NCBI RefSeq assembly: GCF_003852425.1 | Contig: NZ_QAJN01000002.1 | Location: 186,001 to 250,000, forward strand | Origin: Paucibacter sp. KBW04 | Lineage (GTDB): Bacteria > Pseudomonadota > Gammaproteobacteria > Burkholderiales > Burkholderiaceae_C | Direction of reading: 5' to 3' | Length of the DNA stretch: 64,000 nt | In this document: positions 1 to 64,000 of the stretch, one piece after another | Numbering within the stretch: position 1 is the stretch's first letter | Layout: the number at the start of each line of letters is the position of its first letter | The notes under the pieces: generated by a model | Databases searched by the model: none | What the model was told of the DNA's origin: nothing | The model's input: only the letters and a program-made list of their open reading frames with translations | Translations under genes and position numbers: made by a program

Positions 1-189
1 CACCAGACAGGTGGAGGCACCTGCGGCCAGGGCGGCGGCCACAAACTCGCGGCCGTCACGCGCATAGCCGGGCCAGGCGATGAAGGCATCACCCGGCTGC
101 ACGGCACGGCTGTCGGTGCGCAGGGCGCCGGTCGTCCATTCCTGCAACCAGCGGGCGGCGGCTTCGGGGGATTTCAACTTCGTCAACAT
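1..189 (-). CDS. murE: UDP-N-acetylmuramoyl-tripeptide synthetase MurE (N-terminal part)
   Basis: Cut by the left window edge; only the first 63 codons are present. The translation begins [18 protein letters not shown] and continues with [17 protein letters not shown], the typical MurE N-terminal domain that binds the UDP part of UMAG. MurE adds meso-diaminopimelate to UDP-MurNAc-L-Ala-D-Glu in the cytoplasm during peptidoglycan precursor synthesis. The ATG overlaps the ftsI stop by one base (TGATG), so translation is probably coupled. The position after ftsI is the standard dcw order. The catalytic ATP-binding and DAP-recognition regions lie outside the window, so the DAP versus lysine specificity rests on the Gram-negative context. 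Confidence 0.9.
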
Positions 190-1997
190 CAAAAGCTTTC
201 TTCAACTGCTTCGACCGGGGTCTTGGCCACGATTTGCGGCTTCACTTCCAGATCGGGTGGCACGGCCATCAGGCGCAGGCTTTGCGAGACCACCTGGCTG
301 AACACCGGGCCGGCCACGGCGCCACCGAAATACTTGCCGGCCGTGGGCTCATCCAACATCACCGCGACGATGATGCGGGGCTTGCTGATAGGCGCGATGC
401 CCACAAACCAGGAGCGATATTTATTGCCGGCATAGCCCTTGCCTTCTTGCTTGTGAGCCGTGCCGGACTTGCCGCCCACGCTGTAACCCGCGGCCATGGC
501 CTGGGGCGCCGTGCCTCCGGGGGCGGCGGCCATCTCCAGCATGCCGCGCATGGTTTCGGCCGTCTTGGGCGAGAAAACCTTGATGCCATGCACCTGCTCG
601 CCCGGCGGGCGACGCATCATGGTCAGGGGGATGACCTCGCCATCCCGCGCGAATACGGTGTAAGCATGAGCCAGCTGGAATAGCGAGGCCGAGAGGCCAT
701 AGCCGTAAGACATGGTGGCCTGCTCGATCGGCCGCCAGGCCTTGTAAGGCCGCAGCTTGCCGGTGATGGCGCCGGGAAAGTCCAGCTGCGGGCGCTGACC
801 CAGGCCGATGGCGGTGAACAGCTCGTGCATCTCGCGCGGCGGCATCTGCATGGCCATCTTGACCACACCGATATTGCTGGAGCGCTGGATGACTTGGGTC
901 ACCGTCATGGATTCGCGCGGCGTGTGGTCGGTGGGCGACCAGCCGCTGATGTTGACGCTGCGAGGCGCGGTATGAATGATGGTGTCGGGCGTGACGCGGC
1001 CGCTCTCCAGGGCTTGCGCCACGATGAAGGGCTTCATGGTCGAGCCGGGCTCGAAGATGTCGGTCAGGGCGCGGTTGCGCAGCTGGGCGCCGCTCAGATT
1101 CTTGCGCTCACCGGGGTCGTAGCTGGGGAAGTTGGCCAGGGCCAACACCTCGCCGGTCTGCACATCGACCACCACCACCGAACCGGCCTTGGCCTTGTTC
1201 TCGGCCACCGCGTCGCGGATGCGCTGGTAGGCAAAGAACTGCACCTTGGAGTCAACCGACAGGTCAATGTCGCGACCATTCACCGCCGGGATGCGGTCGC
1301 CAATGTCTTCCACCACCCGGCCCAGGCGGTCGCGCACCACTGAGCGCGAACCATCGCGGCCCTGCAGCTCTTTCTGGAAGGCCAGCTCTATGCCTTCCTG
1401 GCCTTTTTCTTCGATATTGGTGAAGCCCACCACATGGGCGGCGGCCTCGCCTTCGGGGTATTTGCGCTTGTACTCGCGGTCAGCGAACACGCCCTTCAGG
1501 CCCAGGGCCTTGATCTTCTCGGCCGTCTGGTCGTCGGCCTGGCGGCGCAGCCAAACGAATTTAGTCGCCGGGTCCAGCTTGCGCTCAAGTTCCGCGTTAG
1601 ACCAACCCAGAATCTTGGCCAGGGCGCGCCGCTTGTCGGGGTCGGCATCGACTTCTTTCGGGATGGCCCAGAAGGAAGGCACGGCCACGCTGGCGGCCAG
1701 CACCTGACCGCTGCGGTCGATGATGCGGCCACGGCTGGCCGGCAGCTCCATGGTGTGGGCGTAGCGCGCCTCGCCCTGTTTTTGATAGAACTCGGTGCCT
1801 ATCACCTGCACGTACAAGGCACGCACCAGCAAGCCGGCGAAGGCCAGGCCCACCAGGGCCACGAGAAAGCGCGAACGCCAGGGCGGCGTCTTGGAGGCCA
1901 GCAGCGGGCTGGTCGAATAATTGACCCCGCGGGTGCTGAGCGAGCGCGCGGCCGAGTTGCCGCTGCCACTATTGCGTTTGGCGCCGGGCAGCTTCAA
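189..1997 (-). CDS. ftsI: Peptidoglycan D,D-transpeptidase FtsI (PBP3)
   Basis: Septal class B penicillin-binding protein that cross-links peptidoglycan at the division site with FtsW. The 602-residue protein has a cytoplasmic N-terminus, one membrane anchor around residues 43-62 and the PBP dimer domain. The transpeptidase domain carries all three active-site motifs: STMK (319-322, nucleophile Ser319), SSN (373-375) and KSGT (510-513). The length is normal for the family. The start overlaps the ftsL stop by 4 bases and the end overlaps murE by one, so ftsL-ftsI-murE are translationally coupled. The N-terminal tail of about 40 residues is rich in Ser and Arg. Nothing looks broken. Confidence 0.97.
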
Positions 1998-2299
1998 GAC
2001 TTGGCTCCCGAGGCGGCATTGTGGGCAGGCTTGGCCGCCTGGTCCGTCACCTCCTGAGTGACTGCCGGGCCGATGGCGCGCATATGCAGGCGCTCGCGCG
2101 CCACCTGCTCCACCCGCAGATTGGTGGCCTGGGCATGACGCTCGGCCTGCAGGCGCTGGCTATCAGCCTCCAGCCGCCGACCTTCCGCCTGCGCACGATC
2201 CAGCTCGGTGAACAGCCGGCGTGCCTCGTAGGCGCTGCGCACCAGAGTCACGCCGCTCAGCAGAACGGCAATCAGCAGGAGGAAGTTGAGGCGGCTCAT
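1994..2299 (-). CDS. ftsL: Cell division protein FtsL
   Basis: Small bitopic division protein that joins FtsB and FtsQ to recruit and activate FtsWI. The 101 residues show one N-terminal membrane helix (about residues 5-23, LNFLLLIAVLLSGVTLV). A leucine-zipper-like coiled coil rich in Ala, Glu, Arg and Leu follows (about 25-75), ending with the conserved QVARERLHMR segment. The length fits the family. It sits between rsmH (5-base gap) and ftsI (4-base overlap), the invariant position of ftsL in proteobacterial dcw clusters. The identification rests on position, topology and the heptad pattern, because FtsL sequences are poorly conserved. Confidence 0.93.
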   Translation of the reverse strand: MSRLNFLLLIAVLLSGVTLVRSAYEARRLFTELDRAQAEGRRLEADSQRLQAERHAQATNLRVEQVARERLHMRAIGPAVTQEVTDQAAKPAHNAASGAKS

Positions 2300-2304
2300 A
2301 TCAC

Positions 2305-3324
2305 TCAGGGCGCCTCATCAGTGCCTTCGCCGCGCGCGGCGCGACGACGCTTGTGATGCTCCACCGGCAGCGGCGTGGTGGTGCGCTGGGCGATGCGCAG
2401 CACGGCCGAGCGGGCGCGCGGGTTGGCGGCCACCTCGGCTTCGCTGGGCTTGATGCGGGCAATCGCCTCCAGCGCCAGAGGCTTGGGCTCGGCAAACAGG
2501 GCGCGCCGGTCCACCACCTGCTTGCTATGGCCGGCGATGAAGTTCTTGACGATGCGGTCTTCCAGCGAGTGGAAGCTGATGATGGCCATGCGCCCCCCCG
2601 GGGCCAGCAAGGCCAGGGCCGCGTTGAGGCCGCGCTCTAGTTCTTCAAGCTCCCCGTTGACGTGAATCCGAAGAGCTTGAAAGGTGCGCGTTGCGGGGTT
2701 TTGTCCCGCTTCCCGGGTCTTGACCGCACGAGCCACGACCTCGGACAACTCGTCGGTGCTTCTAACGGGATTCCCGCCTGCCCTGCGAGCAACAAGCGCC
2801 TTTGCAATCTGAACAGCAAACCGTTCTTCCCCATAGTCGCGTATGACCTCCGCAATCTGGCGCTCATCGGCGCGGGCCAGGAAATCCGCGGCACTTTCAC
2901 CACGGCTTGTGTCCATACGCATGTCCAGCGGGCCGTTGAAACGGAAGCTGAAACCACGCTCTGGGTTGTCGATCTGCGGGCTGGACACACCGATGTCCAG
3001 CAAGATGCCTTGCACCTGTTCCACACCGCGCTCGCGCAGCTGCTCGCGCATATCGGCGAAGGCGGCGTGGATGATGGAAAAACGCGGATCCGTGATCCGC
3101 GTCTCGCCCGTCGTGGCCGCCGCGATCGCCTCCAGATCGCGGTCGATGGCGATCAGCCGCCCCTCGGGCGAGAGTTTGGAAAGCAGCAGGCGCGAATGAC
3201 CGCCGCGGCCGAAAGTGCCGTCGACGTAAACACCGTCCGGCGAGGTCAGCACCTGCTCCACCGTTTCGTGCAGCAGCACGGTGGTGTGCGAAAAGGGGGC
3301 GGGAGAGGTGGGCGTTGTTTCCAT
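2305..3324 (-). CDS. rsmH: 16S rRNA (cytosine(1402)-N(4))-methyltransferase RsmH
   Basis: SAM-dependent methyltransferase that N4-methylates C1402 in the ribosomal P site. The 339 residues carry the family signatures: [11 protein letters not shown] near the N-terminus, the SAM-binding [11 protein letters not shown] around residues 34-44, [12 protein letters not shown], and [13 protein letters not shown] near the C-terminus. The length is slightly above the usual ~310. The ATG overlaps the mraZ stop by one base (TGATG). The stretch encoding roughly residues 140-230 (window 2630-2900) uses codons such as CTA, GGA and CAA much more than its flanks, although the protein motifs remain intact. See findings. 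Confidence 0.97.
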
Positions 3325-3752
3325 CAGAAGCTGAAATCCTTGAGGGCGTCAGGCAGTTCGGACTGCATGACTTGTGCTTCATGTTTGGCATAAGAGGGGG
3401 CGTCCCACAGCTCGAAGTGACTGCCCATGCCCAGCAGCATCACCTCGCGCTCGATGCCGGCTGCCGCACGCAGCTCGGGCGAGATCAGCACGCGCGCAGC
3501 GCTGTCGATCTCCACATCCATGGCATTGCCCAGAAAAACCCGCTTCCAGCCGGCTGCCGACATGGGCAGCGCAGCGATGCGGTCGCGAAAGGCTTCCCAG
3601 GCTGGGCGCGGGAACACCATCAAGCAGCCTTCGGGGTGGCGGGTCACGGTCAGCTGGCCGGCGCACAGCGCCTGCAAGACCTCGCGGTGGCGTGTCGGGA
3701 CGGCAAAACGCCCCTTGGCATCCATTGCCAAGGAGGAAGCCCCCTGAAACAC
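3324..3752 (-). CDS. mraZ: Transcriptional regulator MraZ
   Basis: AbrB-fold DNA-binding protein that autoregulates the dcw cluster. I chose the GTG at 3752, giving a 142-residue protein beginning [16 protein letters not shown], which matches the canonical MraZ N-terminus and length. An in-frame GTG at 3794 would add 14 residues without resemblance to the family and would place coding sequence over the operator repeats. The two MraZ half-domains are visible as [17 protein letters not shown] and [15 protein letters not shown]. No strong Shine-Dalgarno sequence precedes the start. It is first in the leftward dcw operon and overlaps rsmH by one base. Confidence 0.95.
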
Positions 3753-3760
3753 AAAATTCG

Positions 3761-3794
3761 CCACAGCGACCCACCAAAGTACACTTTTCACCAC
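3761..3794 (-). promoter_or_regulatory. Putative MraZ operator: four GTG-type repeats at 10-bp spacing
   Basis: On the minus strand the sequence upstream of mraZ contains GTGGT, GTGTA, GTGGG and GTGGC, each starting exactly 10 bp after the previous one (first bases at 3794, 3784, 3774 and 3764). Known MraZ operators are series of short TGGGN/GTGGG-like repeats spaced by about one helical turn, bound by an MraZ ring. The first repeat overlaps the putative -10 element, consistent with repression. The pattern is seen directly; binding is inferred. Confidence 0.7.
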
Positions 3795-3821
3795 TTTACT
3801 GACCGAACTTCAGCAGGTCAA
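3793..3821 (-). promoter_or_regulatory. Putative sigma-70 promoter of the dcw cluster
   Basis: Minus strand: TTGACC (3821-3816), a 17-bp spacer and TAAAGT (3798-3793). This is close to the consensus and about 40 bp upstream of the chosen mraZ start. The -10 hexamer overlaps the first MraZ-type repeat. Confidence 0.65.
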
Positions 3822-3911
3822 GCCAATTCGTAAAAAGTTCCAATGAAATCAAGCACTTAGACACATATGCTCACAAGCCCCTGGAACTGAAATTCGTTCA
3901 AAATTAAGGAC

Positions 3912-6425
3912 TTGCATAACTGTCTGCAAGTGCTAGATGAACTTATTTCAAGTAGGGCTTGTCACGATTTCGGGCTACAGACTCTCGCAAAGCTGCCGAT
4001 TCCTAGGAAACCCAAGGACTCGAGTCCGCGCAAGCGCTCGATCCGCCCATCCCTTCCAAGCCCCTGGACCGTCCAGGCGCGTGAACCGATAGAGGCGTTT
4101 TTGAGCAGCAAAGCATCAAGTTCTCTGTTCTATGCCATCGCCCTGGGCGCCAGCATCGGTCTCTTACTCCCCGCCCTGATGGTGGGCGGCTGGTTGATCG
4201 GCCTGCGTGAATCCCAGGTCGCCGTCGAAGAGCAGCAACGCGAGCTGGAGACCAAGCTGGACGTGCTGGCCAGCAGCCTGCCCGAGCTGCTGTGGAATCT
4301 GGACACCGTGGCCGCCCGCGAGGTAGTGGCGGCGGTGATGAAGTCGCCCGACGTGGTGCGGGTCAAGATCCGCGACGCCTCGCAAGACGCGCCCTTCATC
4401 GAGATGAGCGCGCCCGAGCGCCAGCAAGGCCGGCAAATCCTCGGCGAGCGCGATATCGTGCGCGGCAGCAGTCAAATCGGTCATATCCAGATCGAGCTGG
4501 ACGACCACCTCAGCAGCGCCGCCCTCTCCCGCCAGCGCTGGCTTTACGGCGCTACCGTGGGCGGCCAGTTACTGATCTCGCTGGGCCTGATCCTGGCCCT
4601 GCTCAACACCCGTGTGATGCGCCCCTTGCGCGAACTGGGTGCTTTTGCCAACGACCTGGCCGAGGGCCGCTTCAGCGCAAGGCTGAACAGCCACCGTACC
4701 GACGAGATCGGCCTGCTGGGCACCCATCTGGACCATATGCGCCACGCCCTGCATGAACAGTTCGGTGCGCAACGCGCCCTGCTGGAGCGCATGCGCGGCA
4801 TTGCTGAGACCGTGCCCGGCGTGGTCTACCAGCTACGCAAGGACGCCGAGGGGCAATACCAATTCGCCTACGTCAGCGAGGCGGTAAAGGACTTCTTCCA
4901 GCTCAGCGCCGCCGAGTTGAGCGAGAGTGCAAACGCCTGGTTTGAGCAGATTGATCCGGCCGACCGTGCGGCGGTGCGCCAAAGCCTGAAGGAGTCGGCC
5001 CGCCAACTCAGCCCCTGGCAGCAGGAGTTCCGAACCCGCCGCCCCGACGGCAGCGAACGCTGGCTCTACGGCAACGCCATCGCCCAGGCCGAGGAAGGCG
5101 GCTCGGTGCTGTGGCATGGTTTTCTGACCGACATCTCAAGCCAGCGTCTGGACGCCCTGGAGTTGATGCGTTACCGTCACCACCTGGAAGAGCTGGTGGA
5201 AGCACGCACCGCCGAGCTGGCCGAGGCCAGCCAGGCCGCCCAAGCCGCCAATCTGGCCAAAAGCGCGTTCCTGGCCAATATGAGCCATGAGATCCGCACC
5301 CCCATGAATGCCATCATCGGCATGACCTATCTGGTACAAAGCGATGCGCACGAACCCAAGCAGCAGGAGAGGCTGCAAAAGGTCGCCGACGCCGCCGAGC
5401 ATCTGCTGGGCGTGATCAACAATGTCTTGGATCTCTCCAAAATCGAGGCCGGAAAACTGCAGCTCCTACACACCGAATTCACCGTTACTCAAGTGCTGGA
5501 CAACGTCTACAGCATGCTCGCCCAGCGGGCCAGTGAGAAGCGGCTCAGCCTCAAGATCGAGATCGAAGATCGCCTGGCCAAGCAGGTGCTGCTGGGAGAC
5601 TCCCAGCGCATTGCCGAGGTCTTGCTGAACTTTGCCGGCAACGCCATCAAGTTCACCGAACAAGGTCAGGTCTGCATGGCCGCCCACATCCTGGCGGACG
5701 AGGCCGGCAAGCTGCAAGTTCGCTTTGAGGTCATCGATACCGGCATCGGCATCGCCGATCCTGACCAGCAACGCCTGTTCCAAGACTTCGAGCAAGCCGA
5801 CAGCTCCACCACCCGACGCTACGGCGGCACGGGCCTGGGCCTGTCGATCTGCCGCCGCCTTGCCGAGCTGATGGGCGGTCAGGTGGGCGTGGAAAGCAAG
5901 CCCGGCCAAGGCAGCTGCTTCTGGCTCAAGCTCAGCCTGGCCAAGAGCAGCGGCTTTGTGCTCGGCCCGCCGCCCGCCCCACCGCGCCGCAACCATGCCG
6001 CAAGAGACCGCCTGGCCGAGTTCAGTGGCCGCCGGGTGCTGCTGGCCGAAGACAATATGGTCAATCAAGAAGTCGCCATCGCCCTGCTGGGCAGCGCCGG
6101 CCTGGCCGTCGACGTGGCCCCCGATGGCAAAGCCGCGCTAGACATGATGAGCGACCCGAACAAGGACTACGCCCTGGTCTTGATGGATGTGCAAATGCCC
6201 ATCATGGACGGACTGGACGCCACCCGCGCGATTCGCCGCCTGGAGCGGGGCCGCGACATCCCCATCTTGGCCATGACGGCCAATGCCTTTGCCGAGGAGC
6301 GCCAGCGCTGCTTGGATGCGGGCATGAATGACCATGTTGCCAAGCCCGTGGTGGCCGAGCAACTATTCGGCACCTTGCATCTTTGGTTGAGCCGCAGCGA
6401 AGAACAGCGCAAACTAACGCAATAG
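3912..6425 (+). CDS. Hybrid sensor histidine kinase/response regulator
   Basis: Membrane two-component hybrid kinase. Order of domains: N-terminal region, TM helix (about residues 72-98), periplasmic sensor segment, second TM (about 213-230), HAMP, PAS (about 300-410), and HisKA with [10 protein letters not shown] (phospho-acceptor His459). HATPase_c follows with DTGIGI and GGTGLGLSI, then a receiver domain with phospho-acceptor Asp759 in [11 protein letters not shown]. There is no Hpt domain, so a phosphorelay partner should lie elsewhere. The start is uncertain: the frame is open from a TTG at 3912 (an AAGGA lies just 2 nt upstream), another TTG at 4101 would remove 63 poorly structured residues, and no ATG precedes the first TM. 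The substrate-binding-like gene 15 bp downstream is probably in the same operon. Confidence 0.88.
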
Positions 6426-6440
6426 TCCACGGAGCGCCTC

Positions 6441-7280
6441 ATGCGCAAGCCCTGCAGCCGGCCCGTCAAGCAGCACCGCACGTTTGCCCGCCGCCTCGGT
6501 GAGGCTCTGCTGCTGGCCTGCGCTCTGCCCACCCTGCCTGCCCTTGCCGCTACTGCCGCGGCCCCGGAGGCAGGCGGCGCCCCGCTCGCTGCCACCAGCA
6601 CGCCGACCCAACTCCTCCATCTGGTGACCGAGGAGTACCCTCCCTACAATATGAGCGGCCAGACCAAGGAAGGCATGGGCGAGGTCACCGGCATTTCCAG
6701 CCGCATCTTGCAAACCCTGCTGGCCGAGGCCAAGCTGGACTACACGGTCGCCATCTACCCCTGGGCCCGCGCCATTGCCATGGCCAGATCTCAGGCCATG
6801 ACCTGCGTCTACTCCATGTCACGCACGCCGGAGCGCGAGTCGCTCTACCAATGGGTAGGCCCCTTGGTCTTCAATGACTGGACCTTGTTTGCCCGCAGCG
6901 GCGGGAGCCGCCCGGCCCAGTTGCAGGAGGCGATCAAGGCCCGCATCGGCAGCTACCGGGGTGACGCCATCGTGCCCTATCTGCAGGAGCGCGGTTACCA
7001 GGTGGACGTGGGCAGCTCGGACGAACTCAACCCGCGCAAGCTGCTGGCCGGCCGCATCGACTTCTGGGCGACCGGCCGCCTGATCGGCCTCTACCGCTTG
7101 CAGCAGCAGGGCTTGACGGGCATAGAGCCGGTGCTCAATTTCAACCGCAGCGAGATGTATCTGGCTTGCCAGAAAGACATGCCCGAGGCCTTGATCCGCC
7201 AGCTCAATCAGGGCTTGCAAGCCCTGGACCGGCGCGGCGTGATCCGCAAAATCTACAGCGACTTCGGCTACACGCCTTGA
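6441..7280 (+). CDS. Periplasmic substrate-binding-like protein (SBP_bac_3 type)
   Basis: 279 residues with an N-terminal signal peptide (positively charged start, hydrophobic core LLLACALPTLPALAA). The body resembles the amino-acid-binding SBP_bac_3 fold: LVTEEYPPYNM near the start of the mature chain, YPWARAIAMA, CVYSMSRTPERES and a C-terminal IRKIYSDFGY helix. No ABC permease or ATPase gene is adjacent. It follows the hybrid kinase gene by 15 bp, so it may be a soluble ligand-binding partner of that kinase rather than a transport component. This role is inferred from context. The ligand is unknown. Confidence 0.75.
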   Translation: MRKPCSRPVKQHRTFARRLGEALLLACALPTLPALAATAAAPEAGGAPLAATSTPTQLLHLVTEEYPPYNMSGQTKEGMGEVTGISSRILQTLLAEAKLDYTVAIYPWARAIAMARSQAMTCVYSMSRTPERESLYQWVGPLVFNDWTLFARSGGSRPAQLQEAIKARIGSYRGDAIVPYLQERGYQVDVGSSDELNPRKLLAGRIDFWATGRLIGLYRLQQQGLTGIEPVLNFNRSEMYLACQKDMPEALIRQLNQGLQALDRRGVIRKIYSDFGYTP

Positions 7281-7287
7281 GGCTTGC

Positions 7288-8241
7288 TCAAGGACCCGAA
7301 GATTCCTTGATCAGGCGGCCCGAGCCGCTTTGAATCGGCCTCGCATTCATGGGGTAAAGCCGGCTGAAGATGGAAATCTGATTCATGGACAGCTGCACCG
7401 GCTGACGCAACACCATCCACAGCACACCCTCGGAGCAAGGCGGCGTGGTCAACGATCCCATATAGGTGTAGTAGGCCCGGTCCTCCGGCAGCAGCTGGTT
7501 CAGATCGATGCTGACCTGGGCCGGCAAGGCCTCGTTCTTCTCCAGCGGCAGATTGTTCCAAATGGTTTGGATCAGCGGCTGATCGCGGCCGCGCTCCAGC
7601 AACACCGCCACCACGGCCAGCTTGCCATCGGGGTCCTTGTGCACCAGATGGGCCACCATATCGAACTGGCGGCCGTTGATGCGCTCCTCGCTGGGGCGAT
7701 GGAAGTGGAACTGCAAGAGCTCAAAGCGCCGGCCCATGATTTGCAGAGAATTGCCCGGCGCCACGTTCACCTGCACCGTGTGGCCGTTGTCCAGCACCGC
7801 GAAGCCACTGGGCCGGTAGTCGAACTGGATCTTCTCCAAATCCACCCGTATGCCCTCGCGGATATCGATGGGGCTTTGCCGCGTGCCGACGGCGCAGGTG
7901 GCGAACTCGGGGTTCAGCGCCGCCCAACGCTCGGGCGCGCCTTCGCCGGTATAGCCCCAGTGCACATGGGGCGCGCCGCCATGGGCCTCGGCCTTGGCAT
8001 GCTCGTTTTTGGCCTTGCCCTTTGCGGCCTTGCCATGCTCGTCAGCGGCACCCGGCTTGCCTGCGACCTTGAGCGCGCCCGAGGCCGACTTATTGCTGAG
8101 CCGCTCGGCCAAGCGCTGGCGCAACACGTCCAGCGACTCCTCAGGCTTGCCTGCGTCGCCATGCTGGGCCTGGACCGATGACAGGCTCAGCATGCCGGCC
8201 AAGGCCGCAGCCAAAACTCTTGAAAAATGATTGCGATGCAT
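7288..8241 (-). CDS. Alpha-class carbonic anhydrase
   Basis: Periplasmic zinc enzyme that interconverts CO2 and bicarbonate. The ATG at 8241 gives a signal peptide (MHRNHFSRVLAAALAGMLSLSSVQA); an in-frame upstream ATG at 8283 adds 14 non-signal residues. A Lys/Ala-rich linker (mature residues about 25-80) precedes the catalytic domain. Zinc ligands are visible in LQFHFHRPSEE and AHLVHKD, and the domain begins with HWGYTGEGAPERWAALNPEFATC-type sequence typical of bacterial alpha-CAs, here split as WGYTGEGAPERW and SPIDIREG. The long charged linker is unusual compared with Neisseria-type enzymes. It is convergent with the gene at 6441-7280, with a 7-bp gap. Confidence 0.93.
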   Translation of the reverse strand: MHRNHFSRVLAAALAGMLSLSSVQAQHGDAGKPEESLDVLRQRLAERLSNKSASGALKVAGKPGAADEHGKAAKGKAKNEHAKAEAHGGAPHVHWGYTGEGAPERWAALNPEFATCAVGTRQSPIDIREGIRVDLEKIQFDYRPSGFAVLDNGHTVQVNVAPGNSLQIMGRRFELLQFHFHRPSEERINGRQFDMVAHLVHKDPDGKLAVVAVLLERGRDQPLIQTIWNNLPLEKNEALPAQVSIDLNQLLPEDRAYYTYMGSLTTPPCSEGVLWMVLRQPVQLSMNQISIFSRLYPMNARPIQSGSGRLIKESSGP

Positions 8242-8315
8242 GAATGAAGACTCCCGGCCTCGACAGGCCCATCGTCTTTTCATCGGTCATTCGGGCCTCA
8301 GCTTGAGGCCTGGGC

Positions 8316-9521
8316 TCAGGTCATCTCGCGTTTGACGATGGTCCAGGACAGCAGGCCTATGCCCATCAAACCCATCGAGGTGAACGCCAGCGCCACGGTG
8401 GAATGCATCACCAAGGGCACGACCAGGCCTGCGACCAGGCCGTTAGCCGCACTGCCAATACAGGCCTGCAAGCTGGAGGCCAGGCCACGGCGCTCGGGCA
8501 CCTCGTCCAGCACCAGCAAGGTCACCACCGGCACCATCAAAGCCCAGCCAAAGGCAAAGGCCGAGATCACCGGCAAGGCCCAGAAGGGATTGGGCGGCAG
8601 CAGTAGATTGAGCGTCACGTTCAGCAGGGAGACCACCGACATGATGACGAAGCCATAGCGGATCTGCTTGCGCGGCGGCACTTTGCCGGCCAGGCGCCCG
8701 CTGAGCCAGGCCCCGCCCATGATGCCGCCGATGGAGAAGCAGAAGAACCAGAAGAACTGCGTGGGCGCCAGCCTCAGATGCTCACCCACAAACACCGGCG
8801 CCGACAACACGTACAAAAACATGCCGTTAAAGGGAATGCCGCTGGCCAAGGCCAGAAGGATGAAGCGATGGCTGGTGCACAGCCGCCAGTACTCACGCAG
8901 CAGCTGGCCCACATGGAAGGGCTGCTTGGCCTCCTCATGCAGCGTCTCGGGCAGCAAGCGCCAGTTGGCGATGAAGAGGCTGGCGCCGATCAGCACCAGG
9001 AACCAAAAAATGCTGTGCCAGTCGGAATGCACAAACAAAAAGCCGCCGATCATCGGCGCGATGGCCGGCGCGATGCCAAAAAAGATGGTCACCTGAGACA
9101 TCACCCGCTGCGCCTCGGAGGGCGCGAACATATCGCGAATGATGGCGCGCGACACCACAATGCCCGCGCCCGCCGACATACCTTGCACCGTGCGCCAAAA
9201 CACCAGCTGGCCGATGCTGCCCGCCAGGGCACAGCCCACCGAGGCTAAGGTGAAGGCGGCCATGCCCCACAAGACCACCGGCCGGCGGCCGAAGCTGTCG
9301 GACAAAGCGCCGTGGAACAGATTCATCACGGCAAAGCCCAGCAGATAGCTGGACAGGGTCTGCTGCATCTCCACCGGCGTGGCATTGAGCGCCGTGGCAA
9401 TGCCGGCAAAGGCCGGCAGATAGGTGTCGATGGAGAAGGGGCCAATCATGCCCAGGGCCGCCAACAAGACGGCCAAGGCCCAACGCGGCGCGCGCCACAA
9501 GGTGCTGGCTTGGGGGTTCAT
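8316..9521 (-). CDS. Bcr/CflA family multidrug efflux MFS transporter
   Basis: Inner-membrane proton-driven drug exporter. The 401 residues form about 12 hydrophobic segments. The N-terminal GMIGPFSIDTYLPAF with the acidic residue in TM1 is diagnostic of the Bcr/CflA group, and the MFS motif A loop appears as GALSDSFGRRPVVLWG between TM2 and TM3. The length matches the family (~400). It is a single gene, divergent from nothing close, and ends about 75 bp after the carbonic anhydrase start on the same strand. The substrate cannot be predicted. Confidence 0.92.
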   Translation of the reverse strand: MNPQASTLWRAPRWALAVLLAALGMIGPFSIDTYLPAFAGIATALNATPVEMQQTLSSYLLGFAVMNLFHGALSDSFGRRPVVLWGMAAFTLASVGCALAGSIGQLVFWRTVQGMSAGAGIVVSRAIIRDMFAPSEAQRVMSQVTIFFGIAPAIAPMIGGFLFVHSDWHSIFWFLVLIGASLFIANWRLLPETLHEEAKQPFHVGQLLREYWRLCTSHRFILLALASGIPFNGMFLYVLSAPVFVGEHLRLAPTQFFWFFCFSIGGIMGGAWLSGRLAGKVPPRKQIRYGFVIMSVVSLLNVTLNLLLPPNPFWALPVISAFAFGWALMVPVVTLLVLDEVPERRGLASSLQACIGSAANGLVAGLVVPLVMHSTVALAFTSMGLMGIGLLSWTIVKREMT

Positions 9522-9611
9522 AAAGGATGTGGGAAAACTGGTGGTGTGCGACAGGCACAGCGGGCCAGTGTAGCGGCGAGGCCTTGCGAGCTCGCGTTGA
9601 AAAATTAAAAG

Positions 9612-9985
9612 TGTGAAGCAAGCCGATAGGCCGGATTCTGTGCAGCGCGGCCTTCTTGCGAAGACCGCGCCGTGACCGCCATTCCTCTTGGCCGGGCATC
9701 ACTGCCCGGCTCGGTGCCACCTACCCGCCAGCTCTGCGAGCCGCATCAATACTGGCCTACTTGGTGTTGCTGCGCGTAGAGATTGCCCGTTTCACCCGAC
9801 CCTGGAGGCTGCGCTTCCAGTCCCGCAAGGGCTTACACCCCGCACGTTTGATCGACTCGTCTCTGTTGCTCTAATCCTCGGCTCACGCCGGACAGCCGTT
9901 AGCTGCTACGCCGCTCTATGCAGTCCGGACCTTCCTCCAGTGCCATGTTTCCATGCTTGCACCAGCGGCGGTCTAGCTTGCTTCA
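9612..9985 (-). ncRNA. rnpB: RNase P RNA (M1 RNA, bacterial class A)
   Basis: The catalytic RNA of RNase P, which matures tRNA 5' ends. Helix P1 is formed by GAAGCAAGC (minus strand 9984-9976) pairing with GCTTGCTTC (9623-9615). Conserved core segments are present: GAGGAAGGTCCGGACT near the 5' end (CR I), AGAGCAACAGAGA in the middle, and near the 3' end CACAGAATCCGGCCTATCGG (CR V). The length of about 374 nt is normal. A GATAAT hexamer at 9998-9993 lies at the right distance for a -10 element just upstream of the 5' end. The ends are accurate to a few bases. Confidence 0.97.
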
Positions 9986-10018
9986 CGGCGCCATTATCGT
10001 CGATAAGATTTGCCCGCC

Positions 10019-10660
10019 ATGAATGCCTCCTTGTTTGATGACGAGCCCGCCGAGATGCCTCTCGCCCCCGGCGCCACCATGTTGCGCGGCTTCGCCCTGG
10101 CGCACAGCGCCGCCTTGCAAGCCGGTGTGGCAGCGGTGCTGGCGCAAGCGCCGCTGCGCCAGATGCTCACGCCGGGCGGCAAGCTGATGGCTGTGTGGAT
10201 GACGAACTGCGGGCCGCTGGGCTGGGTGTCGGACCGGCGCGGCTACCGCTACCAAGCCCAGGACCCCGTGAGCGGGCGACCCTGGCCCGCCCTGCCAGCA
10301 GCCTTTGCAGAACTGGCGCAGCAAGCCGCCGAACGGGCCGGCTTCCCGCGCTTTGAGCCAGACGCCTGCCTGATCAACCGCTACCTGCCCGGCACGCGCC
10401 TGAGCCTGCACCAAGACCGCGACGAGCAAGACTTCAGCCAGCCCATCGTCTCGGTCTCGCTAGGCTTGCCCGCCGTGTTCCTGTTCGGCGGCTTGAGTCG
10501 CGGCGACAAGACCGAGAGATTGGATCTGCAGCATGGCGACGTTTTGGTCTGGGGCGGCCCGGCCCGTCTGCGCTTTCATGGCGTTATGCCGCTGGCGGGT
10601 GGCCGGCACGAAGAGCTGGGCGAGCAGCGGATCAACCTGACTTTTCGCAAGGCTGGTTGA
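10019..10660 (+). CDS. alkB: DNA oxidative demethylase AlkB
   Basis: Fe(II)/2-oxoglutarate dioxygenase that removes 1-methyladenine and 3-methylcytosine from DNA. The 213-residue protein has the iron-binding LHQDRDE motif (HxD), the distal His in RLRFHGVMPL, and the 2-oxoglutarate-binding RINLTFRKAG tail. The N-terminal GATMLRGFAL and WMTNCGPLGWVSDRRGY segments also match AlkB. Start: ATG at 10019; a TTG three codons upstream (10010) is possible. It lies head-to-head with rnpB across about 30 bp, so its promoter would overlap the rnpB promoter region. No ada or alkA gene is nearby. Confidence 0.95.
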   Translation: MNASLFDDEPAEMPLAPGATMLRGFALAHSAALQAGVAAVLAQAPLRQMLTPGGKLMAVWMTNCGPLGWVSDRRGYRYQAQDPVSGRPWPALPAAFAELAQQAAERAGFPRFEPDACLINRYLPGTRLSLHQDRDEQDFSQPIVSVSLGLPAVFLFGGLSRGDKTERLDLQHGDVLVWGGPARLRFHGVMPLAGGRHEELGEQRINLTFRKAG

Positions 10661-11107
10661 AGCACTGCTACTCATCTGGCGATCAAACCACCAGGCCGAA
10701 AAACCAAGGAGAGATTTGCCACCGCCTTGCGACTGACTTCGCGCGGCACATCAGGCACGCCGAGGTGGGAGCCCGTTTTCTAAGCCGTCAACCAAGCCTG
10801 GGACTTCGGACTTTCGACCCACGGGAAGGAGGGAAGCATTCCTTAGTCGAAGATGCCGGCTCAGTGGCCGGATCCGAAAGGGATAAGGATTCGGCAGCAG
10901 GCTGATTGTGGCCGTTCGCGTCAGGTCGCTCTGCTGTCAGCTATCGCTGATTGCAGTCAGTCACCTGGCATGGTTTGTACGGCCAGTTTCTGTCCGTTGC
11001 GTCCTCCAAGCGCGGAATCTGCCAGACTGCCCGAAGAGGAACGCCAACGGTTGCATCGACCTAGGCATCCAGCGACCTCGCGTCGCTGAACAAATCAGGG
11101 ATGAAAT
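10661..11107 (+). other. Intergenic stretch without a recognisable gene
   Basis: 447 bp between alkB and the PHP-like/SMC-like ATPase gene. Open frames here are short and resemble nothing I recognise, and no tRNA, transposase or clear terminator is visible. The base composition is mixed and less biased than in the flanking housekeeping genes. It may be the left flank of a small inserted island, but I found no convincing direct repeat or integrase to support this. Confidence 0.5.
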
Positions 11108-13762
11108 ATGAATAATGAGTACACGTTCGCACGATTCTGGCGCTGTGCGCTACAGGTCAATCCTGTCGGCTACAACGGCACCTATAGGGGAGCCGACCAT
11201 GGGCTGGATGAGGGCGGCTACAACCAAGCCCTGCTTCAGAAGTGCCTTGAGCTGGGCATCAAAGTTGTAGGGTTAGCCGACCACGGCAGCGTGAGCAGCG
11301 TCGATGCTTTACGTCAGGTGTTACAGCTGCAAGGGATCGTGGTGTTTCCCGGCTTCGAGATCGCCTCGAACGACAAAACGCATTTCGTCTGTCTTTTCCC
11401 CGAGGACACCACGGTGCAGCAGCTTGATCGCTACCTTGGCAACCTCAAGCTGCATGACCCTACAGATGGCATCCGGCCTTCTCGGCTGAGCTCAGAAGAT
11501 CTGATTGAAGAAGTCGATCTACTTGGTGGGTTCATCTACGCTGCACATTGCACGCAGGACAGTGGCCTGCTGAAAAGCCGCCTGAACCACGTATGGAAGC
11601 ATCCCAAGCTGCGCGCGGCCCAGATTCCGGGGTCGATAGACGACCTCACGAGCATCGAGAGCGACTTCTATCGCAAGGTGTTCTTGAACAAGGACGAAAG
11701 CTACCGGCGTGAGCGCCCTGTGGCAGCGATCAATGCCAAGGATGTAGCCAAGCCTGATGACTTGGATCAGCCGAGCGCAACGTGCTTCATCAAGATGACA
11801 CGGCCCACTTTCTCAGCTTTCAAGGTGGCCTTCCTCGATCCAGGATCGCGTGTCCGGCTCAACTCGCAGCAGGCCCAAAGTCCGATTGGCAAGGTGGTAC
11901 GCATGACGGTAGCCGGTGGCTACCTTGATGGCGTCCGGGTGGATTTTTCCGACCATCTCAACACGGTGATCGGCGGCCGTGGAACGGGTAAGTCAACCTT
12001 GCTCGAATGCCTGCGCTTCGCCTTGAACTTGCCACCCAAAGGCAAACAGGCTCTGAAGCTCCACCAGGACATCATCAAGGAGAACCTTGGTCGCTCGGCC
12101 GGTCGGGTTGAGCTGACAGTGGTGTCCTCTGCCCAGAACGGCAAGCAATACACCATCTCGCGCCGTCATGGCGAGCTGCCGATGGTGCGTGAGATGGATG
12201 GCAATATCTCCACCCTACTCCCGCGCGACTTGCTGCCGGGTATCGACATTTACGGGCAGAACGAAATTTACGAGTTGGCCCAAGATGAAACCAGCCGCGT
12301 GCAGTTGCTGGATCGCTTTCTTCCTCAAGACGGGGAGTACGAGGCGAAGAGCGCCGACGTGCATAGGCGGTTGAAGGACAACCAACAGAAGCTCACGAAG
12401 TCCCTGACCGATCTTGATGAGCTGAATGCACAGGTGGAGCGCTTGCCCAAGCTGGAAGAGCAGCATCGCGGTTTTGATGAACTGGGGATAAAGGAGAAGC
12501 TGGCCAAGACCTCACTGATCGCACGCGAGCGAGAGATTTCCAAGACCGCTACTGATGGCGTACAGAGCTTTCGCAACGCGCTTTCAGACCTGCGTGACAG
12601 ATTGCCAGACCTTGACTTCTTCAACGATGAGGCTCTTCAGGGATTGCCTGACGCTGCACAGTTGCTTGCCATGCGCACAACGCTGGAGGGACTCAAGCAG
12701 GGATTCACTGACCATCTGACCGCCATGCAGGCCTTGGTTGATGACAGGGCAGGACAGTTCAGCAACCAGCATGACACATGGCAGCAGGCGATTAAGGCGC
12801 ACGATACTGAGTTGGAGAAGGCGCTGCGGACGTTGCCCGCCACCGCTGGAAAAAGCGGGCAGGAGATCGGTGTTGCTTATCAAAAGTTGATCGAGGAGAT
12901 TGAGCGCATCAAGCCCATGAAGTCGCGGGCAACGAATCACGAGTCCCAGCGCGACGCCTTGCTTCAGGAGCGACGCAACTTTTTGGCCGAACTGTCCGAT
13001 TTGCGTGGGCAACGCATACAGACGTTGCAAAGGGCCGCGAAGAAACTGAACAGGCGACTTGAGGGCAAGCTCAAGGTGGAGATCGTGCCGGAGGCTGACC
13101 GCACGCCCTTGATGACCTTCTTGCTGGCTTGCAAGCTGGACGGTGTTGGTGAAAAGCGGCTTGCGTTCATTGAGGAGGCTGAGACGATCAGCCCGCTGTC
13201 ACTGGCCAAGTCGATTCAGAAAGGATCTGCCGAGGTGCAACTCGATTGGGACGTCACGCAGATGGTGGCCGATGCACTCACCAAGCTCCAGTCTGCTCAA
13301 CTCATGGAAATGGAAGCCTTGGAGCTGGCGCATCGCGTGGACATCTTTTTGAATGTCGCGCACGGCCAAGCCGATCCGAAATTCCGGCCACTCAACAAGC
13401 TCTCTACTGGCCAGCAGTGCACGGCAATCCTGCACATGCTGCTGCTTGAGAGCGTCGATCCCCTTCTGATGGATCAGCCGGAGGACAACCTAGACAACGC
13501 CTTCATCGCAGATCGGATCGTCACCGAATTGAGGGAGGCAAAGACCAGTCGGCAGTTCTTGTTCGCAACACACAACGCGAACATCCCTGTGTTCGGCGAT
13601 GCCGAATGGATTGGCGTGTTCACAGCCGCTGAGAATCATGGATGTCTCGGGTTGGAAGCGCAAGGCTCAATAGACGTTCCTGTGATTCGGGATGAGGTGG
13701 CCAGGATTCTGGAAGGCGGGCGCGACGCCTTCATCCAGCGCAAAGAGAAGTACGAGTTCTAA
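11108..13762 (+). CDS. PHP-like domain plus SMC/ABC-type ATPase (TrlF-like)
   Basis: 884 residues. Residues 1-250 look like a PHP phosphoesterase domain: LADHGS (Asp58/His59), Glu84 and His92 in the PGFEIASNDKTH segment, His146 in AAHC. The usual HxH motif I, expected around residues 14-18 (CALQVNP), is replaced by Gln and Asn, and the final DxH is also lost. An SMC/ABC-like ATPase is split by a long coiled coil (about 400-670): Walker A GGRGTGKST (289-297), signature LSTGQQ (765-770), Walker B LLMDQPEDN (from 786) and H-loop ATHNAN. This matches TrlF-type AAA-like ATPases, some of which occur in defence islands. Two sampled lines in the gene are 57 and 60 percent G+C, lower than neighbouring genes. 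It is isolated, with non-coding flanks. A nucleic-acid sensing or anti-phage role is inference. Confidence 0.75.
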   Translation: MNNEYTFARFWRCALQVNPVGYNGTYRGADHGLDEGGYNQALLQKCLELGIKVVGLADHGSVSSVDALRQVLQLQGIVVFPGFEIASNDKTHFVCLFPEDTTVQQLDRYLGNLKLHDPTDGIRPSRLSSEDLIEEVDLLGGFIYAAHCTQDSGLLKSRLNHVWKHPKLRAAQIPGSIDDLTSIESDFYRKVFLNKDESYRRERPVAAINAKDVAKPDDLDQPSATCFIKMTRPTFSAFKVAFLDPGSRVRLNSQQAQSPIGKVVRMTVAGGYLDGVRVDFSDHLNTVIGGRGTGKSTLLECLRFALNLPPKGKQALKLHQDIIKENLGRSAGRVELTVVSSAQNGKQYTISRRHGELPMVREMDGNISTLLPRDLLPGIDIYGQNEIYELAQDETSRVQLLDRFLPQDGEYEAKSADVHRRLKDNQQKLTKSLTDLDELNAQVERLPKLEEQHRGFDELGIKEKLAKTSLIAREREISKTATDGVQSFRNALSDLRDRLPDLDFFNDEALQGLPDAAQLLAMRTTLEGLKQGFTDHLTAMQALVDDRAGQFSNQHDTWQQAIKAHDTELEKALRTLPATAGKSGQEIGVAYQKLIEEIERIKPMKSRATNHESQRDALLQERRNFLAELSDLRGQRIQTLQRAAKKLNRRLEGKLKVEIVPEADRTPLMTFLLACKLDGVGEKRLAFIEEAETISPLSLAKSIQKGSAEVQLDWDVTQMVADALTKLQSAQLMEMEALELAHRVDIFLNVAHGQADPKFRPLNKLSTGQQCTAILHMLLLESVDPLLMDQPEDNLDNAFIADRIVTELREAKTSRQFLFATHNANIPVFGDAEWIGVFTAAENHGCLGLEAQGSIDVPVIRDEVARILEGGRDAFIQRKEKYEF

Positions 13763-14113
13763 GGTCGTTTTGAAAAGCACCCCGAGAACTCCACCTCGGT
13801 GGGCATCTTTGGGGCCAATAGTGGAAATACAGCGACGTAAGTGCGACCCGCAGCTAGCGCAGCAGACGAGCCGTTCACCTATGCGATGCCAGCTCCAGGC
13901 GAATAGGAGCCGTTCGAATCGGAGAGGCGACCGGCTGGCTGCAATCTCCAAGAATCAACAGTCAAGGATGTCCGCAGCCCTTGCCGCCTATCACCCTGCC
14001 CCGGGCCCTTAACCAGGAGTCACCAGGCCTCCTGGCAAAATCCAAATGATCGGGGCGAGCTTGGCATGAGGGCAACGCTGAACAGGCCCCCCTTGAACAA
14101 TGGAGCAGCATCA
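13763..14113 (+). other. Intergenic stretch with a weak hairpin
   Basis: 351 bp between the ATPase gene and the cysteine-rich gene. A 7-bp stem (CCAGGAG/CTCCTGG) near 14011-14034 might slow transcription but has no T-run, so I do not call it a terminator. No gene is recognised. An in-frame ATG at 14066 would extend the downstream gene by 16 residues. Confidence 0.5.
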
Positions 14114-14554
14114 ATGGCACTGACAAAAAAGGGTGAGTTCTGGTACGGGACGACGTCCGGCGACACCCAAGCCGAGCTGCGCAGCTACAGCATCGCGAAT
14201 CGCCACGAGGCCGTCCGGTTTGCCGCGTCCAAATGCGAGTGCGGCTGCCGGACCTTTGCGCTGCAGACGGATGAAGACGCCGGCGTGGCCATCCGCACCT
14301 GCACCGACTGCGGGCAAGAACACCTGATGGGCGACAGCGCGGACTATGTTGATGGCGCCACGCCCGAGACGCACGAGTGCGTGTGCGAGAACGAGGTGTT
14401 CGAGCTGATGTCGGGCGTCTCCGTGGTCGAGGGCACACATGACGTGCGCTGGTACTACATCGCTTGCCACTGCGTGGAATGCAATCTGGTCGGGGTCTTC
14501 GCCGACTGGAAGTGTGAAGCGGGTGATGCGGCGAGCTTCCTCGCCAAGGTTTGA
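14114..14554 (+). CDS. Conserved cysteine-rich protein of unknown function
   Basis: 146 residues from the ATG at 14114, which has GGAG 8 nt upstream; the in-frame ATG at 14066 lacks support. The start MALTKKGEFWYG is followed by several cysteine pairs: CECGC, CTDCG, CVCENE and CHCVEC, suggesting two or more zinc ribbons. There is no signal peptide or TM. I have a general sense of similar conserved hypothetical proteins of about 145 residues in varied bacteria, but no function. It may belong to the same accessory segment as the ATPase gene upstream, though 350 bp apart and with higher G+C. Confidence 0.75.
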   Translation: MALTKKGEFWYGTTSGDTQAELRSYSIANRHEAVRFAASKCECGCRTFALQTDEDAGVAIRTCTDCGQEHLMGDSADYVDGATPETHECVCENEVFELMSGVSVVEGTHDVRWYYIACHCVECNLVGVFADWKCEAGDAASFLAKV

Positions 14555-14624
14555 GCGGGCGAGCCCTGCCGAGAGCAGACCTCGCAGCAGAGGCTCTGGC
14601 ACCCTGACTCAATCCATCCAGCGA

Positions 14625-15188
14625 TCAGGCCGCATGCTGCCTGGCCCACAGCCCGCGCCACCAAGCCAGCAGGCGGGTTAGCCAGCTTCTTGATTGCGGC
14701 GCAGCCGAGGCACTGGCAGTCTCAAGCACAGGCTCCGCAGCCACCGGTGCCGCCACCGCCTGCTCAAAGCGGCCAAAAAACTCGCCAATGATTTTTTGGG
14801 CCGCGCCGTCCACCACCCGCGAGCCGATTTGCGCCAGCTTGCCGCCGATCTGCACATCGGCGCCATAGCTGAGCAGGCAGCGATCCTCGGCCAAGCTGGC
14901 CAGGCTCACCGCCGCCCTGCCCTTGCCAAAGCCTGCCACCCCACCCTGACCGTCAAATTGCACGGTATAGCGATTGGGCACCTCCACGTCCAACATCTGC
15001 AGCTGGGCCTTGAAGCGGGCCCGCACCGGGCCCACCGCTGCCATCACCACCACGCTGAGCTGGTCGGGGCCGGTGCGCTCCAGGCTTTCGCAGCCGGGGA
15101 TGCAGCTTTGCAGTACGGCGTCATCGTTCAATGCGGCCCAGGCCTGGGCCTGGCTGCAGGGCAGCTCGCGTTGACTCTCAATCTTCAT
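14625..15188 (-). CDS. CoxG/SRPBCC family protein
   Basis: 187 residues. The N-terminal ~145 residues form a START/SRPBCC-type domain of the carbon monoxide dehydrogenase subunit G family (MKIESQRELPCSQAQAWAALND, CIPGCESLE, FGKGRAAVSL, IGGKLAQIGSRVVDGAAQKI). The C-terminus is Trp/Leu/Arg-rich (SWLTRLLAWWRGLWAR), probably a membrane-attaching amphipathic helix. CoxG proteins accompany molybdenum hydroxylases and are thought to help assembly or membrane recruitment. Here it is 3 bp downstream of the 3-hydroxyanthranilate dioxygenase gene and shares a cluster with the three Mo-hydroxylase subunits at 17.8-22.4 kb. Confidence 0.88.
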   Translation of the reverse strand: MKIESQRELPCSQAQAWAALNDDAVLQSCIPGCESLERTGPDQLSVVVMAAVGPVRARFKAQLQMLDVEVPNRYTVQFDGQGGVAGFGKGRAAVSLASLAEDRCLLSYGADVQIGGKLAQIGSRVVDGAAQKIIGEFFGRFEQAVAAPVAAEPVLETASASAAPQSRSWLTRLLAWWRGLWARQHAA

Positions 15189-15191
15189 CGC

Positions 15192-17852
<2,661 letters not shown>

Positions 17853-17856
<4 letters not shown>

Positions 17857-18665
17857 TGCTGCATCTCCAAAGCTTGTTCTACGGTACGGGCGGCCAGCAC
17901 GGCGGCCAGATGGGCGCGGTAATCGGCCGGGGCGTGGACATCGCTGGACATCAGCTCCTCGTCCACCTTCAGCCCTTTCAGCGCCTCGGGACTGAAGCTG
18001 CGGGTCAACGCGGCCTCGAAGGCCGGCAGGCGCACCGCTCCCTGGGCCGTGCCGGTCAGGGCCACGCGGGCGCTGCCATCGTCCAGCTGGGCCACGGCCA
18101 CACCGACCAGGGCGAAGCGCGAGGCCATCTGCTCTATTTTTTGATAAGCCATGCGGCGCGGCTTGCCAAAGCTGAGGCCACACAGAATCTCATCGGGCTC
18201 CAGGGCCGTGCCAAACATGCCGGTGAAGTAGTCATCCACCTCGATTTCACGCCGGTCGGTCTTGAGCCTGGCGCCCAGGGCCAGCACGCCGGCGGGCCAG
18301 CAGGCCGCAGGATCGGCATTGGCCAGGGAGCCGCCCAGCGTGCCCATGCTGCGCACCTGCTCGTCGGCGATATGCGAGGCCAGGGCCGCCATGCCGGGCG
18401 CAAAGCCGCGCAGCGCGGGGCTGCGCGTCAGGTCGGCATGGGTCTGCATGGCGCCCAGCCAGAGGCGGCCGCTGCCAAGCTCGCGCTGCGCGCGCAACTC
18501 GGCCACATCGCGCAAGTCGATCAAGCGCTCGGGCGCCATCAGGCCCAGCTTCATCGCGCCCAGCAGGCTTTGGCCACCGGCCAGCAGCTTGCTGTCCACG
18601 CCCTCGCGCAGCAGGGCCAGGGCCTCGCCCAAGGTTTTGACCCGGCAGTACTCGAACTCACGCAT
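17853..18665 (-). CDS. Molybdenum hydroxylase FAD-binding subunit (CoxM type)
   Basis: 270 residues, the medium subunit of a xanthine dehydrogenase-family enzyme that passes electrons from the FeS subunit through FAD. Start ATG at 18665 (MREFEYCRVKTLGEAL); an upstream in-frame extension reads into the FeS gene and is not needed. FAD-contact motifs are visible: LLAGGQSLLGAMKLGL (about 30-45) and SMGTLGGSLANADPAA (about 105-120). The C-terminal CO_deh_flav_C-like domain follows. It overlaps the FeS gene by 8 bases and the downstream dehydrogenase gene by 4, so all three are one translational unit. Confidence 0.95.
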
Positions 18666-19140
18666 GCTGAGCCTGCCCTTCACGTTCGGCGGCCAGCCAT
18701 TCGCAGATGGCCGCCACAATGCCTTCGTAACCGGTGCAGCGGCAGATATTGCCGCTCAAGGCTCGCGCCACCGCTTCCGTTTCGGCCGGCACACCCTCAG
18801 CCAACATGGCCTTGGCCCGCATCAACATGCCGGGCGTGCAGAAGCCGCATTGCAAGGCGTGGTGACGCGAGAAGGCCAGTTGCAAGGGATGCAAAACATC
18901 ACCCTGAGCCAAGCCCTCCACCGTCTCGATCTCGCTGCCCTCGGCCTGCGCGGCCAAGACATTGCAGGCCTTGACGGCACGGCCATTCATCAACACGGTG
19001 CAGGCGCCGCACTGGGCGGTGTCGCAGCCCTGGTGGGTGCCGGTGAGGCCCAGGTCCTCACGCAAGACCTCGATCAAGAGGCTGGCTCGGCGCGGCGTGG
19101 GCGCCAGCGGGCAGCTGCGCAGATTGACCTTCAGCTCCAT
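18658..19140 (-). CDS. Molybdenum hydroxylase [2Fe-2S] subunit (CoxS type)
   Basis: 160 residues with two [2Fe-2S] sites: the plant-ferredoxin-type CDTAQCGACTV plus a later Cys (about 39-60), and the C-terminal CGFCTPGM and ICRCTGYE helical cluster. It transfers electrons from the molybdenum centre to FAD. The N-terminal segment MELKVNLRSCPLAPTPRRASLL is slightly longer than in average CoxS. It lies 6 bp downstream of the DHDPS-family gene and overlaps the FAD-subunit gene by 8 bases. The gene order Mo subunit, aldolase-like, FeS, FAD is unusual because the aldolase-like gene separates the large subunit from the small ones. Confidence 0.95.
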   Translation of the reverse strand: MELKVNLRSCPLAPTPRRASLLIEVLREDLGLTGTHQGCDTAQCGACTVLMNGRAVKACNVLAAQAEGSEIETVEGLAQGDVLHPLQLAFSRHHALQCGFCTPGMLMRAKAMLAEGVPAETEAVARALSGNICRCTGYEGIVAAICEWLAAEREGQAQHA

Positions 19141-19146
19141 GGCAGA

Positions 19147-20106
19147 TCAGCCCAGTTCCAGGCCGCTCTTGGCGAACTGCTCGCGGATCAAGGCCTTCTC
19201 GTCCTCGCTCAACTGCAAGAGCGGGCGGCGCACCGGGCCACCAACCTGGCCCAGCAGTTCCAGCCAGTATTTGCTGTGGGCCTGCGGCTTGCCCTTGGGT
19301 TTGCTGGCCTTGAAGGCCTGGCGGGCGGGCTCCAGACTGTCGCGGACCTGGCGGGCCTCGGCGAATTTGCCGGCAAAGGCCAGGCGGGTGTACTCATTGA
19401 TGCGCTGGTCGGCCGCCGTCTGCAGCAGCAGGGGCGGGGTGGAGCAGAGGTAGAGGCGCCAGCCCAGCTCCTCGATATTGTCCAGCCACTCCTCCTCGGA
19501 GGCGGTGCTGACCTGGATCTTGTCGCCCACCAAACGACTCAACTCCACATACATCTCGCGCGGCACGCTGTACTTGATGGCGACGATATTGGGCAGCTCG
19601 GCGATGCGGGCGCAGAGCTGGGGGCTCATCAGATAACCGCAGTCCGGGTGGTTCCACATGGCGATGCCGATGTCCAGCTGCTCGCTGATATAGCGGTAGT
19701 ACTCGTAAATCGTCTCCTCGGTGTCGGCGCCGAAATGCAGCACCGGGCTGTGGACCACGATCCAGTCCGCGCCGCATTCCTGGGCATGGCGGCCCAGAGC
19801 CAGCACCGTGTCCAGGTTGGTGTCGGAGCAAGACATCACCGTGCGCGAGCCCTGGGCGCGCGCCTCTTCCGCCGCCCAAGTGAAGCTGCGCTTGCGCTCC
19901 TCCAGCGACATGGAGAAGAACTCGCCCTGCTTGCCGCTGACGAACAGCCCGCCCAGCTTGAGCACGCCGGTCCAATGCCGCACATTGGCGCGGAAGCCCG
20001 CCTCATCGATGCTGCCGTCGGCCTTGAACGGCGTCAGCATGGCCGCCCACACGCCGGTGAAATGGGCTTTGGCATAGGCCTTGGCTTCTTGCTTGCTGTA
20101 GTCCAT
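19147..20106 (-). CDS. Dihydrodipicolinate synthase/N-acetylneuraminate lyase family enzyme
   Basis: 319 residues forming a (beta/alpha)8 class I aldolase. Family features: FTGVWAAMLTPFKADGSIDE at the N-terminus, LFVSGKQGEFFSMSLEER in place of the usual GTTGE loop, and the Schiff-base lysine in IVAIKYSVPREMYVELSR (around residue 185). True DapA has a GTTGES motif; its replacement by SGKQGEF indicates a different substrate. As it is embedded among Mo-hydroxylase genes, a retro-aldol or hydrolase step on a ring-cleavage product is likely, but the reaction is not known. Its start is 20 bp from the Mo-subunit stop. Confidence 0.88.
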   Translation of the reverse strand: MDYSKQEAKAYAKAHFTGVWAAMLTPFKADGSIDEAGFRANVRHWTGVLKLGGLFVSGKQGEFFSMSLEERKRSFTWAAEEARAQGSRTVMSCSDTNLDTVLALGRHAQECGADWIVVHSPVLHFGADTEETIYEYYRYISEQLDIGIAMWNHPDCGYLMSPQLCARIAELPNIVAIKYSVPREMYVELSRLVGDKIQVSTASEEEWLDNIEELGWRLYLCSTPPLLLQTAADQRINEYTRLAFAGKFAEARQVRDSLEPARQAFKASKPKGKPQAHSKYWLELLGQVGGPVRRPLLQLSEDEKALIREQFAKSGLELG

Positions 20107-20126
20107 GGGGATTCCTTCTTAGGTTT

Positions 20127-22370
20127 TCAAACTGGATTCATGGCGCGCCAGAGCGTGGCGGCCGTGAGCGGGAATTGAAGTGCTGCGGCCTGCGGCTGCA
20201 CGCCAATGGCGGCGAGCGCGTCATGCGCGGCATTGAGAATCGCGGCCGGCAGGCCGATGCAGCCGGCCTCGCCCACGCCCTTGGCGCCCAGGCGGTTGGC
20301 GGCGCTGCGGGTGGGCAGGCTTTCGAGTTGCACACGCGGCATGTCTTCGGCGCGCGGCAGGGCGTAGTCCATCAGGGAGCCGGTCAGAAGCTGGCCGTTC
20401 TCGTCATAGGCGATGCGCTCCATCAAGGCCTGACCCAGGCCCTGAGCCAGGCCGCCGATCAGCTGGCCATGGACCAGCTCGGGGTGCACCAGCACACCGG
20501 CGTCATCCACCCAGACCAGCTCGCTGATGCGGGGCTGGCCGGTCTGGCGGTCGATCAGCAGCTCCAGCATCAAGCAGCCCGAGGCCCAGGCCTCGTGAGC
20601 CACGGTGTGGAAGACCTCCTCGGTGCAGGGCAGCGTCGCGCCTGCGGCCAGCCTGGCTTGCAGCTGCTCGGCCGCCGCCAGAATCGCCGAGCCGCCAATG
20701 GCCGTGCTGCGGCTAGCCAGGGCGCCTATGCCAGCCGGGCAGGTGCCGGTATTGCCATGCAAGACCTCCACCTGCTCGGGCAGGCAACCCATGGCCTGGG
20801 CGACGATGCGGGCGTAGGCCGTCTCCCGGCCTTGCCCTTGGGCGCTGCTGCCCGTGGCCAGGCGGTAGTGCAGGCCACCCGTTTGAGCGGGGTCCAGCGC
20901 CGTCAAGCGGGCGCTCTCGCCGCCCTGGCCGCAGGGTTCCACATACAAGGCCAGCCCCAAGCCTTTCAAAGGCAGGGACGAATCGCTGTTGTGCTGGGCC
21001 TGAGCGGCGCGGCGGGCGCGGTAGTCAAACAGAGTGGCGGCGCGCTGCAACAAGGCGGGCAGATCGCAGCGATCCAGCCACTCGCCTTGCGGCAACTCGC
21101 GCGGCAACTCCTCCGCGGTCCAGGCATTGGCCAGGCGCAGGTCCAGCGGGTCCAGGCCGCGCCGGCGTGCCGCCTCGTCGACCAGGGCTTCCATCAAGAT
21201 GCAAGCCTCGGGCCGACCGGCACCGCGAAAGATACCCACGGCCGCCGCATGGCTCAGATGCGCTTGGGCCTGCACCTGCAGGGCCGGCACGCGATAAGGC
21301 CCGGGCAGGATGCGCGCCGCATTGCGCAGCGGGGCTGCAGCGCTGAAAGGCATCCAATGGCCCAGCGCAAAGTGCAGCTTCGCCTCCAGAGCTTGGAACT
21401 GCCCTTGCTCATCTATCCATAACTGGCCATCCATGCGGGCCGCGCGGCCGTGGGTGCCGGCCAGCAAATCCTCGCCCCGTGTGGCCAGCCAGCGCAGAGG
21501 CCGGCCCTGCACCTGGGGCAGACGGGCGGCCCAGGCCAGCATCAAATCCTCAGCAAAAACCGAGGCCTTGCCGCCGAAAGCGCCGCCCACATCGGTGGCG
21601 ATCACCTGCACCTGCTCGGGCGCCAAGCCCAGGGCGGCGGCCAGGTCCTCACGCGCCCGGCTGGGCGTTTGGGTGGACAGCCAGGTCTGCAGCCTTGCGT
21701 TCGCGGCATCCCATTGCATCAGGGCGGCGCGCGGCTCCAGGGGCGCGGCGGCGACGCGCGGCAGGCTCAGATGCGATGCGGCCGTGCTCGGGTGTGCAGG
21801 CAAGCTGCCGCTAGAGACCTGAGCTTGCAGGCCCAGATTGCCCGGCACCTCCGCATACAGCTCGGGCGCGGCCGTAGCAAAGTCCAGTACCGGCGGCAGA
21901 TCGGCATAGTCCACCCAGACCAGATCGGCGGCGGCCTGCGCCTCGTGCAGGTTCTGCGCGATCACCATCGCCACCGGCACCCCGACGGCCAAGACCCGGT
22001 CGGCAGGCAGCAGCTCGGCTTGTGGGCAGACCATCTGCGACAGCAGGCGGTTGACGCGAGGCTGGCGCAATGCTGCGAAGTCGGCCGGCGTCAGAACAGC
22101 AACCACGCCCGGCTGAGCCTGGGCCTCCTCGATCTGAACACTCTGGATCAAAGCATGCGCGTGCGGGCTGCGAACGAAGACGACGTGCAAGCTGCCGGGC
22201 AATTTTTGATTGGCCACAAAACCGCCCTGTCCGCGCAGCAAGCGGGCGTCTTCCACCCGCAGCAGGCCTTGCGGCCTGGCCAAGCGGCTGCCCTCTCCCT
22301 GGAAGAACGCGTGGATTCCCTCGTCACCGAGTTGCTTGTTTGCGTGTGCTGTGCTTGCCATGGCCTGCAT
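20127..22370 (-). CDS. Molybdenum hydroxylase molybdopterin-binding large subunit (CoxL/XdhB type)
   Basis: 747 residues; start ATG at 22370 (an ATG at 22361 is also possible, and the frame remains open further upstream without homology). The N-terminal aldehyde-oxidase a/b hammerhead domain (about 35-150: ARLLRGQGGFVANQKLPGSLHVVFVRSPHAHA in two parts) is followed by the Mo-cofactor domains. Visible are GGAFGGK, IFRGAGRPEA, GQGRETAYARI and the active-site Glu in AKGVGEAGCIG. The Cys-containing loop AYRCSFR of CO dehydrogenase is absent, so this is an aldehyde- or N-heterocycle-type hydroxylase, probably with MCD cofactor. It is the first gene of the leftward operon. Confidence 0.95.
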   Translation of the reverse strand: MQAMASTAHANKQLGDEGIHAFFQGEGSRLARPQGLLRVEDARLLRGQGGFVANQKLPGSLHVVFVRSPHAHALIQSVQIEEAQAQPGVVAVLTPADFAALRQPRVNRLLSQMVCPQAELLPADRVLAVGVPVAMVIAQNLHEAQAAADLVWVDYADLPPVLDFATAAPELYAEVPGNLGLQAQVSSGSLPAHPSTAASHLSLPRVAAAPLEPRAALMQWDAANARLQTWLSTQTPSRAREDLAAALGLAPEQVQVIATDVGGAFGGKASVFAEDLMLAWAARLPQVQGRPLRWLATRGEDLLAGTHGRAARMDGQLWIDEQGQFQALEAKLHFALGHWMPFSAAAPLRNAARILPGPYRVPALQVQAQAHLSHAAAVGIFRGAGRPEACILMEALVDEAARRRGLDPLDLRLANAWTAEELPRELPQGEWLDRCDLPALLQRAATLFDYRARRAAQAQHNSDSSLPLKGLGLALYVEPCGQGGESARLTALDPAQTGGLHYRLATGSSAQGQGRETAYARIVAQAMGCLPEQVEVLHGNTGTCPAGIGALASRSTAIGGSAILAAAEQLQARLAAGATLPCTEEVFHTVAHEAWASGCLMLELLIDRQTGQPRISELVWVDDAGVLVHPELVHGQLIGGLAQGLGQALMERIAYDENGQLLTGSLMDYALPRAEDMPRVQLESLPTRSAANRLGAKGVGEAGCIGLPAAILNAAHDALAAIGVQPQAAALQFPLTAATLWRAMNPV

Positions 22371-22414
22371 TGAATCCGCCTGGCGACATTCATGCAAACG
22401 CAAAGAATTCGTTG

Positions 22415-22437
22415 ATTCAGTTGTTTTACTTCTGAAT
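22415..22437. promoter_or_regulatory. Inverted repeat ATTCAG-N11-CTGAAT, possible LysR-type operator
   Basis: A perfect 6-bp inverted repeat with an 11-bp spacer, matching the T-N11-A geometry of LysR-family binding sites. It lies 45 bp upstream of the Mo-subunit start and 133 bp upstream of the divergent porin. The LysR gene at 16-17 kb is the obvious candidate to bind it. Confidence 0.45.
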
Positions 22438-22526
22438 AAAACAGGCCGCTCAGCGCCCAAATCGTGCCCAGCCCGCAACGGAGAGCCCGGCATGCAGACA
22501 AACACCATGAATCCAAATCAGTATTT

Positions 22527-22536
22527 ATGTATACAT
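22527..22536. promoter_or_regulatory. Perfect 10-bp palindrome ATGTATACAT in the porin upstream region
   Basis: Lies 33 bp before the porin start. The TGTATACA core resembles operators of GntR/FadR-type regulators, but no such regulator is in the window, so the assignment is weak. Confidence 0.3.
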
Positions 22537-22569
22537 TGCAGCAACACTGAATACAAAAGGAGAAAACAA

Positions 22570-23709
22570 ATGACTCAATATCGCAAGACATGGCGGGCCC
22601 CGCTAGCGATCGCGCCAACGATCATGCTGCTGGCCGGCCTGCTCGCCACGGCCGGCGCCGTCCAGGCTCAGCAGGCCAAGGCCGCCAGCGGCAACGCCCT
22701 CCTCATCTACGGCTTCTTGAAGGCCGATGTAGAAACCGTCAGCGCCAGCGGCATGGACGGCAGCCTCAAGCGCCTGTCCAACAATCTCTCGGTGCTGGGC
22801 TTTCGCGCCAGCGAAGACTTGGGGAGCGGCCTGGTCGCCTGGGCGCAGATTGAAACCAACGCCCGTGTCGACACCGGCGACGGCCCCTGGGGCGGCCGCA
22901 ACACCGGCATCGGCCTGCGCAGCCCCTGGGGCGATCTGCTGATGGGCCAGTGGGAGACGCCGCTACGCTTTGTCTCGGTCTACGCCATCGACCCCTTCAC
23001 CGCCGGCATCTTTGCCTCCAACAGCCTGATGGGCAATGGCTTTGCCACGGCCGCCAATGCGGCGGCGCCCTCTTCCTTTGACCGCCGCGCGCCCAATCTG
23101 ATCCAGTACAGCAGCCCGGTGGTGAACGGCATCTCCGGCCGCATCGCCTATGCCCTGAGCGAAGAGAAGACCGCGACGACGAGGCCCGACCTGATCTCCG
23201 GCCTGCTCAGCTACAACGCCAATGGCCTCTACCTCGCCTGGGGCCATGAGCGGCATCGCGACTACTTTGGCCCCGGCAGCCTGGATGTGGCCAATCGCTT
23301 AGGCGCCGCCTACTCCATGGGCAAGACGCGCTTGCGCGCCGCCTGGGAGCGCCTGCAATACGAGCCGGCCGCCGGCCAAAGCCTGCGCCGGGACGCCTGG
23401 CAGCTGGCGGTGACGCATGACATCGGCCAGGGCCAGTTGCGCGCCAGCTATGTGCGGGCGGAAGAGCCCCAAGGCAATGCCACGCAAGGCCTGGGCGGCA
23501 TGGGCGCCCCGGGGGTGGATTCAGGGGCGCAGCAGGTCTCGCTGGGCTATGGCTACCACTTCTCCAAACGCACCGAGGTCTGGGGGGCCTGGACGCTGAT
23601 ACGCAATGGCCAAGGCGCTGTCTACAACCTCTCGGCAAATAGCTTGCCAGGCTTGAAGCCAGGCCAGGATCCACGCGGCCTAGGCCTGGGCATCACGCAC
23701 AAGTTCTGA
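22570..23709 (+). CDS. Outer-membrane porin (betaproteobacterial porin_4 type)
   Basis: 379 residues. The ATG at 22570 is preceded by AAGGAG at good spacing; longer in-frame starts are not needed. Signal peptide of about 35 residues ending in AGAVQAQ. The mature chain has the porin pattern of alternating short amphipathic beta strands, starting with LIYGFLKADVE and including LGFRASEDLGSGLVAWAQIET, WGGRNTGIGLRSPWGDLLMGQWETP and the terminal Phe in GLGITHKF needed for BAM recognition. It is divergent from the Mo-hydroxylase operon, so it probably brings in the pathway substrate, likely an anion. Downstream is a convergent DUF2145 gene at 17 bp. Confidence 0.93.
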   Translation: MTQYRKTWRAPLAIAPTIMLLAGLLATAGAVQAQQAKAASGNALLIYGFLKADVETVSASGMDGSLKRLSNNLSVLGFRASEDLGSGLVAWAQIETNARVDTGDGPWGGRNTGIGLRSPWGDLLMGQWETPLRFVSVYAIDPFTAGIFASNSLMGNGFATAANAAAPSSFDRRAPNLIQYSSPVVNGISGRIAYALSEEKTATTRPDLISGLLSYNANGLYLAWGHERHRDYFGPGSLDVANRLGAAYSMGKTRLRAAWERLQYEPAAGQSLRRDAWQLAVTHDIGQGQLRASYVRAEEPQGNATQGLGGMGAPGVDSGAQQVSLGYGYHFSKRTEVWGAWTLIRNGQGAVYNLSANSLPGLKPGQDPRGLGLGITHKF

Positions 23710-23726
23710 GGCCGGAACTGAGGGCA

Positions 23727-24653
23727 TCAGTCCAGTGCCAGCACCAGGTCTTGCGCCTCGGGCACGCAGCCAGGGGCGATGGGCGTCCAGCCACGCCGAA
23801 TCACCACTTGCGTTTCGGTATGGCATAGCTCCACCCGCTGGGTGGCGGGCGCCTGGGCGCGCACAAAAGCCTCCAGGGAAGACGGCATGCTGACCTGGTA
23901 GCGCAGGGCCGCCAGGTCCTCGGGCGGATGGTCTTCATCGTGGACCCAGGGGATGAAGGCGCCCAGCCACTTCAGCGGGCGCCAGCCCAGCTCCATCGCG
24001 GTGGGCTGGTAACCCTGGCCGCGCAGCCAGGCCTGGGCCTGGGCCCGAGCTTCTTCGGTCGCCCCACTCGGCTGCGCGCCCGACCAGGCAGCGGCCAGCA
24101 TCTCCGCAACCCATTGATTGCAGTTCTGATATTGCAGGCCAAAGGCATAGGCATTGGCGCTGTACTGCGGGTTCAGCATCTGCAGGACCAGGCCCTTGTC
24201 CAGGGCGGCGCGTTCCAGCTGAGCCGAGGTCTCGGGCGGCAGGAATAGCAGGGACACAAAGCCCAGCTTGGGGTCGTCGCCACCCAAGACAAAGCCCGCC
24301 ATGCCTTGATCAAAAATACGCGGCCGCCCTTCATCGCAAGAGAAGTAGAGCTGGCGCACCGACCAAGGCGTGTTCTCGCTCTCGCGCAGGCTGAAGCCCG
24401 CATGCGAATAGCGCTGATCAAAGCGCGCCAGGTCCATGCCCGAACGCGCCACCAGGGCCAGGCCGCGGCCCGACTGGTTCAGCTCGTTTTTGACGATCTC
24501 GGCAAAGCGCAGCAGCTTGTGCTGCGAGGCCGCATTGGCCGGCGCGGGCCGGTCACAGTAGCCGGTGCTGGAGGCCTGGGCCGCTGCGCCAAAAAAAAGC
24601 AAGCAGCCCGCGACAAGCAGGGGGCGAATCAAAGCACAAGCATCAAAGCACAA
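23727..24653 (-). CDS. DUF2145 domain-containing exported protein
   Basis: About 308 residues, start uncertain. No ATG is available near the signal peptide. TTG at 24653 overlaps the end of the upstream gene, and TTG at 24632 would give a compact signal peptide (LIRPLLVAGCLLFFGAAAQA). The body matches DUF2145: YCDRPAP, LALVARSGMDLARF, YSHAGFSL and NCNQWVAEMLAAAW. The His in SHAGF and the Cys in QNCNQW suggest an NlpC/P60-like Cys-His arrangement, although no catalytic activity is established. It is translationally coupled to the gene upstream, which ends at 24643. Confidence 0.8.
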   Translation of the reverse strand: MCFDACALIRPLLVAGCLLFFGAAAQASSTGYCDRPAPANAASQHKLLRFAEIVKNELNQSGRGLALVARSGMDLARFDQRYSHAGFSLRESENTPWSVRQLYFSCDEGRPRIFDQGMAGFVLGGDDPKLGFVSLLFLPPETSAQLERAALDKGLVLQMLNPQYSANAYAFGLQYQNCNQWVAEMLAAAWSGAQPSGATEEARAQAQAWLRGQGYQPTAMELGWRPLKWLGAFIPWVHDEDHPPEDLAALRYQVSMPSSLEAFVRAQAPATQRVELCHTETQVVIRRGWTPIAPGCVPEAQDLVLALD

Positions 24654-25137
24654 CAGGATTGCTGTGCAATTCCTTGAACCACTCGTCACGCAAGACCAGG
24701 AAAAAGGCTTGGCTGGTTTGGGCCACGGCGAACTCCAGGCCGTAAGCATGCTCACGCGCCGTCACCGTGCCGCCTGCCGCCAGATTCGTCTTGGCCAAGG
24801 TGGCTGCGGGCAGCAGCAGTTGGAATTCTTCGGCCGGTTGGCCGGCCGGGGTGGCAGCGGCCTGCAAGGTCAGCTGAGCCATGCCGGGCTTGCCAGGCAC
24901 AGCGGCGATGTCGATGATTTTGTAGTCTCCGGCGGCCACTTTTTTGTCGCCGGTCGAGCTCTTGCTGGAGCCCTGGATGGAGTCCGACAGGCTGCCCACC
25001 GAGGTGGAGACGCTGTCCGACACCGAAGACGTAGCCGAGCTGGCGGCCCAGCCTGGGGCGGCGGCCAGGGCCAGCAAGCAGGCCGCGGCCAGGGGTGCAA
25101 AAGTCTTGTGAATTTGAGCCATGATGAGCTTCGCCAT
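24643..25137 (-). CDS. Exported protein of unknown function, partner of the DUF2145 gene
   Basis: 164 residues from ATG 25137, or 159 from ATG 25122; either gives a signal peptide (HKTFAPLAAACLLALAAAPGWA). A Ser/Thr-rich stretch follows (SSATSSVSDSVSTSVGSLSD), then a beta-rich domain with YKIIDIAAVPGKPGMAQLTLQ and VTAREHAYGLEFAVAQT, ending in FFLVLRDEWFKELHSNPVVL. I do not recognise a characterised family. Its stop codon lies inside the possible start region of the DUF2145 gene, so the two are probably made together and act in the periplasm. Confidence 0.75.
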   Translation of the reverse strand: MAKLIMAQIHKTFAPLAAACLLALAAAPGWAASSATSSVSDSVSTSVGSLSDSIQGSSKSSTGDKKVAAGDYKIIDIAAVPGKPGMAQLTLQAAATPAGQPAEEFQLLLPAATLAKTNLAAGGTVTAREHAYGLEFAVAQTSQAFFLVLRDEWFKELHSNPVVL

Positions 25138-25223
25138 TCCGGTTAATTTAGACGTTAGTGAGTTGACGCCAAGCAAGGCCTGCGCCACTCACCCGATACG
25201 CCATATTAGCCGCTGGCACCGAC

Positions 25224-27251
25224 TCAGAATCCGCGCTTGAGCTGGAGCAAGGCCAAAGCCACCTGATTGGTCGCCGCCGAGAAAGGCGTGCCCGAGTCCA
25301 GCATGCGCTTGGCCTCGGCCATCTGGCCCTGGTTGATGCGCCGCGCCACTTCGCCGGCGGCCAGGTGGAATTGCCGGTGCTGCTCCAGCAAGCTGACGAA
25401 ATCAGGCTTGCCGCCAAAGCGCTGCCGGCCCTTGCCATGCATCCATTGCCCCAGGGCACATCGGTCGTCGCAGGCAATGGTTTCAACGTCCAGCTTCTCA
25501 TTGCGTTCGATGGCCTTGCGCAGCTTGACCTTCCATTGCCGGTGCGCCTCCACGGCGGAATCCACATCGATGTCCAGAGCCTCTTTCTGCGGGCGATGAT
25601 GCTCGGCCGCTGAAGCAGGCAGGCGGAAGCCCGCGACCTGCTGGGCCAGGGTCTGCGCCTCGGCCTTCATGGCCGTGGCTCCGGCCGCCGTCTCTTCCAC
25701 CATGGCCGCGTTCTGCTGGGTGGCCTTGTCCAGATCCTGCACGGCCATGCCCACCTGACCCACGCCCTCGCTTTGCTCGCTGGCGCCCAGGGCGATCTGG
25801 GCCAGCAACACATTGATGCGCTCGGCGCTGCCCACAATGTCTTCCATGGTGCTGCCCGCCTCGCGCACGATGCGGGTGCCGCCCTCCACCTTCTCCACGC
25901 TGGCGGTGATCAGGCCCTTGATCTCGCGCGCCGCACCGGCGCTGCGTTGGGCCAGGGCCCGCACCTCGGAGGCGACGACCGCGAAACCGCGCCCCTGCTC
26001 GCCCGCACGGGCGGCTTCCACCGCGGCGTTGAGGGCCAGGATATTGGTTTGGAAGGCGATGCCGTCGATGACACCGATGATCTCGTTGATCTTGCGCGAT
26101 GAGTCCTGAATCTCCTCCATGGTCGCCACCATGGAGCCGATCACCACCCCGCCATGCTTGGCGACCTCAGCGTTTTGCGAAGCGATACGGGTGGCTTCCT
26201 GCGTGTGGTCCGAGGTCTGGCGCACGGTGGCGCTGATCTGTTCCATGGCCGAGGCCGTTTGCTCCAGATTGGCGGCGGCCTGCTCGGTGCGGGCCGACAA
26301 ATCCATGGCACCTGCGGCGATCTCGCTGCTGGAGTTCAGGATCTCGTCGCTGGACTCGCGCACGCTGTGCACCATGGTCAGCAAGGACTGCTGCATGGCG
26401 CGCAGATCCAGCATCAGCTCGGCCGCCTCGTCGCGGCCCCAGGGGTCGGGCGAGGTGGTCAGATCGCCGCGCGTCATGGCGCCCAGATGGCGGCGTGTCT
26501 CGCGCAGGCCGCCGTCCATGACGCGGAAGAAGCAGTAGAAAAGATAGGCCGCCAGCAGCAGAGCCGGCACCAGAACGGCCAGGTTCAGCATCAGGCGCTG
26601 CCGACTGGCGGCACGCAAATCATCGATATAAATGCCCGAACCCAGCACCCAGCCCCAGGGCTCAAAGCCCTTGACGTAGGAGAGCTTGTCCACCGGTTTG
26701 TCCTGGCCCGGCTTGGGCCATTGGTAGTAGACAAAGCCCGCGCCGTTTTTGCGCACTTCTTGAGCAAAGGCCGTGAACACGGCCAGACCATTGGGGTCCT
26801 TGATGCCGGAGCCGTCCTTGCCGTTCAACTCGGGCTTGGTCGGGTGCATCAGGACCTGGGCTTGCAGGTCGTTGATCCAGAAATACTCGTTCTTGTCATA
26901 ACGCAACTTGGCCACGGCCTGCTTGGCCAGGGTCTGGGCCTGCTCGCGGCTGAGCGAGCCACTGGCTTCCTGCGCCTGCGCCCAGGCCAACACGCCATGA
27001 GCAATTTCTACATGCTGGCGGGTGGCGTCTTGACGGCCGCTCAACTCCGCATCGGCTTGCTCCAGCATCTGCCAGGCCAAGAGCCCCAGCAAGGGCAGCA
27101 GAAAGCTCAGGGAAATGATGAGGGCCTTGGCGCCGAAGCGCAGGCGCCGGAATAGACGCACTCCCGGTGCCCACAGGCCATGATGGGAGAAGAAGCCAGC
27201 GCTAGCGCTGGCGCGCACGGCGGGCGCTACAAATTGCTCGCTTGAAGACAT
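25224..27251 (-). CDS. Methyl-accepting chemotaxis protein with sCache and C-terminal CZB zinc-binding domain
   Basis: 675 residues. The ATG at 27251 has GAGGAA 7 nt upstream; earlier in-frame ATGs are less suitable. Order: cytoplasmic N-tail, TM1 (about 43-62), periplasmic single Cache domain (KNEYFWINDLQAQVLMHPTKPEL, FVYYQWPKPG, GWVLGSGIYIDD), TM2 (about 225-245), HAMP, a long methylation/signalling helix pair with the hairpin tip IDGIAFQTNILALNAAVEAARAGEQGRGF in two parts, and a CZB domain. The CZB signature is complete: AHRQWKVKLRKAI (His), CDDRCALGQWMHG (Cys) and EQHRQFHLAAGEV (His, His). The ligand is probably a small carboxylate, with zinc or HOCl modulation by CZB. No che genes are nearby. 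Confidence 0.96.
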   Translation of the reverse strand: MSSSEQFVAPAVRASASAGFFSHHGLWAPGVRLFRRLRFGAKALIISLSFLLPLLGLLAWQMLEQADAELSGRQDATRQHVEIAHGVLAWAQAQEASGSLSREQAQTLAKQAVAKLRYDKNEYFWINDLQAQVLMHPTKPELNGKDGSGIKDPNGLAVFTAFAQEVRKNGAGFVYYQWPKPGQDKPVDKLSYVKGFEPWGWVLGSGIYIDDLRAASRQRLMLNLAVLVPALLLAAYLFYCFFRVMDGGLRETRRHLGAMTRGDLTTSPDPWGRDEAAELMLDLRAMQQSLLTMVHSVRESSDEILNSSSEIAAGAMDLSARTEQAAANLEQTASAMEQISATVRQTSDHTQEATRIASQNAEVAKHGGVVIGSMVATMEEIQDSSRKINEIIGVIDGIAFQTNILALNAAVEAARAGEQGRGFAVVASEVRALAQRSAGAAREIKGLITASVEKVEGGTRIVREAGSTMEDIVGSAERINVLLAQIALGASEQSEGVGQVGMAVQDLDKATQQNAAMVEETAAGATAMKAEAQTLAQQVAGFRLPASAAEHHRPQKEALDIDVDSAVEAHRQWKVKLRKAIERNEKLDVETIACDDRCALGQWMHGKGRQRFGGKPDFVSLLEQHRQFHLAAGEVARRINQGQMAEAKRMLDSGTPFSAATNQVALALLQLKRGF

Positions 27252-27433
27252 GAGATTCCTCTTCATTTCCGGGGCATGGCGAAGCCGAAACCTACGGCTC
27301 CATCCCAAGAAGTATGGGCAGATAGCCTATCGCCAAAGGCCCGAAAAGAGCGCCACAGGGCCGCCAACAAAAGTGCGAGAAGCGGACTTTTTGGCCTTGC
27401 CGCGCGAGTTTCAGCGGCGCAGGGCGTCAGGCT

Positions 27434-28696
27434 CTAGCAAGCTTCCGGGCAGGCCGCTAGGCCGCTTGCGCGCCGGTGGCTGCGCGCTAGGCGCAGGTCC
27501 TGAGCGAACACGGCGGCCGCCAGCAGCACCAGACCCAAACCCAGGCCGCAGCTGGCGGGCCAAGCCCCCCATTGCCATGCCAGCGCGCCCAAGGCCGAGC
27601 CGCCGGCCGCACCGATGAAGTAGCTGGTCATATAGACCGCATTGATGCGCGAACGCGCATCGGCCTGCAGGCGGTAGATGATGTTTTGATTGCTCAGATG
27701 CACACCGGGCAAGGCGATGTCGATCAGCAAAATACCCAGCAGCAAGAGCCCGAGCTGGCTGCTGCCCCACCAGAATGCCGCCCAACTCAGAGCGAAGAGC
27801 AGCAAGGAAGCGCCGCTGACGCGCTGCGCCCAGCCCCGGTCCGCCAGCCGCCCCACCACGCTGGCCGACAAAGCGCCCACCACCCCGACCAAGCCCACCA
27901 GGCCGATCTGCGCATCACTCAGCTCAAAGCCCGGCCCGGCCAGCAGCAGGGCCAGAGTGGAGAACAGCACGCTCATGGAGCCAAAACACAGGGCGCCCAG
28001 CAAGGAGCGGGTGCGCAGCCGCGGGTAGCGCCGCAAGAGCCCGGCCATGGAAGCCAGAATTTGCAGATAGCCCGCCGGCTGCGCATTGCGCGAGCGCGGC
28101 AGCTGCCAGGCCAGCAAGGCCGCCAGCGCCAGCATGGCCACGGCGCCCAGGCGATAGACCAGCTGCCAGCTGCCCATGCTGGACAACACCCCCGCCGCGC
28201 TGCGCGCCAGCAAGATGCCGGCCAGCAAGCCGCTCATCACCAGACCCACGGCGCGGCCGCTGCGCGCCGGCTCGGACAAGGTGGCCGCCATGGGCACCAG
28301 CACCTGAGCCGCCACCGAGAAGAGGCCCGTCATCACCGTGCCCAGCAAAAGCAGCTCGAAATTGGGCGCAAAGCCGCTGATGGCCAGGCCCAGGGCCGCC
28401 AGCAGCATCAGGCCTACCGAGAGGCTGCGCCGCTCCAGCTTGTCACCCAAGGGCACGAGGAAGAGCAGGCCCAGGGCGTAAGACACCTGGGCCAGGGTGA
28501 CGGTCAAGGCCGCCTTGCCCTCGCTCAAGTTCAAGGCCTGGGCAATGGAATGCAGCAGGGGCTGATTGAAGTAATTGCTGCCCGCACACAGGCCGGTGGC
28601 CACGGCCATCAGCAACAAGGTGGGGGTGCGCAAAATCGTGGCGGCCGGGGCCGCCGAGGCAGAGTTGGGTAAAGCAGAAGAAGAGAGCAAAGACAT
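27434..28696 (-). CDS. MFS transporter (YnfM/arabinose-efflux-like)
   Basis: 420 residues from ATG 28696; a GTG at 28747 would add 17 hydrophobic residues. About 12 TM helices. The N-terminal LLMAVATGLCAGSNYFNQPLLHSIA and the motif A loop VPLGDKLERRSLSVGLML are typical of small-molecule efflux MFS proteins. The second half has GRLADRGWAQRVSGASLL. The FNQPLL segment is common to a group annotated as putative transport proteins of unknown substrate. No regulator is adjacent. Confidence 0.88.
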   Translation of the reverse strand: MSLLSSSALPNSASAAPAATILRTPTLLLMAVATGLCAGSNYFNQPLLHSIAQALNLSEGKAALTVTLAQVSYALGLLFLVPLGDKLERRSLSVGLMLLAALGLAISGFAPNFELLLLGTVMTGLFSVAAQVLVPMAATLSEPARSGRAVGLVMSGLLAGILLARSAAGVLSSMGSWQLVYRLGAVAMLALAALLAWQLPRSRNAQPAGYLQILASMAGLLRRYPRLRTRSLLGALCFGSMSVLFSTLALLLAGPGFELSDAQIGLVGLVGVVGALSASVVGRLADRGWAQRVSGASLLLFALSWAAFWWGSSQLGLLLLGILLIDIALPGVHLSNQNIIYRLQADARSRINAVYMTSYFIGAAGGSALGALAWQWGAWPASCGLGLGLVLLAAAVFAQDLRLARSHRRASGLAACPEAC

Positions 28697-28821
28697 TAAC
28701 ACCGGTGCCAAGAAAACAAGGGCGCCAGTATCAAAGCTCAAGCCCACTTGAGATCAAGCCCCCCGCTTCAAGACCTTGGCCAGCCGGGCTCTTTCATCCG
28801 GCTTGCGCACAAACGGGAGGC

Positions 28822-28983
28822 TCAGGGCTTGCGGGCTGCGGCCGCGGCTGCGCGCTCGCCATCTTCCTTGATGTGCTTCAAGAAATAGCGCAGATAGAAC
28901 ACTCCCAAGCCCAGGGTGATGCTGAGGCCGGCCACACTCATCAGGCCCACATCGGTCGAGAACAGAACATTCCAGGCAGTCAT
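28822..28983 (-). CDS. Small membrane protein, DUF3149
   Basis: 53 residues. The ATG at 28983 is preceded by GGAG at 8-nt spacing. One TM helix (VGLMSVAGLSITLGLGVFYL) sits between the start MTAWNVLFSTD and a charged C-terminus (LKHIKEDGERAAAA), which is the DUF3149 arrangement. No function is known. An FNR-like site lies about 170 bp upstream, see below. Confidence 0.85.
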   Translation of the reverse strand: MTAWNVLFSTDVGLMSVAGLSITLGLGVFYLRYFLKHIKEDGERAAAAAARKP

Positions 28984-29139
28984 CGCTTTTCTCCAGTGTC
29001 GACCCTCCATCAGGTCGACTTCCATTGGGCGCCCGGGGTCGCGGAGTCTTGTTGAGCTTGCGCAAAGGCACGCGAAGCAGACTTTGCACTGCGTCAAACA
29101 AAGCTGCAGGGCTTGGTATTCACCAGTGAGTAAGGCGTT

Positions 29140-29874
29140 ATGCCCCAAAATGATCCAGATCAAGCACTGCCATCTAGCGAGCCCACGATGCCAGAAAGTC
29201 GCCCCATCAACGTCATCAGCGCCATCACGCCCCAAGCCGGCAAGACCTGGCCCCTGCTGCGCCTGGGCCTAGCCCTGCTGACCCTGGGCGCGATTGCCTG
29301 GCAGCTCAGCATCAATCTGAGCCTGGCGATGGACCCGGTCAATTTCTTCAGCTACTTCACCAATCTGTCCAATCTGCTCGCCGCCAGCGTGCTCTTGGTG
29401 CTGACCCTGGACGAGTTGCTTTGGCAAGGCCGCCTCGCGGCCCGGCCGGCCATGCAAAGGCTGCGCGCGCTGTCGATTCTCAATATGCTGGTGGTCGGCC
29501 TGGTGTTTGTGCTGCTTCTGCGCCATGTGGACCTGGGCGCCCTGCGGCCCTGGATCAACACGGTCTTGCACTATGTGATGCCCTGCGCCCTGCTGCTGGA
29601 TTGGTGGCTGCGGCCGCAGGCCAGCGGACAGGTCTTGAGCTTCAGCGCCAAGTCCCTGGGCCTGAGCCTGGCCTTCCCCCTCGTCTACCTGGTTTACACA
29701 ATGCTGCGTGGTGCGGCCACCGGCTGGTACCCCTACCCCTTCCTCAGACCCGAGCAAGCGGGTGGCGCGGCGGCCGTGGCGGCCTATGCCCTGGGCATCG
29801 CGCTCAGCTTTGTGGCGGCCCACGCCTTGCTGCTGGGGCTGGCCCGCTGGCGCCAGGCGGGCCGAGGAATTTAG
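29140..29874 (+). CDS. Pr6Pr family membrane protein
   Basis: 244 residues from ATG 29140 (AAGG about 5 nt upstream); ATG 29188 would give 228 residues with a weaker ribosome-binding site. Six TM helices can be followed, with the characteristic PVNFFSYFTNLSNLLAA after TM1, VLHYVMPCALLLDWWL in the middle, and GAATGWYPYPFL followed by a glycine/alanine-rich last helix. These match the Pr6Pr (FAR-17a/AIG1-like) family of integral membrane proteins, some of whose eukaryotic members hydrolyse fatty acid esters. The bacterial function is unknown. A peptidase gene follows at 29 bp on the same strand. Confidence 0.82.
   Translation: MPQNDPDQALPSSEPTMPESRPINVISAITPQAGKTWPLLRLGLALLTLGAIAWQLSINLSLAMDPVNFFSYFTNLSNLLAASVLLVLTLDELLWQGRLAARPAMQRLRALSILNMLVVGLVFVLLLRHVDLGALRPWINTVLHYVMPCALLLDWWLRPQASGQVLSFSAKSLGLSLAFPLVYLVYTMLRGAATGWYPYPFLRPEQAGGAAAVAAYALGIALSFVAAHALLLGLARWRQAGRGI
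29150..29163 (-). promoter_or_regulatory. FNR/Anr-like box TTGAT-CTGG-ATCAT
   Basis: Thirteen of 14 positions, counting the spacer as free, agree with TTGAT-N4-ATCAA. It lies about 170 bp upstream of the DUF3149 start and just inside the Pr6Pr frame if that starts at 29140. Position suits control of the leftward DUF3149 gene better than the rightward one. Confidence 0.45.
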
Positions 29875-29903
29875 ACTCCGCTCACCCACCCTGAAGGAAG
29901 CCC

Positions 29904-30899
29904 ATGCTGCGCCCCGGCCCCCTGAACCTGATCACCGACGTCCCCGGCCTGCGCGTGGGCCACGCCAGCGACGAAGCCTGCCGCAGCGGCGTCACGAGCT
30001 TGTTGGTCGACGGCTTCTGGGCCGCAGGTGTGGACGTGCGCGGCGGCGGCCCTGGCAGCCGCGAGACCGAGGTGCTCTCACCGGAGAACTTAGTCGGCCG
30101 GGCCCATGCCATCGTGCTCAGCGGCGGCTCGGTGTTCGGCCTGGCCGCCGCCGATGGCGTTGCCGCCGCTCTATCCCATGCGGGTCTTGGCCTGCGCTTG
30201 ACCGAGGGCTCGCCCGCCATCCCCATCGTGCCGGCCGCCGTGCTGCACGATCTGGGCAATGGGGGTGACAAAGCCTGGGGCCTGAACCCACCTTACCGCG
30301 ATCTGGGCCTGGCCTCGGTGGCTGCGGCGCAGCGAGACTTCGCCCTGGGCCGAGTGGGCGCCGGGCGCGGTGCCATGGCTGGCCTCATCCCTGGCGGCCT
30401 GGGCTCGGCCTCGCTGGACTTGGGCGACGGGCTGCTGGTTGGCGCCCTGGTCGCGGCCAATCCGGTCGGCTCGGCCCTGATGCCCGATGGCCAAACCTTC
30501 TGGGCCTGGCCGTTTGAGATTGACGCAGAGTTTGGTGGGCACAGGCCGCTTGGCACTGCGCCGGTGATCGAGCCCGTGCCCGACCAGTCCAAGCTGGCGG
30601 CCCTGGGCCGCCACCAGGCCGGTGCCAACACCACGCTGGCCATCGTGGCCTGCAATGCCGATCTGACCAGCGCCGAATGCAAACGCCTGGCCATGATGGC
30701 GCAAGACGGCCTGGCCCGCGCTGTGCGCCCGGCCCACACCCCGTTTGATGGCGACACCGTGTTCGCCCTGGCCGGTGGCCAGCAGCAGCTGGGCGATGGC
30801 ATGGCGCGCCAGGTTCAGATCGCCCGCCTCGGCTCCGCCGCGGCGGACTGCCTGGCGAGGGCGATTGCCCGCGCCGTCTATCTGGCCAACTTGGAATGA
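29904..30899 (+). CDS. P1 family (S58, DmpA-like) aminopeptidase
   Basis: 331 residues. Family S58 Ntn-type hydrolases self-cleave before a catalytic Ser/Thr; here the site is in GANTTLAIVACNA (around residue 235-247). The N-terminal ITDVPGLRVGHASD, VLSGGSVFGLAAADGVA and GAGRGAMAGLIPGGLGSAS are the other conserved blocks. These enzymes remove N-terminal D- or beta-amino acids or act on small amides. The gene lies next to a peptide-type ABC transporter on the opposite strand, and its 3' end overlaps that transporter's ATPase gene by 22 bp, which suggests linked peptide use without proving it. Confidence 0.93.
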   Translation: MLRPGPLNLITDVPGLRVGHASDEACRSGVTSLLVDGFWAAGVDVRGGGPGSRETEVLSPENLVGRAHAIVLSGGSVFGLAAADGVAAALSHAGLGLRLTEGSPAIPIVPAAVLHDLGNGGDKAWGLNPPYRDLGLASVAAAQRDFALGRVGAGRGAMAGLIPGGLGSASLDLGDGLLVGALVAANPVGSALMPDGQTFWAWPFEIDAEFGGHRPLGTAPVIEPVPDQSKLAALGRHQAGANTTLAIVACNADLTSAECKRLAMMAQDGLARAVRPAHTPFDGDTVFALAGGQQQLGDGMARQVQIARLGSAAADCLARAIARAVYLANLE

Positions 30900-32557
30900 C
30901 GCAGGGATAAAGCCCGGTCCAGATCCGGCGTGGCCGCCAGCAAGGCCTGGGTCACCGGATGTTGAGGCCGGCTGAACAAGGCCTCGGTCGCACCGCTCTC
31001 GACGATGCGGCCGGCATCCATCACATGCAAGACATCGGTGACGGCCCGCACCACAGCCAGGTCGTGCGAGACAAACAGCAGGGCCAGGCCCAGCTCCTGC
31101 GACAAGCGATCCAGCAGGGCCAGGATCTGCGCCCGCAGCGACACATCCAGGGCCGACACCGCCTCGTCCAGCACCAGCAACTGGGGCTGCACGATCAGGG
31201 CTCGGGCAATGGCGATGCGCTGCCGCTGGCCGCCCGAGAACTGATGGGCATAACGGTCCATATCCTCGGCAGCCAGGCCGACCAGCTCCAGCAAATCCCC
31301 GACCCGCTGACGCAGGCGGGCCGAGTCGGCGTCCTCGCCCAGCAGATGCAAGGGCTCGGCCACCAGCTGCCAGACCCGCCAGCGCGGATCGAAGCTGCCG
31401 TAAGGGTCTTGGAACACGATTTGCACCAAGCGACGCAGCTCGCGCTGCGAGGCATCCATGCCGCCCCAAAAACGCTGGCCTTGCAAAAGCACCTCGCCGC
31501 CCTGGGGCTTGTCCAGGCCCAGCACGCAGCGCAAAAGCGTGGACTTGCCGCAGCCCGAGGCACCGACTAGACCTAACCTCTCACCCCGGCGGATCTGCAA
31601 GGACACGCCGTCCACCGCTCGCGTCTGCGCTTCCTGGGCACGCCAGAGCATGCCGCTGCGGGCGAAGAAACTGCGCCGCAAATCACGCAGCTCCAGCAAG
31701 GGGGGGGCCTGCGAGAACGACTCCTCAGCGGCTTCTGGCTGCTGCTGCGCCGCAAGCCTGGGGCTGAGCCTGGAATGCGCCAGCAGATGGCGGCTGCCCT
31801 GCTCCCTGGGTTGGCTCAGCATCTGCAAGGTGTCGCCCTGCTCCAGCAGGCGGCCGCCCTGCATCACCGCCACCCGGTCGGCCAGCTCGGCCACCACGGC
31901 CAGGTCATGGCTGATCAGGATCAGGGCACAGTCCTGGGCCCGCACCCGCTCGCGCAGCAGAGCCAGGATCTGGGCCTGGGTCACCACATCCAAGGCGGTG
32001 GTGGGTTCGTCGGCGATCAAGAGCTTGGGGCTGAGCGCCAGGGCCATGGCAATCGCCACCCGCTGCCGCTGGCCGCCCGAGAGTTCATGCGGCAATCGCG
32101 CCATGCCGATCCGAGACTCGGGCAGGCCCACCTGGTCCAGCAACTCGGCCGCGCGGGCCAGCGCCGCCCGGCGCCCCAGGCCCGGCCGGCCGGCGCGCGG
32201 CAGACGCAAGACCTCGGCCACCTGATCGCCTATGCGCATCAAGGGGTTGAGCGCCGTCATCGGCTCCTGAAAAACCATGGCAATTTCGCTGCCACGGCGG
32301 GCATTCATCTGCAGCTCATCCAGCGCCAGCAAGTCCTGCCCCGCCAGCAAGACCTGACCCTCGATCTCGGACTGCGGCGGCGCCAGGCCCATCAGGGCCA
32401 GGGCCGTCAGCGATTTGCCCGAGCCCGATTCGCCCACCAGACCCAGGATTTCACCGGCCTGCAGCTGCAGACTCAAGTCCTGCACCAGGGGCTGGCCGGC
32501 GATCGCCAGCCGCAAACCGCGGATGTCCAGCAGGGGCGCGTTCACCGTCAAGCTCAT
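30878..32557 (-). CDS. Peptide ABC transporter, duplicated ATP-binding protein
   Basis: 559 residues containing two complete ABC ATPases in tandem, as in YejF/GsiA. First half: Walker A GLVGESGSGKS, signature LSGGQRQRVAIAMAL, Walker B LLIADEPTTALD. Second half: Walker A GLVGASGCGKS, signature FSGGQRQRIAIARAL, Walker B LLVLDEAVSALD. Each half ends with an H-loop of ISHDLAVV or VSHDLAVV type. The oligopeptide type C-terminal extension is present in reduced form. It overlaps the permease gene by 4 bases and is the last gene of a three-gene operon. Confidence 0.95.
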   Translation of the reverse strand: MSLTVNAPLLDIRGLRLAIAGQPLVQDLSLQLQAGEILGLVGESGSGKSLTALALMGLAPPQSEIEGQVLLAGQDLLALDELQMNARRGSEIAMVFQEPMTALNPLMRIGDQVAEVLRLPRAGRPGLGRRAALARAAELLDQVGLPESRIGMARLPHELSGGQRQRVAIAMALALSPKLLIADEPTTALDVVTQAQILALLRERVRAQDCALILISHDLAVVAELADRVAVMQGGRLLEQGDTLQMLSQPREQGSRHLLAHSRLSPRLAAQQQPEAAEESFSQAPPLLELRDLRRSFFARSGMLWRAQEAQTRAVDGVSLQIRRGERLGLVGASGCGKSTLLRCVLGLDKPQGGEVLLQGQRFWGGMDASQRELRRLVQIVFQDPYGSFDPRWRVWQLVAEPLHLLGEDADSARLRQRVGDLLELVGLAAEDMDRYAHQFSGGQRQRIAIARALIVQPQLLVLDEAVSALDVSLRAQILALLDRLSQELGLALLFVSHDLAVVRAVTDVLHVMDAGRIVESGATEALFSRPQHPVTQALLAATPDLDRALSLRHSKLAR

Positions 32558-33387
32558 GGCATGGCCTTCGCGGCTTCACGCTGCGGGTCCCAGTGCTGGC
32601 GCAGGCCTTCGCCCAGCAGATTGAAACCCAGCACGGCCAGCACCAGGGCCAGGCCGGGGAACAAGGCCAGGCTGGGCGCCAGGGCCGTCAGGGTTTGGGC
32701 TTCGGCCAACATACGGCCCCAGCTGGCGACCGGCGGCTGGGCGCCCAGGCCCAGATAAGACAAGCCCGCCTCGGCCAAGAGCCCGACAGAAAACTGGATG
32801 CTCAGCTGCACCAGCAACAAGCCGCTCAGATTGGGCAATAGGTGTTGCCAGGAGATCAGCAGCGGCCCCTTGCCCGCCACCCGCGCGGCCAGGATGAAAT
32901 CACGCGCCCACAAGCTCAGCGCGCCGGCCCGCACGACGCGGGCAAACACCGGCACATTGAACACGGCGATCGCCAGGATCACGCTGCTGCGCCCCGGGCC
33001 CAACCAGGTGCTGAGCAGAATCGCCAGCAGCAAGGAGGGGAAGGCAAACACCACATCACCCGCCCGCATCACCGCCTCGTCCACCCAGCCCGCCCGCGCC
33101 GCCGCCCACAGGCCCAGCGGCAGGCCCAGGCAAGCGCCCAGGCTGACCGCCACAAAGGCCACGCCCAGCGAGGTGGCCGCGCCCTTCATCAGCAAGGACA
33201 GCACATCGCGCCCTAACTGATCGGTGCCCAGCCAATGCTGGGCGCTAGGCCCTTGCAAGCGTTGCGAGACGGCCAGCTGGCTGATGTCATACGGCGTCCA
33301 AACGGCGGACAAGAGGCCCAGCAGCAAAAAGCCCAGACCCAGGGCCAAGCCGAGGCGCAGCGAGGTGTTGGCCGGCTTCATGCTCAT
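32554..33387 (-). CDS. Peptide ABC transporter permease (DppC/OppC type)
   Basis: 277 residues, start ATG 33387 (an ATG two codons later is also possible). About six TM helices, an N-terminal HWLGTDQLGRDVLS segment typical of OppC/DppC, and the EAA loop region ARVVRAGALSLWARDFILAAR around residues 150-170 that contacts the ATPase. It overlaps the fused binding protein-permease gene by 4 bases and the ATPase gene by 4 bases, so stoichiometric production is expected. Confidence 0.95.
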   Translation of the reverse strand: MSMKPANTSLRLGLALGLGFLLLGLLSAVWTPYDISQLAVSQRLQGPSAQHWLGTDQLGRDVLSLLMKGAATSLGVAFVAVSLGACLGLPLGLWAAARAGWVDEAVMRAGDVVFAFPSLLLAILLSTWLGPGRSSVILAIAVFNVPVFARVVRAGALSLWARDFILAARVAGKGPLLISWQHLLPNLSGLLLVQLSIQFSVGLLAEAGLSYLGLGAQPPVASWGRMLAEAQTLTALAPSLALFPGLALVLAVLGFNLLGEGLRQHWDPQREAAKAMP

Positions 33388-35993
33388 GCTTGCGCCACCC
33401 GGTTGCCGATGCGCGGGTCGGCCACGCGGTAAGCCATCTCCACCACAAAGGAGACGGCCGCCACCGCCACGGCCAGCAGCAGCACCAGACTTTGCAGCAG
33501 GATCAGATCGCGCTGGGCCACGGCCTGGAACAAAAGCCGGCCCAAGCCGGGCAGGAAAAACACGTTCTCGATGATGACGGCCCCCGCCAGCAGAAAAGAA
33601 AACTGCATGCCCAGAATCGTCAGCACCGGCACCAGGGCATTGGGCAAGGCATGGCGCAACAAGGCCTGCCAGGCGCTCAAGCCCTTGGCGCGCGCGCTGC
33701 GCAGATAGTCTTCATGCAGGCAGGCGATCAAGGCGCCGCGCAGCACCCGCGCCAAAATGGCCGCCTGCGGCAAGGCCAGGGCCAGGGCGGGCAGCAGCAG
33801 GGATCGCAAGGCCGCCCCGGGCCCTGCCTCCCAGCCCTCAAAGCCACCGGCCGGCAGCCAGCGCAGGCCCACGGCAAACACCAGCACCAGCAAAAGCCCC
33901 AGCCAGAAATTCGGCACGGCCACGCCCAGCTGGGTCAGGCTGCTCAAAAAGCCATCCACCCAGCTGCCACGTCGATGCGCAGCGATCAGGCCCACAGGCA
34001 GGGCGAGCAAGACCGCCAGGCTCAGCGCCAACACGGCCAGGGGCAGCGAGACCTGCAAGCGCTCTTGCAGCAATTGGCTCACCGGCACCCGGTAGGTGTA
34101 GCTGCGGCCGAAGTCGCCTTGCACAAAGCCCCAGATCCACTGGCCGTAGCGCTGCAGCGCGGGCGCATCCAGGCCCAGCTGCTGGCGCAAGGCAGCCAGC
34201 ACCTCGGCATCCGCATTCAGCCCCATCATGTAGCGCGCCGGATCGCCCGGCGCCAGCTGCACCAGCACAAACACAAGGCCGCTGGCCAAGACCAGGGTCA
34301 GGCCAAGACCCAGCAGGCGCTGGGCCAGCCAACGCGGGCCGCTGCGCCGCAAGGCCAGGGCCATCAGGGCCGCCAGACCGGTGGCCGCCAGGCCCAAGAC
34401 GGCCAGCGTCAACCACGCGCCCCAACCCCAAGCCCGACTGCCCTGGGCGGGCAGATTGAATGAACCCAGCGCACCCGGCGCATAAGACGCCGCGCCCAGC
34501 TGCACCACGCCCAGGGCATTGGGCGGGCCGCCCAGACGCAGCTGCGCATTGCGCACCAGCAGGCGCGGGTACTGGAACAGAAAGCCGTTGACCGCATCCT
34601 CGCTGAGCTTGCGCTGAATCTCCTGCAAAAGCTCATGCCGGGCAGCTGGCTCCGTTTGCTCATCCAGCCTGGCCAGCAAGGCCTTGAAGGCCGCACTTTG
34701 GTAGCCGAAGTAATAGCCCTCGCGGCCGTAGATGGTGTAGTCCAGCGGCTCCACATGGGCGACCACGCTGAGTTCAAAGTCGTGCCGCTTGTAGACCTGG
34801 TCCAGCCACTGCGCCCACTCCAGGTTTTCGATGCGAACCTGGATGCCCACCTGGGCCAGCTGGGCGGCGATGATCTCGCCGCTGCGCCGCGCATAGGGCG
34901 TGGGCGGCAGCTTCATGCGCAGGCTCAAACCCTGAGCCAGGCCCACCTGAGCCAGCAGGCTGCGGGCCCGCTGCGGGTCATAGCGATAGACCCCGGTCAG
35001 GTCCACATACGCCGCATTGCTGGGCGGGAAATGGCTGCCAATCGGCTGGCCAAAACCAAACATCGCGCCCTCGATCAGGGCGCGTCGGTCGATGGCATGG
35101 GCTATCGCGCGTCGCACCGCCAGCTGGGCCAGAGCCGGGTGGCGGTGGTTGAGCGAGAGAATCGTCTCGCCTTCGCTGGAGGCTATCTCCACCGCAAAGC
35201 GCGGGTCGGCCTGGAACTGGGCGATGTTCTCGGGCGCGGGGAAGTTGGAAAACAAATCCACATCGCCCGCCATCAGCGCCGCAAACGCGGCCGAGGGGTC
35301 GGCGATGAAACGGTAGCTGGCCTGGGCGATGGCCGGGCGGCCGCCCCAGTAGCCGTCGAAGCGGCGCAGCTCCACCGCCTCGCCGCGCCGCCAGGCCTCG
35401 AAGCGATAGGGGCCGGTGCCGACCGGATGGCTGCTATTCGTCGCCGCCGTGGCGGGCGCCACCATCACCAGGGCGCCGGCACCCAAGGCTTGCAACAAAC
35501 CACCCTGGCGACGCAGCAGCTGGATGCGCAGACGCAAGGGGCCGAGCACTTCCACCGCATGGATAGCTTGCAAGCTGGAGCGCTGCGGGTTGATGGAGCC
35601 CTGCGCCCGGGCGCGGTCCAGCGAGAACTTGGCGACCGCAGCGTCGAAAGGCGTGCCGTCGTGGAAGCGCACGCCGGGCCGCAGCGCAAACTCATAGCTG
35701 AGGCCATCGGGCGCGATGTCCCAGCGCAGGGCCAGCCGGGGCTGGGGCTCGCCGTCGGCACCCAGCGTTAGCAGGCCTTCGAAGACATTGCCGTAGACCA
35801 GCTCGCTGATGGGCGCGGCCGCACCCGCCGTGGGGTCCAGAATCGGCGGCTCCAGCTGCAAAGCCACGCGCAGGCGCTGCTCTTGCGGCGCAGGTTCAGC
35901 CGCCGCCTGCGCGGCAGAGGCAAAGACAAGCCCCAGCCAGGCCAGCAACAGCAGGCCCAGCCGCAGAACGCGTCCCAGGGTCGATGTCAGCAA
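33384..35993 (-). CDS. Fusion of peptide ABC solute-binding protein and DppB-type permease
   Basis: 869 residues, roughly twice the normal size of either partner. Residues 1-30 are a signal peptide. Residues about 35-510 are an SBP_bac_5 protein (LRVALQLEPPILDPTAGAA, GTGPYRFEAWRRGE, FRFDGYWG-like segments). A hydrophobic helix at about 520-545 leads into a DppB/OppB permease (about 550-865) with LAPGDPARYMMG, TQLGVAVPNFWLGLLLVLVF, the EAA loop EDYLRSARAKGLSAWQALLRHALPNAL in two parts, and GLGRLLFQAVAQRD. The frame has no stop between the halves, and the spacer reads as ordinary protein, so this looks like a true fusion. The binding domain would be tethered to the translocator. Confidence 0.9.
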   Translation of the reverse strand: MLTSTLGRVLRLGLLLLAWLGLVFASAAQAAAEPAPQEQRLRVALQLEPPILDPTAGAAAPISELVYGNVFEGLLTLGADGEPQPRLALRWDIAPDGLSYEFALRPGVRFHDGTPFDAAVAKFSLDRARAQGSINPQRSSLQAIHAVEVLGPLRLRIQLLRRQGGLLQALGAGALVMVAPATAATNSSHPVGTGPYRFEAWRRGEAVELRRFDGYWGGRPAIAQASYRFIADPSAAFAALMAGDVDLFSNFPAPENIAQFQADPRFAVEIASSEGETILSLNHRHPALAQLAVRRAIAHAIDRRALIEGAMFGFGQPIGSHFPPSNAAYVDLTGVYRYDPQRARSLLAQVGLAQGLSLRMKLPPTPYARRSGEIIAAQLAQVGIQVRIENLEWAQWLDQVYKRHDFELSVVAHVEPLDYTIYGREGYYFGYQSAAFKALLARLDEQTEPAARHELLQEIQRKLSEDAVNGFLFQYPRLLVRNAQLRLGGPPNALGVVQLGAASYAPGALGSFNLPAQGSRAWGWGAWLTLAVLGLAATGLAALMALALRRSGPRWLAQRLLGLGLTLVLASGLVFVLVQLAPGDPARYMMGLNADAEVLAALRQQLGLDAPALQRYGQWIWGFVQGDFGRSYTYRVPVSQLLQERLQVSLPLAVLALSLAVLLALPVGLIAAHRRGSWVDGFLSSLTQLGVAVPNFWLGLLLVLVFAVGLRWLPAGGFEGWEAGPGAALRSLLLPALALALPQAAILARVLRGALIACLHEDYLRSARAKGLSAWQALLRHALPNALVPVLTILGMQFSFLLAGAVIIENVFFLPGLGRLLFQAVAQRDLILLQSLVLLLAVAVAAVSFVVEMAYRVADPRIGNRVAQA

Positions 35994-35999
35994 GACGGT

Positions 36000-38189
36000 T
36001 TAGCGCTTGGGTGCGAAGGCCGCGTCGCCGAACTGCCAGAGGAAGAAGCTCCACACATCGGCGGTTTCATCCAGGCGCTGCGAAACGCCCGAGCCCATGC
36101 CGTGGCCGGCCTCAAAGTCCACCCGCAAAATCGTCGGCTTGCCCTTGGCCAGGCTGTCCGGGTTGGCCGCCTGCATGCGGGCCGCGAACTTGGCCGGGAT
36201 CCAGGCCTCCACCCGCGGGTCATTGGCACCGGTGGTGACGATGACGGCCGGATAGGCGCGGCCCTCCTGCACCAGGTGGTAGGGGCTCAAGGCATACATG
36301 CTCTTGAAGTGGGCCGGGTTGCTGACGGTGCCGAACTCGGCCACATTGGGCGCGCCGTTGGGCGTGGTCTCCATGCGCAACATATCGGACAGGCCCACCG
36401 CGCTTTGTGCCGCGGCCAGCAGATCCGGGCGCTGGGTGATGGTGCCGCCGATGGTGATGCCGCCCGCGCTGCCGCCGGTGCCGGCCAGCTTGGCCGGCGA
36501 GGTGTATTTGTTGGCGATCAACCATTCGGCGCAGGCGATGAAGTCCGACACCGTGTTTTGCTTGGTGGCGATATAACCGCCTTGGTGCCACTCTTCACCT
36601 AACTCACCACCGCCGCGCACATGGCAGGTGGCCAGCACGCCGCCCCGCTCCGTCCAGGCCAGGCGGGTGGCGGCAAAGCGCGGCTCCATGGTGATGCCGT
36701 AAGCGCCATAGCCGGTCAGGATGGTGGGATGCTGGCCGTCCAGGGCCGCGCCCTTGGGCGCGATGATGGACAACGGCACCATCACCCCGTCATGGCTCTT
36801 GACCATGACCCGGCGTGCTTCCACGCCCGATGTATCCACGGCCACCGGCTTTTGGATGGACAGCTGACGCGGGGCCTCGCCCGGCTTGCGTGGGTCGATC
36901 AGCAAACTTTGCGGCGCCTGCGTCCAGCCCTCCAGCAGCACCAGCAGCTTGCCGTCCTTCAAGGCGTTGACGCCGCGCAGCGTGCCTTCGAAAGGCAGGG
37001 CCACGGTGCTGATGGCGCCGCTCTTGCGGTCCACCCGCCAGAGCTTGCTCACGCCCGCGTCCAGCGCCTTCACATAGACCGCGTCATCGCCCACCTCCAG
37101 GGTTTGCAAGACGCTCTCACCGGCCGGCAGCACGGCCTTGAACTTGGCATTGGGTTTGGTCAAATCCAGGCTCACCAGCTGGCGGCGCGAGGCCGTCTTC
37201 TGCGTCAAGGCATAAAGCTTGTCACCCGCCAGCGCGGCGTGGATGACGCGGTCTTCGGGCCGAACGACCTGGCGCCAAGGCGTGGCCGCGCCCTTGAGCT
37301 GCTTGGCCGGGGCGACCCAGAAGGAATGATCCACCGCATCGCCATGCAGCACCTCGGCCAAGACGAAGTGAGAGTCCTTGGACAGGCGCAGATAGGGCAG
37401 ATCAGGGATCGCAAACTTGTGCTTGGGGCTGACCTCCCAACCGAATACCGCTACATCCTTGGCCGCGTCCTGGCCCAGCTTGTGCAGATAGACGGCGCTC
37501 TTGTTGTAGCGCTCGTCGGCGGGGTGGCGGTTGTAGGCGAAGCCGGAGGAATCCGGCAACCAGGCCACGCCGCCCTCGTTCAAGCCGGTGTGCGCGATGG
37601 CCTCACTCAGGAACTTGCCGCTGGCCACATCCAGCACGCGAAGCACGCTGTTCTCCGAGCCGCCCTTGGATAGGCCCAGGGCCAGCAACTTGCCATTGGG
37701 CGAAACGCTGTACCAGTCGATCGCATGCTTGCCCGGCTCGCCCGGCAAGTTGTTCGGGTCCAGCAGCTCGCGCTCCGCGCCTTCCAGCCCCTCGCGCTGC
37801 CACAGCCGCGCCTGGTTCTGCCCGGGCGCACGCTTCATATAAAAAAGCTTGCCCGCCACCACCTCGTAGCCACCCGTGCTCTCGCCTGCATCCGAGAGCT
37901 GGCCCAGGCGCTCACGCAAGGCCGCACGGCCCGGCAACTGGCTCAGTAAATCGGCGGCAAAGGCCGATTGCGTGCGCATCCAGCTCTGGAACTCCGGTGC
38001 CTTCATATCCTCCATCCAGCGATAGGGATCAACCACCACCGTGCCGTGATAGTTGTCGCTGACCGGCTTTTGCGGCGTCGCCGGGTAAGCGACAGCCTGG
38101 GCGTTCGCCTGTTGGGCAGCGAAGCCGCAGGCGATGGCCAGGGCCAGGCCCAGGGAAGTGGTGGAGCGCTTCAAACGTAGATTCATCAT
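36000..38189 (-). CDS. Secreted prolyl oligopeptidase family serine peptidase (S9A)
   Basis: 729 residues from ATG 38189, with a signal peptide (LGLALAIACGFAAQQANAQA). A seven-bladed propeller domain (about 75-440) is followed by an alpha/beta hydrolase. The catalytic triad is visible: Ser in GTGGSAGGITIGG, Asp in GANDPRVEAWIP and His in EAGHGMGSG. VDPYRWMEDM near the N-terminus is diagnostic of the family. It probably trims proline-containing peptides in the periplasm or outside. It lies 6 bp downstream of where the peptide transporter operon starts on the same strand, so it may precede that operon and feed it. Confidence 0.95.
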   Translation of the reverse strand: MMNLRLKRSTTSLGLALAIACGFAAQQANAQAVAYPATPQKPVSDNYHGTVVVDPYRWMEDMKAPEFQSWMRTQSAFAADLLSQLPGRAALRERLGQLSDAGESTGGYEVVAGKLFYMKRAPGQNQARLWQREGLEGAERELLDPNNLPGEPGKHAIDWYSVSPNGKLLALGLSKGGSENSVLRVLDVASGKFLSEAIAHTGLNEGGVAWLPDSSGFAYNRHPADERYNKSAVYLHKLGQDAAKDVAVFGWEVSPKHKFAIPDLPYLRLSKDSHFVLAEVLHGDAVDHSFWVAPAKQLKGAATPWRQVVRPEDRVIHAALAGDKLYALTQKTASRRQLVSLDLTKPNAKFKAVLPAGESVLQTLEVGDDAVYVKALDAGVSKLWRVDRKSGAISTVALPFEGTLRGVNALKDGKLLVLLEGWTQAPQSLLIDPRKPGEAPRQLSIQKPVAVDTSGVEARRVMVKSHDGVMVPLSIIAPKGAALDGQHPTILTGYGAYGITMEPRFAATRLAWTERGGVLATCHVRGGGELGEEWHQGGYIATKQNTVSDFIACAEWLIANKYTSPAKLAGTGGSAGGITIGGTITQRPDLLAAAQSAVGLSDMLRMETTPNGAPNVAEFGTVSNPAHFKSMYALSPYHLVQEGRAYPAVIVTTGANDPRVEAWIPAKFAARMQAANPDSLAKGKPTILRVDFEAGHGMGSGVSQRLDETADVWSFFLWQFGDAAFAPKR

Positions 38190-38299
38190 GGTTCTTGAGT
38201 TCCGTTCAAGACAACAAGAGGGCGCGCGCCAAGCGGGTGGCCGGGGCGCTTGCGATTCGGTGCTGCATCTTAAGCACGAGGTGGGCAGCGACGGCAAAC

Positions 38300-38677
38300 T
38301 CAATCGGGCTGCGGGGAGCGGTTTGAACCCGCGTTTGAGGTTTTGTCTCGCAATGCGCGGGAGTTGGCCACCATGCCTTCGGCCAGGAATGCGATCAGCG
38401 CCACAAACAAGCCCACAGCCACGACGATGTAGAGCGTGGTGAACAGCTTGCCAAAGTCCGACTGCGGCGCCAGACCTGGGCTGCCGATGGTCGACATGGT
38501 CGTCACGCTGAAATAGAAGGCATCGATCCAGCTCCAGCCCTCCACCGTGCGGAAGAAAATCGTCCCCGAGCTCAAGGTCATGGCAACCAGCGTCAAGACA
38601 CTGCGAAAGTCCGGCCTCGACCAGGCCTGACGAACACCGCCGAGAAATCTGAGGAGGGTCAGCAGCAGAGAGGTCAT
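38300..38677 (-). CDS. Two-TM potassium channel-like protein with unusual filter
   Basis: 125 residues. Two TM helices (about 27-42 and 85-105) enclose a pore loop, as in the Ion_trans_2 family. The pore sequence is FYFSVTTMSTIGSPGLAP: the canonical T-x-G-Y-G filter is replaced by T-I-G-S-P-G. DFGKLFTTLYIVVAVG after the filter is typical of small bacterial K+ channels. There is no RCK or cyclic-nucleotide domain. Ion selectivity is therefore doubtful. The ATG is at 38677, 111 bp upstream of the peptidase gene on the same strand. Confidence 0.82.
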   Translation of the reverse strand: MTSLLLTLLRFLGGVRQAWSRPDFRSVLTLVAMTLSSGTIFFRTVEGWSWIDAFYFSVTTMSTIGSPGLAPQSDFGKLFTTLYIVVAVGLFVALIAFLAEGMVANSRALRDKTSNAGSNRSPQPD

Positions 38678-38782
38678 GAAGTCCCCGACAAGGCGTTGTG
38701 GATGGGGTGGGTATTGTGGCGTGACAAAGCACCTCCCCCGCTCAGCGAATCTCTGCCGACCAGGCTCGGCCGGCCTGCTCGT

Positions 38783-39829
38783 TCAGGCTGAAGCTCGCGG
38801 CGGCTCAGGCAAGGCAGAGCCGAACAACACGCCCCGATAGAACTTCCGGCCGCTTTGCCGGGCCGCAGCCCGCGCCGTCTCCCGCCGCCCGACCACCGCG
38901 CCGCGAAAACTGAACTGGCTTTGCAACTGCGCCCGAAAGCGCTCCGGCTCCAAGGCCAGGCGTTCCAGAATGGCGGGCGTGTCGGCGGACACAAGCCCGC
39001 GCTTACCCCTCCGCTCAATGCGGGCGGCCCAGTCCAGCAGTTCCAGATAGTCTTGCAGCTGATAGGGAAGCTGCTTGGCCGAGGGCTTGGCTTTGGCGAG
39101 ACCCTCGGGCATGAACGGCATCAGGCGCGGCGGGGGTGAAGAGGGTTCGCCTTCCGTCTTGGCAGGCGTGGGGGCCGACTTCTCGGCCTGCAACAAGGCC
39201 TTGACGCGCTGCTCAATCGAGGTGAACTCGCTGGCCTCCGGCGTCGGCGCCATGCCCGCGCGCACCGGGTTCAGGTCCACATAAGCCATGCAGGCCAGCA
39301 AACCCACCTCGTCCAGCAAGGCTTGGCTGCGGAAGCGCCCTTCCCAGAAGCGGCCCGTACAGCCATCTTCCGCATTGGCCTGGCGCGCCAGCTTCTCGTT
39401 GAAGACCCGCATAAACCAAGACAGGCTGCACAGCCGTTCACGCCAGACCTGCAACATCTTTTGCGCCGCCGCGCGCTCGGCCGCCGTGCCGCATTGGCCC
39501 TGCAAATAGCGCGTGACCAATACATGCTGGCCAAAAAAGAGTTGCCAGCGCCGCGCCACTTCTTTTTCTGACCACTGGGCCGCACTTTGTGGATTCACCC
39601 GCACAACCAGGTGGTAATGATTGGACATCACGGCGTAGGCGGCCACATCAATTGCAAAGCCTGCTGCCAAGCGAGCCAGCAAATCCACCACCCAGGCCTT
39701 GCGGTGGCCGTAGTCGCGCTGGTTGTAGGCGTCCACCCCACACAAGAAAGCACGCCGCACGCAGCGACCCACCACGTGGTAATAGGGGGTTAGCGTCAGA
39801 TCAACCAAGGTTTGGCGAGCGCGAGGCAT
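38783..39829 (-). CDS. REP-associated tyrosine transposase-like protein (RAYT, Y1 family)
   Basis: 348 residues. The N-terminal ~200 residues match transposase IS200-like/RAYT proteins: YYHVVGRCVRRAFLCG, the HUH motif in NHYHLVVRV, CTGRFWEGRFRSQALLD and AYVDLNPVRAGMA. The C-terminal region is longer than in short RAYTs and rich in Pro, Ala and Arg. RAYTs are domesticated single-copy relatives of IS200 transposases linked to REP palindromes. No flanking REP pair was identified, but the last ~35 bp recur at 39932-39965, upstream of its start, as part of what looks like the tail of a second copy. Confidence 0.9.
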   Translation of the reverse strand: MPRARQTLVDLTLTPYYHVVGRCVRRAFLCGVDAYNQRDYGHRKAWVVDLLARLAAGFAIDVAAYAVMSNHYHLVVRVNPQSAAQWSEKEVARRWQLFFGQHVLVTRYLQGQCGTAAERAAAQKMLQVWRERLCSLSWFMRVFNEKLARQANAEDGCTGRFWEGRFRSQALLDEVGLLACMAYVDLNPVRAGMAPTPEASEFTSIEQRVKALLQAEKSAPTPAKTEGEPSSPPPRLMPFMPEGLAKAKPSAKQLPYQLQDYLELLDWAARIERRGKRGLVSADTPAILERLALEPERFRAQLQSQFSFRGAVVGRRETARAAARQSGRKFYRGVLFGSALPEPPRASA

Positions 39830-40244
39830 GGTGATGACGGACGAGGATCGCGGGGTGGATCAGGGCTTCATGATGCTGGGGGAGCGCCGGGACGGCATCC
39901 TCAAATTGGTGGATGTCTATGAAAACAACCCTTCAGGCCGAGGCTCGCATCGGCTCAGGCAAGGCCGAACCCGCCACACGACCGGGATTTGATCGTTTTG
40001 TGAGCTGCGGGGTTTGGATCGGTGTCTCCGAGTTTCGTCTCGAGTTTCGCCAGCTTGGCTGGCGCACTGGGTGCCCCAGACAGCCTTGTCAAACCACCGA
40101 CTGCTGACTCTGATTCAACAGTTAGGGTCTGGTACACCCATCAAAATTTCGGCGAAGTCAATTGCGGCTGTTGCATGGGTGTCTTGGACTTGTTGGACTT
40201 GGTCGACACAGGTCGACTCAGCAGTGCCACATCGGAAATCGTGG
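39830..40244. other. Intergenic stretch containing a RAYT 3'-end fragment
   Basis: 415 bp. At 39932-39965 the minus strand reads codons for ALPEPMRASA then a stop, almost identical to the ALPEPPRASA end of the RAYT at 38783. The sequence further upstream in that putative relic has diverged beyond recognition after about 40 bp. No intact gene is seen in the stretch. Confidence 0.65.
39932..39965 (-). repeat. Direct repeat of the RAYT gene 3' end
   Basis: 34 bp with four mismatches to 38783-38815, same orientation. The two copies flank the RAYT coding sequence at a distance of 1149 bp. Confidence 0.7.
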
Positions 40245-40808
40245 TCATTTGCTCCCTAGATCGAAGATATGTTTGAAGAACTGGTCAAAGTCACCCTGCT
40301 GATTCCAGCAGCCCGTTGCAGTCGGTGCAGCAAGAAGCATCCGTTCTGGCTTGGTCCATTCGTAGGAAATTTGTGTGTAACTGGCCACGATTTGGCCATT
40401 GGAAAGATCAATAACCTGGCGGTGCGATTTGCCGAACCGCTCATCAGTCATGCGTTCCCGGAAATCTCGATACCTGTAACGAACTGGATGATCTGGCGCC
40501 ACGGGTGAGAAGATGAATTTCCGCCGATATGGGCCTAGCCAGCCATCAACGCGGACGTCATGCCATTGATTTTCTTTGTCTTGAAATCGAACGAATGCCA
40601 CGCGCTCGAACCGGAAGGGTTGGGCCATGTCCTCGGGGTCATGCCCCTCCACCTCCCACCCCACATCCTTCTCCAATGGCGCGTAAAACCTCGGCCCGCC
40701 TTCCTCCCGGCACATCTTGTTGAACTTCCACTGCCCCGCAATGGCGTCCAAGTTGTAGATCACCGGGGCGAGCAGCAAGGCGCCGATCCAAAGCAGCGAC
40801 TTAGGCAT
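40245..40808 (-). CDS. Hypothetical protein with one N-terminal hydrophobic segment
   Basis: 187 residues from ATG 40808. It begins MPKSLLWIGALLLAPVIYN, an uncleaved signal anchor or signal peptide. A soluble domain follows with CREEGGPRFYAPLEKDVGWEVEG and YRYRDFRERMTDERFGKSHRQVID, both seen here as mixed charged and aromatic stretches. I do not recognise a family. A short open frame of 74 codons overlaps its start on the same strand (40801-41025) and could be a small upstream gene, but evidence is weak. Composition is lower in G+C than the neighbouring housekeeping genes. Confidence 0.65.
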   Translation of the reverse strand: MPKSLLWIGALLLAPVIYNLDAIAGQWKFNKMCREEGGPRFYAPLEKDVGWEVEGHDPEDMAQPFRFERVAFVRFQDKENQWHDVRVDGWLGPYRRKFIFSPVAPDHPVRYRYRDFRERMTDERFGKSHRQVIDLSNGQIVASYTQISYEWTKPERMLLAAPTATGCWNQQGDFDQFFKHIFDLGSK

Positions 40809-41190
40809 GAATGCCACCGAGATTGCAAACGAAGCGAGTGAGCTGGCAGGACAAGCGCTCGGCGAGGGCATCCTTCAGATCAATAGCAACTGCCGACTCA
40901 ACGAGGCATTCCGCGCTTCGGGCGTCCTCAAGCTGGGCGTTGAGGGATATCTGTTGAATCCAAGTCATGTCCGCCCCCGCCTTGCCGCGCCAAGCCAATC
41001 GGGCGCGCACCTGCCTTGCTGTCATTGAGACCTCCCTATCCGGCGCGATGGGCCGCTTGATCAGGCGTGCAGTCTAAGCAGCCTGGCCCTAGTTTCGCGC
41101 AAGGGAAAAAACACCGCCGCACATGGCCGCCGAGCCCGCTGCCCCACTCTCGGGAAGCCCCTCCCGCCAATCAGCGACAATCCCCACCCT
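40809..41190. other. Intergenic stretch, possible small unrecognised gene
   Basis: 382 bp between the hypothetical gene and the RNB ribonuclease. A 74-codon minus-strand frame (40801-41025) and a 73-codon plus-strand frame (40807-41028) cover nearly the same DNA; neither has a good ribosome-binding site or recognisable protein. The last ~90 bp should contain the ribonuclease promoter. Confidence 0.4.
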
Positions 41191-43227
41191 ATGTTTGCAC
41201 TGTTCGATGAAGCCGGAAAATTCCTCGCCGGCCGCGTGATGTCTGAAGCCGATAGTTCGATGCAGGTCGAACTGGAATCAGGCAAGCGCGTCAAAGTGAA
41301 AGCGGCCAATGTGCTGCTTAAATTTGAAAAACCCTCGCCCGCCGAGTTGATCGCCGAAGGCCAGCGCCTGGCCCAGGAGATCGACCTCGACCTGGCCTGG
41401 GAGTTCGCGCCCGAGGGCGAGTTCGGCTTTGCCGATCTGGCTCGCGATTACTTCGACGCCAAGTGCAGCACCGCCCACCAGGTGGGAGCGCTGTTCCGCC
41501 TGTTTGAGGCGCCGCATTACTTCCGCCGCGCCGGCAAGGGCCAGTTCAAGAAGGCGGCGGAAGAAACCGTCAAGGCCGCCTTGCTGGGCATTGAGCGCAA
41601 GCGCCAGCAAGCGCTGCAGATCGAGCAATGGGCCACCGAGCTGGCGGCCGGCACATGCCCGCAGCCGATTGCCGACCAGATTTACAAGATTCTGTTCAAG
41701 CCCGACAAGAACGGCCCCGAGTACAAGGCCGTGGTCGAGGCCACCCGCCGCTCGCACAAGGCCCCGCTGGACTTGCTGCAGGGCGCGGGCGCCATCACCA
41801 GCGCCTACCAGTTCCACTGGAAGCGCTTTTTGTTCGAGCAGTTCCCCAAGGGCGTGGGCTTCCCCAAGCTGGTGGCGCCGGAGATCAAGGACGAGCTGCC
41901 GCTGTCCAGCGCGCAGGCTTTCTCCATCGACGACTCGGCCACGACCGAGATCGACGATGCCTTGTCCGTGCAAGGTCTGGGCACGGGCACCGTCACCTTT
42001 GGCGTGCACATCGCAGCGCCGGGCTTGGCGGTGCAGCCGGATTCGGCCATCGACAAGGTGGCGCGCGAGCGCCTGTCCACCGTCTATATGCCGGGCTGGA
42101 AGCTGACCATGCTGCCCGACGAGGTGGTGCAGGCCTACACCTTGATCGAAGGGCGGGACTGCCCGGCCGTCTCCATCTACTTCAGCCTGGATGAAGCGAC
42201 GCTGGCGATTCAAAGCAGCGAGACCAAGTTGGAGCGGGTGCGGATTGCCGCCAATCTGCGCCACGACAGACTGGACGGCGTGATCACCGAGGCCACGCTG
42301 ACCGGCGCTGAAGTCGCGGATTACGCCTTCGCACCCGAGCTGGCCTTTTGCTTCCGCCTGGCGCAGGTGCTCAAAAAGCAGCGCGAAGTCGTGCGTGGCA
42401 AGCCGGAGAACTTCAACCGGCCAGACTACAACTTCCGCCTGGATTCGGGTGGTGCCACCGAGCCCAAGGGGACCGAACAAGTCAGCATCAGCACCCGGGT
42501 GCGCGGCGCGCCGCTGGACCTGATCGTGGCCGAGGCCATGATTTTGGCCAACTCCAGCTGGGGCGCCTGGATCAACGAGCTGGGCCTGCCCGGCATCTAC
42601 CGCAGCCAGGCCAGCATGGCGCCTGGCATCAAGGTGCGCATGGGCACCCGCGCTCAGCCACATGCCGGCCTGGGCGTGGCTCAGTACACCTGGTCGACCT
42701 CGCCCCTGCGCCGCTATGTGGACCTGGTCAATCAGTGGCAAATCATTGCTTGCGCCAAGAACGGCCGCACGGCGGCCCTGGTCGCGCCCTTCAAGCCCAA
42801 GGACGCGCAGCTCTTCTCCATCATCTCGGGCTTTGATGCGGCCTATAGCGCTTACAACGGCTTCCAGAATGGCATCGAGCGTTTCTGGACCCTGCGCTAT
42901 CTGGTGCAGAACAACATCACCGAGCTGACCGCCACCGTGATGAAGGACGGCCTGGTGCGTGCCGACGAACTGCCCCTGGTCTTCAAGGCCCTGGGCTGCG
43001 AGCCGCTGGCACGTGGCGCGCACGTCAAGGTGCGCATCACCGGCACGGACGAGATGACGCTGGACGTGCATGCCACCCTGATCGAACGCCTGGATGAGGT
43101 GGCCACCGAAGTCGCCGATGCCGAGGAAGACGATGAGGACACCGGCGCCGGCCCTCTGACGCTGGCCCTGGACCTCACGGAAGGCGAGGACGCAGCCGCG
43201 CCCGCAACCGAGGTCGCAGCACCTTAG
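41191..43227 (+). CDS. RNB-domain ribonuclease (RNase II/R-like)
   Basis: 678 residues. An N-terminal SH3/S1-like barrel (about 1-50) and a linker precede the RNB catalytic domain, marked by FSIDDSATTEIDDALSV (about 249-265), whose aspartates bind the metal ions for 3'-5' exonuclease action. STVYMPGWKLTMLPDEVV and TSPLRRYVDLVNQWQI are further RNB signatures. It lacks the usual C-terminal S1 domain; the tail is acidic (VADAEEDDEDTGAGP). It is thus a reduced family member with partly changed RNA specificity. It starts a run of + strand genes; tonB follows after 2 bp. Confidence 0.92.
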   Translation: MFALFDEAGKFLAGRVMSEADSSMQVELESGKRVKVKAANVLLKFEKPSPAELIAEGQRLAQEIDLDLAWEFAPEGEFGFADLARDYFDAKCSTAHQVGALFRLFEAPHYFRRAGKGQFKKAAEETVKAALLGIERKRQQALQIEQWATELAAGTCPQPIADQIYKILFKPDKNGPEYKAVVEATRRSHKAPLDLLQGAGAITSAYQFHWKRFLFEQFPKGVGFPKLVAPEIKDELPLSSAQAFSIDDSATTEIDDALSVQGLGTGTVTFGVHIAAPGLAVQPDSAIDKVARERLSTVYMPGWKLTMLPDEVVQAYTLIEGRDCPAVSIYFSLDEATLAIQSSETKLERVRIAANLRHDRLDGVITEATLTGAEVADYAFAPELAFCFRLAQVLKKQREVVRGKPENFNRPDYNFRLDSGGATEPKGTEQVSISTRVRGAPLDLIVAEAMILANSSWGAWINELGLPGIYRSQASMAPGIKVRMGTRAQPHAGLGVAQYTWSTSPLRRYVDLVNQWQIIACAKNGRTAALVAPFKPKDAQLFSIISGFDAAYSAYNGFQNGIERFWTLRYLVQNNITELTATVMKDGLVRADELPLVFKALGCEPLARGAHVKVRITGTDEMTLDVHATLIERLDEVATEVADAEEDDEDTGAGPLTLALDLTEGEDAAAPATEVAAP

Positions 43228-43229
43228 CA

Positions 43230-44096
43230 ATGCGCTGGCGGCCCACCACCCTCCAGATCGCCCTGGCGGCCTCCCTGCTTTTGCACGGGGGCCTGCTCAC
43301 TCTGCGCCTGGTGGACCCGAATCGCTTTGACCGGCTGTTTCAGGACACGCCGCTGGAAGTCATCCTCGTCAACAGCCGCAGCAGCGAGGCGCCGACCAAG
43401 GCCACGGCCCTGGCCCAGGCCAATCTGGCCGGCGGCGGCGAGATGGAGGCGGGCCGAGCAACCTCGCCCCTGCCGCCCTCCAAGCTGATGGAAGTGGGCG
43501 AGGCGGTGGAGACGCAACACACGCAGATCGCCCAGCTGAAAGAGCAGGAGCAGCAGCTGCTGACTCAGGTGCGGCGTGAGCTGGCCCAGATGCCCGCCCC
43601 CGACCCGCAACGCGACAAAGGCTCGGAAGCCGCCCGCGAGCAGGCCGAGCGCCGCCGCGCCCTGGTGCAGCTGCTGGCCGAAATTGAAAAACGCGTCAAC
43701 GAGGAAAGCGCCCGCCCGCGCAAGCGCTACATCAGCCCGGCCACCCGCGAGGTGGTCTACGCCCTGTATTACGACAATCTGCGCCATCGCATCGAGGAGC
43801 GCGGCACCCGTGACTTCCCCGAGCACAAGGGCCGCAAGCTCTACGGCGAGCTGACCATGAATATCCATGTGGATCAGCGCGGCCGGGTGATAGAAACCGA
43901 TATCGTGGCGCCCTCGGGCGACGCCAATCTGGACCGCCGGGCCGTGGCCATCGTGCGGGCCGCCTCGCCCTTTGGCAATTTCACCCCGGCCATGCGCCAG
44001 GGCGCCGAGGTGCTGGTGATCACCTCACGCTTTCGCTTCACCCGCGAAGACGGCTTGGAGACCAGCGTGAGCGGCAGTAGCAGCAGCAACCCGTAG
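43230..44096 (+). CDS. TonB family energy-transducer protein
   Basis: 288 residues. One N-terminal TM helix (LQIALAASLLLHGGLLTLRL) includes the His seen in TonB/TolA anchors. A long periplasmic charged/coiled spacer follows (about 60-175: QIAQLKEQEQQLLTQVRRELAQ), then a C-terminal TonB domain (about 200-275: GELTMNIHVDQRGRVIETDIVAPSGDANLDRRAV). No ExbB/ExbD genes or TonB-dependent receptor are nearby. The GGG... proline spacer of classic TonB is absent. The gene is probably co-transcribed with aroE, which starts 19 bp later. Its receptor partner is unknown. Confidence 0.88.
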   Translation: MRWRPTTLQIALAASLLLHGGLLTLRLVDPNRFDRLFQDTPLEVILVNSRSSEAPTKATALAQANLAGGGEMEAGRATSPLPPSKLMEVGEAVETQHTQIAQLKEQEQQLLTQVRRELAQMPAPDPQRDKGSEAAREQAERRRALVQLLAEIEKRVNEESARPRKRYISPATREVVYALYYDNLRHRIEERGTRDFPEHKGRKLYGELTMNIHVDQRGRVIETDIVAPSGDANLDRRAVAIVRAASPFGNFTPAMRQGAEVLVITSRFRFTREDGLETSVSGSSSSNP

Positions 44097-44115
44097 ACAA
44101 GAACAGGCAGTACCG

Positions 44116-44991
44116 ATGACCGCTCCAGTTAGGCAACTTGCGCGCTACGCCGTGGCCGGCAACCCGGTGGCGCACAGCCGCTCGCCCGCCATCCACGCCG
44201 AGTTTGCTCGCCAGTGCGGCATGAATCAGGCCATGAGCTACGAGCGCCTGCTTTGCCCGCTGGACGCTTTTGCCCCCACCGTTCAAGCTTTTGCGGCGGC
44301 CGGCGGGCGCGGCTGCAATATCACCGTGCCTTTCAAATTTGAGGCCCACGCCCTGGCAGCAAAGCTCACCCAACGGGCGCAGCTGGCCGGCGCGGTCAAC
44401 ACCTTGCGCTTTGATGCGGAAAGCGAGGGCGGCTGGCTGGGCGACAACACCGACGGCGCCGGCCTGGTGCGCGATATCGAGATCAATGCCCAGCGCCCCC
44501 TGGTCGGCCAGCGCCTGCTGCTGCTGGGCGCGGGCGGCGCCTCGGCCGGCGTGCTGGGCAGCCTGATCGCCCAGCGGCCCACTGAGATTTGCATCGCCAA
44601 CCGCAGCGTCGACAAGGCCCAGGCCTTGGTCGATCAGCACGCAAACTGGGCCGCCGAGCATGGCGTGCGCCTGAGCGCCCACGCTTTGCAGGACTGCGGC
44701 CGGGGCTTTGACGTCTTGATCAACGCCACCAGTGCCAGCCTGGCCGGTGCAGGCGTGCCGGTCGCGCCCGAGGTCTTGAAACCCGGCGCCCTGGCCCTGG
44801 ACATGATGTATGGCCCGGCCGCCGCGCCCTTTTTGGACTGGGCCCGCGCCCAAGGCGCCGAGCCGCGTGATGGCCTGGGCATGTTGGTTGAGCAAGCGGC
44901 CGAGGCTTTTGAGCTCTGGCGCGGCGCCAAGCCGGACTCCGCCGCCGTACTGCGCCAGCTGCGGCAACAGGTTTCAGACGCCAAACCATGA
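44116..44991 (+). CDS. aroE: Shikimate dehydrogenase AroE
   Basis: NADP-dependent enzyme converting 3-dehydroshikimate to shikimate in aromatic amino acid synthesis. 291 residues. Shikimate-binding residues are in YAVAGNPVAHSRSPAIHAEFA, the catalytic Lys in GCNITVPFKFEAHALA, and TDGAGLVRDI follows. The nucleotide-binding GAGGASAGVLGSL is near residue 135-147. The C-terminal DGLGMLVEQAAEAFELWRG motif is complete. It overlaps mtgA by 4 bases. Confidence 0.97.
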   Translation: MTAPVRQLARYAVAGNPVAHSRSPAIHAEFARQCGMNQAMSYERLLCPLDAFAPTVQAFAAAGGRGCNITVPFKFEAHALAAKLTQRAQLAGAVNTLRFDAESEGGWLGDNTDGAGLVRDIEINAQRPLVGQRLLLLGAGGASAGVLGSLIAQRPTEICIANRSVDKAQALVDQHANWAAEHGVRLSAHALQDCGRGFDVLINATSASLAGAGVPVAPEVLKPGALALDMMYGPAAAPFLDWARAQGAEPRDGLGMLVEQAAEAFELWRGAKPDSAAVLRQLRQQVSDAKP

Positions 44992-45782
44992 AGTCGCTCG
45001 GCCGCTCCCTGCTCCGCCTGGCCGCCCTGCTGCTCTTGAGCCTGCTGGCCTTGCAGCTCTATTTCGCGGGCCGCATCGCGCTGATGAATCTCGTGGCGCC
45101 ACAGTCCACCAGTTTTGAGCGTTCGGAAATCTGGCGGCTGGCGGTAGAAAAGCACGAGATCGCCTGGAGCCAGGAGTGGGTGGACGGCGATGGCCTTTCG
45201 CGCCAAATCAAGCGCGCGGTGATCGCCAGCGAGGACGCCGCCTTCGTCGAGCACAGCGGGGTGGACTGGGACGCGCTGGAAAAAGCCTGGGAGAAAAACC
45301 AAAAGGCCCAGGCGATCGCGCAAAAACAGGCCGACAAACGTGCCGAGCAGATGCAAAAGATAGCCGCCAAGCGACCCGCCACGGCCAAAGAGCTGCCGCC
45401 GCCCAAGCCCGCCAAAATCGTCGGCGGCTCCACCATCACCCAGCAGCTGGCCAAGAACTTGTTTCTGAGCGGCGAACGCAGCCTGCTGCGCAAGGGTCAG
45501 GAGTTCTTGATCACCTTCATGCTGGAAGCCCTGCTGGGCAAGGACCGCATCCTGGAGATTTACCTCAACCATGTGGAATGGGGCGAGGGCGTTTTCGGTG
45601 CCCAGGCGGCCGCGCGGCATTACTTCCGGGTGGATGCCAGCCGGCTCTCCAGCAACCAGGCGGCAAGGCTGGCGGTGATGCTGCCCGCGCCCAAGCGCTT
45701 CGAGAAGCGCCCAGGCTCGGGCTATGTCCTGTCCCGCGCGGCTACCATCGAAGCCCGCATGCCCGCTGTTGAACTCCCATGA
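44988..45782 (+). CDS. mtgA: Monofunctional biosynthetic peptidoglycan transglycosylase MtgA
   Basis: 264 residues. N-terminal TM anchor (LRLAALLLLSLLALQLYF) and a glycosyltransferase family 51 domain. The catalytic Glu is in AVIASEDAAFVEHSGVDW, and GGSTITQQLAKNLFLS plus KDRILEIYLNHVEWGEGVFGAQAAARHYF (seen here as two shorter blocks) are the other GT51 motifs. An insert of about 35 residues between the first two motifs, rich in Lys, Gln and Ala (NQKAQAIAQKQADKRAEQM), is longer than usual in MtgA. The ATG overlaps the aroE stop and its stop overlaps the next gene by 4 bases. Confidence 0.96.
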   Translation: MKSLGRSLLRLAALLLLSLLALQLYFAGRIALMNLVAPQSTSFERSEIWRLAVEKHEIAWSQEWVDGDGLSRQIKRAVIASEDAAFVEHSGVDWDALEKAWEKNQKAQAIAQKQADKRAEQMQKIAAKRPATAKELPPPKPAKIVGGSTITQQLAKNLFLSGERSLLRKGQEFLITFMLEALLGKDRILEIYLNHVEWGEGVFGAQAAARHYFRVDASRLSSNQAARLAVMLPAPKRFEKRPGSGYVLSRAATIEARMPAVELP

Positions 45783-46399
45783 TCCCGGAACACTCTTCCA
45801 TCAGCACCGAAATCGCCGCCACCGCCGCCCGCCTCGTGGTGGAGGAAGGCCTGGAATACGGCCCGGCCAAGCAGCGCGCCCTCAAACAACTCGGCCTGAC
45901 CCGCAACTCCCGCGCCGCCTTGCCCAGCAATGAAGAGTTAGAGGACGAGGTGCGGGACTATCTGGCCCTGTTCTGCGCCGATACCCAGCCCGCCGAGCTG
46001 CGCGCCCTGCGCGAGCTGGCGGCCCGCTGGATGGCAAGGCTGGCCGAGTTCCGGCCGCATCTGTGCGGCGCGGTCTGGCGCGGCACGGCGACGCGGCTGA
46101 ACAATATTCATCTGCAGCTGTTCTGCGATGACAGCAAGTCGGCCGAGATTGCGCTGATCAATATGAATGTGGATTACGAGGTGGGCGCGGTCAGCGGCCC
46201 GCGCGGCCAGGACGTCGACGTGCTCTCCATCGCCGCGCCCTGCCCGGCCTTGCAGGAGCTGGTCACCGTCCACCTGAGCATTCTCGATTTCGACGATTTG
46301 CGCGGCGCGCTCAAGCTGGACTCCCGCGGACGCAGCGAGCGGGGCGATCTGAATGCTCTGCAAAAACTGCTGGATGAAGAAAAGCAAGACTCCCCCTGA
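45779..46399 (+). CDS. Conserved hypothetical protein downstream of mtgA
   Basis: 206 residues, overlapping mtgA by 4 bases. The N-terminal ~60 residues are helical (TAARLVVEEGLEYGPAKQRALKQLGL). The C-terminal part has alternating beta strands (LQLFCDDSKSAEIALINMNVDYEVG, DVDVLSIAAPCPALQELVTVHLSILDFDDL). I have seen similar proteins in Burkholderiales annotated without a clear function. No catalytic motif, signal peptide or TM is seen, so it is cytoplasmic. Its position between mtgA and the thioredoxin gene suggests expression with them. Confidence 0.75.
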   Translation: MIPEHSSISTEIAATAARLVVEEGLEYGPAKQRALKQLGLTRNSRAALPSNEELEDEVRDYLALFCADTQPAELRALRELAARWMARLAEFRPHLCGAVWRGTATRLNNIHLQLFCDDSKSAEIALINMNVDYEVGAVSGPRGQDVDVLSIAAPCPALQELVTVHLSILDFDDLRGALKLDSRGRSERGDLNALQKLLDEEKQDSP

Positions 46400-46414
46400 A
46401 CAGAGCGCCAAGAC

Positions 46415-46990
46415 ATGAGCACCGAGATCGAATCGAACACCGGCGGCCGCCGCAAACTGCTGCTCGCCGCGGCCGGCATCGCCGCCGGTGCCGCCGGCTT
46501 GGGCCTGGCCTGGCGCCGCCATCAGGCCGAGAACCCAGCTCTGAGCCCGGCCGAGCAAAGCTTCTGGGCCGCCCGCTTTGATCGCCCCACACCCGATGCG
46601 GCCACAGGCGCCAAGGATTTGGCCACGGCCGATTTCCGTGGCAAACCACTGCTGGTGAACTTCTGGGCCACCTGGTGCCCGCCTTGCGTGAAAGAGCTGC
46701 CGGAGCTGGCCCAGTTCCACCGCGAGTTCCAAGTCGAGGGCTGGCAGGTGCTGGGTTTGGCGGTAGACGCACCGACGCCGGTGCGGGATTTTCTGCAAAA
46801 ACTGCCGCTGGATTTCCCCCAAGGCCTGGCCGGCATGGTGGGCACCGAGCTGACCCGCAGCCTGGGCAATAGCCAGGGCGGTCTGCCGTTTTCGGTCGCT
46901 TTTGCAGCGAACGGCCGCGTAATGTGGCGAAAATTGGGCGCCACCAGCCTGGAAGAACTGCGCCAACTCGGCCAGGGCAAACTGGTCTGA
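46415..46990 (+). CDS. TlpA-like membrane-anchored thioredoxin
   Basis: 191 residues. The N-terminal hydrophobic segment LLLAAAGIAAGAAGLGLAW is a signal anchor. The thioredoxin domain has the redox site WCPPC in FWATWCPPCVKELPEL (about 86-101), plus the cis-Pro near GGLPFSVAFAANG. TlpA/ResA-type proteins reduce disulfides in the periplasm, often for cytochrome c maturation. No ccm genes are adjacent. A ribosome-binding GCGCCAAGAC is weak. 155 bp separate it from aroQ. Confidence 0.92.
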   Translation: MSTEIESNTGGRRKLLLAAAGIAAGAAGLGLAWRRHQAENPALSPAEQSFWAARFDRPTPDAATGAKDLATADFRGKPLLVNFWATWCPPCVKELPELAQFHREFQVEGWQVLGLAVDAPTPVRDFLQKLPLDFPQGLAGMVGTELTRSLGNSQGGLPFSVAFAANGRVMWRKLGATSLEELRQLGQGKLV

Positions 46991-47145
46991 TCGGCCGCAC
47001 CGCCGGGCCTTGGCTGGCGCAAAGCCGGGCGGCGGTCAAGAAAATTATTTACGAGGAAGCCGCGTGAACGGGCTTCAAAACGCGTAAAGTCCGGCCTTCT
47101 TCGCTTCTAGTGGCGCCACTCTAAGGTCGGCAACACGATTCGACG

Positions 47146-47589
47146 ATGTCGCAGAAACAGATTCTTGTCATTCACGGCCCCAACCTCAACCTGCTCGGCA
47201 CCCGCGAGCCGGAGATCTATGGTGCGCTGACTTTGCCGCAGATCAATGCTGATCTGGCCGAGATCGCCGCCAATGCAGGGGCTGAGCTAAAATCCTTCCA
47301 GAGCAATCACGAAGGAGAGTTGGTCGACCGCATCCAAGCCGCTCGCACGGACGGTTGCCAGTTCATCATCATCAACCCCGCGGCCTATACCCACACCAGT
47401 GTGGCCATGCGGGACGCCCTGGCCGCGGTTGCCCTGCCTTTTGTTGAAGTTCATCTGTCCAATGTTCATAAACGCGAGGCCTTCCGGCATCACAGCTATT
47501 TCTCAGATCTGGCCGAAGGTGTGATCTGCGGCCTGGGCGCCCAAGGCTACCGAGCAGCCTTGGCGTTTGCACTCAGCAAGCTGGGCTGA
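47146..47589 (+). CDS. aroQ: Type II 3-dehydroquinate dehydratase
   Basis: 147 residues forming the dodecameric flavodoxin-like enzyme of the shikimate pathway. The motif [16 protein letters not shown] at residues 10-25 includes the catalytic Arg and Tyr. [29 protein letters not shown] and the [17 protein letters not shown] region carry the other active-site residues (Glu, His, Arg). It precedes accB by 140 bp, the common aroQ-accB-accC arrangement of many proteobacteria. A promoter for accB may lie in the gap. Confidence 0.98.
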
Positions 47590-47730
47590 GCTTCCTGTCA
47601 TCACGCACCAGTATCAAGTTCGTCGCGAGCGCTAGTTCGCGGCGAATTTGCATCCCGACGCGGCGCTGCTGTGCCTGCGGGATCTGAATCCCCTAAAACA
47701 CAATAAACAACATCTCGCTGGAGAAACCTT

Positions 47731-48201
47731 ATGGATCTGCGCAAGCTCAAGACCCTGATCGACCTCGTGTCCGAGTCGAATATTTCTGAACTTGAAATCA
47801 CCGAGGCTGATGGCAAGGTGCGCATCGTCAAGTCCGATGGCGCCGTCGCCGTGCCCATGATGATGCAAGTGCCTGCCGCTGCCGCTGCGCCCGCCGCGGC
47901 GCCGGTGGCTGCCGCAGCTCCTGCCGCGCCGGTGGCCGCCGCCCCGGCAGCTCCAGCGGCCGAGACCGGTCACATCGTGACTTCGCCCATGGTCGGAACC
48001 TTCTACCGCGCCTCTGGCCCGAACGCCAAGCCTTTCGCCGAGATCGGTCAGCAGATCAAGGAAGGCGAAGCCATCTGCATCATCGAGGCGATGAAGATCA
48101 TGAACGAGATCGACGCCGACTTCTCGGGCACCATCACCAAGATCTTGTGCGAAAACGGTCAGCCGGTTGAGTTTGGCCAGCCTTTGTTCGTCATCGAATA
48201 A
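47731..48201 (+). CDS. accB: Biotin carboxyl carrier protein of acetyl-CoA carboxylase
   Basis: 156 residues. N-terminal domain [23 protein letters not shown], a flexible Ala/Pro linker (about 50-78, [20 protein letters not shown]), and the biotinyl domain with the target Lys in [16 protein letters not shown] (around residue 121). The thumb region [18 protein letters not shown] is present. It carries the carboxyl group between AccC and AccAD in the first step of fatty acid synthesis. accC starts 9 bp later. Confidence 0.98.
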
Positions 48202-48210
48202 GGTCTCGCG

Positions 48211-49560
48211 ATGTTCAAAAAAATTCTGATTGCGAATCGTGGGGAGATTGCCCTGCGAATTCAGCGCGCCTGCCGAGAACTGGGCATCAAGTCGGTGGTG
48301 GTGTATTCCGAAGCCGACCGTGAAGCCAAGTATGTGAAGCTGGCCGATGAGGCCGTCTGCATTGGCCCGGCCGCTTCGGCGCAAAGCTATCTCTCGATGC
48401 CCGCCATCATCGCCACGGCCGAGGTCACCGACGCCGAAGCGATTCACCCCGGCTACGGCTTCCTGAGCGAGAACGCCGACTTCGCCGAGCGCGTGGAGCG
48501 CAGTGGCTTCACCTTCATCGGCCCCACGCCCGAGTCCATCCGCATGATGGGCGACAAGGTCTCGGCCAAGCAGGCCATGATCCGCGCCGGTGTGCCTTGC
48601 GTGCCCGGCTCGGAAGGCGCCCTGCCCGATGACCCGCGCGAGATCGTCAAGATTGCCCGCTCCATCGGCTATCCCGTCATCATCAAGGCCGCCGGCGGCG
48701 GCGGTGGTCGCGGCATGCGCGTGGTCCACACCGAGGCGGCCCTGGTCAATGCGGTGCAGACGACCAAGGCGGAAGCCGGTGCGGCCTTCGGCAACCCCGA
48801 GGTCTATATGGAGAAGTTCCTCGAGAACCCACGCCATATCGAGATCCAGGTGCTGGCCGACGAGCACAAGAACGCCGTCTGGCTGGGCGAGCGCGACTGC
48901 TCCATGCAGCGCCGCCACCAGAAGATTCTGGAAGAAGCACCGGCACCCGGCATCCCGCGCCGCATCATCGAGAAAATCGGTGACCGCTGCTCGGCTGCCT
49001 GCCGCAAGATGGGCTATCGCGGCGCAGGCACTTTTGAGTTCCTGTACGAAAACGGCGAGTTCTACTTCATCGAGATGAACACCCGCGTGCAGGTGGAGCA
49101 TCCGGTGACGGAGATGGTCACCGGCATCGACATCGTGCAGATGCAGATCCGCGTGGCTGCTGGCGAAAAGCTGCCCTTCACTCAGCGCAATATCACCATG
49201 CGTGGTCATGCGATCGAGTGCCGCATCAATGCCGAGGACCCCTTCAAGTTCACGCCCTCGCCGGGCCGCATCACCATGTGGCACGCACCGGGTGGCCCGG
49301 GCGTGCGGGTGGACTCGCATGTCTACACCAACTACTTTGTGCCCCCGCACTACGACTCCATGGTCGGCAAGATCATCGTGCACGGCGACACCCGCGAGCA
49401 GGCCCTGGCCCGCATGCGCATCGCCTTGTCGGAGACCGTGGTTGAAGGCATTTTGACCAACATCCCGCTGCACCGCGAACTGATGGTGGATGCCAAGTTT
49501 GTCGAAGGCGGCACCAATATCCATTACCTCGAGGGCTGGATGAGCCAGCACAAGCGATGA
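48211..49560 (+). CDS. accC: Acetyl-CoA carboxylase, biotin carboxylase subunit
   Basis: 449 residues, full length. [20 protein letters not shown] begins the ATP-grasp enzyme. The glycine-rich ATP loop [16 protein letters not shown] (about 157-172), the [12 protein letters not shown] region, [15 protein letters not shown] (catalytic Glu and Arg) and [13 protein letters not shown] are all intact. It carboxylates biotin on AccB using ATP and bicarbonate. The stop overlaps the prmA start by 4 bases. Confidence 0.98.
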
Positions 49561-50504
49561 GCGAGGCCGTCAAAAGCGATGCCCAGGACGAGGAGCCGAA
49601 TGCGGCCACCTTGCACGAGTTGCTGCTGATCTGCGGTGAGGATGATGTGGAGACCGTCAGCGATGCACTGATGGAGCTCGATGCCTTGGCCGTGTCGGTG
49701 GAAGACGCCGACGCCGATACCGATGCCGAGAAAGCGCTGTTCGGCGAGCCCGGCATGCCCGCACCGCGCGGCGGCTGGCAGCGCTCTGTCGTCAAAGCCT
49801 TGTTTCCGAACGAGGCCGAAGCGACCGAATGCGCGACGCTGATCCTGGCCCAGGATTGGGCCGAGGACGTGCATGTGCAAGCCATTCAGGCCGTGGCCGA
49901 GCAGGACTGGGTGCGGCTGACGCAGTCGCAGTTCCAGCCGGTCGAGATCACGCCCGAGTTCTGGATCGTGCCCTCCTGGCATGAGGCGCCGCCTCAGGCC
50001 AAGCAGATCATGCGTCTGGACCCAGGCCTGGCCTTTGGCACGGGCACTCACCCCACGACCCGCATGTGCTTGCGCTGGATCGCCCGCCATCAAGACCTGG
50101 CCCCCAGCTGGCAGCGGGTGCTGGACTACGGCTGCGGCTCGGGCATTCTGGCCATCGGTGCGGCCCTGCACGGCGCCAAGAATATCGATGCGGTGGACAT
50201 CGACCCGGCCGCCATCATCGCCAGTAAGGCTAACGCCGAAGCCAATCAGGTCACGCTGCGTGCCGCCCTGCCTGATGCAGCCCAAGGCGAGTACCCGCTG
50301 GTGATGGCCAATATCTTGGCCACGCCGCTCAAGCTGCTGGCCCCCCTGCTCTGCGCCCACCTGGCCCCCGGTGCCCACCTGATTCTGGCGGGCATTCTGG
50401 AGCGCCAGGCCGAGGAGCTCAAAGAGGCCTATGCCCCTTGGCTGAAGCTGGAAGTCAGCGACAGCGAAGAAGGCTGGATCTTGATGAGCGCACAGCGCAT
50501 CTGA
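49557..50504 (+). CDS. prmA: Ribosomal protein L11 methyltransferase PrmA
   Basis: 315 residues, overlapping accC by 4 bases. The N-terminal substrate-recognition domain (about 1-110) is followed by a class I SAM methyltransferase: [50 protein letters not shown] in two parts, and [14 protein letters not shown] containing the NxL motif. The first 60 residues are more acidic and somewhat longer than in other PrmA proteins. The accC-prmA link is common in betaproteobacteria. Confidence 0.96.
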
Positions 50505-50574
50505 GAGGCCGAGTTTAGGCATTTGAAGACCTGCATCGCTCAGCAGCCGCGAGATCTCATGGCATGATTCGGCC

Positions 50575-52014
50575 ATGAGTCTCGCCACCCGTTGTACCGC
50601 TTGCGGCACCATCTTTCGGGTGGTGCAGGATCAGCTTCGCGTCTCCGAAGGATTTGTTCGTTGCGGCCGTTGCGCCGAGGTGTTTGACGCCGGCGAACAG
50701 CTTTTCGACATCGACCGCGAAGCCCCTCCTCCTTGGCCTGCCGACGCTGCGCCCGCTGCCGCCCCTGCTACCCGTCAGGACGTGCCACCAGCACATCACG
50801 CAGCCTTCGAGCCCAGCCCGCCGCATCACCCACCAGCCAGCACCGCCTTCCACACCCCTGCGCCGCCGAACCACGCGCCCTGGCATGAGGAAGAAGAGGA
50901 AGCTGATGTGCTGCCGGCGCCGGAGGACCTGGACCTGATCACGGCCAAGGCGCAGGCCCAGCAAAGCGCTTGGGCCGACGCCGAAGCCGAAGCCGACGCA
51001 CTCGAACAAGAACGCCCCGGCCCGGCCCCCACGCATCGCCCGGCGGCCGAACCCGGCTTCACCAACTCACGCCTGGAGCCGCAATGGTTTGAGGGCGATG
51101 ATCAGGAGCCCGCACCGCCGCCCGCGCAGAGTGACGCTCAGGCTCGCCTGCGTGCAGCAGAACCTGCGGCCATCTTGATCGACCCGCCGCTGGAGGACGA
51201 CAAGCCCGATGTGGTGCTGTCCAAAAGCCTGAGCAGCGGCCTGGCGAACAAGGACAAGGCCGGCAGCAAGACCAAGGACAGTGACGCGGGCAAGAAGCAG
51301 CCCAAGGCCGCAGCTGCAGCCACATCGCGCAGCAAGACAGCCCCCGCCGAACAAGCACCGGCCCCGGCCGGCACAGAAGAAGCCGGCCTGCCCGAGTTTT
51401 TGCGCAAGCCGGCCCGCGGCGGCGCCTGGCAACGCAAGCCGGTTCGCCTGGCGGCAGGCTTTGCCTGTGGCGTCTTGATCGCCGGCCTGGGTGTGCAGCT
51501 TTTGCAGCATTTCCACGATGCCATCGCCACGGTTGTGCCCGCCAGTCGGCCGGCTTTGCAAGCCTATTGCCAGCTGACCGGCTGCCAGATCAAACCCTGG
51601 CAACGCATCGAGCATATGGCGGTGGAAAGCACGGCCCTGAGCCAGCTCAGCCCGGGCAGCAACGGCAACCACTATCAGCTGGCCATCAGCCTACGCAACA
51701 AGAGCAGCTATGAGCTGGCCACGCCTTGGGTGGAGCTGAGTCTGACCGACTCCTCCGGCGCCCTGGTGGGCCGCCGCATGCTCTCGCCCGCCGAGTTCAG
51801 ACTCAACCCGCCGGCTCCCGCCGCCTCGGCAGCAGGCCTGGCCGCCGCGGTGGCCGCAGCCAGTGCAGCCTCGGCTGCCAGCGCCACAGCCAGCACGGCC
51901 GCGCCCAGCAAGCATGAGTCCATGGCTGCGGGCAGCGAGTTGCCCTTGCAAATTCTGCTCTCCACCGGCGAGCAGCGCGTCAGCGGCTACAGCGTCGAAA
52001 TCTTCTTTCCCTGA
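50575..52014 (+). CDS. Zinc-ribbon and DUF3426 domain protein
   Basis: 479 residues. The N-terminal MJ0042-type zinc ribbon has TRCTACGTIFRV and RCGRCAEVFDA, each with a Cys pair. A long low-complexity Ala/Pro/Glu/Lys linker (about 60-280) leads to one TM helix (VRLAAGFACGVLIAGLGVQLL) and a C-terminal DUF3426 domain (about 310-478: ALQAYCQLTGCQIKPWQRI, YQLAISLRNKSSYELATPWVELSLTD). The N-terminus is cytoplasmic and the DUF3426 part periplasmic. A Ser/Ala-rich insert interrupts the C-terminal domain (about 415-450). It follows prmA by 70 bp. The function is unknown. Confidence 0.9.
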   Translation: MSLATRCTACGTIFRVVQDQLRVSEGFVRCGRCAEVFDAGEQLFDIDREAPPPWPADAAPAAAPATRQDVPPAHHAAFEPSPPHHPPASTAFHTPAPPNHAPWHEEEEEADVLPAPEDLDLITAKAQAQQSAWADAEAEADALEQERPGPAPTHRPAAEPGFTNSRLEPQWFEGDDQEPAPPPAQSDAQARLRAAEPAAILIDPPLEDDKPDVVLSKSLSSGLANKDKAGSKTKDSDAGKKQPKAAAAATSRSKTAPAEQAPAPAGTEEAGLPEFLRKPARGGAWQRKPVRLAAGFACGVLIAGLGVQLLQHFHDAIATVVPASRPALQAYCQLTGCQIKPWQRIEHMAVESTALSQLSPGSNGNHYQLAISLRNKSSYELATPWVELSLTDSSGALVGRRMLSPAEFRLNPPAPAASAAGLAAAVAAASAASAASATASTAAPSKHESMAAGSELPLQILLSTGEQRVSGYSVEIFFP

Positions 52015-52066
52015 CAGCCAAGGCCAGACGGCCCGCCCAGGCCTTCCGACTCTCGATCGACAGACG

Positions 52067-52093
52067 AAAAAAAACCCGGCCGGAGCCGGGTTT
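52067..52093 (-). terminator. Rho-independent terminator of the histone H1-like gene
   Basis: On the minus strand a 9-bp stem (AAACCCGGC with GCCGGGTTT, loop TCCG) is followed by a run of eight T. It ends the leftward histone-like transcript about 63 bp after its stop and may also slow the converging DUF3426 transcript. Confidence 0.88.
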
Positions 52094-52155
52094 CGCTGAC
52101 ATCAGAGAGGGACCGTTTCTGTACCCCTCTCCGCCGTCGCAGAGCGACAAATCGC

Positions 52156-52827
52156 TCAGGGCTTGTTGCCCGTGGGGAAGGGCCATGCAGCTTGCGGGCT
52201 CAGTGCCGTCTTGGCAGCGGGCGCGGCAGCAGCGGGCTTGGCAGCCGGCTTCTTGGCAGCGGGAGCTGCCTTCTTCACCGGAGGCTTGACGGGCGCGGCA
52301 TCCTTCTTGGCAGGCGCAGCAGCAGCCTTCTTGACCGGCGGCTTGACAGGCGCAGCGGCCTTCTTCACGGGAGGCTTGACGGGTGCAGCAGCCTTCTTGG
52401 CAGGAGCAGCAGCCTTCTTCGCGGGTGCAGCGGCCTTCTTGGCAGGAGCAGCAGCCTTCTTCGCGGGTGCAGCGGCCTTCTTAGCAGGAGCAGCAGCCTT
52501 CTTCGCGGGCGCAGCAGCCTTCTTGGCAGGAGCAGCAGCCTTCTTCGCAGGTGCAGCGGCCTTCTTCGCAGGAGCAGCAGCCTTCTTCGCGGGTGCAGCG
52601 GCCTTCTTAGCAGGAGCGGCAGCCTTCTTCGCAGGTGCAGCGGCCTTCTTAGCAGGAGCAGCAGCCTTCTTTGCAGGTGCAGCGGCCTTCTTGGCGGGAG
52701 CAGCAGCCTTCTTAGCAGGCGCAGCGGCCTTCTTCACGGGAGCAGCAGCGACCTTCTTTGCTGGTGCAGCAGCCTTCTTTGCGGGAGCGGCGGCCTTCTT
52801 AGCCGGTGCCTTCTTTGCAGTTGCCAT
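52156..52827 (-). CDS. Histone H1-like DNA-binding protein with heptad repeats
   Basis: 223 residues, made mostly of Lys, Ala and Pro. After MATAKKAPAKK come about twenty heptads of the form AAAPAKK, then VKPPVKK variants, and a conserved betaproteobacterial tail SPQAAWPFPTGNKP. Similar to eukaryotic H1 tails and to HctB/AlgP-like proteins, it should bind DNA by charge and help nucleoid packing. The ATG is preceded by AAGGAGAAC. The repeat number is likely to vary between strains through slippage. The 248 bp upstream, before the hairpin repeats, hold no other gene. Confidence 0.93.
   Translation of the reverse strand: MATAKKAPAKKAAAPAKKAAAPAKKVAAAPVKKAAAPAKKAAAPAKKAAAPAKKAAAPAKKAAAPAKKAAAPAKKAAAPAKKAAAPAKKAAAPAKKAAAPAKKAAAPAKKAAAPAKKAAAPAKKAAAPAKKAAAPAKKAAAPAKKAAAPVKPPVKKAAAPVKPPVKKAAAAPAKKDAAPVKPPVKKAAPAAKKPAAKPAAAAPAAKTALSPQAAWPFPTGNKP
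52382..52815 (-). repeat. 21-bp tandem coding repeat with 42-bp higher-order period
   Basis: Heptad codons repeat every 21 bp. Alternating GCGGCC and GCAGCC versions, and alternating GCAGGA and GCGGGT versions, give an approximate 42-bp pattern, suggesting expansion by pairs of heptads. It lies wholly inside the histone-like gene. Confidence 0.85.
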
Positions 52828-53075
52828 TTCAGTTCTCCTTGATCAAGTGGAAAAAGCACTGTGTGCGGTCGACGCTAGCTCAAGCCTCACACAGCTATTC
52901 ACCGCCCAGATGTCGCCCAGGAGGAGCGCCCCAGTACGGAGAATTCGGTTTTCAAACGCCGCGCCCGAGTCCTGTGGGACAGGGGTCACTGCGCTCGACA
53001 AATCAGTTACTTATTCGTCTGCTTGAGTGGGAACTGAATGGGAACGCAAAGCGAATTCAGGCTTTGTGTCCTAGT

Positions 53076-53227
53076 TCAGCCAAAGGGCTTGCAGGCCCTT
53101 TGGCCTAAGCCAGGCGAGAGACAAGCCGCAGGGCTTGTCTCTCGTCCGGGCTCAGCCAATGCGCTTGCAAGCGCCTTGGCCTGACTGAGGCAGGAGACAA
53201 GCCGCAGGGCTTGTCTCCTGTCCACAG
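53076..53227. repeat. Two tandem 76-bp units carrying four hairpins, abutting the nrdB stop
   Basis: Unit 1 is 53076-53151 and unit 2 is 53152-53227; the nrdB stop codon begins at 53228. Each unit has a first hairpin around a GGCxx...GCC core (53079-53104, a perfect 10-bp stem; 53155-53180, imperfect) and a second hairpin with a 12-bp perfect stem and a GCAG loop (53116-53143; 53192-53219). The arms of corresponding hairpins differ at paired positions, so pairing is kept while sequence varies. Likely roles are transcript end protection or termination for nrdB. Confidence 0.9.
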
Positions 53228-54433
53228 TCAGTCCCAGCTCAATGCGCCACCGGATTGGTATTCGATGACGCGGGTTTCAAAAAAGTTGCGTTCCTTCTTC
53301 AGGTCAATCATTTCGCTCATCCAAGGGAAGGGGTTCTCTTCGTTGGGGAAGAGTTCATCCAATCCGATCTGGGTCGCGCGCCGGTTGGCGATGTAACGCA
53401 GATAGCCCTTGAACATCGACGCATTCAGACCCAACACGCCACGCGGCATGGTGTCTTCGGCGTAGGCGTATTCCAGTTCCACGGCCTTCATGAACAAGGC
53501 CTTGATCTCGGCCTTGAACTCGGGCGTCCACAGCTGCGGGTTCTCGAGCTTGATCTGGTTGATCAGGTCGATGCCGAAGTTGCAGTGCATGGACTCGTCG
53601 CGCAGGATGTACTGGTACTGCTCGGCAGCACCGGTCATCTTGTTCTGGCGACCCATGGCCAGGATCTGGGTGAAGCCCACGTAGAAGAACAGACCTTCCA
53701 TCAGGCAGGCAAACACGATCAGACTCTTCAACAGAGTCTGGTCGGTTTCCAAGGTGCCGGTGTGGAAGTTGGGGTCCATGATCGCGCCGATGAAGGGGAT
53801 CAGGAACTCGTCCTTGTCACGGATGGATTTGACTTCGTTGTAGGCGTTGAAGATCTCAGACTCATCCAGACCCAAGGACTCCACGATGTACTGGTAAGCG
53901 TGGGTGTGGATGGCTTCCTCAAAAGCCTGGCGCAGCAGGAACTGGCGGCACTCGGGCGCCGTGATGTGGCGGTAAGTGCCCAGCACGATGTTGTTGGCGG
54001 CCAGCGAATCGGCCGTCACGAAGAAGCCGAGGTTGCGCTTGATGATGCGGCGCTCGTCTTCGGACAGACCGTTAGGGTCCTTCCACAAGGCGATGTCGCG
54101 CGACATATTCACTTCTTGCGGCATCCAATGGTTGGCGCAAGTGGCGAGGTACTTCTCCCACGCCCATTTGTACTTGAAGGGGACCAGCTGATTGACGTCG
54201 GTCTGGCCGTTGATGATGCGCTTGTCGGCGGCCTTGATGCGATGCGTTGTGGCGCTCAGCACGGGCTGCGTTGCTGCAGCGCTCGGCGCTGCCGACGAGC
54301 CGCCGGCAGCTTGTGCCTGAACGCTGCTCGCTTCATTTTTGGTGACGTCTGCACCCGCGTTCGCAGCATTGCCGGTCGCGGTATTTGCATGTGCTTTTTC
54401 AGCGTGCTTCAGGTCTTCTTCCCAAACCAACAT
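53228..54433 (-). CDS. nrdB: Ribonucleotide reductase class Ia, beta subunit
   Basis: 401 residues from ATG 54433, preceded by AGGAAGG; the frame is open further upstream but those residues are not family-like. The di-iron/tyrosyl-radical protein supplies the radical to NrdA. Ligand motifs are visible: the first Asp/Glu region in [36 protein letters not shown], and [14 protein letters not shown]. The first ~55 residues are an Ala/Asn-rich extension ([21 protein letters not shown]) not usual in E. coli NrdB. The C-terminal [17 protein letters not shown] end fits the NrdA-binding tail. It lies 483 bp downstream of nrdA on the same strand. Confidence 0.97.
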
Positions 54434-54455
54434 AGTGGCCTTCCTATCGGATCGA

Positions 54456-54484
54456 ATTATCAGAGTGTTGCGTTCAAACACCAA
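54456..54484 (-). promoter_or_regulatory. Possible secondary promoter before nrdB
   Basis: Minus strand TTGGTG (54484-54479), 17-bp spacer, GATAAT (54461-54456). Transcription would begin about 15 nt before the nrdB ATG, just ahead of the ribosome-binding site. It is a moderate match only. Confidence 0.4.
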
Positions 54485-54612
54485 GGACTTCTTGACATGG
54501 AGATGCGATCTGCGTTGCTCGCTCGCATCGTCCAAGTCGCTCAATCACCGCTGTTCATCGCGGTTCTGAGCGCCTGCTGTTCTTCACGCAACCCACCGAG
54601 GGTGTGGTTCAA

Positions 54613-54644
54613 GAGGTCTGCGATGCAGGCATTGCGCAGACCTC
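54613..54644. other. Hairpin in the nrdA-nrdB spacer
   Basis: A perfect 10-bp stem (GAGGTCTGCG with CGCAGACCTC) encloses a second short stem (ATGC with GCAT). There is no T-run in either direction, so RNA processing or stability is more likely than termination. Apart from this hairpin and the duplicated nrdA tail (54817-54943), the 483-bp spacer shows no recognised gene. Confidence 0.6.
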
Positions 54645-54816
54645 GATTCGAGTTTGGCCCGATGAACACGGGGATCTCGGCCAAACCCCAAACTTTCAAT
54701 TCACTCGCACTCGTCGCGCCAAGAGTTTGCAAAAGGAGGCTCGCTCCGCAAGCCGCCCAGTTCACGCCAAGCTCGCGCGATGTGTGCGCTCGTCGACTGA
54801 TGCTTCACCGCAGCTT

Positions 54817-54943
54817 GTGACTTCGTCGCAACCTTTGGCGAAGCATCGCCGTCTTACTGACACGCCTCGCAGTCGGGGTTGTGACGTCGTCGCAACCCCG
54901 GCGAGGCATTGCCCGCTTACTGACACGCCTCGCAGTCGGGGTT
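54817..54943. repeat. Tandem 64/63-bp repeat containing the nrdA stop region
   Basis: Copy 1 is 54817-54880 and copy 2 is 54881-54943. Copy 2 includes the last codons and stop of nrdA; copy 1 lies after the stop and repeats the codons for NPDCEACQ and the stop. The last 28 bases of the copies are identical and the rest is similar. The minus-strand transcript can fold each unit into a long hairpin. Confidence 0.88.
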
Positions 54944-57811
54944 GTCAATCGAGCAGAACTTCATGTCGGTCGCAGGCAGTGCTTCTTCGACCGGCGCGGC
55001 AGGCGCGGCGGGTGCCGACACCATGCTGGGCGCAGCGCCCGAGGACACCGAGTTCAGCTGACCCGACTTGGTCACCGTGCTCTTCTCGGCCGAGGAGGCG
55101 CTCATGGTGCGCAGGTAGTAAGTCGTCTTCAGACCGCGCAGCCAAGCCAGCTTGTAGGTCTCGTCCAGCTTCTTGCCCGAGGCACCCGCCATATAGATAT
55201 TGAGCGACTGTGCTTGGTCGATCCACTTCTGGCGACGTGCGGCAGCTTCCACCAGCCAATGCGTCTCGACCTCGAAGGCGGTGGCGTACAGCGCCTTCAA
55301 CTCTTCGGGCACGCGGTCGATGCGACGCAGCGAACCGTCGAAGTGCTTGAGGTCCATGACCATCACGTCGTCCCACAGGCCCAGCTTCTTCAGGTCACGC
55401 ACCAGCGACTCATTGATGATGGTGAACTCGCCCGACAGATTGGACTTGACCGAGAGGTTGCCGAAGCAAGGCTCGATCGAGGCGTCCACGCCGATGATGT
55501 TGGAGATGGTGGCGGTCGGCGCGATGGCCACGCAATTGCTATTGCGCATGCCGTGCGCTTGGATCTTGGCGCGCAGTGCGTCCCAGTCCAGCGTCGTGCT
55601 GCGATCCACTTCCACATAACCGCCGCGCGCCTTGGCCAGCAGGTCCAGGGAGTCGATGGGCAAGATGCCCTGATCCCACAGCGAACCCTTGTAGGAGGAA
55701 TAGCGGCCACGCTCAGCAGCCAGCTCGGTCGAAGCCTGGTAGGCGTAGTAGCAGATCGCTTCCATCGAACGGTCGGCGAACTCCACGGCGGCTTGCGAGG
55801 CGTAAGGCGTGCGCAGCGCATACAGCGAGTCCTGGAAGCCCATCAGGCCCAGACCCACCGGGCGATGGCGCAGATTGGAGTCACGCGCCTTCTTGACGGC
55901 GTAGTAGTTGATGTCGATCACGTTGTCCAGCATGCGCATGGCGGTCGAGATCGTCTTCTTCAGCTTCTCGTGGTCAACGCCACCGTCCTTCAAGTGCTGG
56001 ACCAGATTGACCGAACCCAGATTGCAGACGGCGATCTCACTGTCGTTGGTGTTCAGCGTGATCTCGGTACAGAGATTGCTGGAGTGCACCACGCCCACAT
56101 GCTGCTGGGGCGAACGCACATTGCAAGCGTCTTTGAAGGTGATCCAGGGGTGGCCGGTCTCGAACAGCATCGAGAGCATCTTGCGCCACAGGTCCTTGGC
56201 GGGCATGCGCTTGAACAGCTTGATCTCGCCACGGTCGGCCTTGGCCTCATACTCAACGTAAGCCTTCTCGAAGGCGGCACCAAACAGATCGTGCAGATCG
56301 GGCGTGTTGGAGGGGCTGAACAGGGTCCAGTCACCACCGTCCATGACACGGCGCATGAACAGATCGGGGATCCAGTTCGCGGTGTTCATGTCGTGGGTGC
56401 GGCGGCGGTCATCGCCGGTGTTCTTGCGCAGTTCCAGGAACTCTTCGATGTCCAGGTGCCAAGATTCCAGATAGGCGCAGACGGCGCCCTTGCGCTTGCC
56501 GCCTTGGTTCACCGCCACGGCGGTGTCGTTCACCACCTTCAGGAAGGGGACCACGCCCTGGCTCTTGCCATTCGTGCCCTTGATGTGCGAGCCCAGGGCG
56601 CGCACAGGCGTCCAGTCATTGCCCAGGCCGCCGGCAAACTTGGACAGCAAGGCGTTTTCTTTCAGCGCCTCGTAGATGCCGTCCAGATCGTCGGCCACGG
56701 TGGTCAGATAGCAGCTGGACAACTGCGAGCGACGGGTGCCGGAGTTGAACAGCGTCGGGGTGCTGGACATGAAGTCAAAGCTGGACAGCACTTCGTAGAA
56801 CTCGATGGCGCGGGTTTCGCGGTCGACTTCGTTCAGCGCCAGGCCCATGGCCACGCGCATGAAGAAGGCCTGCGGCATCTCAATGCGCTGGTCGTCGATG
56901 TGCTGGAAGTAGCGGTCGTACAGGGTCTGCAGGCCCAGGTAGTCGAACTGCAGATCGCGCTCGGCCTTCAGCGCCGCGCCCAGGCGGGCCAGGTCGTACT
57001 GAGCCAGCTTCTCATCCAGCAACTCGGCGGCCACACCCTTCTTGATGTACTTGGGGAAGTACTCGGCATAGCGCTCTTGCATCTGCTCTTGGCTGATCTC
57101 ACCACCGACCACTTCACGGCGGATGGTGTGCAGCAGCAGGCGGGCGGTGGCGCGGCTATAGCCCGGGTCTTTTTCGATCAGGGTACGGGCGGCCAGGATG
57201 GAGGCCTTGTAGACCTCGTCGATGGGCACGCCGTCATACAGATTGCGCTTGGTCTCGGCCAGGATGGGCTCAGGCTTCACATCGGCGCCCAGATTGGCGC
57301 AGGCCGACACGATCAGGCTTTGCAGATGGGCCAGATCCAGGGGCACGCGCTGGCCGCCATCAATTACCGTCAGGGCGGCCGAGGCCACGGGCGTGACCTG
57401 CTCCACCTGGCGGGCACGCTCTTGATTGCGGCGCTCGCGGTACAGCACATAGGCACGCGCCACTTCGTGATGGCCACCGCGCATCAGACCCAGCTCCACC
57501 TGGTCTTGCACATCTTCAATATGGAAGGTTCCGCCGCTCGGGCGCGAGCGCACCAGGGCGCGCACCACGGCTTCGGTCAGGCCGTCCACCGTCTCGCGCA
57601 CGCTGGCCGAGGCCGCACCGGTCGTGCCATGCACGGCCAGAAAGGCTTTCATCAAAGCCACGGCGATCTTGCTGGGCTCGAAGGAGACCACCGCGCCATT
57701 GCGGCGCAGGATGTGATACGCCAGAAAGGCCGACGATGCGCCTTGACTCGCGCTCACGGGGCCTTGCTGGCTTGCGCCTTCGGGCACGGCTTGATCGACT
57801 TGAGTTTGCAT
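54917..57811 (-). CDS. nrdA: Ribonucleotide reductase class Ia, alpha subunit
   Basis: 964 residues from ATG 57811, preceded by AGGAAAGG; the frame stays open upstream, but with leader-like composition. It reduces ribonucleoside diphosphates to deoxynucleotides. An N-terminal ATP-cone (RRNGAVVSFEPSKIAVALMKAFL) is present, possibly doubled with a second cone-like region near residue 150-230, which would give strong dATP control. Active-site landmarks include STPTLFNSGTRRSQLSSCYL, NLCTEITLN with the catalytic Cys region, and the C-terminal redox pair CEAC. It heads the leftward nrdA-nrdB locus behind a ~550-nt leader. Confidence 0.97.
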   Translation of the reverse strand: MQTQVDQAVPEGASQQGPVSASQGASSAFLAYHILRRNGAVVSFEPSKIAVALMKAFLAVHGTTGAASASVRETVDGLTEAVVRALVRSRPSGGTFHIEDVQDQVELGLMRGGHHEVARAYVLYRERRNQERARQVEQVTPVASAALTVIDGGQRVPLDLAHLQSLIVSACANLGADVKPEPILAETKRNLYDGVPIDEVYKASILAARTLIEKDPGYSRATARLLLHTIRREVVGGEISQEQMQERYAEYFPKYIKKGVAAELLDEKLAQYDLARLGAALKAERDLQFDYLGLQTLYDRYFQHIDDQRIEMPQAFFMRVAMGLALNEVDRETRAIEFYEVLSSFDFMSSTPTLFNSGTRRSQLSSCYLTTVADDLDGIYEALKENALLSKFAGGLGNDWTPVRALGSHIKGTNGKSQGVVPFLKVVNDTAVAVNQGGKRKGAVCAYLESWHLDIEEFLELRKNTGDDRRRTHDMNTANWIPDLFMRRVMDGGDWTLFSPSNTPDLHDLFGAAFEKAYVEYEAKADRGEIKLFKRMPAKDLWRKMLSMLFETGHPWITFKDACNVRSPQQHVGVVHSSNLCTEITLNTNDSEIAVCNLGSVNLVQHLKDGGVDHEKLKKTISTAMRMLDNVIDINYYAVKKARDSNLRHRPVGLGLMGFQDSLYALRTPYASQAAVEFADRSMEAICYYAYQASTELAAERGRYSSYKGSLWDQGILPIDSLDLLAKARGGYVEVDRSTTLDWDALRAKIQAHGMRNSNCVAIAPTATISNIIGVDASIEPCFGNLSVKSNLSGEFTIINESLVRDLKKLGLWDDVMVMDLKHFDGSLRRIDRVPEELKALYATAFEVETHWLVEAAARRQKWIDQAQSLNIYMAGASGKKLDETYKLAWLRGLKTTYYLRTMSASSAEKSTVTKSGQLNSVSSGAAPSMVSAPAAPAAPVEEALPATDMKFCSIDNPDCEACQ

Positions 57812-58232
57812 TGCTAAAAACCTTTCCTGGCTGGTCTCGGGGGTGTCAGAAATCAAAGAGCGCCGCGGGCTGGCCGACTCGGCTGCGTTGCGACGCTTGG
57901 ATTTTTGAGAATTGATGTTGTTGACTTGTTGTTTCTTTTTGCTGAGTCGGAGGGGCATCCGAAGCTCCATTCCACGCCTTCGCCGTCGTCCTGCTCTGAA
58001 CGGCGCGGGGCTGCAATCTGACCTTTTTTGCACAAACGCATGGCGAGATCACAGCTTGTCCCATCTGGCCACATGGGCCGAACTTGGCCGAATCCGGCCA
58101 CCGCATCCCGCAAGCTGAAGCCGACTGGCGGCTCACCCAAGCAGGTGCGACGACGCACTCACTCAGCGGGATGAAATAGACAGATTGGGCAAGACCCTGG
58201 ACTTCCTTGCTCGACCCTCCCCCGGGCGTGCA

Positions 58233-58256
58233 AAGAGGGGCTGCGAAGCCCCTCTT
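58233..58256 (-). other. Strong hairpin in the nrdA leader
   Basis: A perfect 10-bp stem, AAGAGGGGCT with AGCCCCTCTT, and a TCGC loop on the minus strand, about 100 nt after the predicted transcription start. Only three T follow, so it is a weak terminator at most; an attenuator or RNA-stability role is possible. Confidence 0.6.
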
Positions 58257-58363
58257 GATGCCCGCCGAAGCCGGGAGAAAATCCTGCAACTTGGCCGCCC
58301 GGAACGCACGCAAAACTGCGCGTTTCCGAGTGCTGAAGTCAGGTGTGAAGCATACCATGCGGC

Positions 58364-58379
58364 GCACTATATCTGGGGG
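58364..58379. promoter_or_regulatory. NrdR-like box 1
   Basis: CACTATAT followed by CTGGGG; 11 of 16 positions fit acaCwAtATaTwGtgt. It overlaps the -10 element of the nrdA promoter. Confidence 0.6.
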
Positions 58380-58394
58380 CTCCACCCCCTTCAA
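58366..58394 (-). promoter_or_regulatory. Putative nrdA promoter
   Basis: Minus strand TTGAAG (58394-58389), 17-bp spacer, TATAGT (58371-58366). The predicted start near 58359 leaves a leader of about 548 nt before the nrdA ATG. Two NrdR-like boxes overlap the -10 and abut the -35 element. Confidence 0.65.
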
Positions 58395-58410
58395 GCACTA
58401 CAGCTAGCGT
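58395..58410. promoter_or_regulatory. NrdR-like box 2
   Basis: CACTACAGCTAGCGT-type box, exactly 31 bp from box 1, the three-turn spacing known for paired NrdR sites. It sits directly upstream of the -35 element. Confidence 0.6.
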
Positions 58411-58890
58411 ATCAATACCGCTTGACGTTGCTGACTTGCCGCGCTAGCAAGGGCCTGGAAAGCGCCTCCAAAACCGCTTTCGGCGCCACCTTTTGGCGGG
58501 CAAGAAAGCCGCCCAGACAAGGCCCTGTGGCGCGTAAGCCCCGATGGCGTGGGGGCCCGCGCAAACAAGCCCGCATGGCGCTTGGTTTTGCGGCCGGAAT
58601 GCCTCGCAAAGCCGCGCCAATACTGGCGCTGCGAAGCCGGTGTTGCAAGACTTGGGGTCCAGTCGACTCGTCAAGCAAAGCGCTGGCAAGCCAGCCGCTG
58701 CAAACAATTCAGAACGGGTCGGGCCGGCCAAGAACCCTCGCGCAAGAGGGGTAAATCCCAGCGTCGACGACTTCGTCGAAAGGCCTTTCGCACCCGTCTT
58801 TGCGTTGAAGCAAAAAACTCGCGGGACCCAGGGAATACCCGAGGATTCTAGCCGCTAGGCGATCCATGCCGGATTCGGCAGCAAGCAGCT
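58411..58890. other. Intergenic stretch between pilR and the nrdA promoter
   Basis: 480 bp with no recognisable gene or RNA. One 7-bp palindromic hairpin (TCGACGA/TCGTCGA, 58764-58779) is seen. No clear terminator for pilR is visible. Confidence 0.5.
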
Positions 58891-60444
58891 TCAAGCCCCC
58901 TCGGCGTCGGTGATGCCCAGCCGGGCCATGCGGTAGCGGATCTGGCGCAGCGACAAACCCAGGCTGGCGCCCGCGGCCGTGCGATTGAAGCGGTGCAGAT
59001 CGAGGGCGCGCAGCAAGATGTCACGCTCCACCTCATCCAAATAGGCCGCCAGGTCGCTGGGCAACAGCCCCTCCCCTCGGGCCGGCAGCTCATGCTTCAG
59101 GGACGAGCCCGGCTCGGCCAGCTCATCCAGGGCGCCGAGTTGGGAGTCATCCAGCATGGCCTCAGGCAGGCCCAGATCGCCCGCATCGATCCACTCCCCG
59201 CCCGCCAGCGCCAGTGCGCGATGCAGCAAGTTCTCCAGCTCGCGCACATTGCCGGGGAAGGCATAGCGCTGCAGCAGGCTCAGTGCGCTGGCCGTCAGGC
59301 GCGGCACGGGCGAGACACCGGCATCGGCCGCAATGCGCTCGAGCACCTTGTCGCTGATCAGGGCCACATCCTCGATACGCTCGCGCAGCGGCGGCACGCG
59401 CAGCTGGATGACGTTGAGGCGGTAGAACAAGTCTTGCCGGAAGCGGCCGGCCGTCACCTCGGCGCTCAAATCCTTGTGCGTGGCACTGAGTATGCGCACA
59501 TTGACCGGCGCCTCCACCACCGCCCCCACCGGCCGCACCGAGCGCTCCTGGATGGAGCGCAAGAGCTTGCTCTGCATGGCCAGGGGCAGATCGCCGATCT
59601 CGTCCAGAAACAGCGTGCCGCCATCCGCTGCCTGGAAGAAACCCTCGCGGTCTTCGTTGGCGCCGGTGAAAGCGCCCTTGCGGTAGCCAAAGAACTCAGC
59701 CTCCAACAAGGCCTCGGGAATGGCGCCGCAGTTCACCGCCACAAAGCGCTGGCGCAGACGCGAGCCGCTGTCGTGAATGGCGCGCGCCACCAACTCCTTG
59801 CCGGTGCCGGACTCGCCTTGCAAGAGCACGGGCGCCATGCTGCGGCCCACCTTTTCGATCAGCTGGCGCACCTCCTGAATCGCGGCAGAGCAGCCGGCCA
59901 GGCGGGACAAGGCCGTCACAGGCTGCTTGAGCGCCGGGGCAGCGGCCGGGACGGCTGGCAGCGGCTTGCTGGCCGGCGGCGCCGGCGGTGGGCTGACCTG
60001 CGCACCGGGCTGAGCGCCCTGCGCCTCCGAGGGTAGATTGGCCGGCACCACGGTGGCCGCCACGGCCGGCACCCGGCCCAGGGCCGAGGCCACCACCAGG
60101 CGGAACTGACGCAGATCCACCGGCTTGGTCAGATAGTCATAGGCGCCGGCCTTCAAGGCCTCGACCGCGTTCTCGGCCGAGCCATAGGCCGTGATCACCA
60201 GGGTCTTCTCCTTGCGCGCCTGGCTCTCCAGCCACTGCAAGATATCCAAGCCGCTGCCGTCGGGCAGGCGCATATCGGTGATGACGGCACTGAACTCACG
60301 TTGCTTCAATTGCCGCAAGGCCTCTTCCACCGTGCCTGCGGTCTCCAGCTCATAGCCTTCGCGCAGCAGCGTCAGCTCGTACAAGGTGCGCAGATCGGGT
60401 TCATCGTCCACCACCAGAAGGCTGAAGGGGCTTGTTGTGCTCAT
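58891..60444 (-). CDS. pilR: NtrC-family response regulator PilR
   Basis: 517 residues. N-terminal receiver (LLVVDDEPDLRTLYE, phospho-acceptor Asp57 in ITDMRLPDGSG), an Ala/Pro linker (about 125-180), sigma-54-activating AAA+ domain with Walker A GESGTGKE and the GAFTGA sigma-54 contact loop, and a C-terminal Fis-type HTH (LDLHRFNRTAAGASLGLSLRQIRYRMARLG in two halves). With PilS it switches on sigma-54 transcription of pilin genes. It starts 10 bp after the pilS stop on the same strand. No pil genes are in the window, so the target promoters lie elsewhere. Confidence 0.94.
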   Translation of the reverse strand: MSTTSPFSLLVVDDEPDLRTLYELTLLREGYELETAGTVEEALRQLKQREFSAVITDMRLPDGSGLDILQWLESQARKEKTLVITAYGSAENAVEALKAGAYDYLTKPVDLRQFRLVVASALGRVPAVAATVVPANLPSEAQGAQPGAQVSPPPAPPASKPLPAVPAAAPALKQPVTALSRLAGCSAAIQEVRQLIEKVGRSMAPVLLQGESGTGKELVARAIHDSGSRLRQRFVAVNCGAIPEALLEAEFFGYRKGAFTGANEDREGFFQAADGGTLFLDEIGDLPLAMQSKLLRSIQERSVRPVGAVVEAPVNVRILSATHKDLSAEVTAGRFRQDLFYRLNVIQLRVPPLRERIEDVALISDKVLERIAADAGVSPVPRLTASALSLLQRYAFPGNVRELENLLHRALALAGGEWIDAGDLGLPEAMLDDSQLGALDELAEPGSSLKHELPARGEGLLPSDLAAYLDEVERDILLRALDLHRFNRTAAGASLGLSLRQIRYRMARLGITDAEGA

Positions 60445-60454
60445 GCGCTAGCGC

Positions 60455-62461
60455 TCAATTGGAAGGGTGACGGCCGAGGGCCGCAGGGGCGGAAGCAGCT
60501 GAAGAAGCGGCTGAAGAAGCCGCCAGCAAACGCAGGCGCAGACTGAACTCATTGCCCGCGCGAGCGGGATCGTGGCGGCGCTGGTAGTCGATGCTGGCGC
60601 CATAACGCTCACACAGCTCGCGGCAGATGTACAGGCCCAGGCCCGAACCGCGGCTGCGGGTGGAGAAGAAAGGTTCAAACAGATGCCGCTCCACATCGGG
60701 CGGTATGGCCGGCCCCAGATTGAACACGCTCAGGCGCACCCAGGGCTGTGGATCGGGCGCGGGCGCGCGCGAGGGTTTGTGGGCCGCATCCGGCACCGGC
60801 TCGGCCTCCTGCTCCAGCAAGACCTGCATGCAGCCTGGCCCGCGCTCGGCATGGCGCCAGGCGTTGTCCAGCAGATTGACCAGCACCCGGCGCAGATGCT
60901 CCGGGTCAAAAGCCACGATCAGCGGATGCAAGGGCACGCTGCAGCTGAGCGGGTCGGAGGGGCCAGGGGCGAGTTGATTGGTGCGCGCCCATTCCAGGCA
61001 GATCTCGTTGACCAGGGCGGCAGCATCCAGGGGCACCGCTGCCGACACCGCGCCTGGCGCCACCTCCAGCACATCGTCCACGATGCGTTTGAGCCGCTGC
61101 ACATTGGAGGCCACCATGCGCGTCAGTTGCTGGACTCGAGGCTCGACGGCATCCTCCGACAACAGGGCATTGGCCTGATCAATGGCCGCCAAGGGATTGC
61201 GAATCTCATGCGCAATACCGGCCGACACCCGGCCCATGGCCGCCAGCTTGTCCTGCTGGATGCGAGCCTGCACGCGGCGCTTGTCTTCCACAAACAGCAC
61301 GCATAAATCTTCACTGGTGTCGGGCGCGCGGCGGCGGGTGAAGCGCATGCGCAGGCGCAGGCTGCGCTGCAGGCCAGAGTCAAAGGCCAAGTCCACATCG
61401 CGCCCACCCTCGGGCCAGGCACCGTCGGCAAAGGCCTGCTCCACCGCCTGCACCAGCGGGTGCCAGGCCTTGACCCCGCGCAGCTGAAACGGCGCACTGC
61501 GCACGGCCGCCGCACCATCGGCCAGCAAAGCCCGCGAGGCCGGGTTGGCGGCGCGCACCCGGCCGCGCCGATCCACCACCATCACCCCCTCTTGCATCTC
61601 GTCGATCACTAGGCGATTGAGCTGGGCCTGCTGGCGCGCAAACTCCATGCTGCCACGCGCGGCGCGCTCTTCCTTGGCCAGGCGGCTGGCCAACTCGCTG
61701 GCCAGCAGGCTGATGACGAAAAAGCCGCTGCCCACCAGGCCGGCTTGCGTCATGCGCAGGCCCACATCGGCCCCGGCCAGCACGGCCCAGCCAGCCACGC
61801 CCAGCATCAGCAAAGCCGCACAGGCCGCCGTCGCCAGCGCCAGCAGGCGCGGCGTCAGCACGCCCGCCATCAGCACCGGCATCACCAGCATGGCGCCGTA
61901 ATTGACATTCGCCCCGCGGTCGAAGGCATGCAAAACACCGAACACCAGCAGATCCAGACCGATGCTGGTCCACCAGGGCGGGCTGGAGACGCGCGCCATG
62001 CTGCGTGCCGACGCGCCCTTTTGCAAAGGCGGCCACAGCCACAAGACCATGGCCTGCACCCCGTAGAGCACGCACACCACCAGGGTCCACTCCGGTGCCG
62101 GTGCGCCTAAAAAACCCCCGATGACCTGGGTCGCCACCAAGGCCAGGCCGAGGGCGGCGCGGGCGCCCAAAAAAGCACGGTAAAGGCGGGCGAACGCGCT
62201 GCCGCCGCTGTTCACCAAACGGCGCGCTTGCTGAAAAAAGAACTGCGACTCGGCAGCGCTCTCGCTTGCCGCGGGCCCGGCCTCAGCCCGACCCGCAGCG
62301 ATCGCCGCCGCGTCCTCACCAAGCCCGGATTCGGCCGCCAACTCCTCGCTCGGGTCCGGGTCCCACAAGGCTTGCACGCTGTCGTCCGAGCGTTTCTTCG
62401 ACAAGGCCTTGGGCCGGTCGTCCCCCGGGCCAAACCAGGATTGCGCGGGCTCAGCACTCAT
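60455..62461 (-). CDS. pilS: Sensor histidine kinase PilS
   Basis: 668 residues. An N-terminal cytoplasmic stretch (about 1-95) is followed by about six TM helices (100-270), as in PilS, which senses pilin in the membrane. A PAS domain (about 285-400: VIDEMQEGVMVVDRRGRV) is followed by HisKA with the phospho-acceptor His in AGIAHEIRNPLAAI and a HATPase_c domain (NLLDNAWRHAERG, SRGSGLGLYICRELC). The N-terminal extension is longer than in Pseudomonas PilS (~530 residues). It overlaps the PP0621-family gene by 4 bases. Confidence 0.93.
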   Translation of the reverse strand: MSAEPAQSWFGPGDDRPKALSKKRSDDSVQALWDPDPSEELAAESGLGEDAAAIAAGRAEAGPAASESAAESQFFFQQARRLVNSGGSAFARLYRAFLGARAALGLALVATQVIGGFLGAPAPEWTLVVCVLYGVQAMVLWLWPPLQKGASARSMARVSSPPWWTSIGLDLLVFGVLHAFDRGANVNYGAMLVMPVLMAGVLTPRLLALATAACAALLMLGVAGWAVLAGADVGLRMTQAGLVGSGFFVISLLASELASRLAKEERAARGSMEFARQQAQLNRLVIDEMQEGVMVVDRRGRVRAANPASRALLADGAAAVRSAPFQLRGVKAWHPLVQAVEQAFADGAWPEGGRDVDLAFDSGLQRSLRLRMRFTRRRAPDTSEDLCVLFVEDKRRVQARIQQDKLAAMGRVSAGIAHEIRNPLAAIDQANALLSEDAVEPRVQQLTRMVASNVQRLKRIVDDVLEVAPGAVSAAVPLDAAALVNEICLEWARTNQLAPGPSDPLSCSVPLHPLIVAFDPEHLRRVLVNLLDNAWRHAERGPGCMQVLLEQEAEPVPDAAHKPSRAPAPDPQPWVRLSVFNLGPAIPPDVERHLFEPFFSTRSRGSGLGLYICRELCERYGASIDYQRRHDPARAGNEFSLRLRLLAASSAASSAASAPAALGRHPSN

Positions 62462-62709
62462 GCGGCGCCGCCATGCTCCGCTTCATAGGCCTTGCGATGC
62501 GAGCTGCAGCAGAACACACCGCCGCGGCCTGGCAAAGCCTCCTCGGCAGGCAGATGCAGGCCACATTGCGCGCAGCTGGCCATGTCCTTGGGCGCGGCGG
62601 GCTGCGGCTCGGGCACCTCTTTTTTGGGCTGAGCGGGCCGCGAATGCTTGACCCCCAGCAAAAAGAACACCAGGCCCAGCAAGAGGATCAGAAAGAGAAA
62701 CTTCAACAT
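62458..62709 (-). CDS. PP0621 family protein
   Basis: 83 residues. One TM helix (LKFLFLILLLGLVFFLLGV) is followed by a Lys/Pro linker and a Cys motif (CAQCGLHLP, then FCCSSHRKAYE), a probable small zinc-binding module on the cytoplasmic side. It overlaps pilS by 4 bases, and it lies just before pilSR in many betaproteobacteria. The function is unknown; a link to PilS signalling is inferred from conserved position. Confidence 0.88.
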   Translation of the reverse strand: MLKFLFLILLLGLVFFLLGVKHSRPAQPKKEVPEPQPAAPKDMASCAQCGLHLPAEEALPGRGGVFCCSSHRKAYEAEHGGAA

Positions 62710-62739
62710 CGTGGCTACCCAGGTTCAGCGAGCTCAAAT

Positions 62740-63594
62740 TCAGGCGGCCAGAGGCCGCTGCAAGATCACTTCCAGCACAAAGCGCGAGCCGGCATAAGAC
62801 AGCAGCAAGAGCAAAGCGCCGAAATAAAGCCAGCGGGTGGCGCGCCGGCCGCGCCAGCCAAACACCTTGCGGCCGGTTAGCAGACCGGTCAGCACCAGCC
62901 AGCCCAAGACGGCCAGAAAGTTTTTGTGGTCCCAATGCCAGTGCGGTGTGAACCACCAGCCCAGCAAAATCGCGATCGACAAAGCCGCCACCCCGGCGCC
63001 GACGAACTGAAAGGTCAGCCGCTCCAGACGCAGCAAAGGCATCAAGGGCTGAGCCGCCGCGCTGGCATTGGGCGAGCCGGGCTTGAGCACACGCATCATG
63101 CGCTCGGCCCGATTCAGCATGGCCGCGTGCAGCACCGCCACCCCGAACAAACCGTAGGAAGCCAGACCCAGCAGCCAGTGCAGCGGCGCCCAGGGCGAAC
63201 CCGCCAATGGGCGGCTTTCGCCCGGGAATGCAAAGGCCAGCAAAACCGCCGCCGCCGACATCAGCGCCAGCACCCGGCGCACGCCGGGCAGAGGGACAAA
63301 GCGGCTCTCCACCATATAGACGGCCAACACCAGCCAGACCGTGGTCGACAGGGCAGGCGCAAAGCCAAAGCGCGTGCCACTGACCGCCTGCCCTACCCCA
63401 GACACATCCACCAGCAAAGCCAAAAGGTGCGCGCCCCAGGCCAGCAAAAGCAGGCCCGCTGAATCGGCCAGGCCCTGAGCACCCGTGGCCTTGGAAGCCC
63501 GTACAGCGACCCAGCCATAGGCCAGGGCGGCCAACAAACTGGCGCCAGCCAAGACCCAATTGGCGGCACCTGAAGATGCGATGGATAAAATCAT
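62740..63594 (-). CDS. CcsA/YpjD family cytochrome c assembly-type membrane protein
   Basis: 284 residues from ATG 63594 (a longer in-frame start at 63639 adds 15 non-hydrophobic residues). About eight TM helices. The CcsA-like haem-handling region is present in reduced form: WAPLHWLLGLASYGLFGVAVLH (His-containing), and WWFTPHWHWDHKNFLAVLGWLV near the end with the conserved Trp/His-rich loop. YpjD next to ffh is a standard arrangement; its exact role is unknown. It diverges from ffh with 50 bp between the starts. Confidence 0.9.
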   Translation of the reverse strand: MILSIASSGAANWVLAGASLLAALAYGWVAVRASKATGAQGLADSAGLLLLAWGAHLLALLVDVSGVGQAVSGTRFGFAPALSTTVWLVLAVYMVESRFVPLPGVRRVLALMSAAAVLLAFAFPGESRPLAGSPWAPLHWLLGLASYGLFGVAVLHAAMLNRAERMMRVLKPGSPNASAAAQPLMPLLRLERLTFQFVGAGVAALSIAILLGWWFTPHWHWDHKNFLAVLGWLVLTGLLTGRKVFGWRGRRATRWLYFGALLLLLSYAGSRFVLEVILQRPLAA

Positions 63595-63644
63595 GGCCAC
63601 AGTGTACTTTTGCGCGCCCGGCCCTAGTGGCAGCGCCACCCCCC

Positions 63645-64000
63645 ATGGCTTCCAATTTGACCGACCGCCTCAGTCGCCTCGTGAAAACGATGCGCGGCCA
63701 AGCCCGCATCACCGAAAGCAATGTCCAGGAGATGCTGCGCGAAGTGCGCATGGCTCTGCTGGAGGCCGACGTGGCCCTGCCCGTTGTGCGCGACTTCATC
63801 GCTCGCGTCAAGGACAAGGCCCTGGGCACCGAGGTGATCGGCTCCCTCAACCCCGGCCAGGTGCTGGTGTCCATCGTCCAGAAAGAACTCGCCGCCACCA
63901 TGGGCGAGGGCGTGGCCGACATCAATCTCGCCGCCCAACCGCCCGCCGTCATCCTGATGGCCGGCTTGCAAGGCGCGGGCAAAACCACCACCACCGCCAA
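63645..64000 (+). CDS. ffh: Signal recognition particle protein Ffh (N-terminal part)
   Basis: Cut by the right window edge after 118 full codons. ATG 63645 gives MASNLTDRLSRLVKTMRGQARITE, the N-terminal helical bundle, then the G-domain start with the P-loop GLQGAGKTTT at about residues 107-116. Ffh binds 4.5S RNA and signal sequences for co-translational targeting. Nothing can be said of the M domain. Confidence 0.97.
   Translation, partial: MASNLTDRLSRLVKTMRGQARITESNVQEMLREVRMALLEADVALPVVRDFIARVKDKALGTEVIGSLNPGQVLVSIVQKELAATMGEGVADINLAAQPPAVILMAGLQGAGKTTTTA

What the first reader, a model, noticed from the sequence alone, without database searches (positions are those of the whole stretch)
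10661..14554. Small island with a PHP-degenerate SMC-like ATPase, candidate conflict system
The 884-residue protein joins a PHP-like domain that lacks the motif I metal ligands (Gln/Asn in place of His/His) and the last DxH, to an SMC-type ATPase with a long coiled coil and intact Walker A, signature and Walker B. The gene sits alone between non-coding flanks and has lower G+C than the neighbours. A related cysteine-rich gene lies 350 bp on. The architecture resembles TrlF-type and other coiled-coil ATPases found in defence islands; the degenerate PHP suggests a sensor rather than a nuclease.
Basis: partly seen in the sequence, partly recalled or inferred. Interest (0 to 1): 0.6.

Follow-up and report, generated by a model that had tools for sequence, protein, structure and literature searches.

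The report
Mobile TrlF-type ATPase, inactive PHP domain
A single horizontally acquired bacterial gene makes a coiled-coil ATPase of the known TrlF family whose metal-enzyme domain has lost key residues throughout its branch; close copies travel beside very different anti-virus systems, so it is probably a general defence add-on, here without a partner.

Summary
The ORF 11108-13762 (+, 884 aa) is real and is a full-length member of the known TrlF family (NCBIfam NF045780, 564.8 bits, cut-off 350). Its N-terminal domain is predicted to have a PHP fold. Motif I HxH is Q16xN18; the last DxH keeps D212 but loses its His. This marks the whole branch: 33 of 33 tree rows at least 36% identical have QxN, while 29 of 30 rows at most 27% identical have HxH. 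The gene is mobile: none of 17 congeners has a full-length copy, yet 88-92% copies occur in alpha-, beta- and gammaproteobacteria, several on plasmids, and shared DNA spans little more than the gene. In the nearest subclade trlF follows Type IIG, Type II (XhoI), Type III or Type ISP restriction genes, or Shango genes; some copies lack such neighbours. About half of the relatives that could be read (35 of 67) are followed by TrlG, a Schlafen-type protein; the window's subclade lacks it. Best reading: an autonomous, partner-agnostic defence ATPase with a non-catalytic PHP module, here an orphan under purifying selection. Anti-phage activity is inferred, not shown. The cysteine-rich neighbour is an unrelated genus gene.

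The parts
11108..13762 (+). trlF: 884-aa TrlF-family PHP + SMC/Rad50-type ATPase
   Evidence: NF045780 564.8 bits, cut-off 350, residues 8-883 on model 3-944; 92% identical to a copy in another genus of the family
11108..11857 (+). PHP-fold domain (about residues 1-250), motif I QxN (Q16, N18), retained D58 H59 E84 H92 H147 D212, last His lost
   Evidence: AF2 model pLDDT 78.6, pTM 0.82; Foldseek and VIA-align hits to EndoQ, RNase AM, TM0559; alignments
11972..11998 (+). Walker A GGRGTGKST (residues 289-297)
   Evidence: G289-K295 invariant in the 15-sequence alignment
12308..13297 (+). coiled-coil region (about residues 401-730, my division), the part with the most amino-acid change in most pairs
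   Evidence: long helices in a weak model; region dN
13400..13582 (+). ABC signature LSTGQQ, Walker B LLMDQPED, H-loop ATHNAN
   Evidence: conserved block
11086..11107 (+). leader of up to 22 bp with ribosome-binding-like AAATCAGGGA shared with relatives: upstream edge of the shared DNA
10661..11085 (.). unshared upstream flank; a query of 10661-11107 finds no match in 58 related genomes or in 72,556 plasmids

Best explanation
This is a laterally acquired trlF gene standing alone. Its product is an SMC/Rad50-type ATPase, presumably a dimer, with a coiled coil and an N-terminal PHP-fold domain that is no longer a metal phosphoesterase. Most likely it is an autonomous accessory of host defence that can be added to almost any restriction-type system. 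The ATPase and coiled coil recognise an infection cue (for example DNA ends or a disabled restriction enzyme). The PHP pocket serves as a structural or ligand-binding module. The output is either a partner (ancestrally the Schlafen-type TrlG) or ATP-driven clamping by TrlF itself. Shown here: family membership, motif loss across the branch, mobility, linkage of relatives to diverse restriction/BREX/Shango genes and to TrlG, purifying selection. Inferred: dimerisation, loss of catalysis, the cue, the output, and any anti-phage effect.
For: Family: NF045780 at 564.8 bits against 350. Branch-wide QxN: 33 of 33 rows at least 36% identical; 29 of 30 distant rows HxH, the other (L090) QxH; QxN rows are one side of a branch with SH-aLRT 99. 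Mobility: 0 of 17 congeners with a full-length copy, 1 of 17 other genera of the family sampled; 88-92% copies in Chitinibacter, Chitiniphilus, Xanthomonas, Comamonas and Acetobacter; DNA similarity from about 11086 to 13762 only. Partner swapping among copies 78-95% identical: Type IIG (L007, L010, L017, L030, L038), Eco57I-type methylase + XhoI endonuclease (L011), Type III (L013), Type ISP (L015), SngABC (L025). More distant relatives in Type I and BREX loci, beside Type III and DUF499/DUF1156 genes. Reference proteins within 6 kb in 20 of 35 QxN-branch loci, window included (14 of 35 if a locus's own proteins are left out), against 0 of 20 control stretches. TrlG follows in 18 of 37 QxN and 17 of 30 HxH loci with enough downstream sequence. 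The IIG enzyme (90-99.8% identical) also occurs without trlF in 4 of 4 plasmid stretches opened (tblastn check with positive control), so the two are separable. dN/dS to L030 is 0.13.
Against: No experiment on this clade is known to me. The only published phenotype found near it is temperature restriction, not phage defence: in Photorhabdus the mutations hit trlG, none hit trlF, and the authors note TrlF may play no role (PMC7554251, passages). 15 of 35 loci, the window among them, showed no reference restriction gene; some TrlF-TrlG pairs sit among what look by eye like housekeeping genes (L026, L106, L143). The window copy has no partner, and its dN/dS (0.13-0.14 to four relatives) is the highest of the pairs computed, against 0.05-0.10 for eight pairs without it, so it may be under weaker constraint; L031, which also lacks a restriction neighbour, does not show this (0.059). 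PHP loss does not predict the partner (18/37 against 17/30), so no functional reading follows from the degeneracy alone. Controls were 20 hand-chosen chromosomal stretches, not matched for plasmids or islands; the reference proteins came mostly from the loci under test; several loci carry near-identical cassettes.
Confidence: 0.55

Rival explanations
1. The gene is a decaying orphan: it arrived as the tail of a restriction cassette, lost its partner and is on its way out.
For: No reference partner within 6 kb, no TrlG found in the genome (without a positive control), only a 26% methylase hit elsewhere; highest dN/dS of the pairs computed; broken or truncated copies occur (L015, L020, L021, L024, L033 and three Xanthomonas phaseoli plasmids).
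Against: Intact frame after about 8% protein divergence from the nearest copies, dN/dS 0.13 with all ATPase motifs intact; intact copies without a reference restriction gene within 6 kb recur (L012, L014, L022, L031, L032, L060, L061, L064), and L031 shows no raised dN/dS.
Confidence: 0.25
2. TrlF is chiefly a DNA-break or chromosome-maintenance ATPase (SbcC/Rad50-like repair helper) that protects hosts from restriction damage rather than attacking invaders.
For: SMC_N/AAA_23/Rad50-type ATPase matches; some records carry a 'double-strand break repair' GO tag; lies beside many kinds of DNA-cutting system.
Against: Patchy and mobile (28 of 397 genomes over the cut-off, own included); lies in phage and satellite-like cargo positions; about half of the loci pair it with a Schlafen-type protein.
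Confidence: 0.15
3. TrlF works only as half of a TrlF-TrlG toxin-antitoxin-like pair and has no role alone.
For: TrlG follows in 35 of 67 loci across both branches; TrlG carries the growth phenotype in Photorhabdus (PMC7554251, passages).
Against: 19 of 37 QxN loci and 13 of 30 HxH loci with enough downstream sequence lack a TrlG match, including every readable member of the window's subclade, yet pairs in that subclade show dN/dS of 0.05-0.14.
Confidence: 0.05

Closest known systems
TrlF family AAA-like ATPase (NCBIfam NF045780; trlF is a gene of the Photorhabdus Temperature Restricting Locus)
   Same: Full-length match over the curated cut-off; same PHP + ATPase layout
   Different: No TrlG beside it; not examined whether the Photorhabdus protein is of the QxN branch; that the NCBI name derives from this locus is inferred
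Ppl anti-phage protein (NCBIfam NF042955, PADLOC PDLC02208)
   Same: PHP + SMC-type ATPase architecture (recalled); 169 and 121.7 bits
   Different: Far under the Ppl cut-off (1000 bits); state of the Ppl PHP site not examined here
ABC-ATPase-anchored modules linked to restriction/BREX (PARIS AriA, Gabija GajA)
   Same: ATPase modules found beside BREX-type loci (PMC12839542, passages); weak ATPase-only hits here (AriA 32.5, GajA 26.5 bits)
   Different: Those are OLD-type ATPases with TOPRIM partners; here PHP-fused and paired, if at all, with a Schlafen-type protein
PHP domain of E. coli DNA polymerase III alpha (degenerate, structural; recalled)
   Same: Same fold (4jom Z 10.2, rmsd 4.2; 2hnh Z 10.2, rmsd 4.1)
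   Different: Attached to a polymerase; which ligands it lost was not compared here

Membership tests
TrlF family (NF045780) | whole-protein score over the curated cut-off of 350 bits | tested here: met
   564.8 bits, model 3-944 of 944
TrlF family (NF045780) | N-terminal PHP fold plus C-terminal ABC-type ATPase with coiled coil | tested here: met
   (the full-length model is weak, pLDDT 65)
Temperature Restricting Locus operon (trlR-trlF-trlG) | TrlG (AlbA_2 + HATPase_c_4) adjacent | tested here: not met
   tblastn of two TrlG proteins found none in the window; none in the own genome (no positive control)
Ppl anti-phage system | score over the NCBIfam cut-off of 1000 bits | tested here: not met
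   169 bits
Spaf_1101 family | score over the cut-off of 475 bits | tested here: not met
   209.7 bits
Active PHP phosphoesterases | motif I HxH metal ligands | tested here: not met
   Q16, N18 in the window protein and QxN in 33 of 33 branch rows
Active PHP phosphoesterases | metal-dependent phosphoesterase activity | not testable with these tools
   needs purified protein
Anti-phage defence system | reduces phage plating when expressed | not testable with these tools
   needs a plating assay
Anti-phage defence system | relatives enriched beside defence genes | tested here: inconclusive
   20 of 35 loci against 0 of 20 controls, but controls unmatched and loci partly related; the window copy itself has none

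The most novel reading that the evidence does not exclude
The QxN branch of TrlF is a partner-agnostic guardian of restriction: one mobile ATPase that plugs into Type I, IIG, II, III, ISP, BREX and Shango loci, senses a cue common to all of them (enzyme inhibition or cleavage products), and reads it through a PHP pocket converted from catalysis to ligand binding. It would be an uncharacterised backup defence layer.
Probability: 0.25. Interest if true: 0.65.

Novelty: new member of a known kind. Interest (0 to 1): 0.4.

Why it matters
The gene itself is an ordinary TrlF member. What may matter is the branch: an ATPase that stays 78-95% identical to this one while it stands behind unrelated restriction enzymes implies a shared signal or task that no single restriction enzyme explains, and its PHP loss fixes which residues to test. 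The searches of the held library listed no paper that I recognised as describing this pairing; the pYR3 plasmid case in PMC7554251 (Type I M-subunit genes between trl genes, read in section 9) is a partial precedent. Most subscription papers are not in that library, and a key classification of ABC ATPases could not be read.

Tried and rejected
Rejected: that losing the PHP site makes TrlF depend on TrlG (18 of 37 QxN against 17 of 30 HxH loci). Rejected: cysteine-rich gene as partner. Rejected: an island bounded by repeats (no direct repeats; three inverted pairs without a boundary pattern). RNA and promoter scans of the flanks gave nothing firm: one weak Rfam match in the upstream flank under its gathering score, one promoter-like site against 0.8 expected, four terminator-like sites against 3.5. 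Viral-contig scan empty. Full-length AF2 model weak (pLDDT 65), so only the PHP model was searched. The PDB sequence search with the PHP profile gave no hit better than E 0.37; the one PHP protein listed had E 0.92. misread loci on the minus strand and was redone. Rows not in the tree: L019, L020, L033 (truncated or frameshifted) and L095, L096 (no N-terminus) were dropped; L015, L017, L021, L023, L024, L027, L028 and L029 were never entered. In one search six of 43 QxN-branch loci had under 1 kb downstream and were not counted; some counted loci are near copies (L036 and L066, L063 and L084). Photorhabdus TrlF itself was not examined; a search that might have listed a Yersinia plasmid copy did not.
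Full report
What is there. The window holds one intact 884-codon gene at 11108-13762 on the + strand, with the lowest G+C of the window (0.567 against a mean of 0.646). NCBIfam places it in the TrlF family (NF045780) at 564.8 bits, cut-off 350; the Ppl and Spaf_1101 models score 169 (cut-off 1000) and 209.7 (cut-off 475). Pfam sees the ATPase (AAA_21, AAA_23, over their cut-offs) and only a sub-threshold PHP hit.

The PHP domain. A model of residues 1-264 from 16 sequences has pLDDT 78.6 and pTM 0.82. Its best structural matches are PHP enzymes: EndoQ (Z 17.4, rmsd 3.1, 213 aligned), TM0559 (Z 15.5, 2.9, 186), RNase AM (Z 12.8, 3.4, 185), and DNA polymerase III alpha (2hnh, Z 10.2, 4.1, 204). 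Motif I reads CALQVN instead of DLHxH; D58, H59, E84, H92, H147 and D212 remain and the last His is lost. The assignment of these as metal ligands is recalled from PHP structures, not measured here.

The loss is old. I compared 63 family proteins: 33 at least 36% identical to the window protein (itself included) and 30 at most 27%. All 33 close rows have QxN; 29 of 30 distant rows have HxH and one (L090) has QxH. Several distant rows have lost the final His as well (for example L063, L088, L091). In the tree the QxN rows form one side of a branch with SH-aLRT 99 (quick method with long-branch warnings). They include Staphylococcus and Lactiplantibacillus plasmid proteins at 37-38% identity.

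Mobility. A full-length relative occurs in 0 of 17 congeners (one has a 122-residue partial match) and in 1 of 17 other genera of the family sampled; in the order sample 5 of 399 genomes including our own; in the class sample 8 of 369 including our own. Over the family cut-off the phylum sample gave 28 of 397, own included. Yet copies 88-92% identical lie in Chitinibacter, Chitiniphilus, Comamonas, Xanthomonas and Acetobacter, that is in beta-, gamma- and alphaproteobacteria by their records. DNA similarity begins at most 22 bp before the ATG (11086) and ends at the stop at 13762 or within 5 bases of it. A query of the 447 bp upstream of the gene matches none of 58 related genomes and no plasmid. 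In one congener (G012) the same flanks, alkB on one side and a gene I read as CoxG-like on the other, enclose two other ORFs (386 and 232 aa), so this is a variable slot.

Company of relatives. In the nearest subclade trlF follows: a Type IIG enzyme behind a recombinase (serine-type by matches under their cut-offs) in L007, L010, L017, L030 and L038 (PADLOC 796.8 bits for L030); an Eco57I-type methylase plus XhoI endonuclease (L011); Type III methylase and helicase (L013); a Type ISP gene that looks broken (L015); and three genes that PADLOC names SngABC, the Shango system by my recall (L025). L037 has a fragment of a Type ISP gene. It lies between a replication gene and a Tn3 transposase on a Xanthomonas plasmid (L031) and beside transposition genes on an Acetobacter plasmid (L032). 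More distant relatives sit in Type I loci, BREX loci, next to Type III, beside DUF499/DUF1156 genes on an archaeal plasmid, in a P2-like phage between genes A and Q and, broken in two, in a Vibrio phage. Using 25 reference proteins taken mostly from these loci, 20 of 35 QxN-branch loci (the window counted among the 35) had one within 6 kb, or 14 of 35 after leaving out a locus's own proteins; 0 of 20 control stretches did; the window did not. The controls were hand-chosen chromosomal stretches from seven genomes, some loci had less than 6 kb on a side, and some of the 35 are near copies, so the contrast is indicative only.

TrlG. Where at least 1 kb downstream could be read, a TrlG-like protein (Schlafen AlbA_2 plus HATPase_c_4) was found with trlF in 18 of 37 QxN and 17 of 30 HxH loci, within 80 bases of its end; in L018 the TrlG gene is interrupted. 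The pair is therefore probably older than the PHP loss, and the loss does not go with having or lacking it. In the 16-row fork of the tree that holds the window (support 94), all 12 relatives that could be read lack TrlG, as do L015 and L033, which were not in the tree. A search of the own genome found none (no positive control). The only phenotype I found comes from Photorhabdus, where trlG mutations let the strain grow at 36 C and no trlF mutation was found (PMC7554251: abstract, passages and section 9 read). A 2026 BREX survey counts Schlafen RNases with a small histidine-kinase domain beside BREX-type loci in at least 1017 taxa and does not contain the words PHP or TrlF in its main text (PMC12839542, passages); that these include TrlG is my inference.

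Dependence. The IIG enzyme also occurs at 90-99.8% identity on plasmids without trlF (4 of 4 stretches opened; no trlF match by tblastn in any of them, with L030 as positive control), and trlF occurs without it. The two are separable. Nei-Gojobori dN/dS of the window copy is 0.13-0.14 to four relatives, against 0.05-0.10 for eight pairs without it: still purifying, but looser in the window lineage. L031, also without a restriction neighbour, is not raised (0.059), so looseness cannot be put down simply to being alone.

How it probably works. An SMC/Rad50-type ATPase with roughly 240-330 residues of coiled coil, presumably dimeric, senses an infection cue; the PHP module, presumably no longer an enzyme, acts as scaffold or ligand pocket, as recalled for polymerase III alpha; the output is TrlG where present, otherwise a neighbouring system or TrlF itself. 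Only the sequence, predicted fold, mobility and linkage parts are shown. Verdict: a new member of a known family, ordinary at this locus, of interest for the partner-swapping branch to which it belongs.

Noticed in passing
window 14066-14554: Cysteine-rich 162-aa protein with CxC/CxxC pairs and no family hit over a cut-off; a genus gene (full or nearly full DNA match in 12 of 17 congeners).
   Followed up: partly
window 9900-9984 (-): Partial match to RNase P RNA, cut by the edge of the stretch scanned, just upstream of alkB (10010-10660).
   Followed up: no
L007, L010, L037 codons 101-250 of trlF against L030: Nucleotide identity falls to 0.75-0.82 inside the PHP part while the gene after codon 250 is 0.85-0.99 identical: a sign of recombination in the N-terminal third.
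   Followed up: partly
L170, L171 (Raoultella and Aeromonas plasmids): The Type IIG enzyme at 99.7-99.8% identity without trlF, followed by an AAA ATPase and a CopG-type gene.
   Followed up: partly
L065 4989-7607 (Yersinia phage vB_YenM_42.18): HxH-type TrlF relative between genes A and Q of a P2-like phage, annotated as chromosome partition protein.
   Followed up: no
window 38783-39829 (-): 348-aa protein resembling REP-associated tyrosine transposases (MSNHYHLVV motif; recalled, not searched; ORF).
   Followed up: no
window 52156-52827 (-): 223-aa lysine/alanine/proline repeat protein (AKKAAAP units), histone-H1-like by eye.
   Followed up: no
G012:C3:828012-828380 (L005, L039): A congener has a 122-residue, 38% identical match to the ATPase C-terminus inside a 1030-codon frame; not identified.
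   Followed up: no
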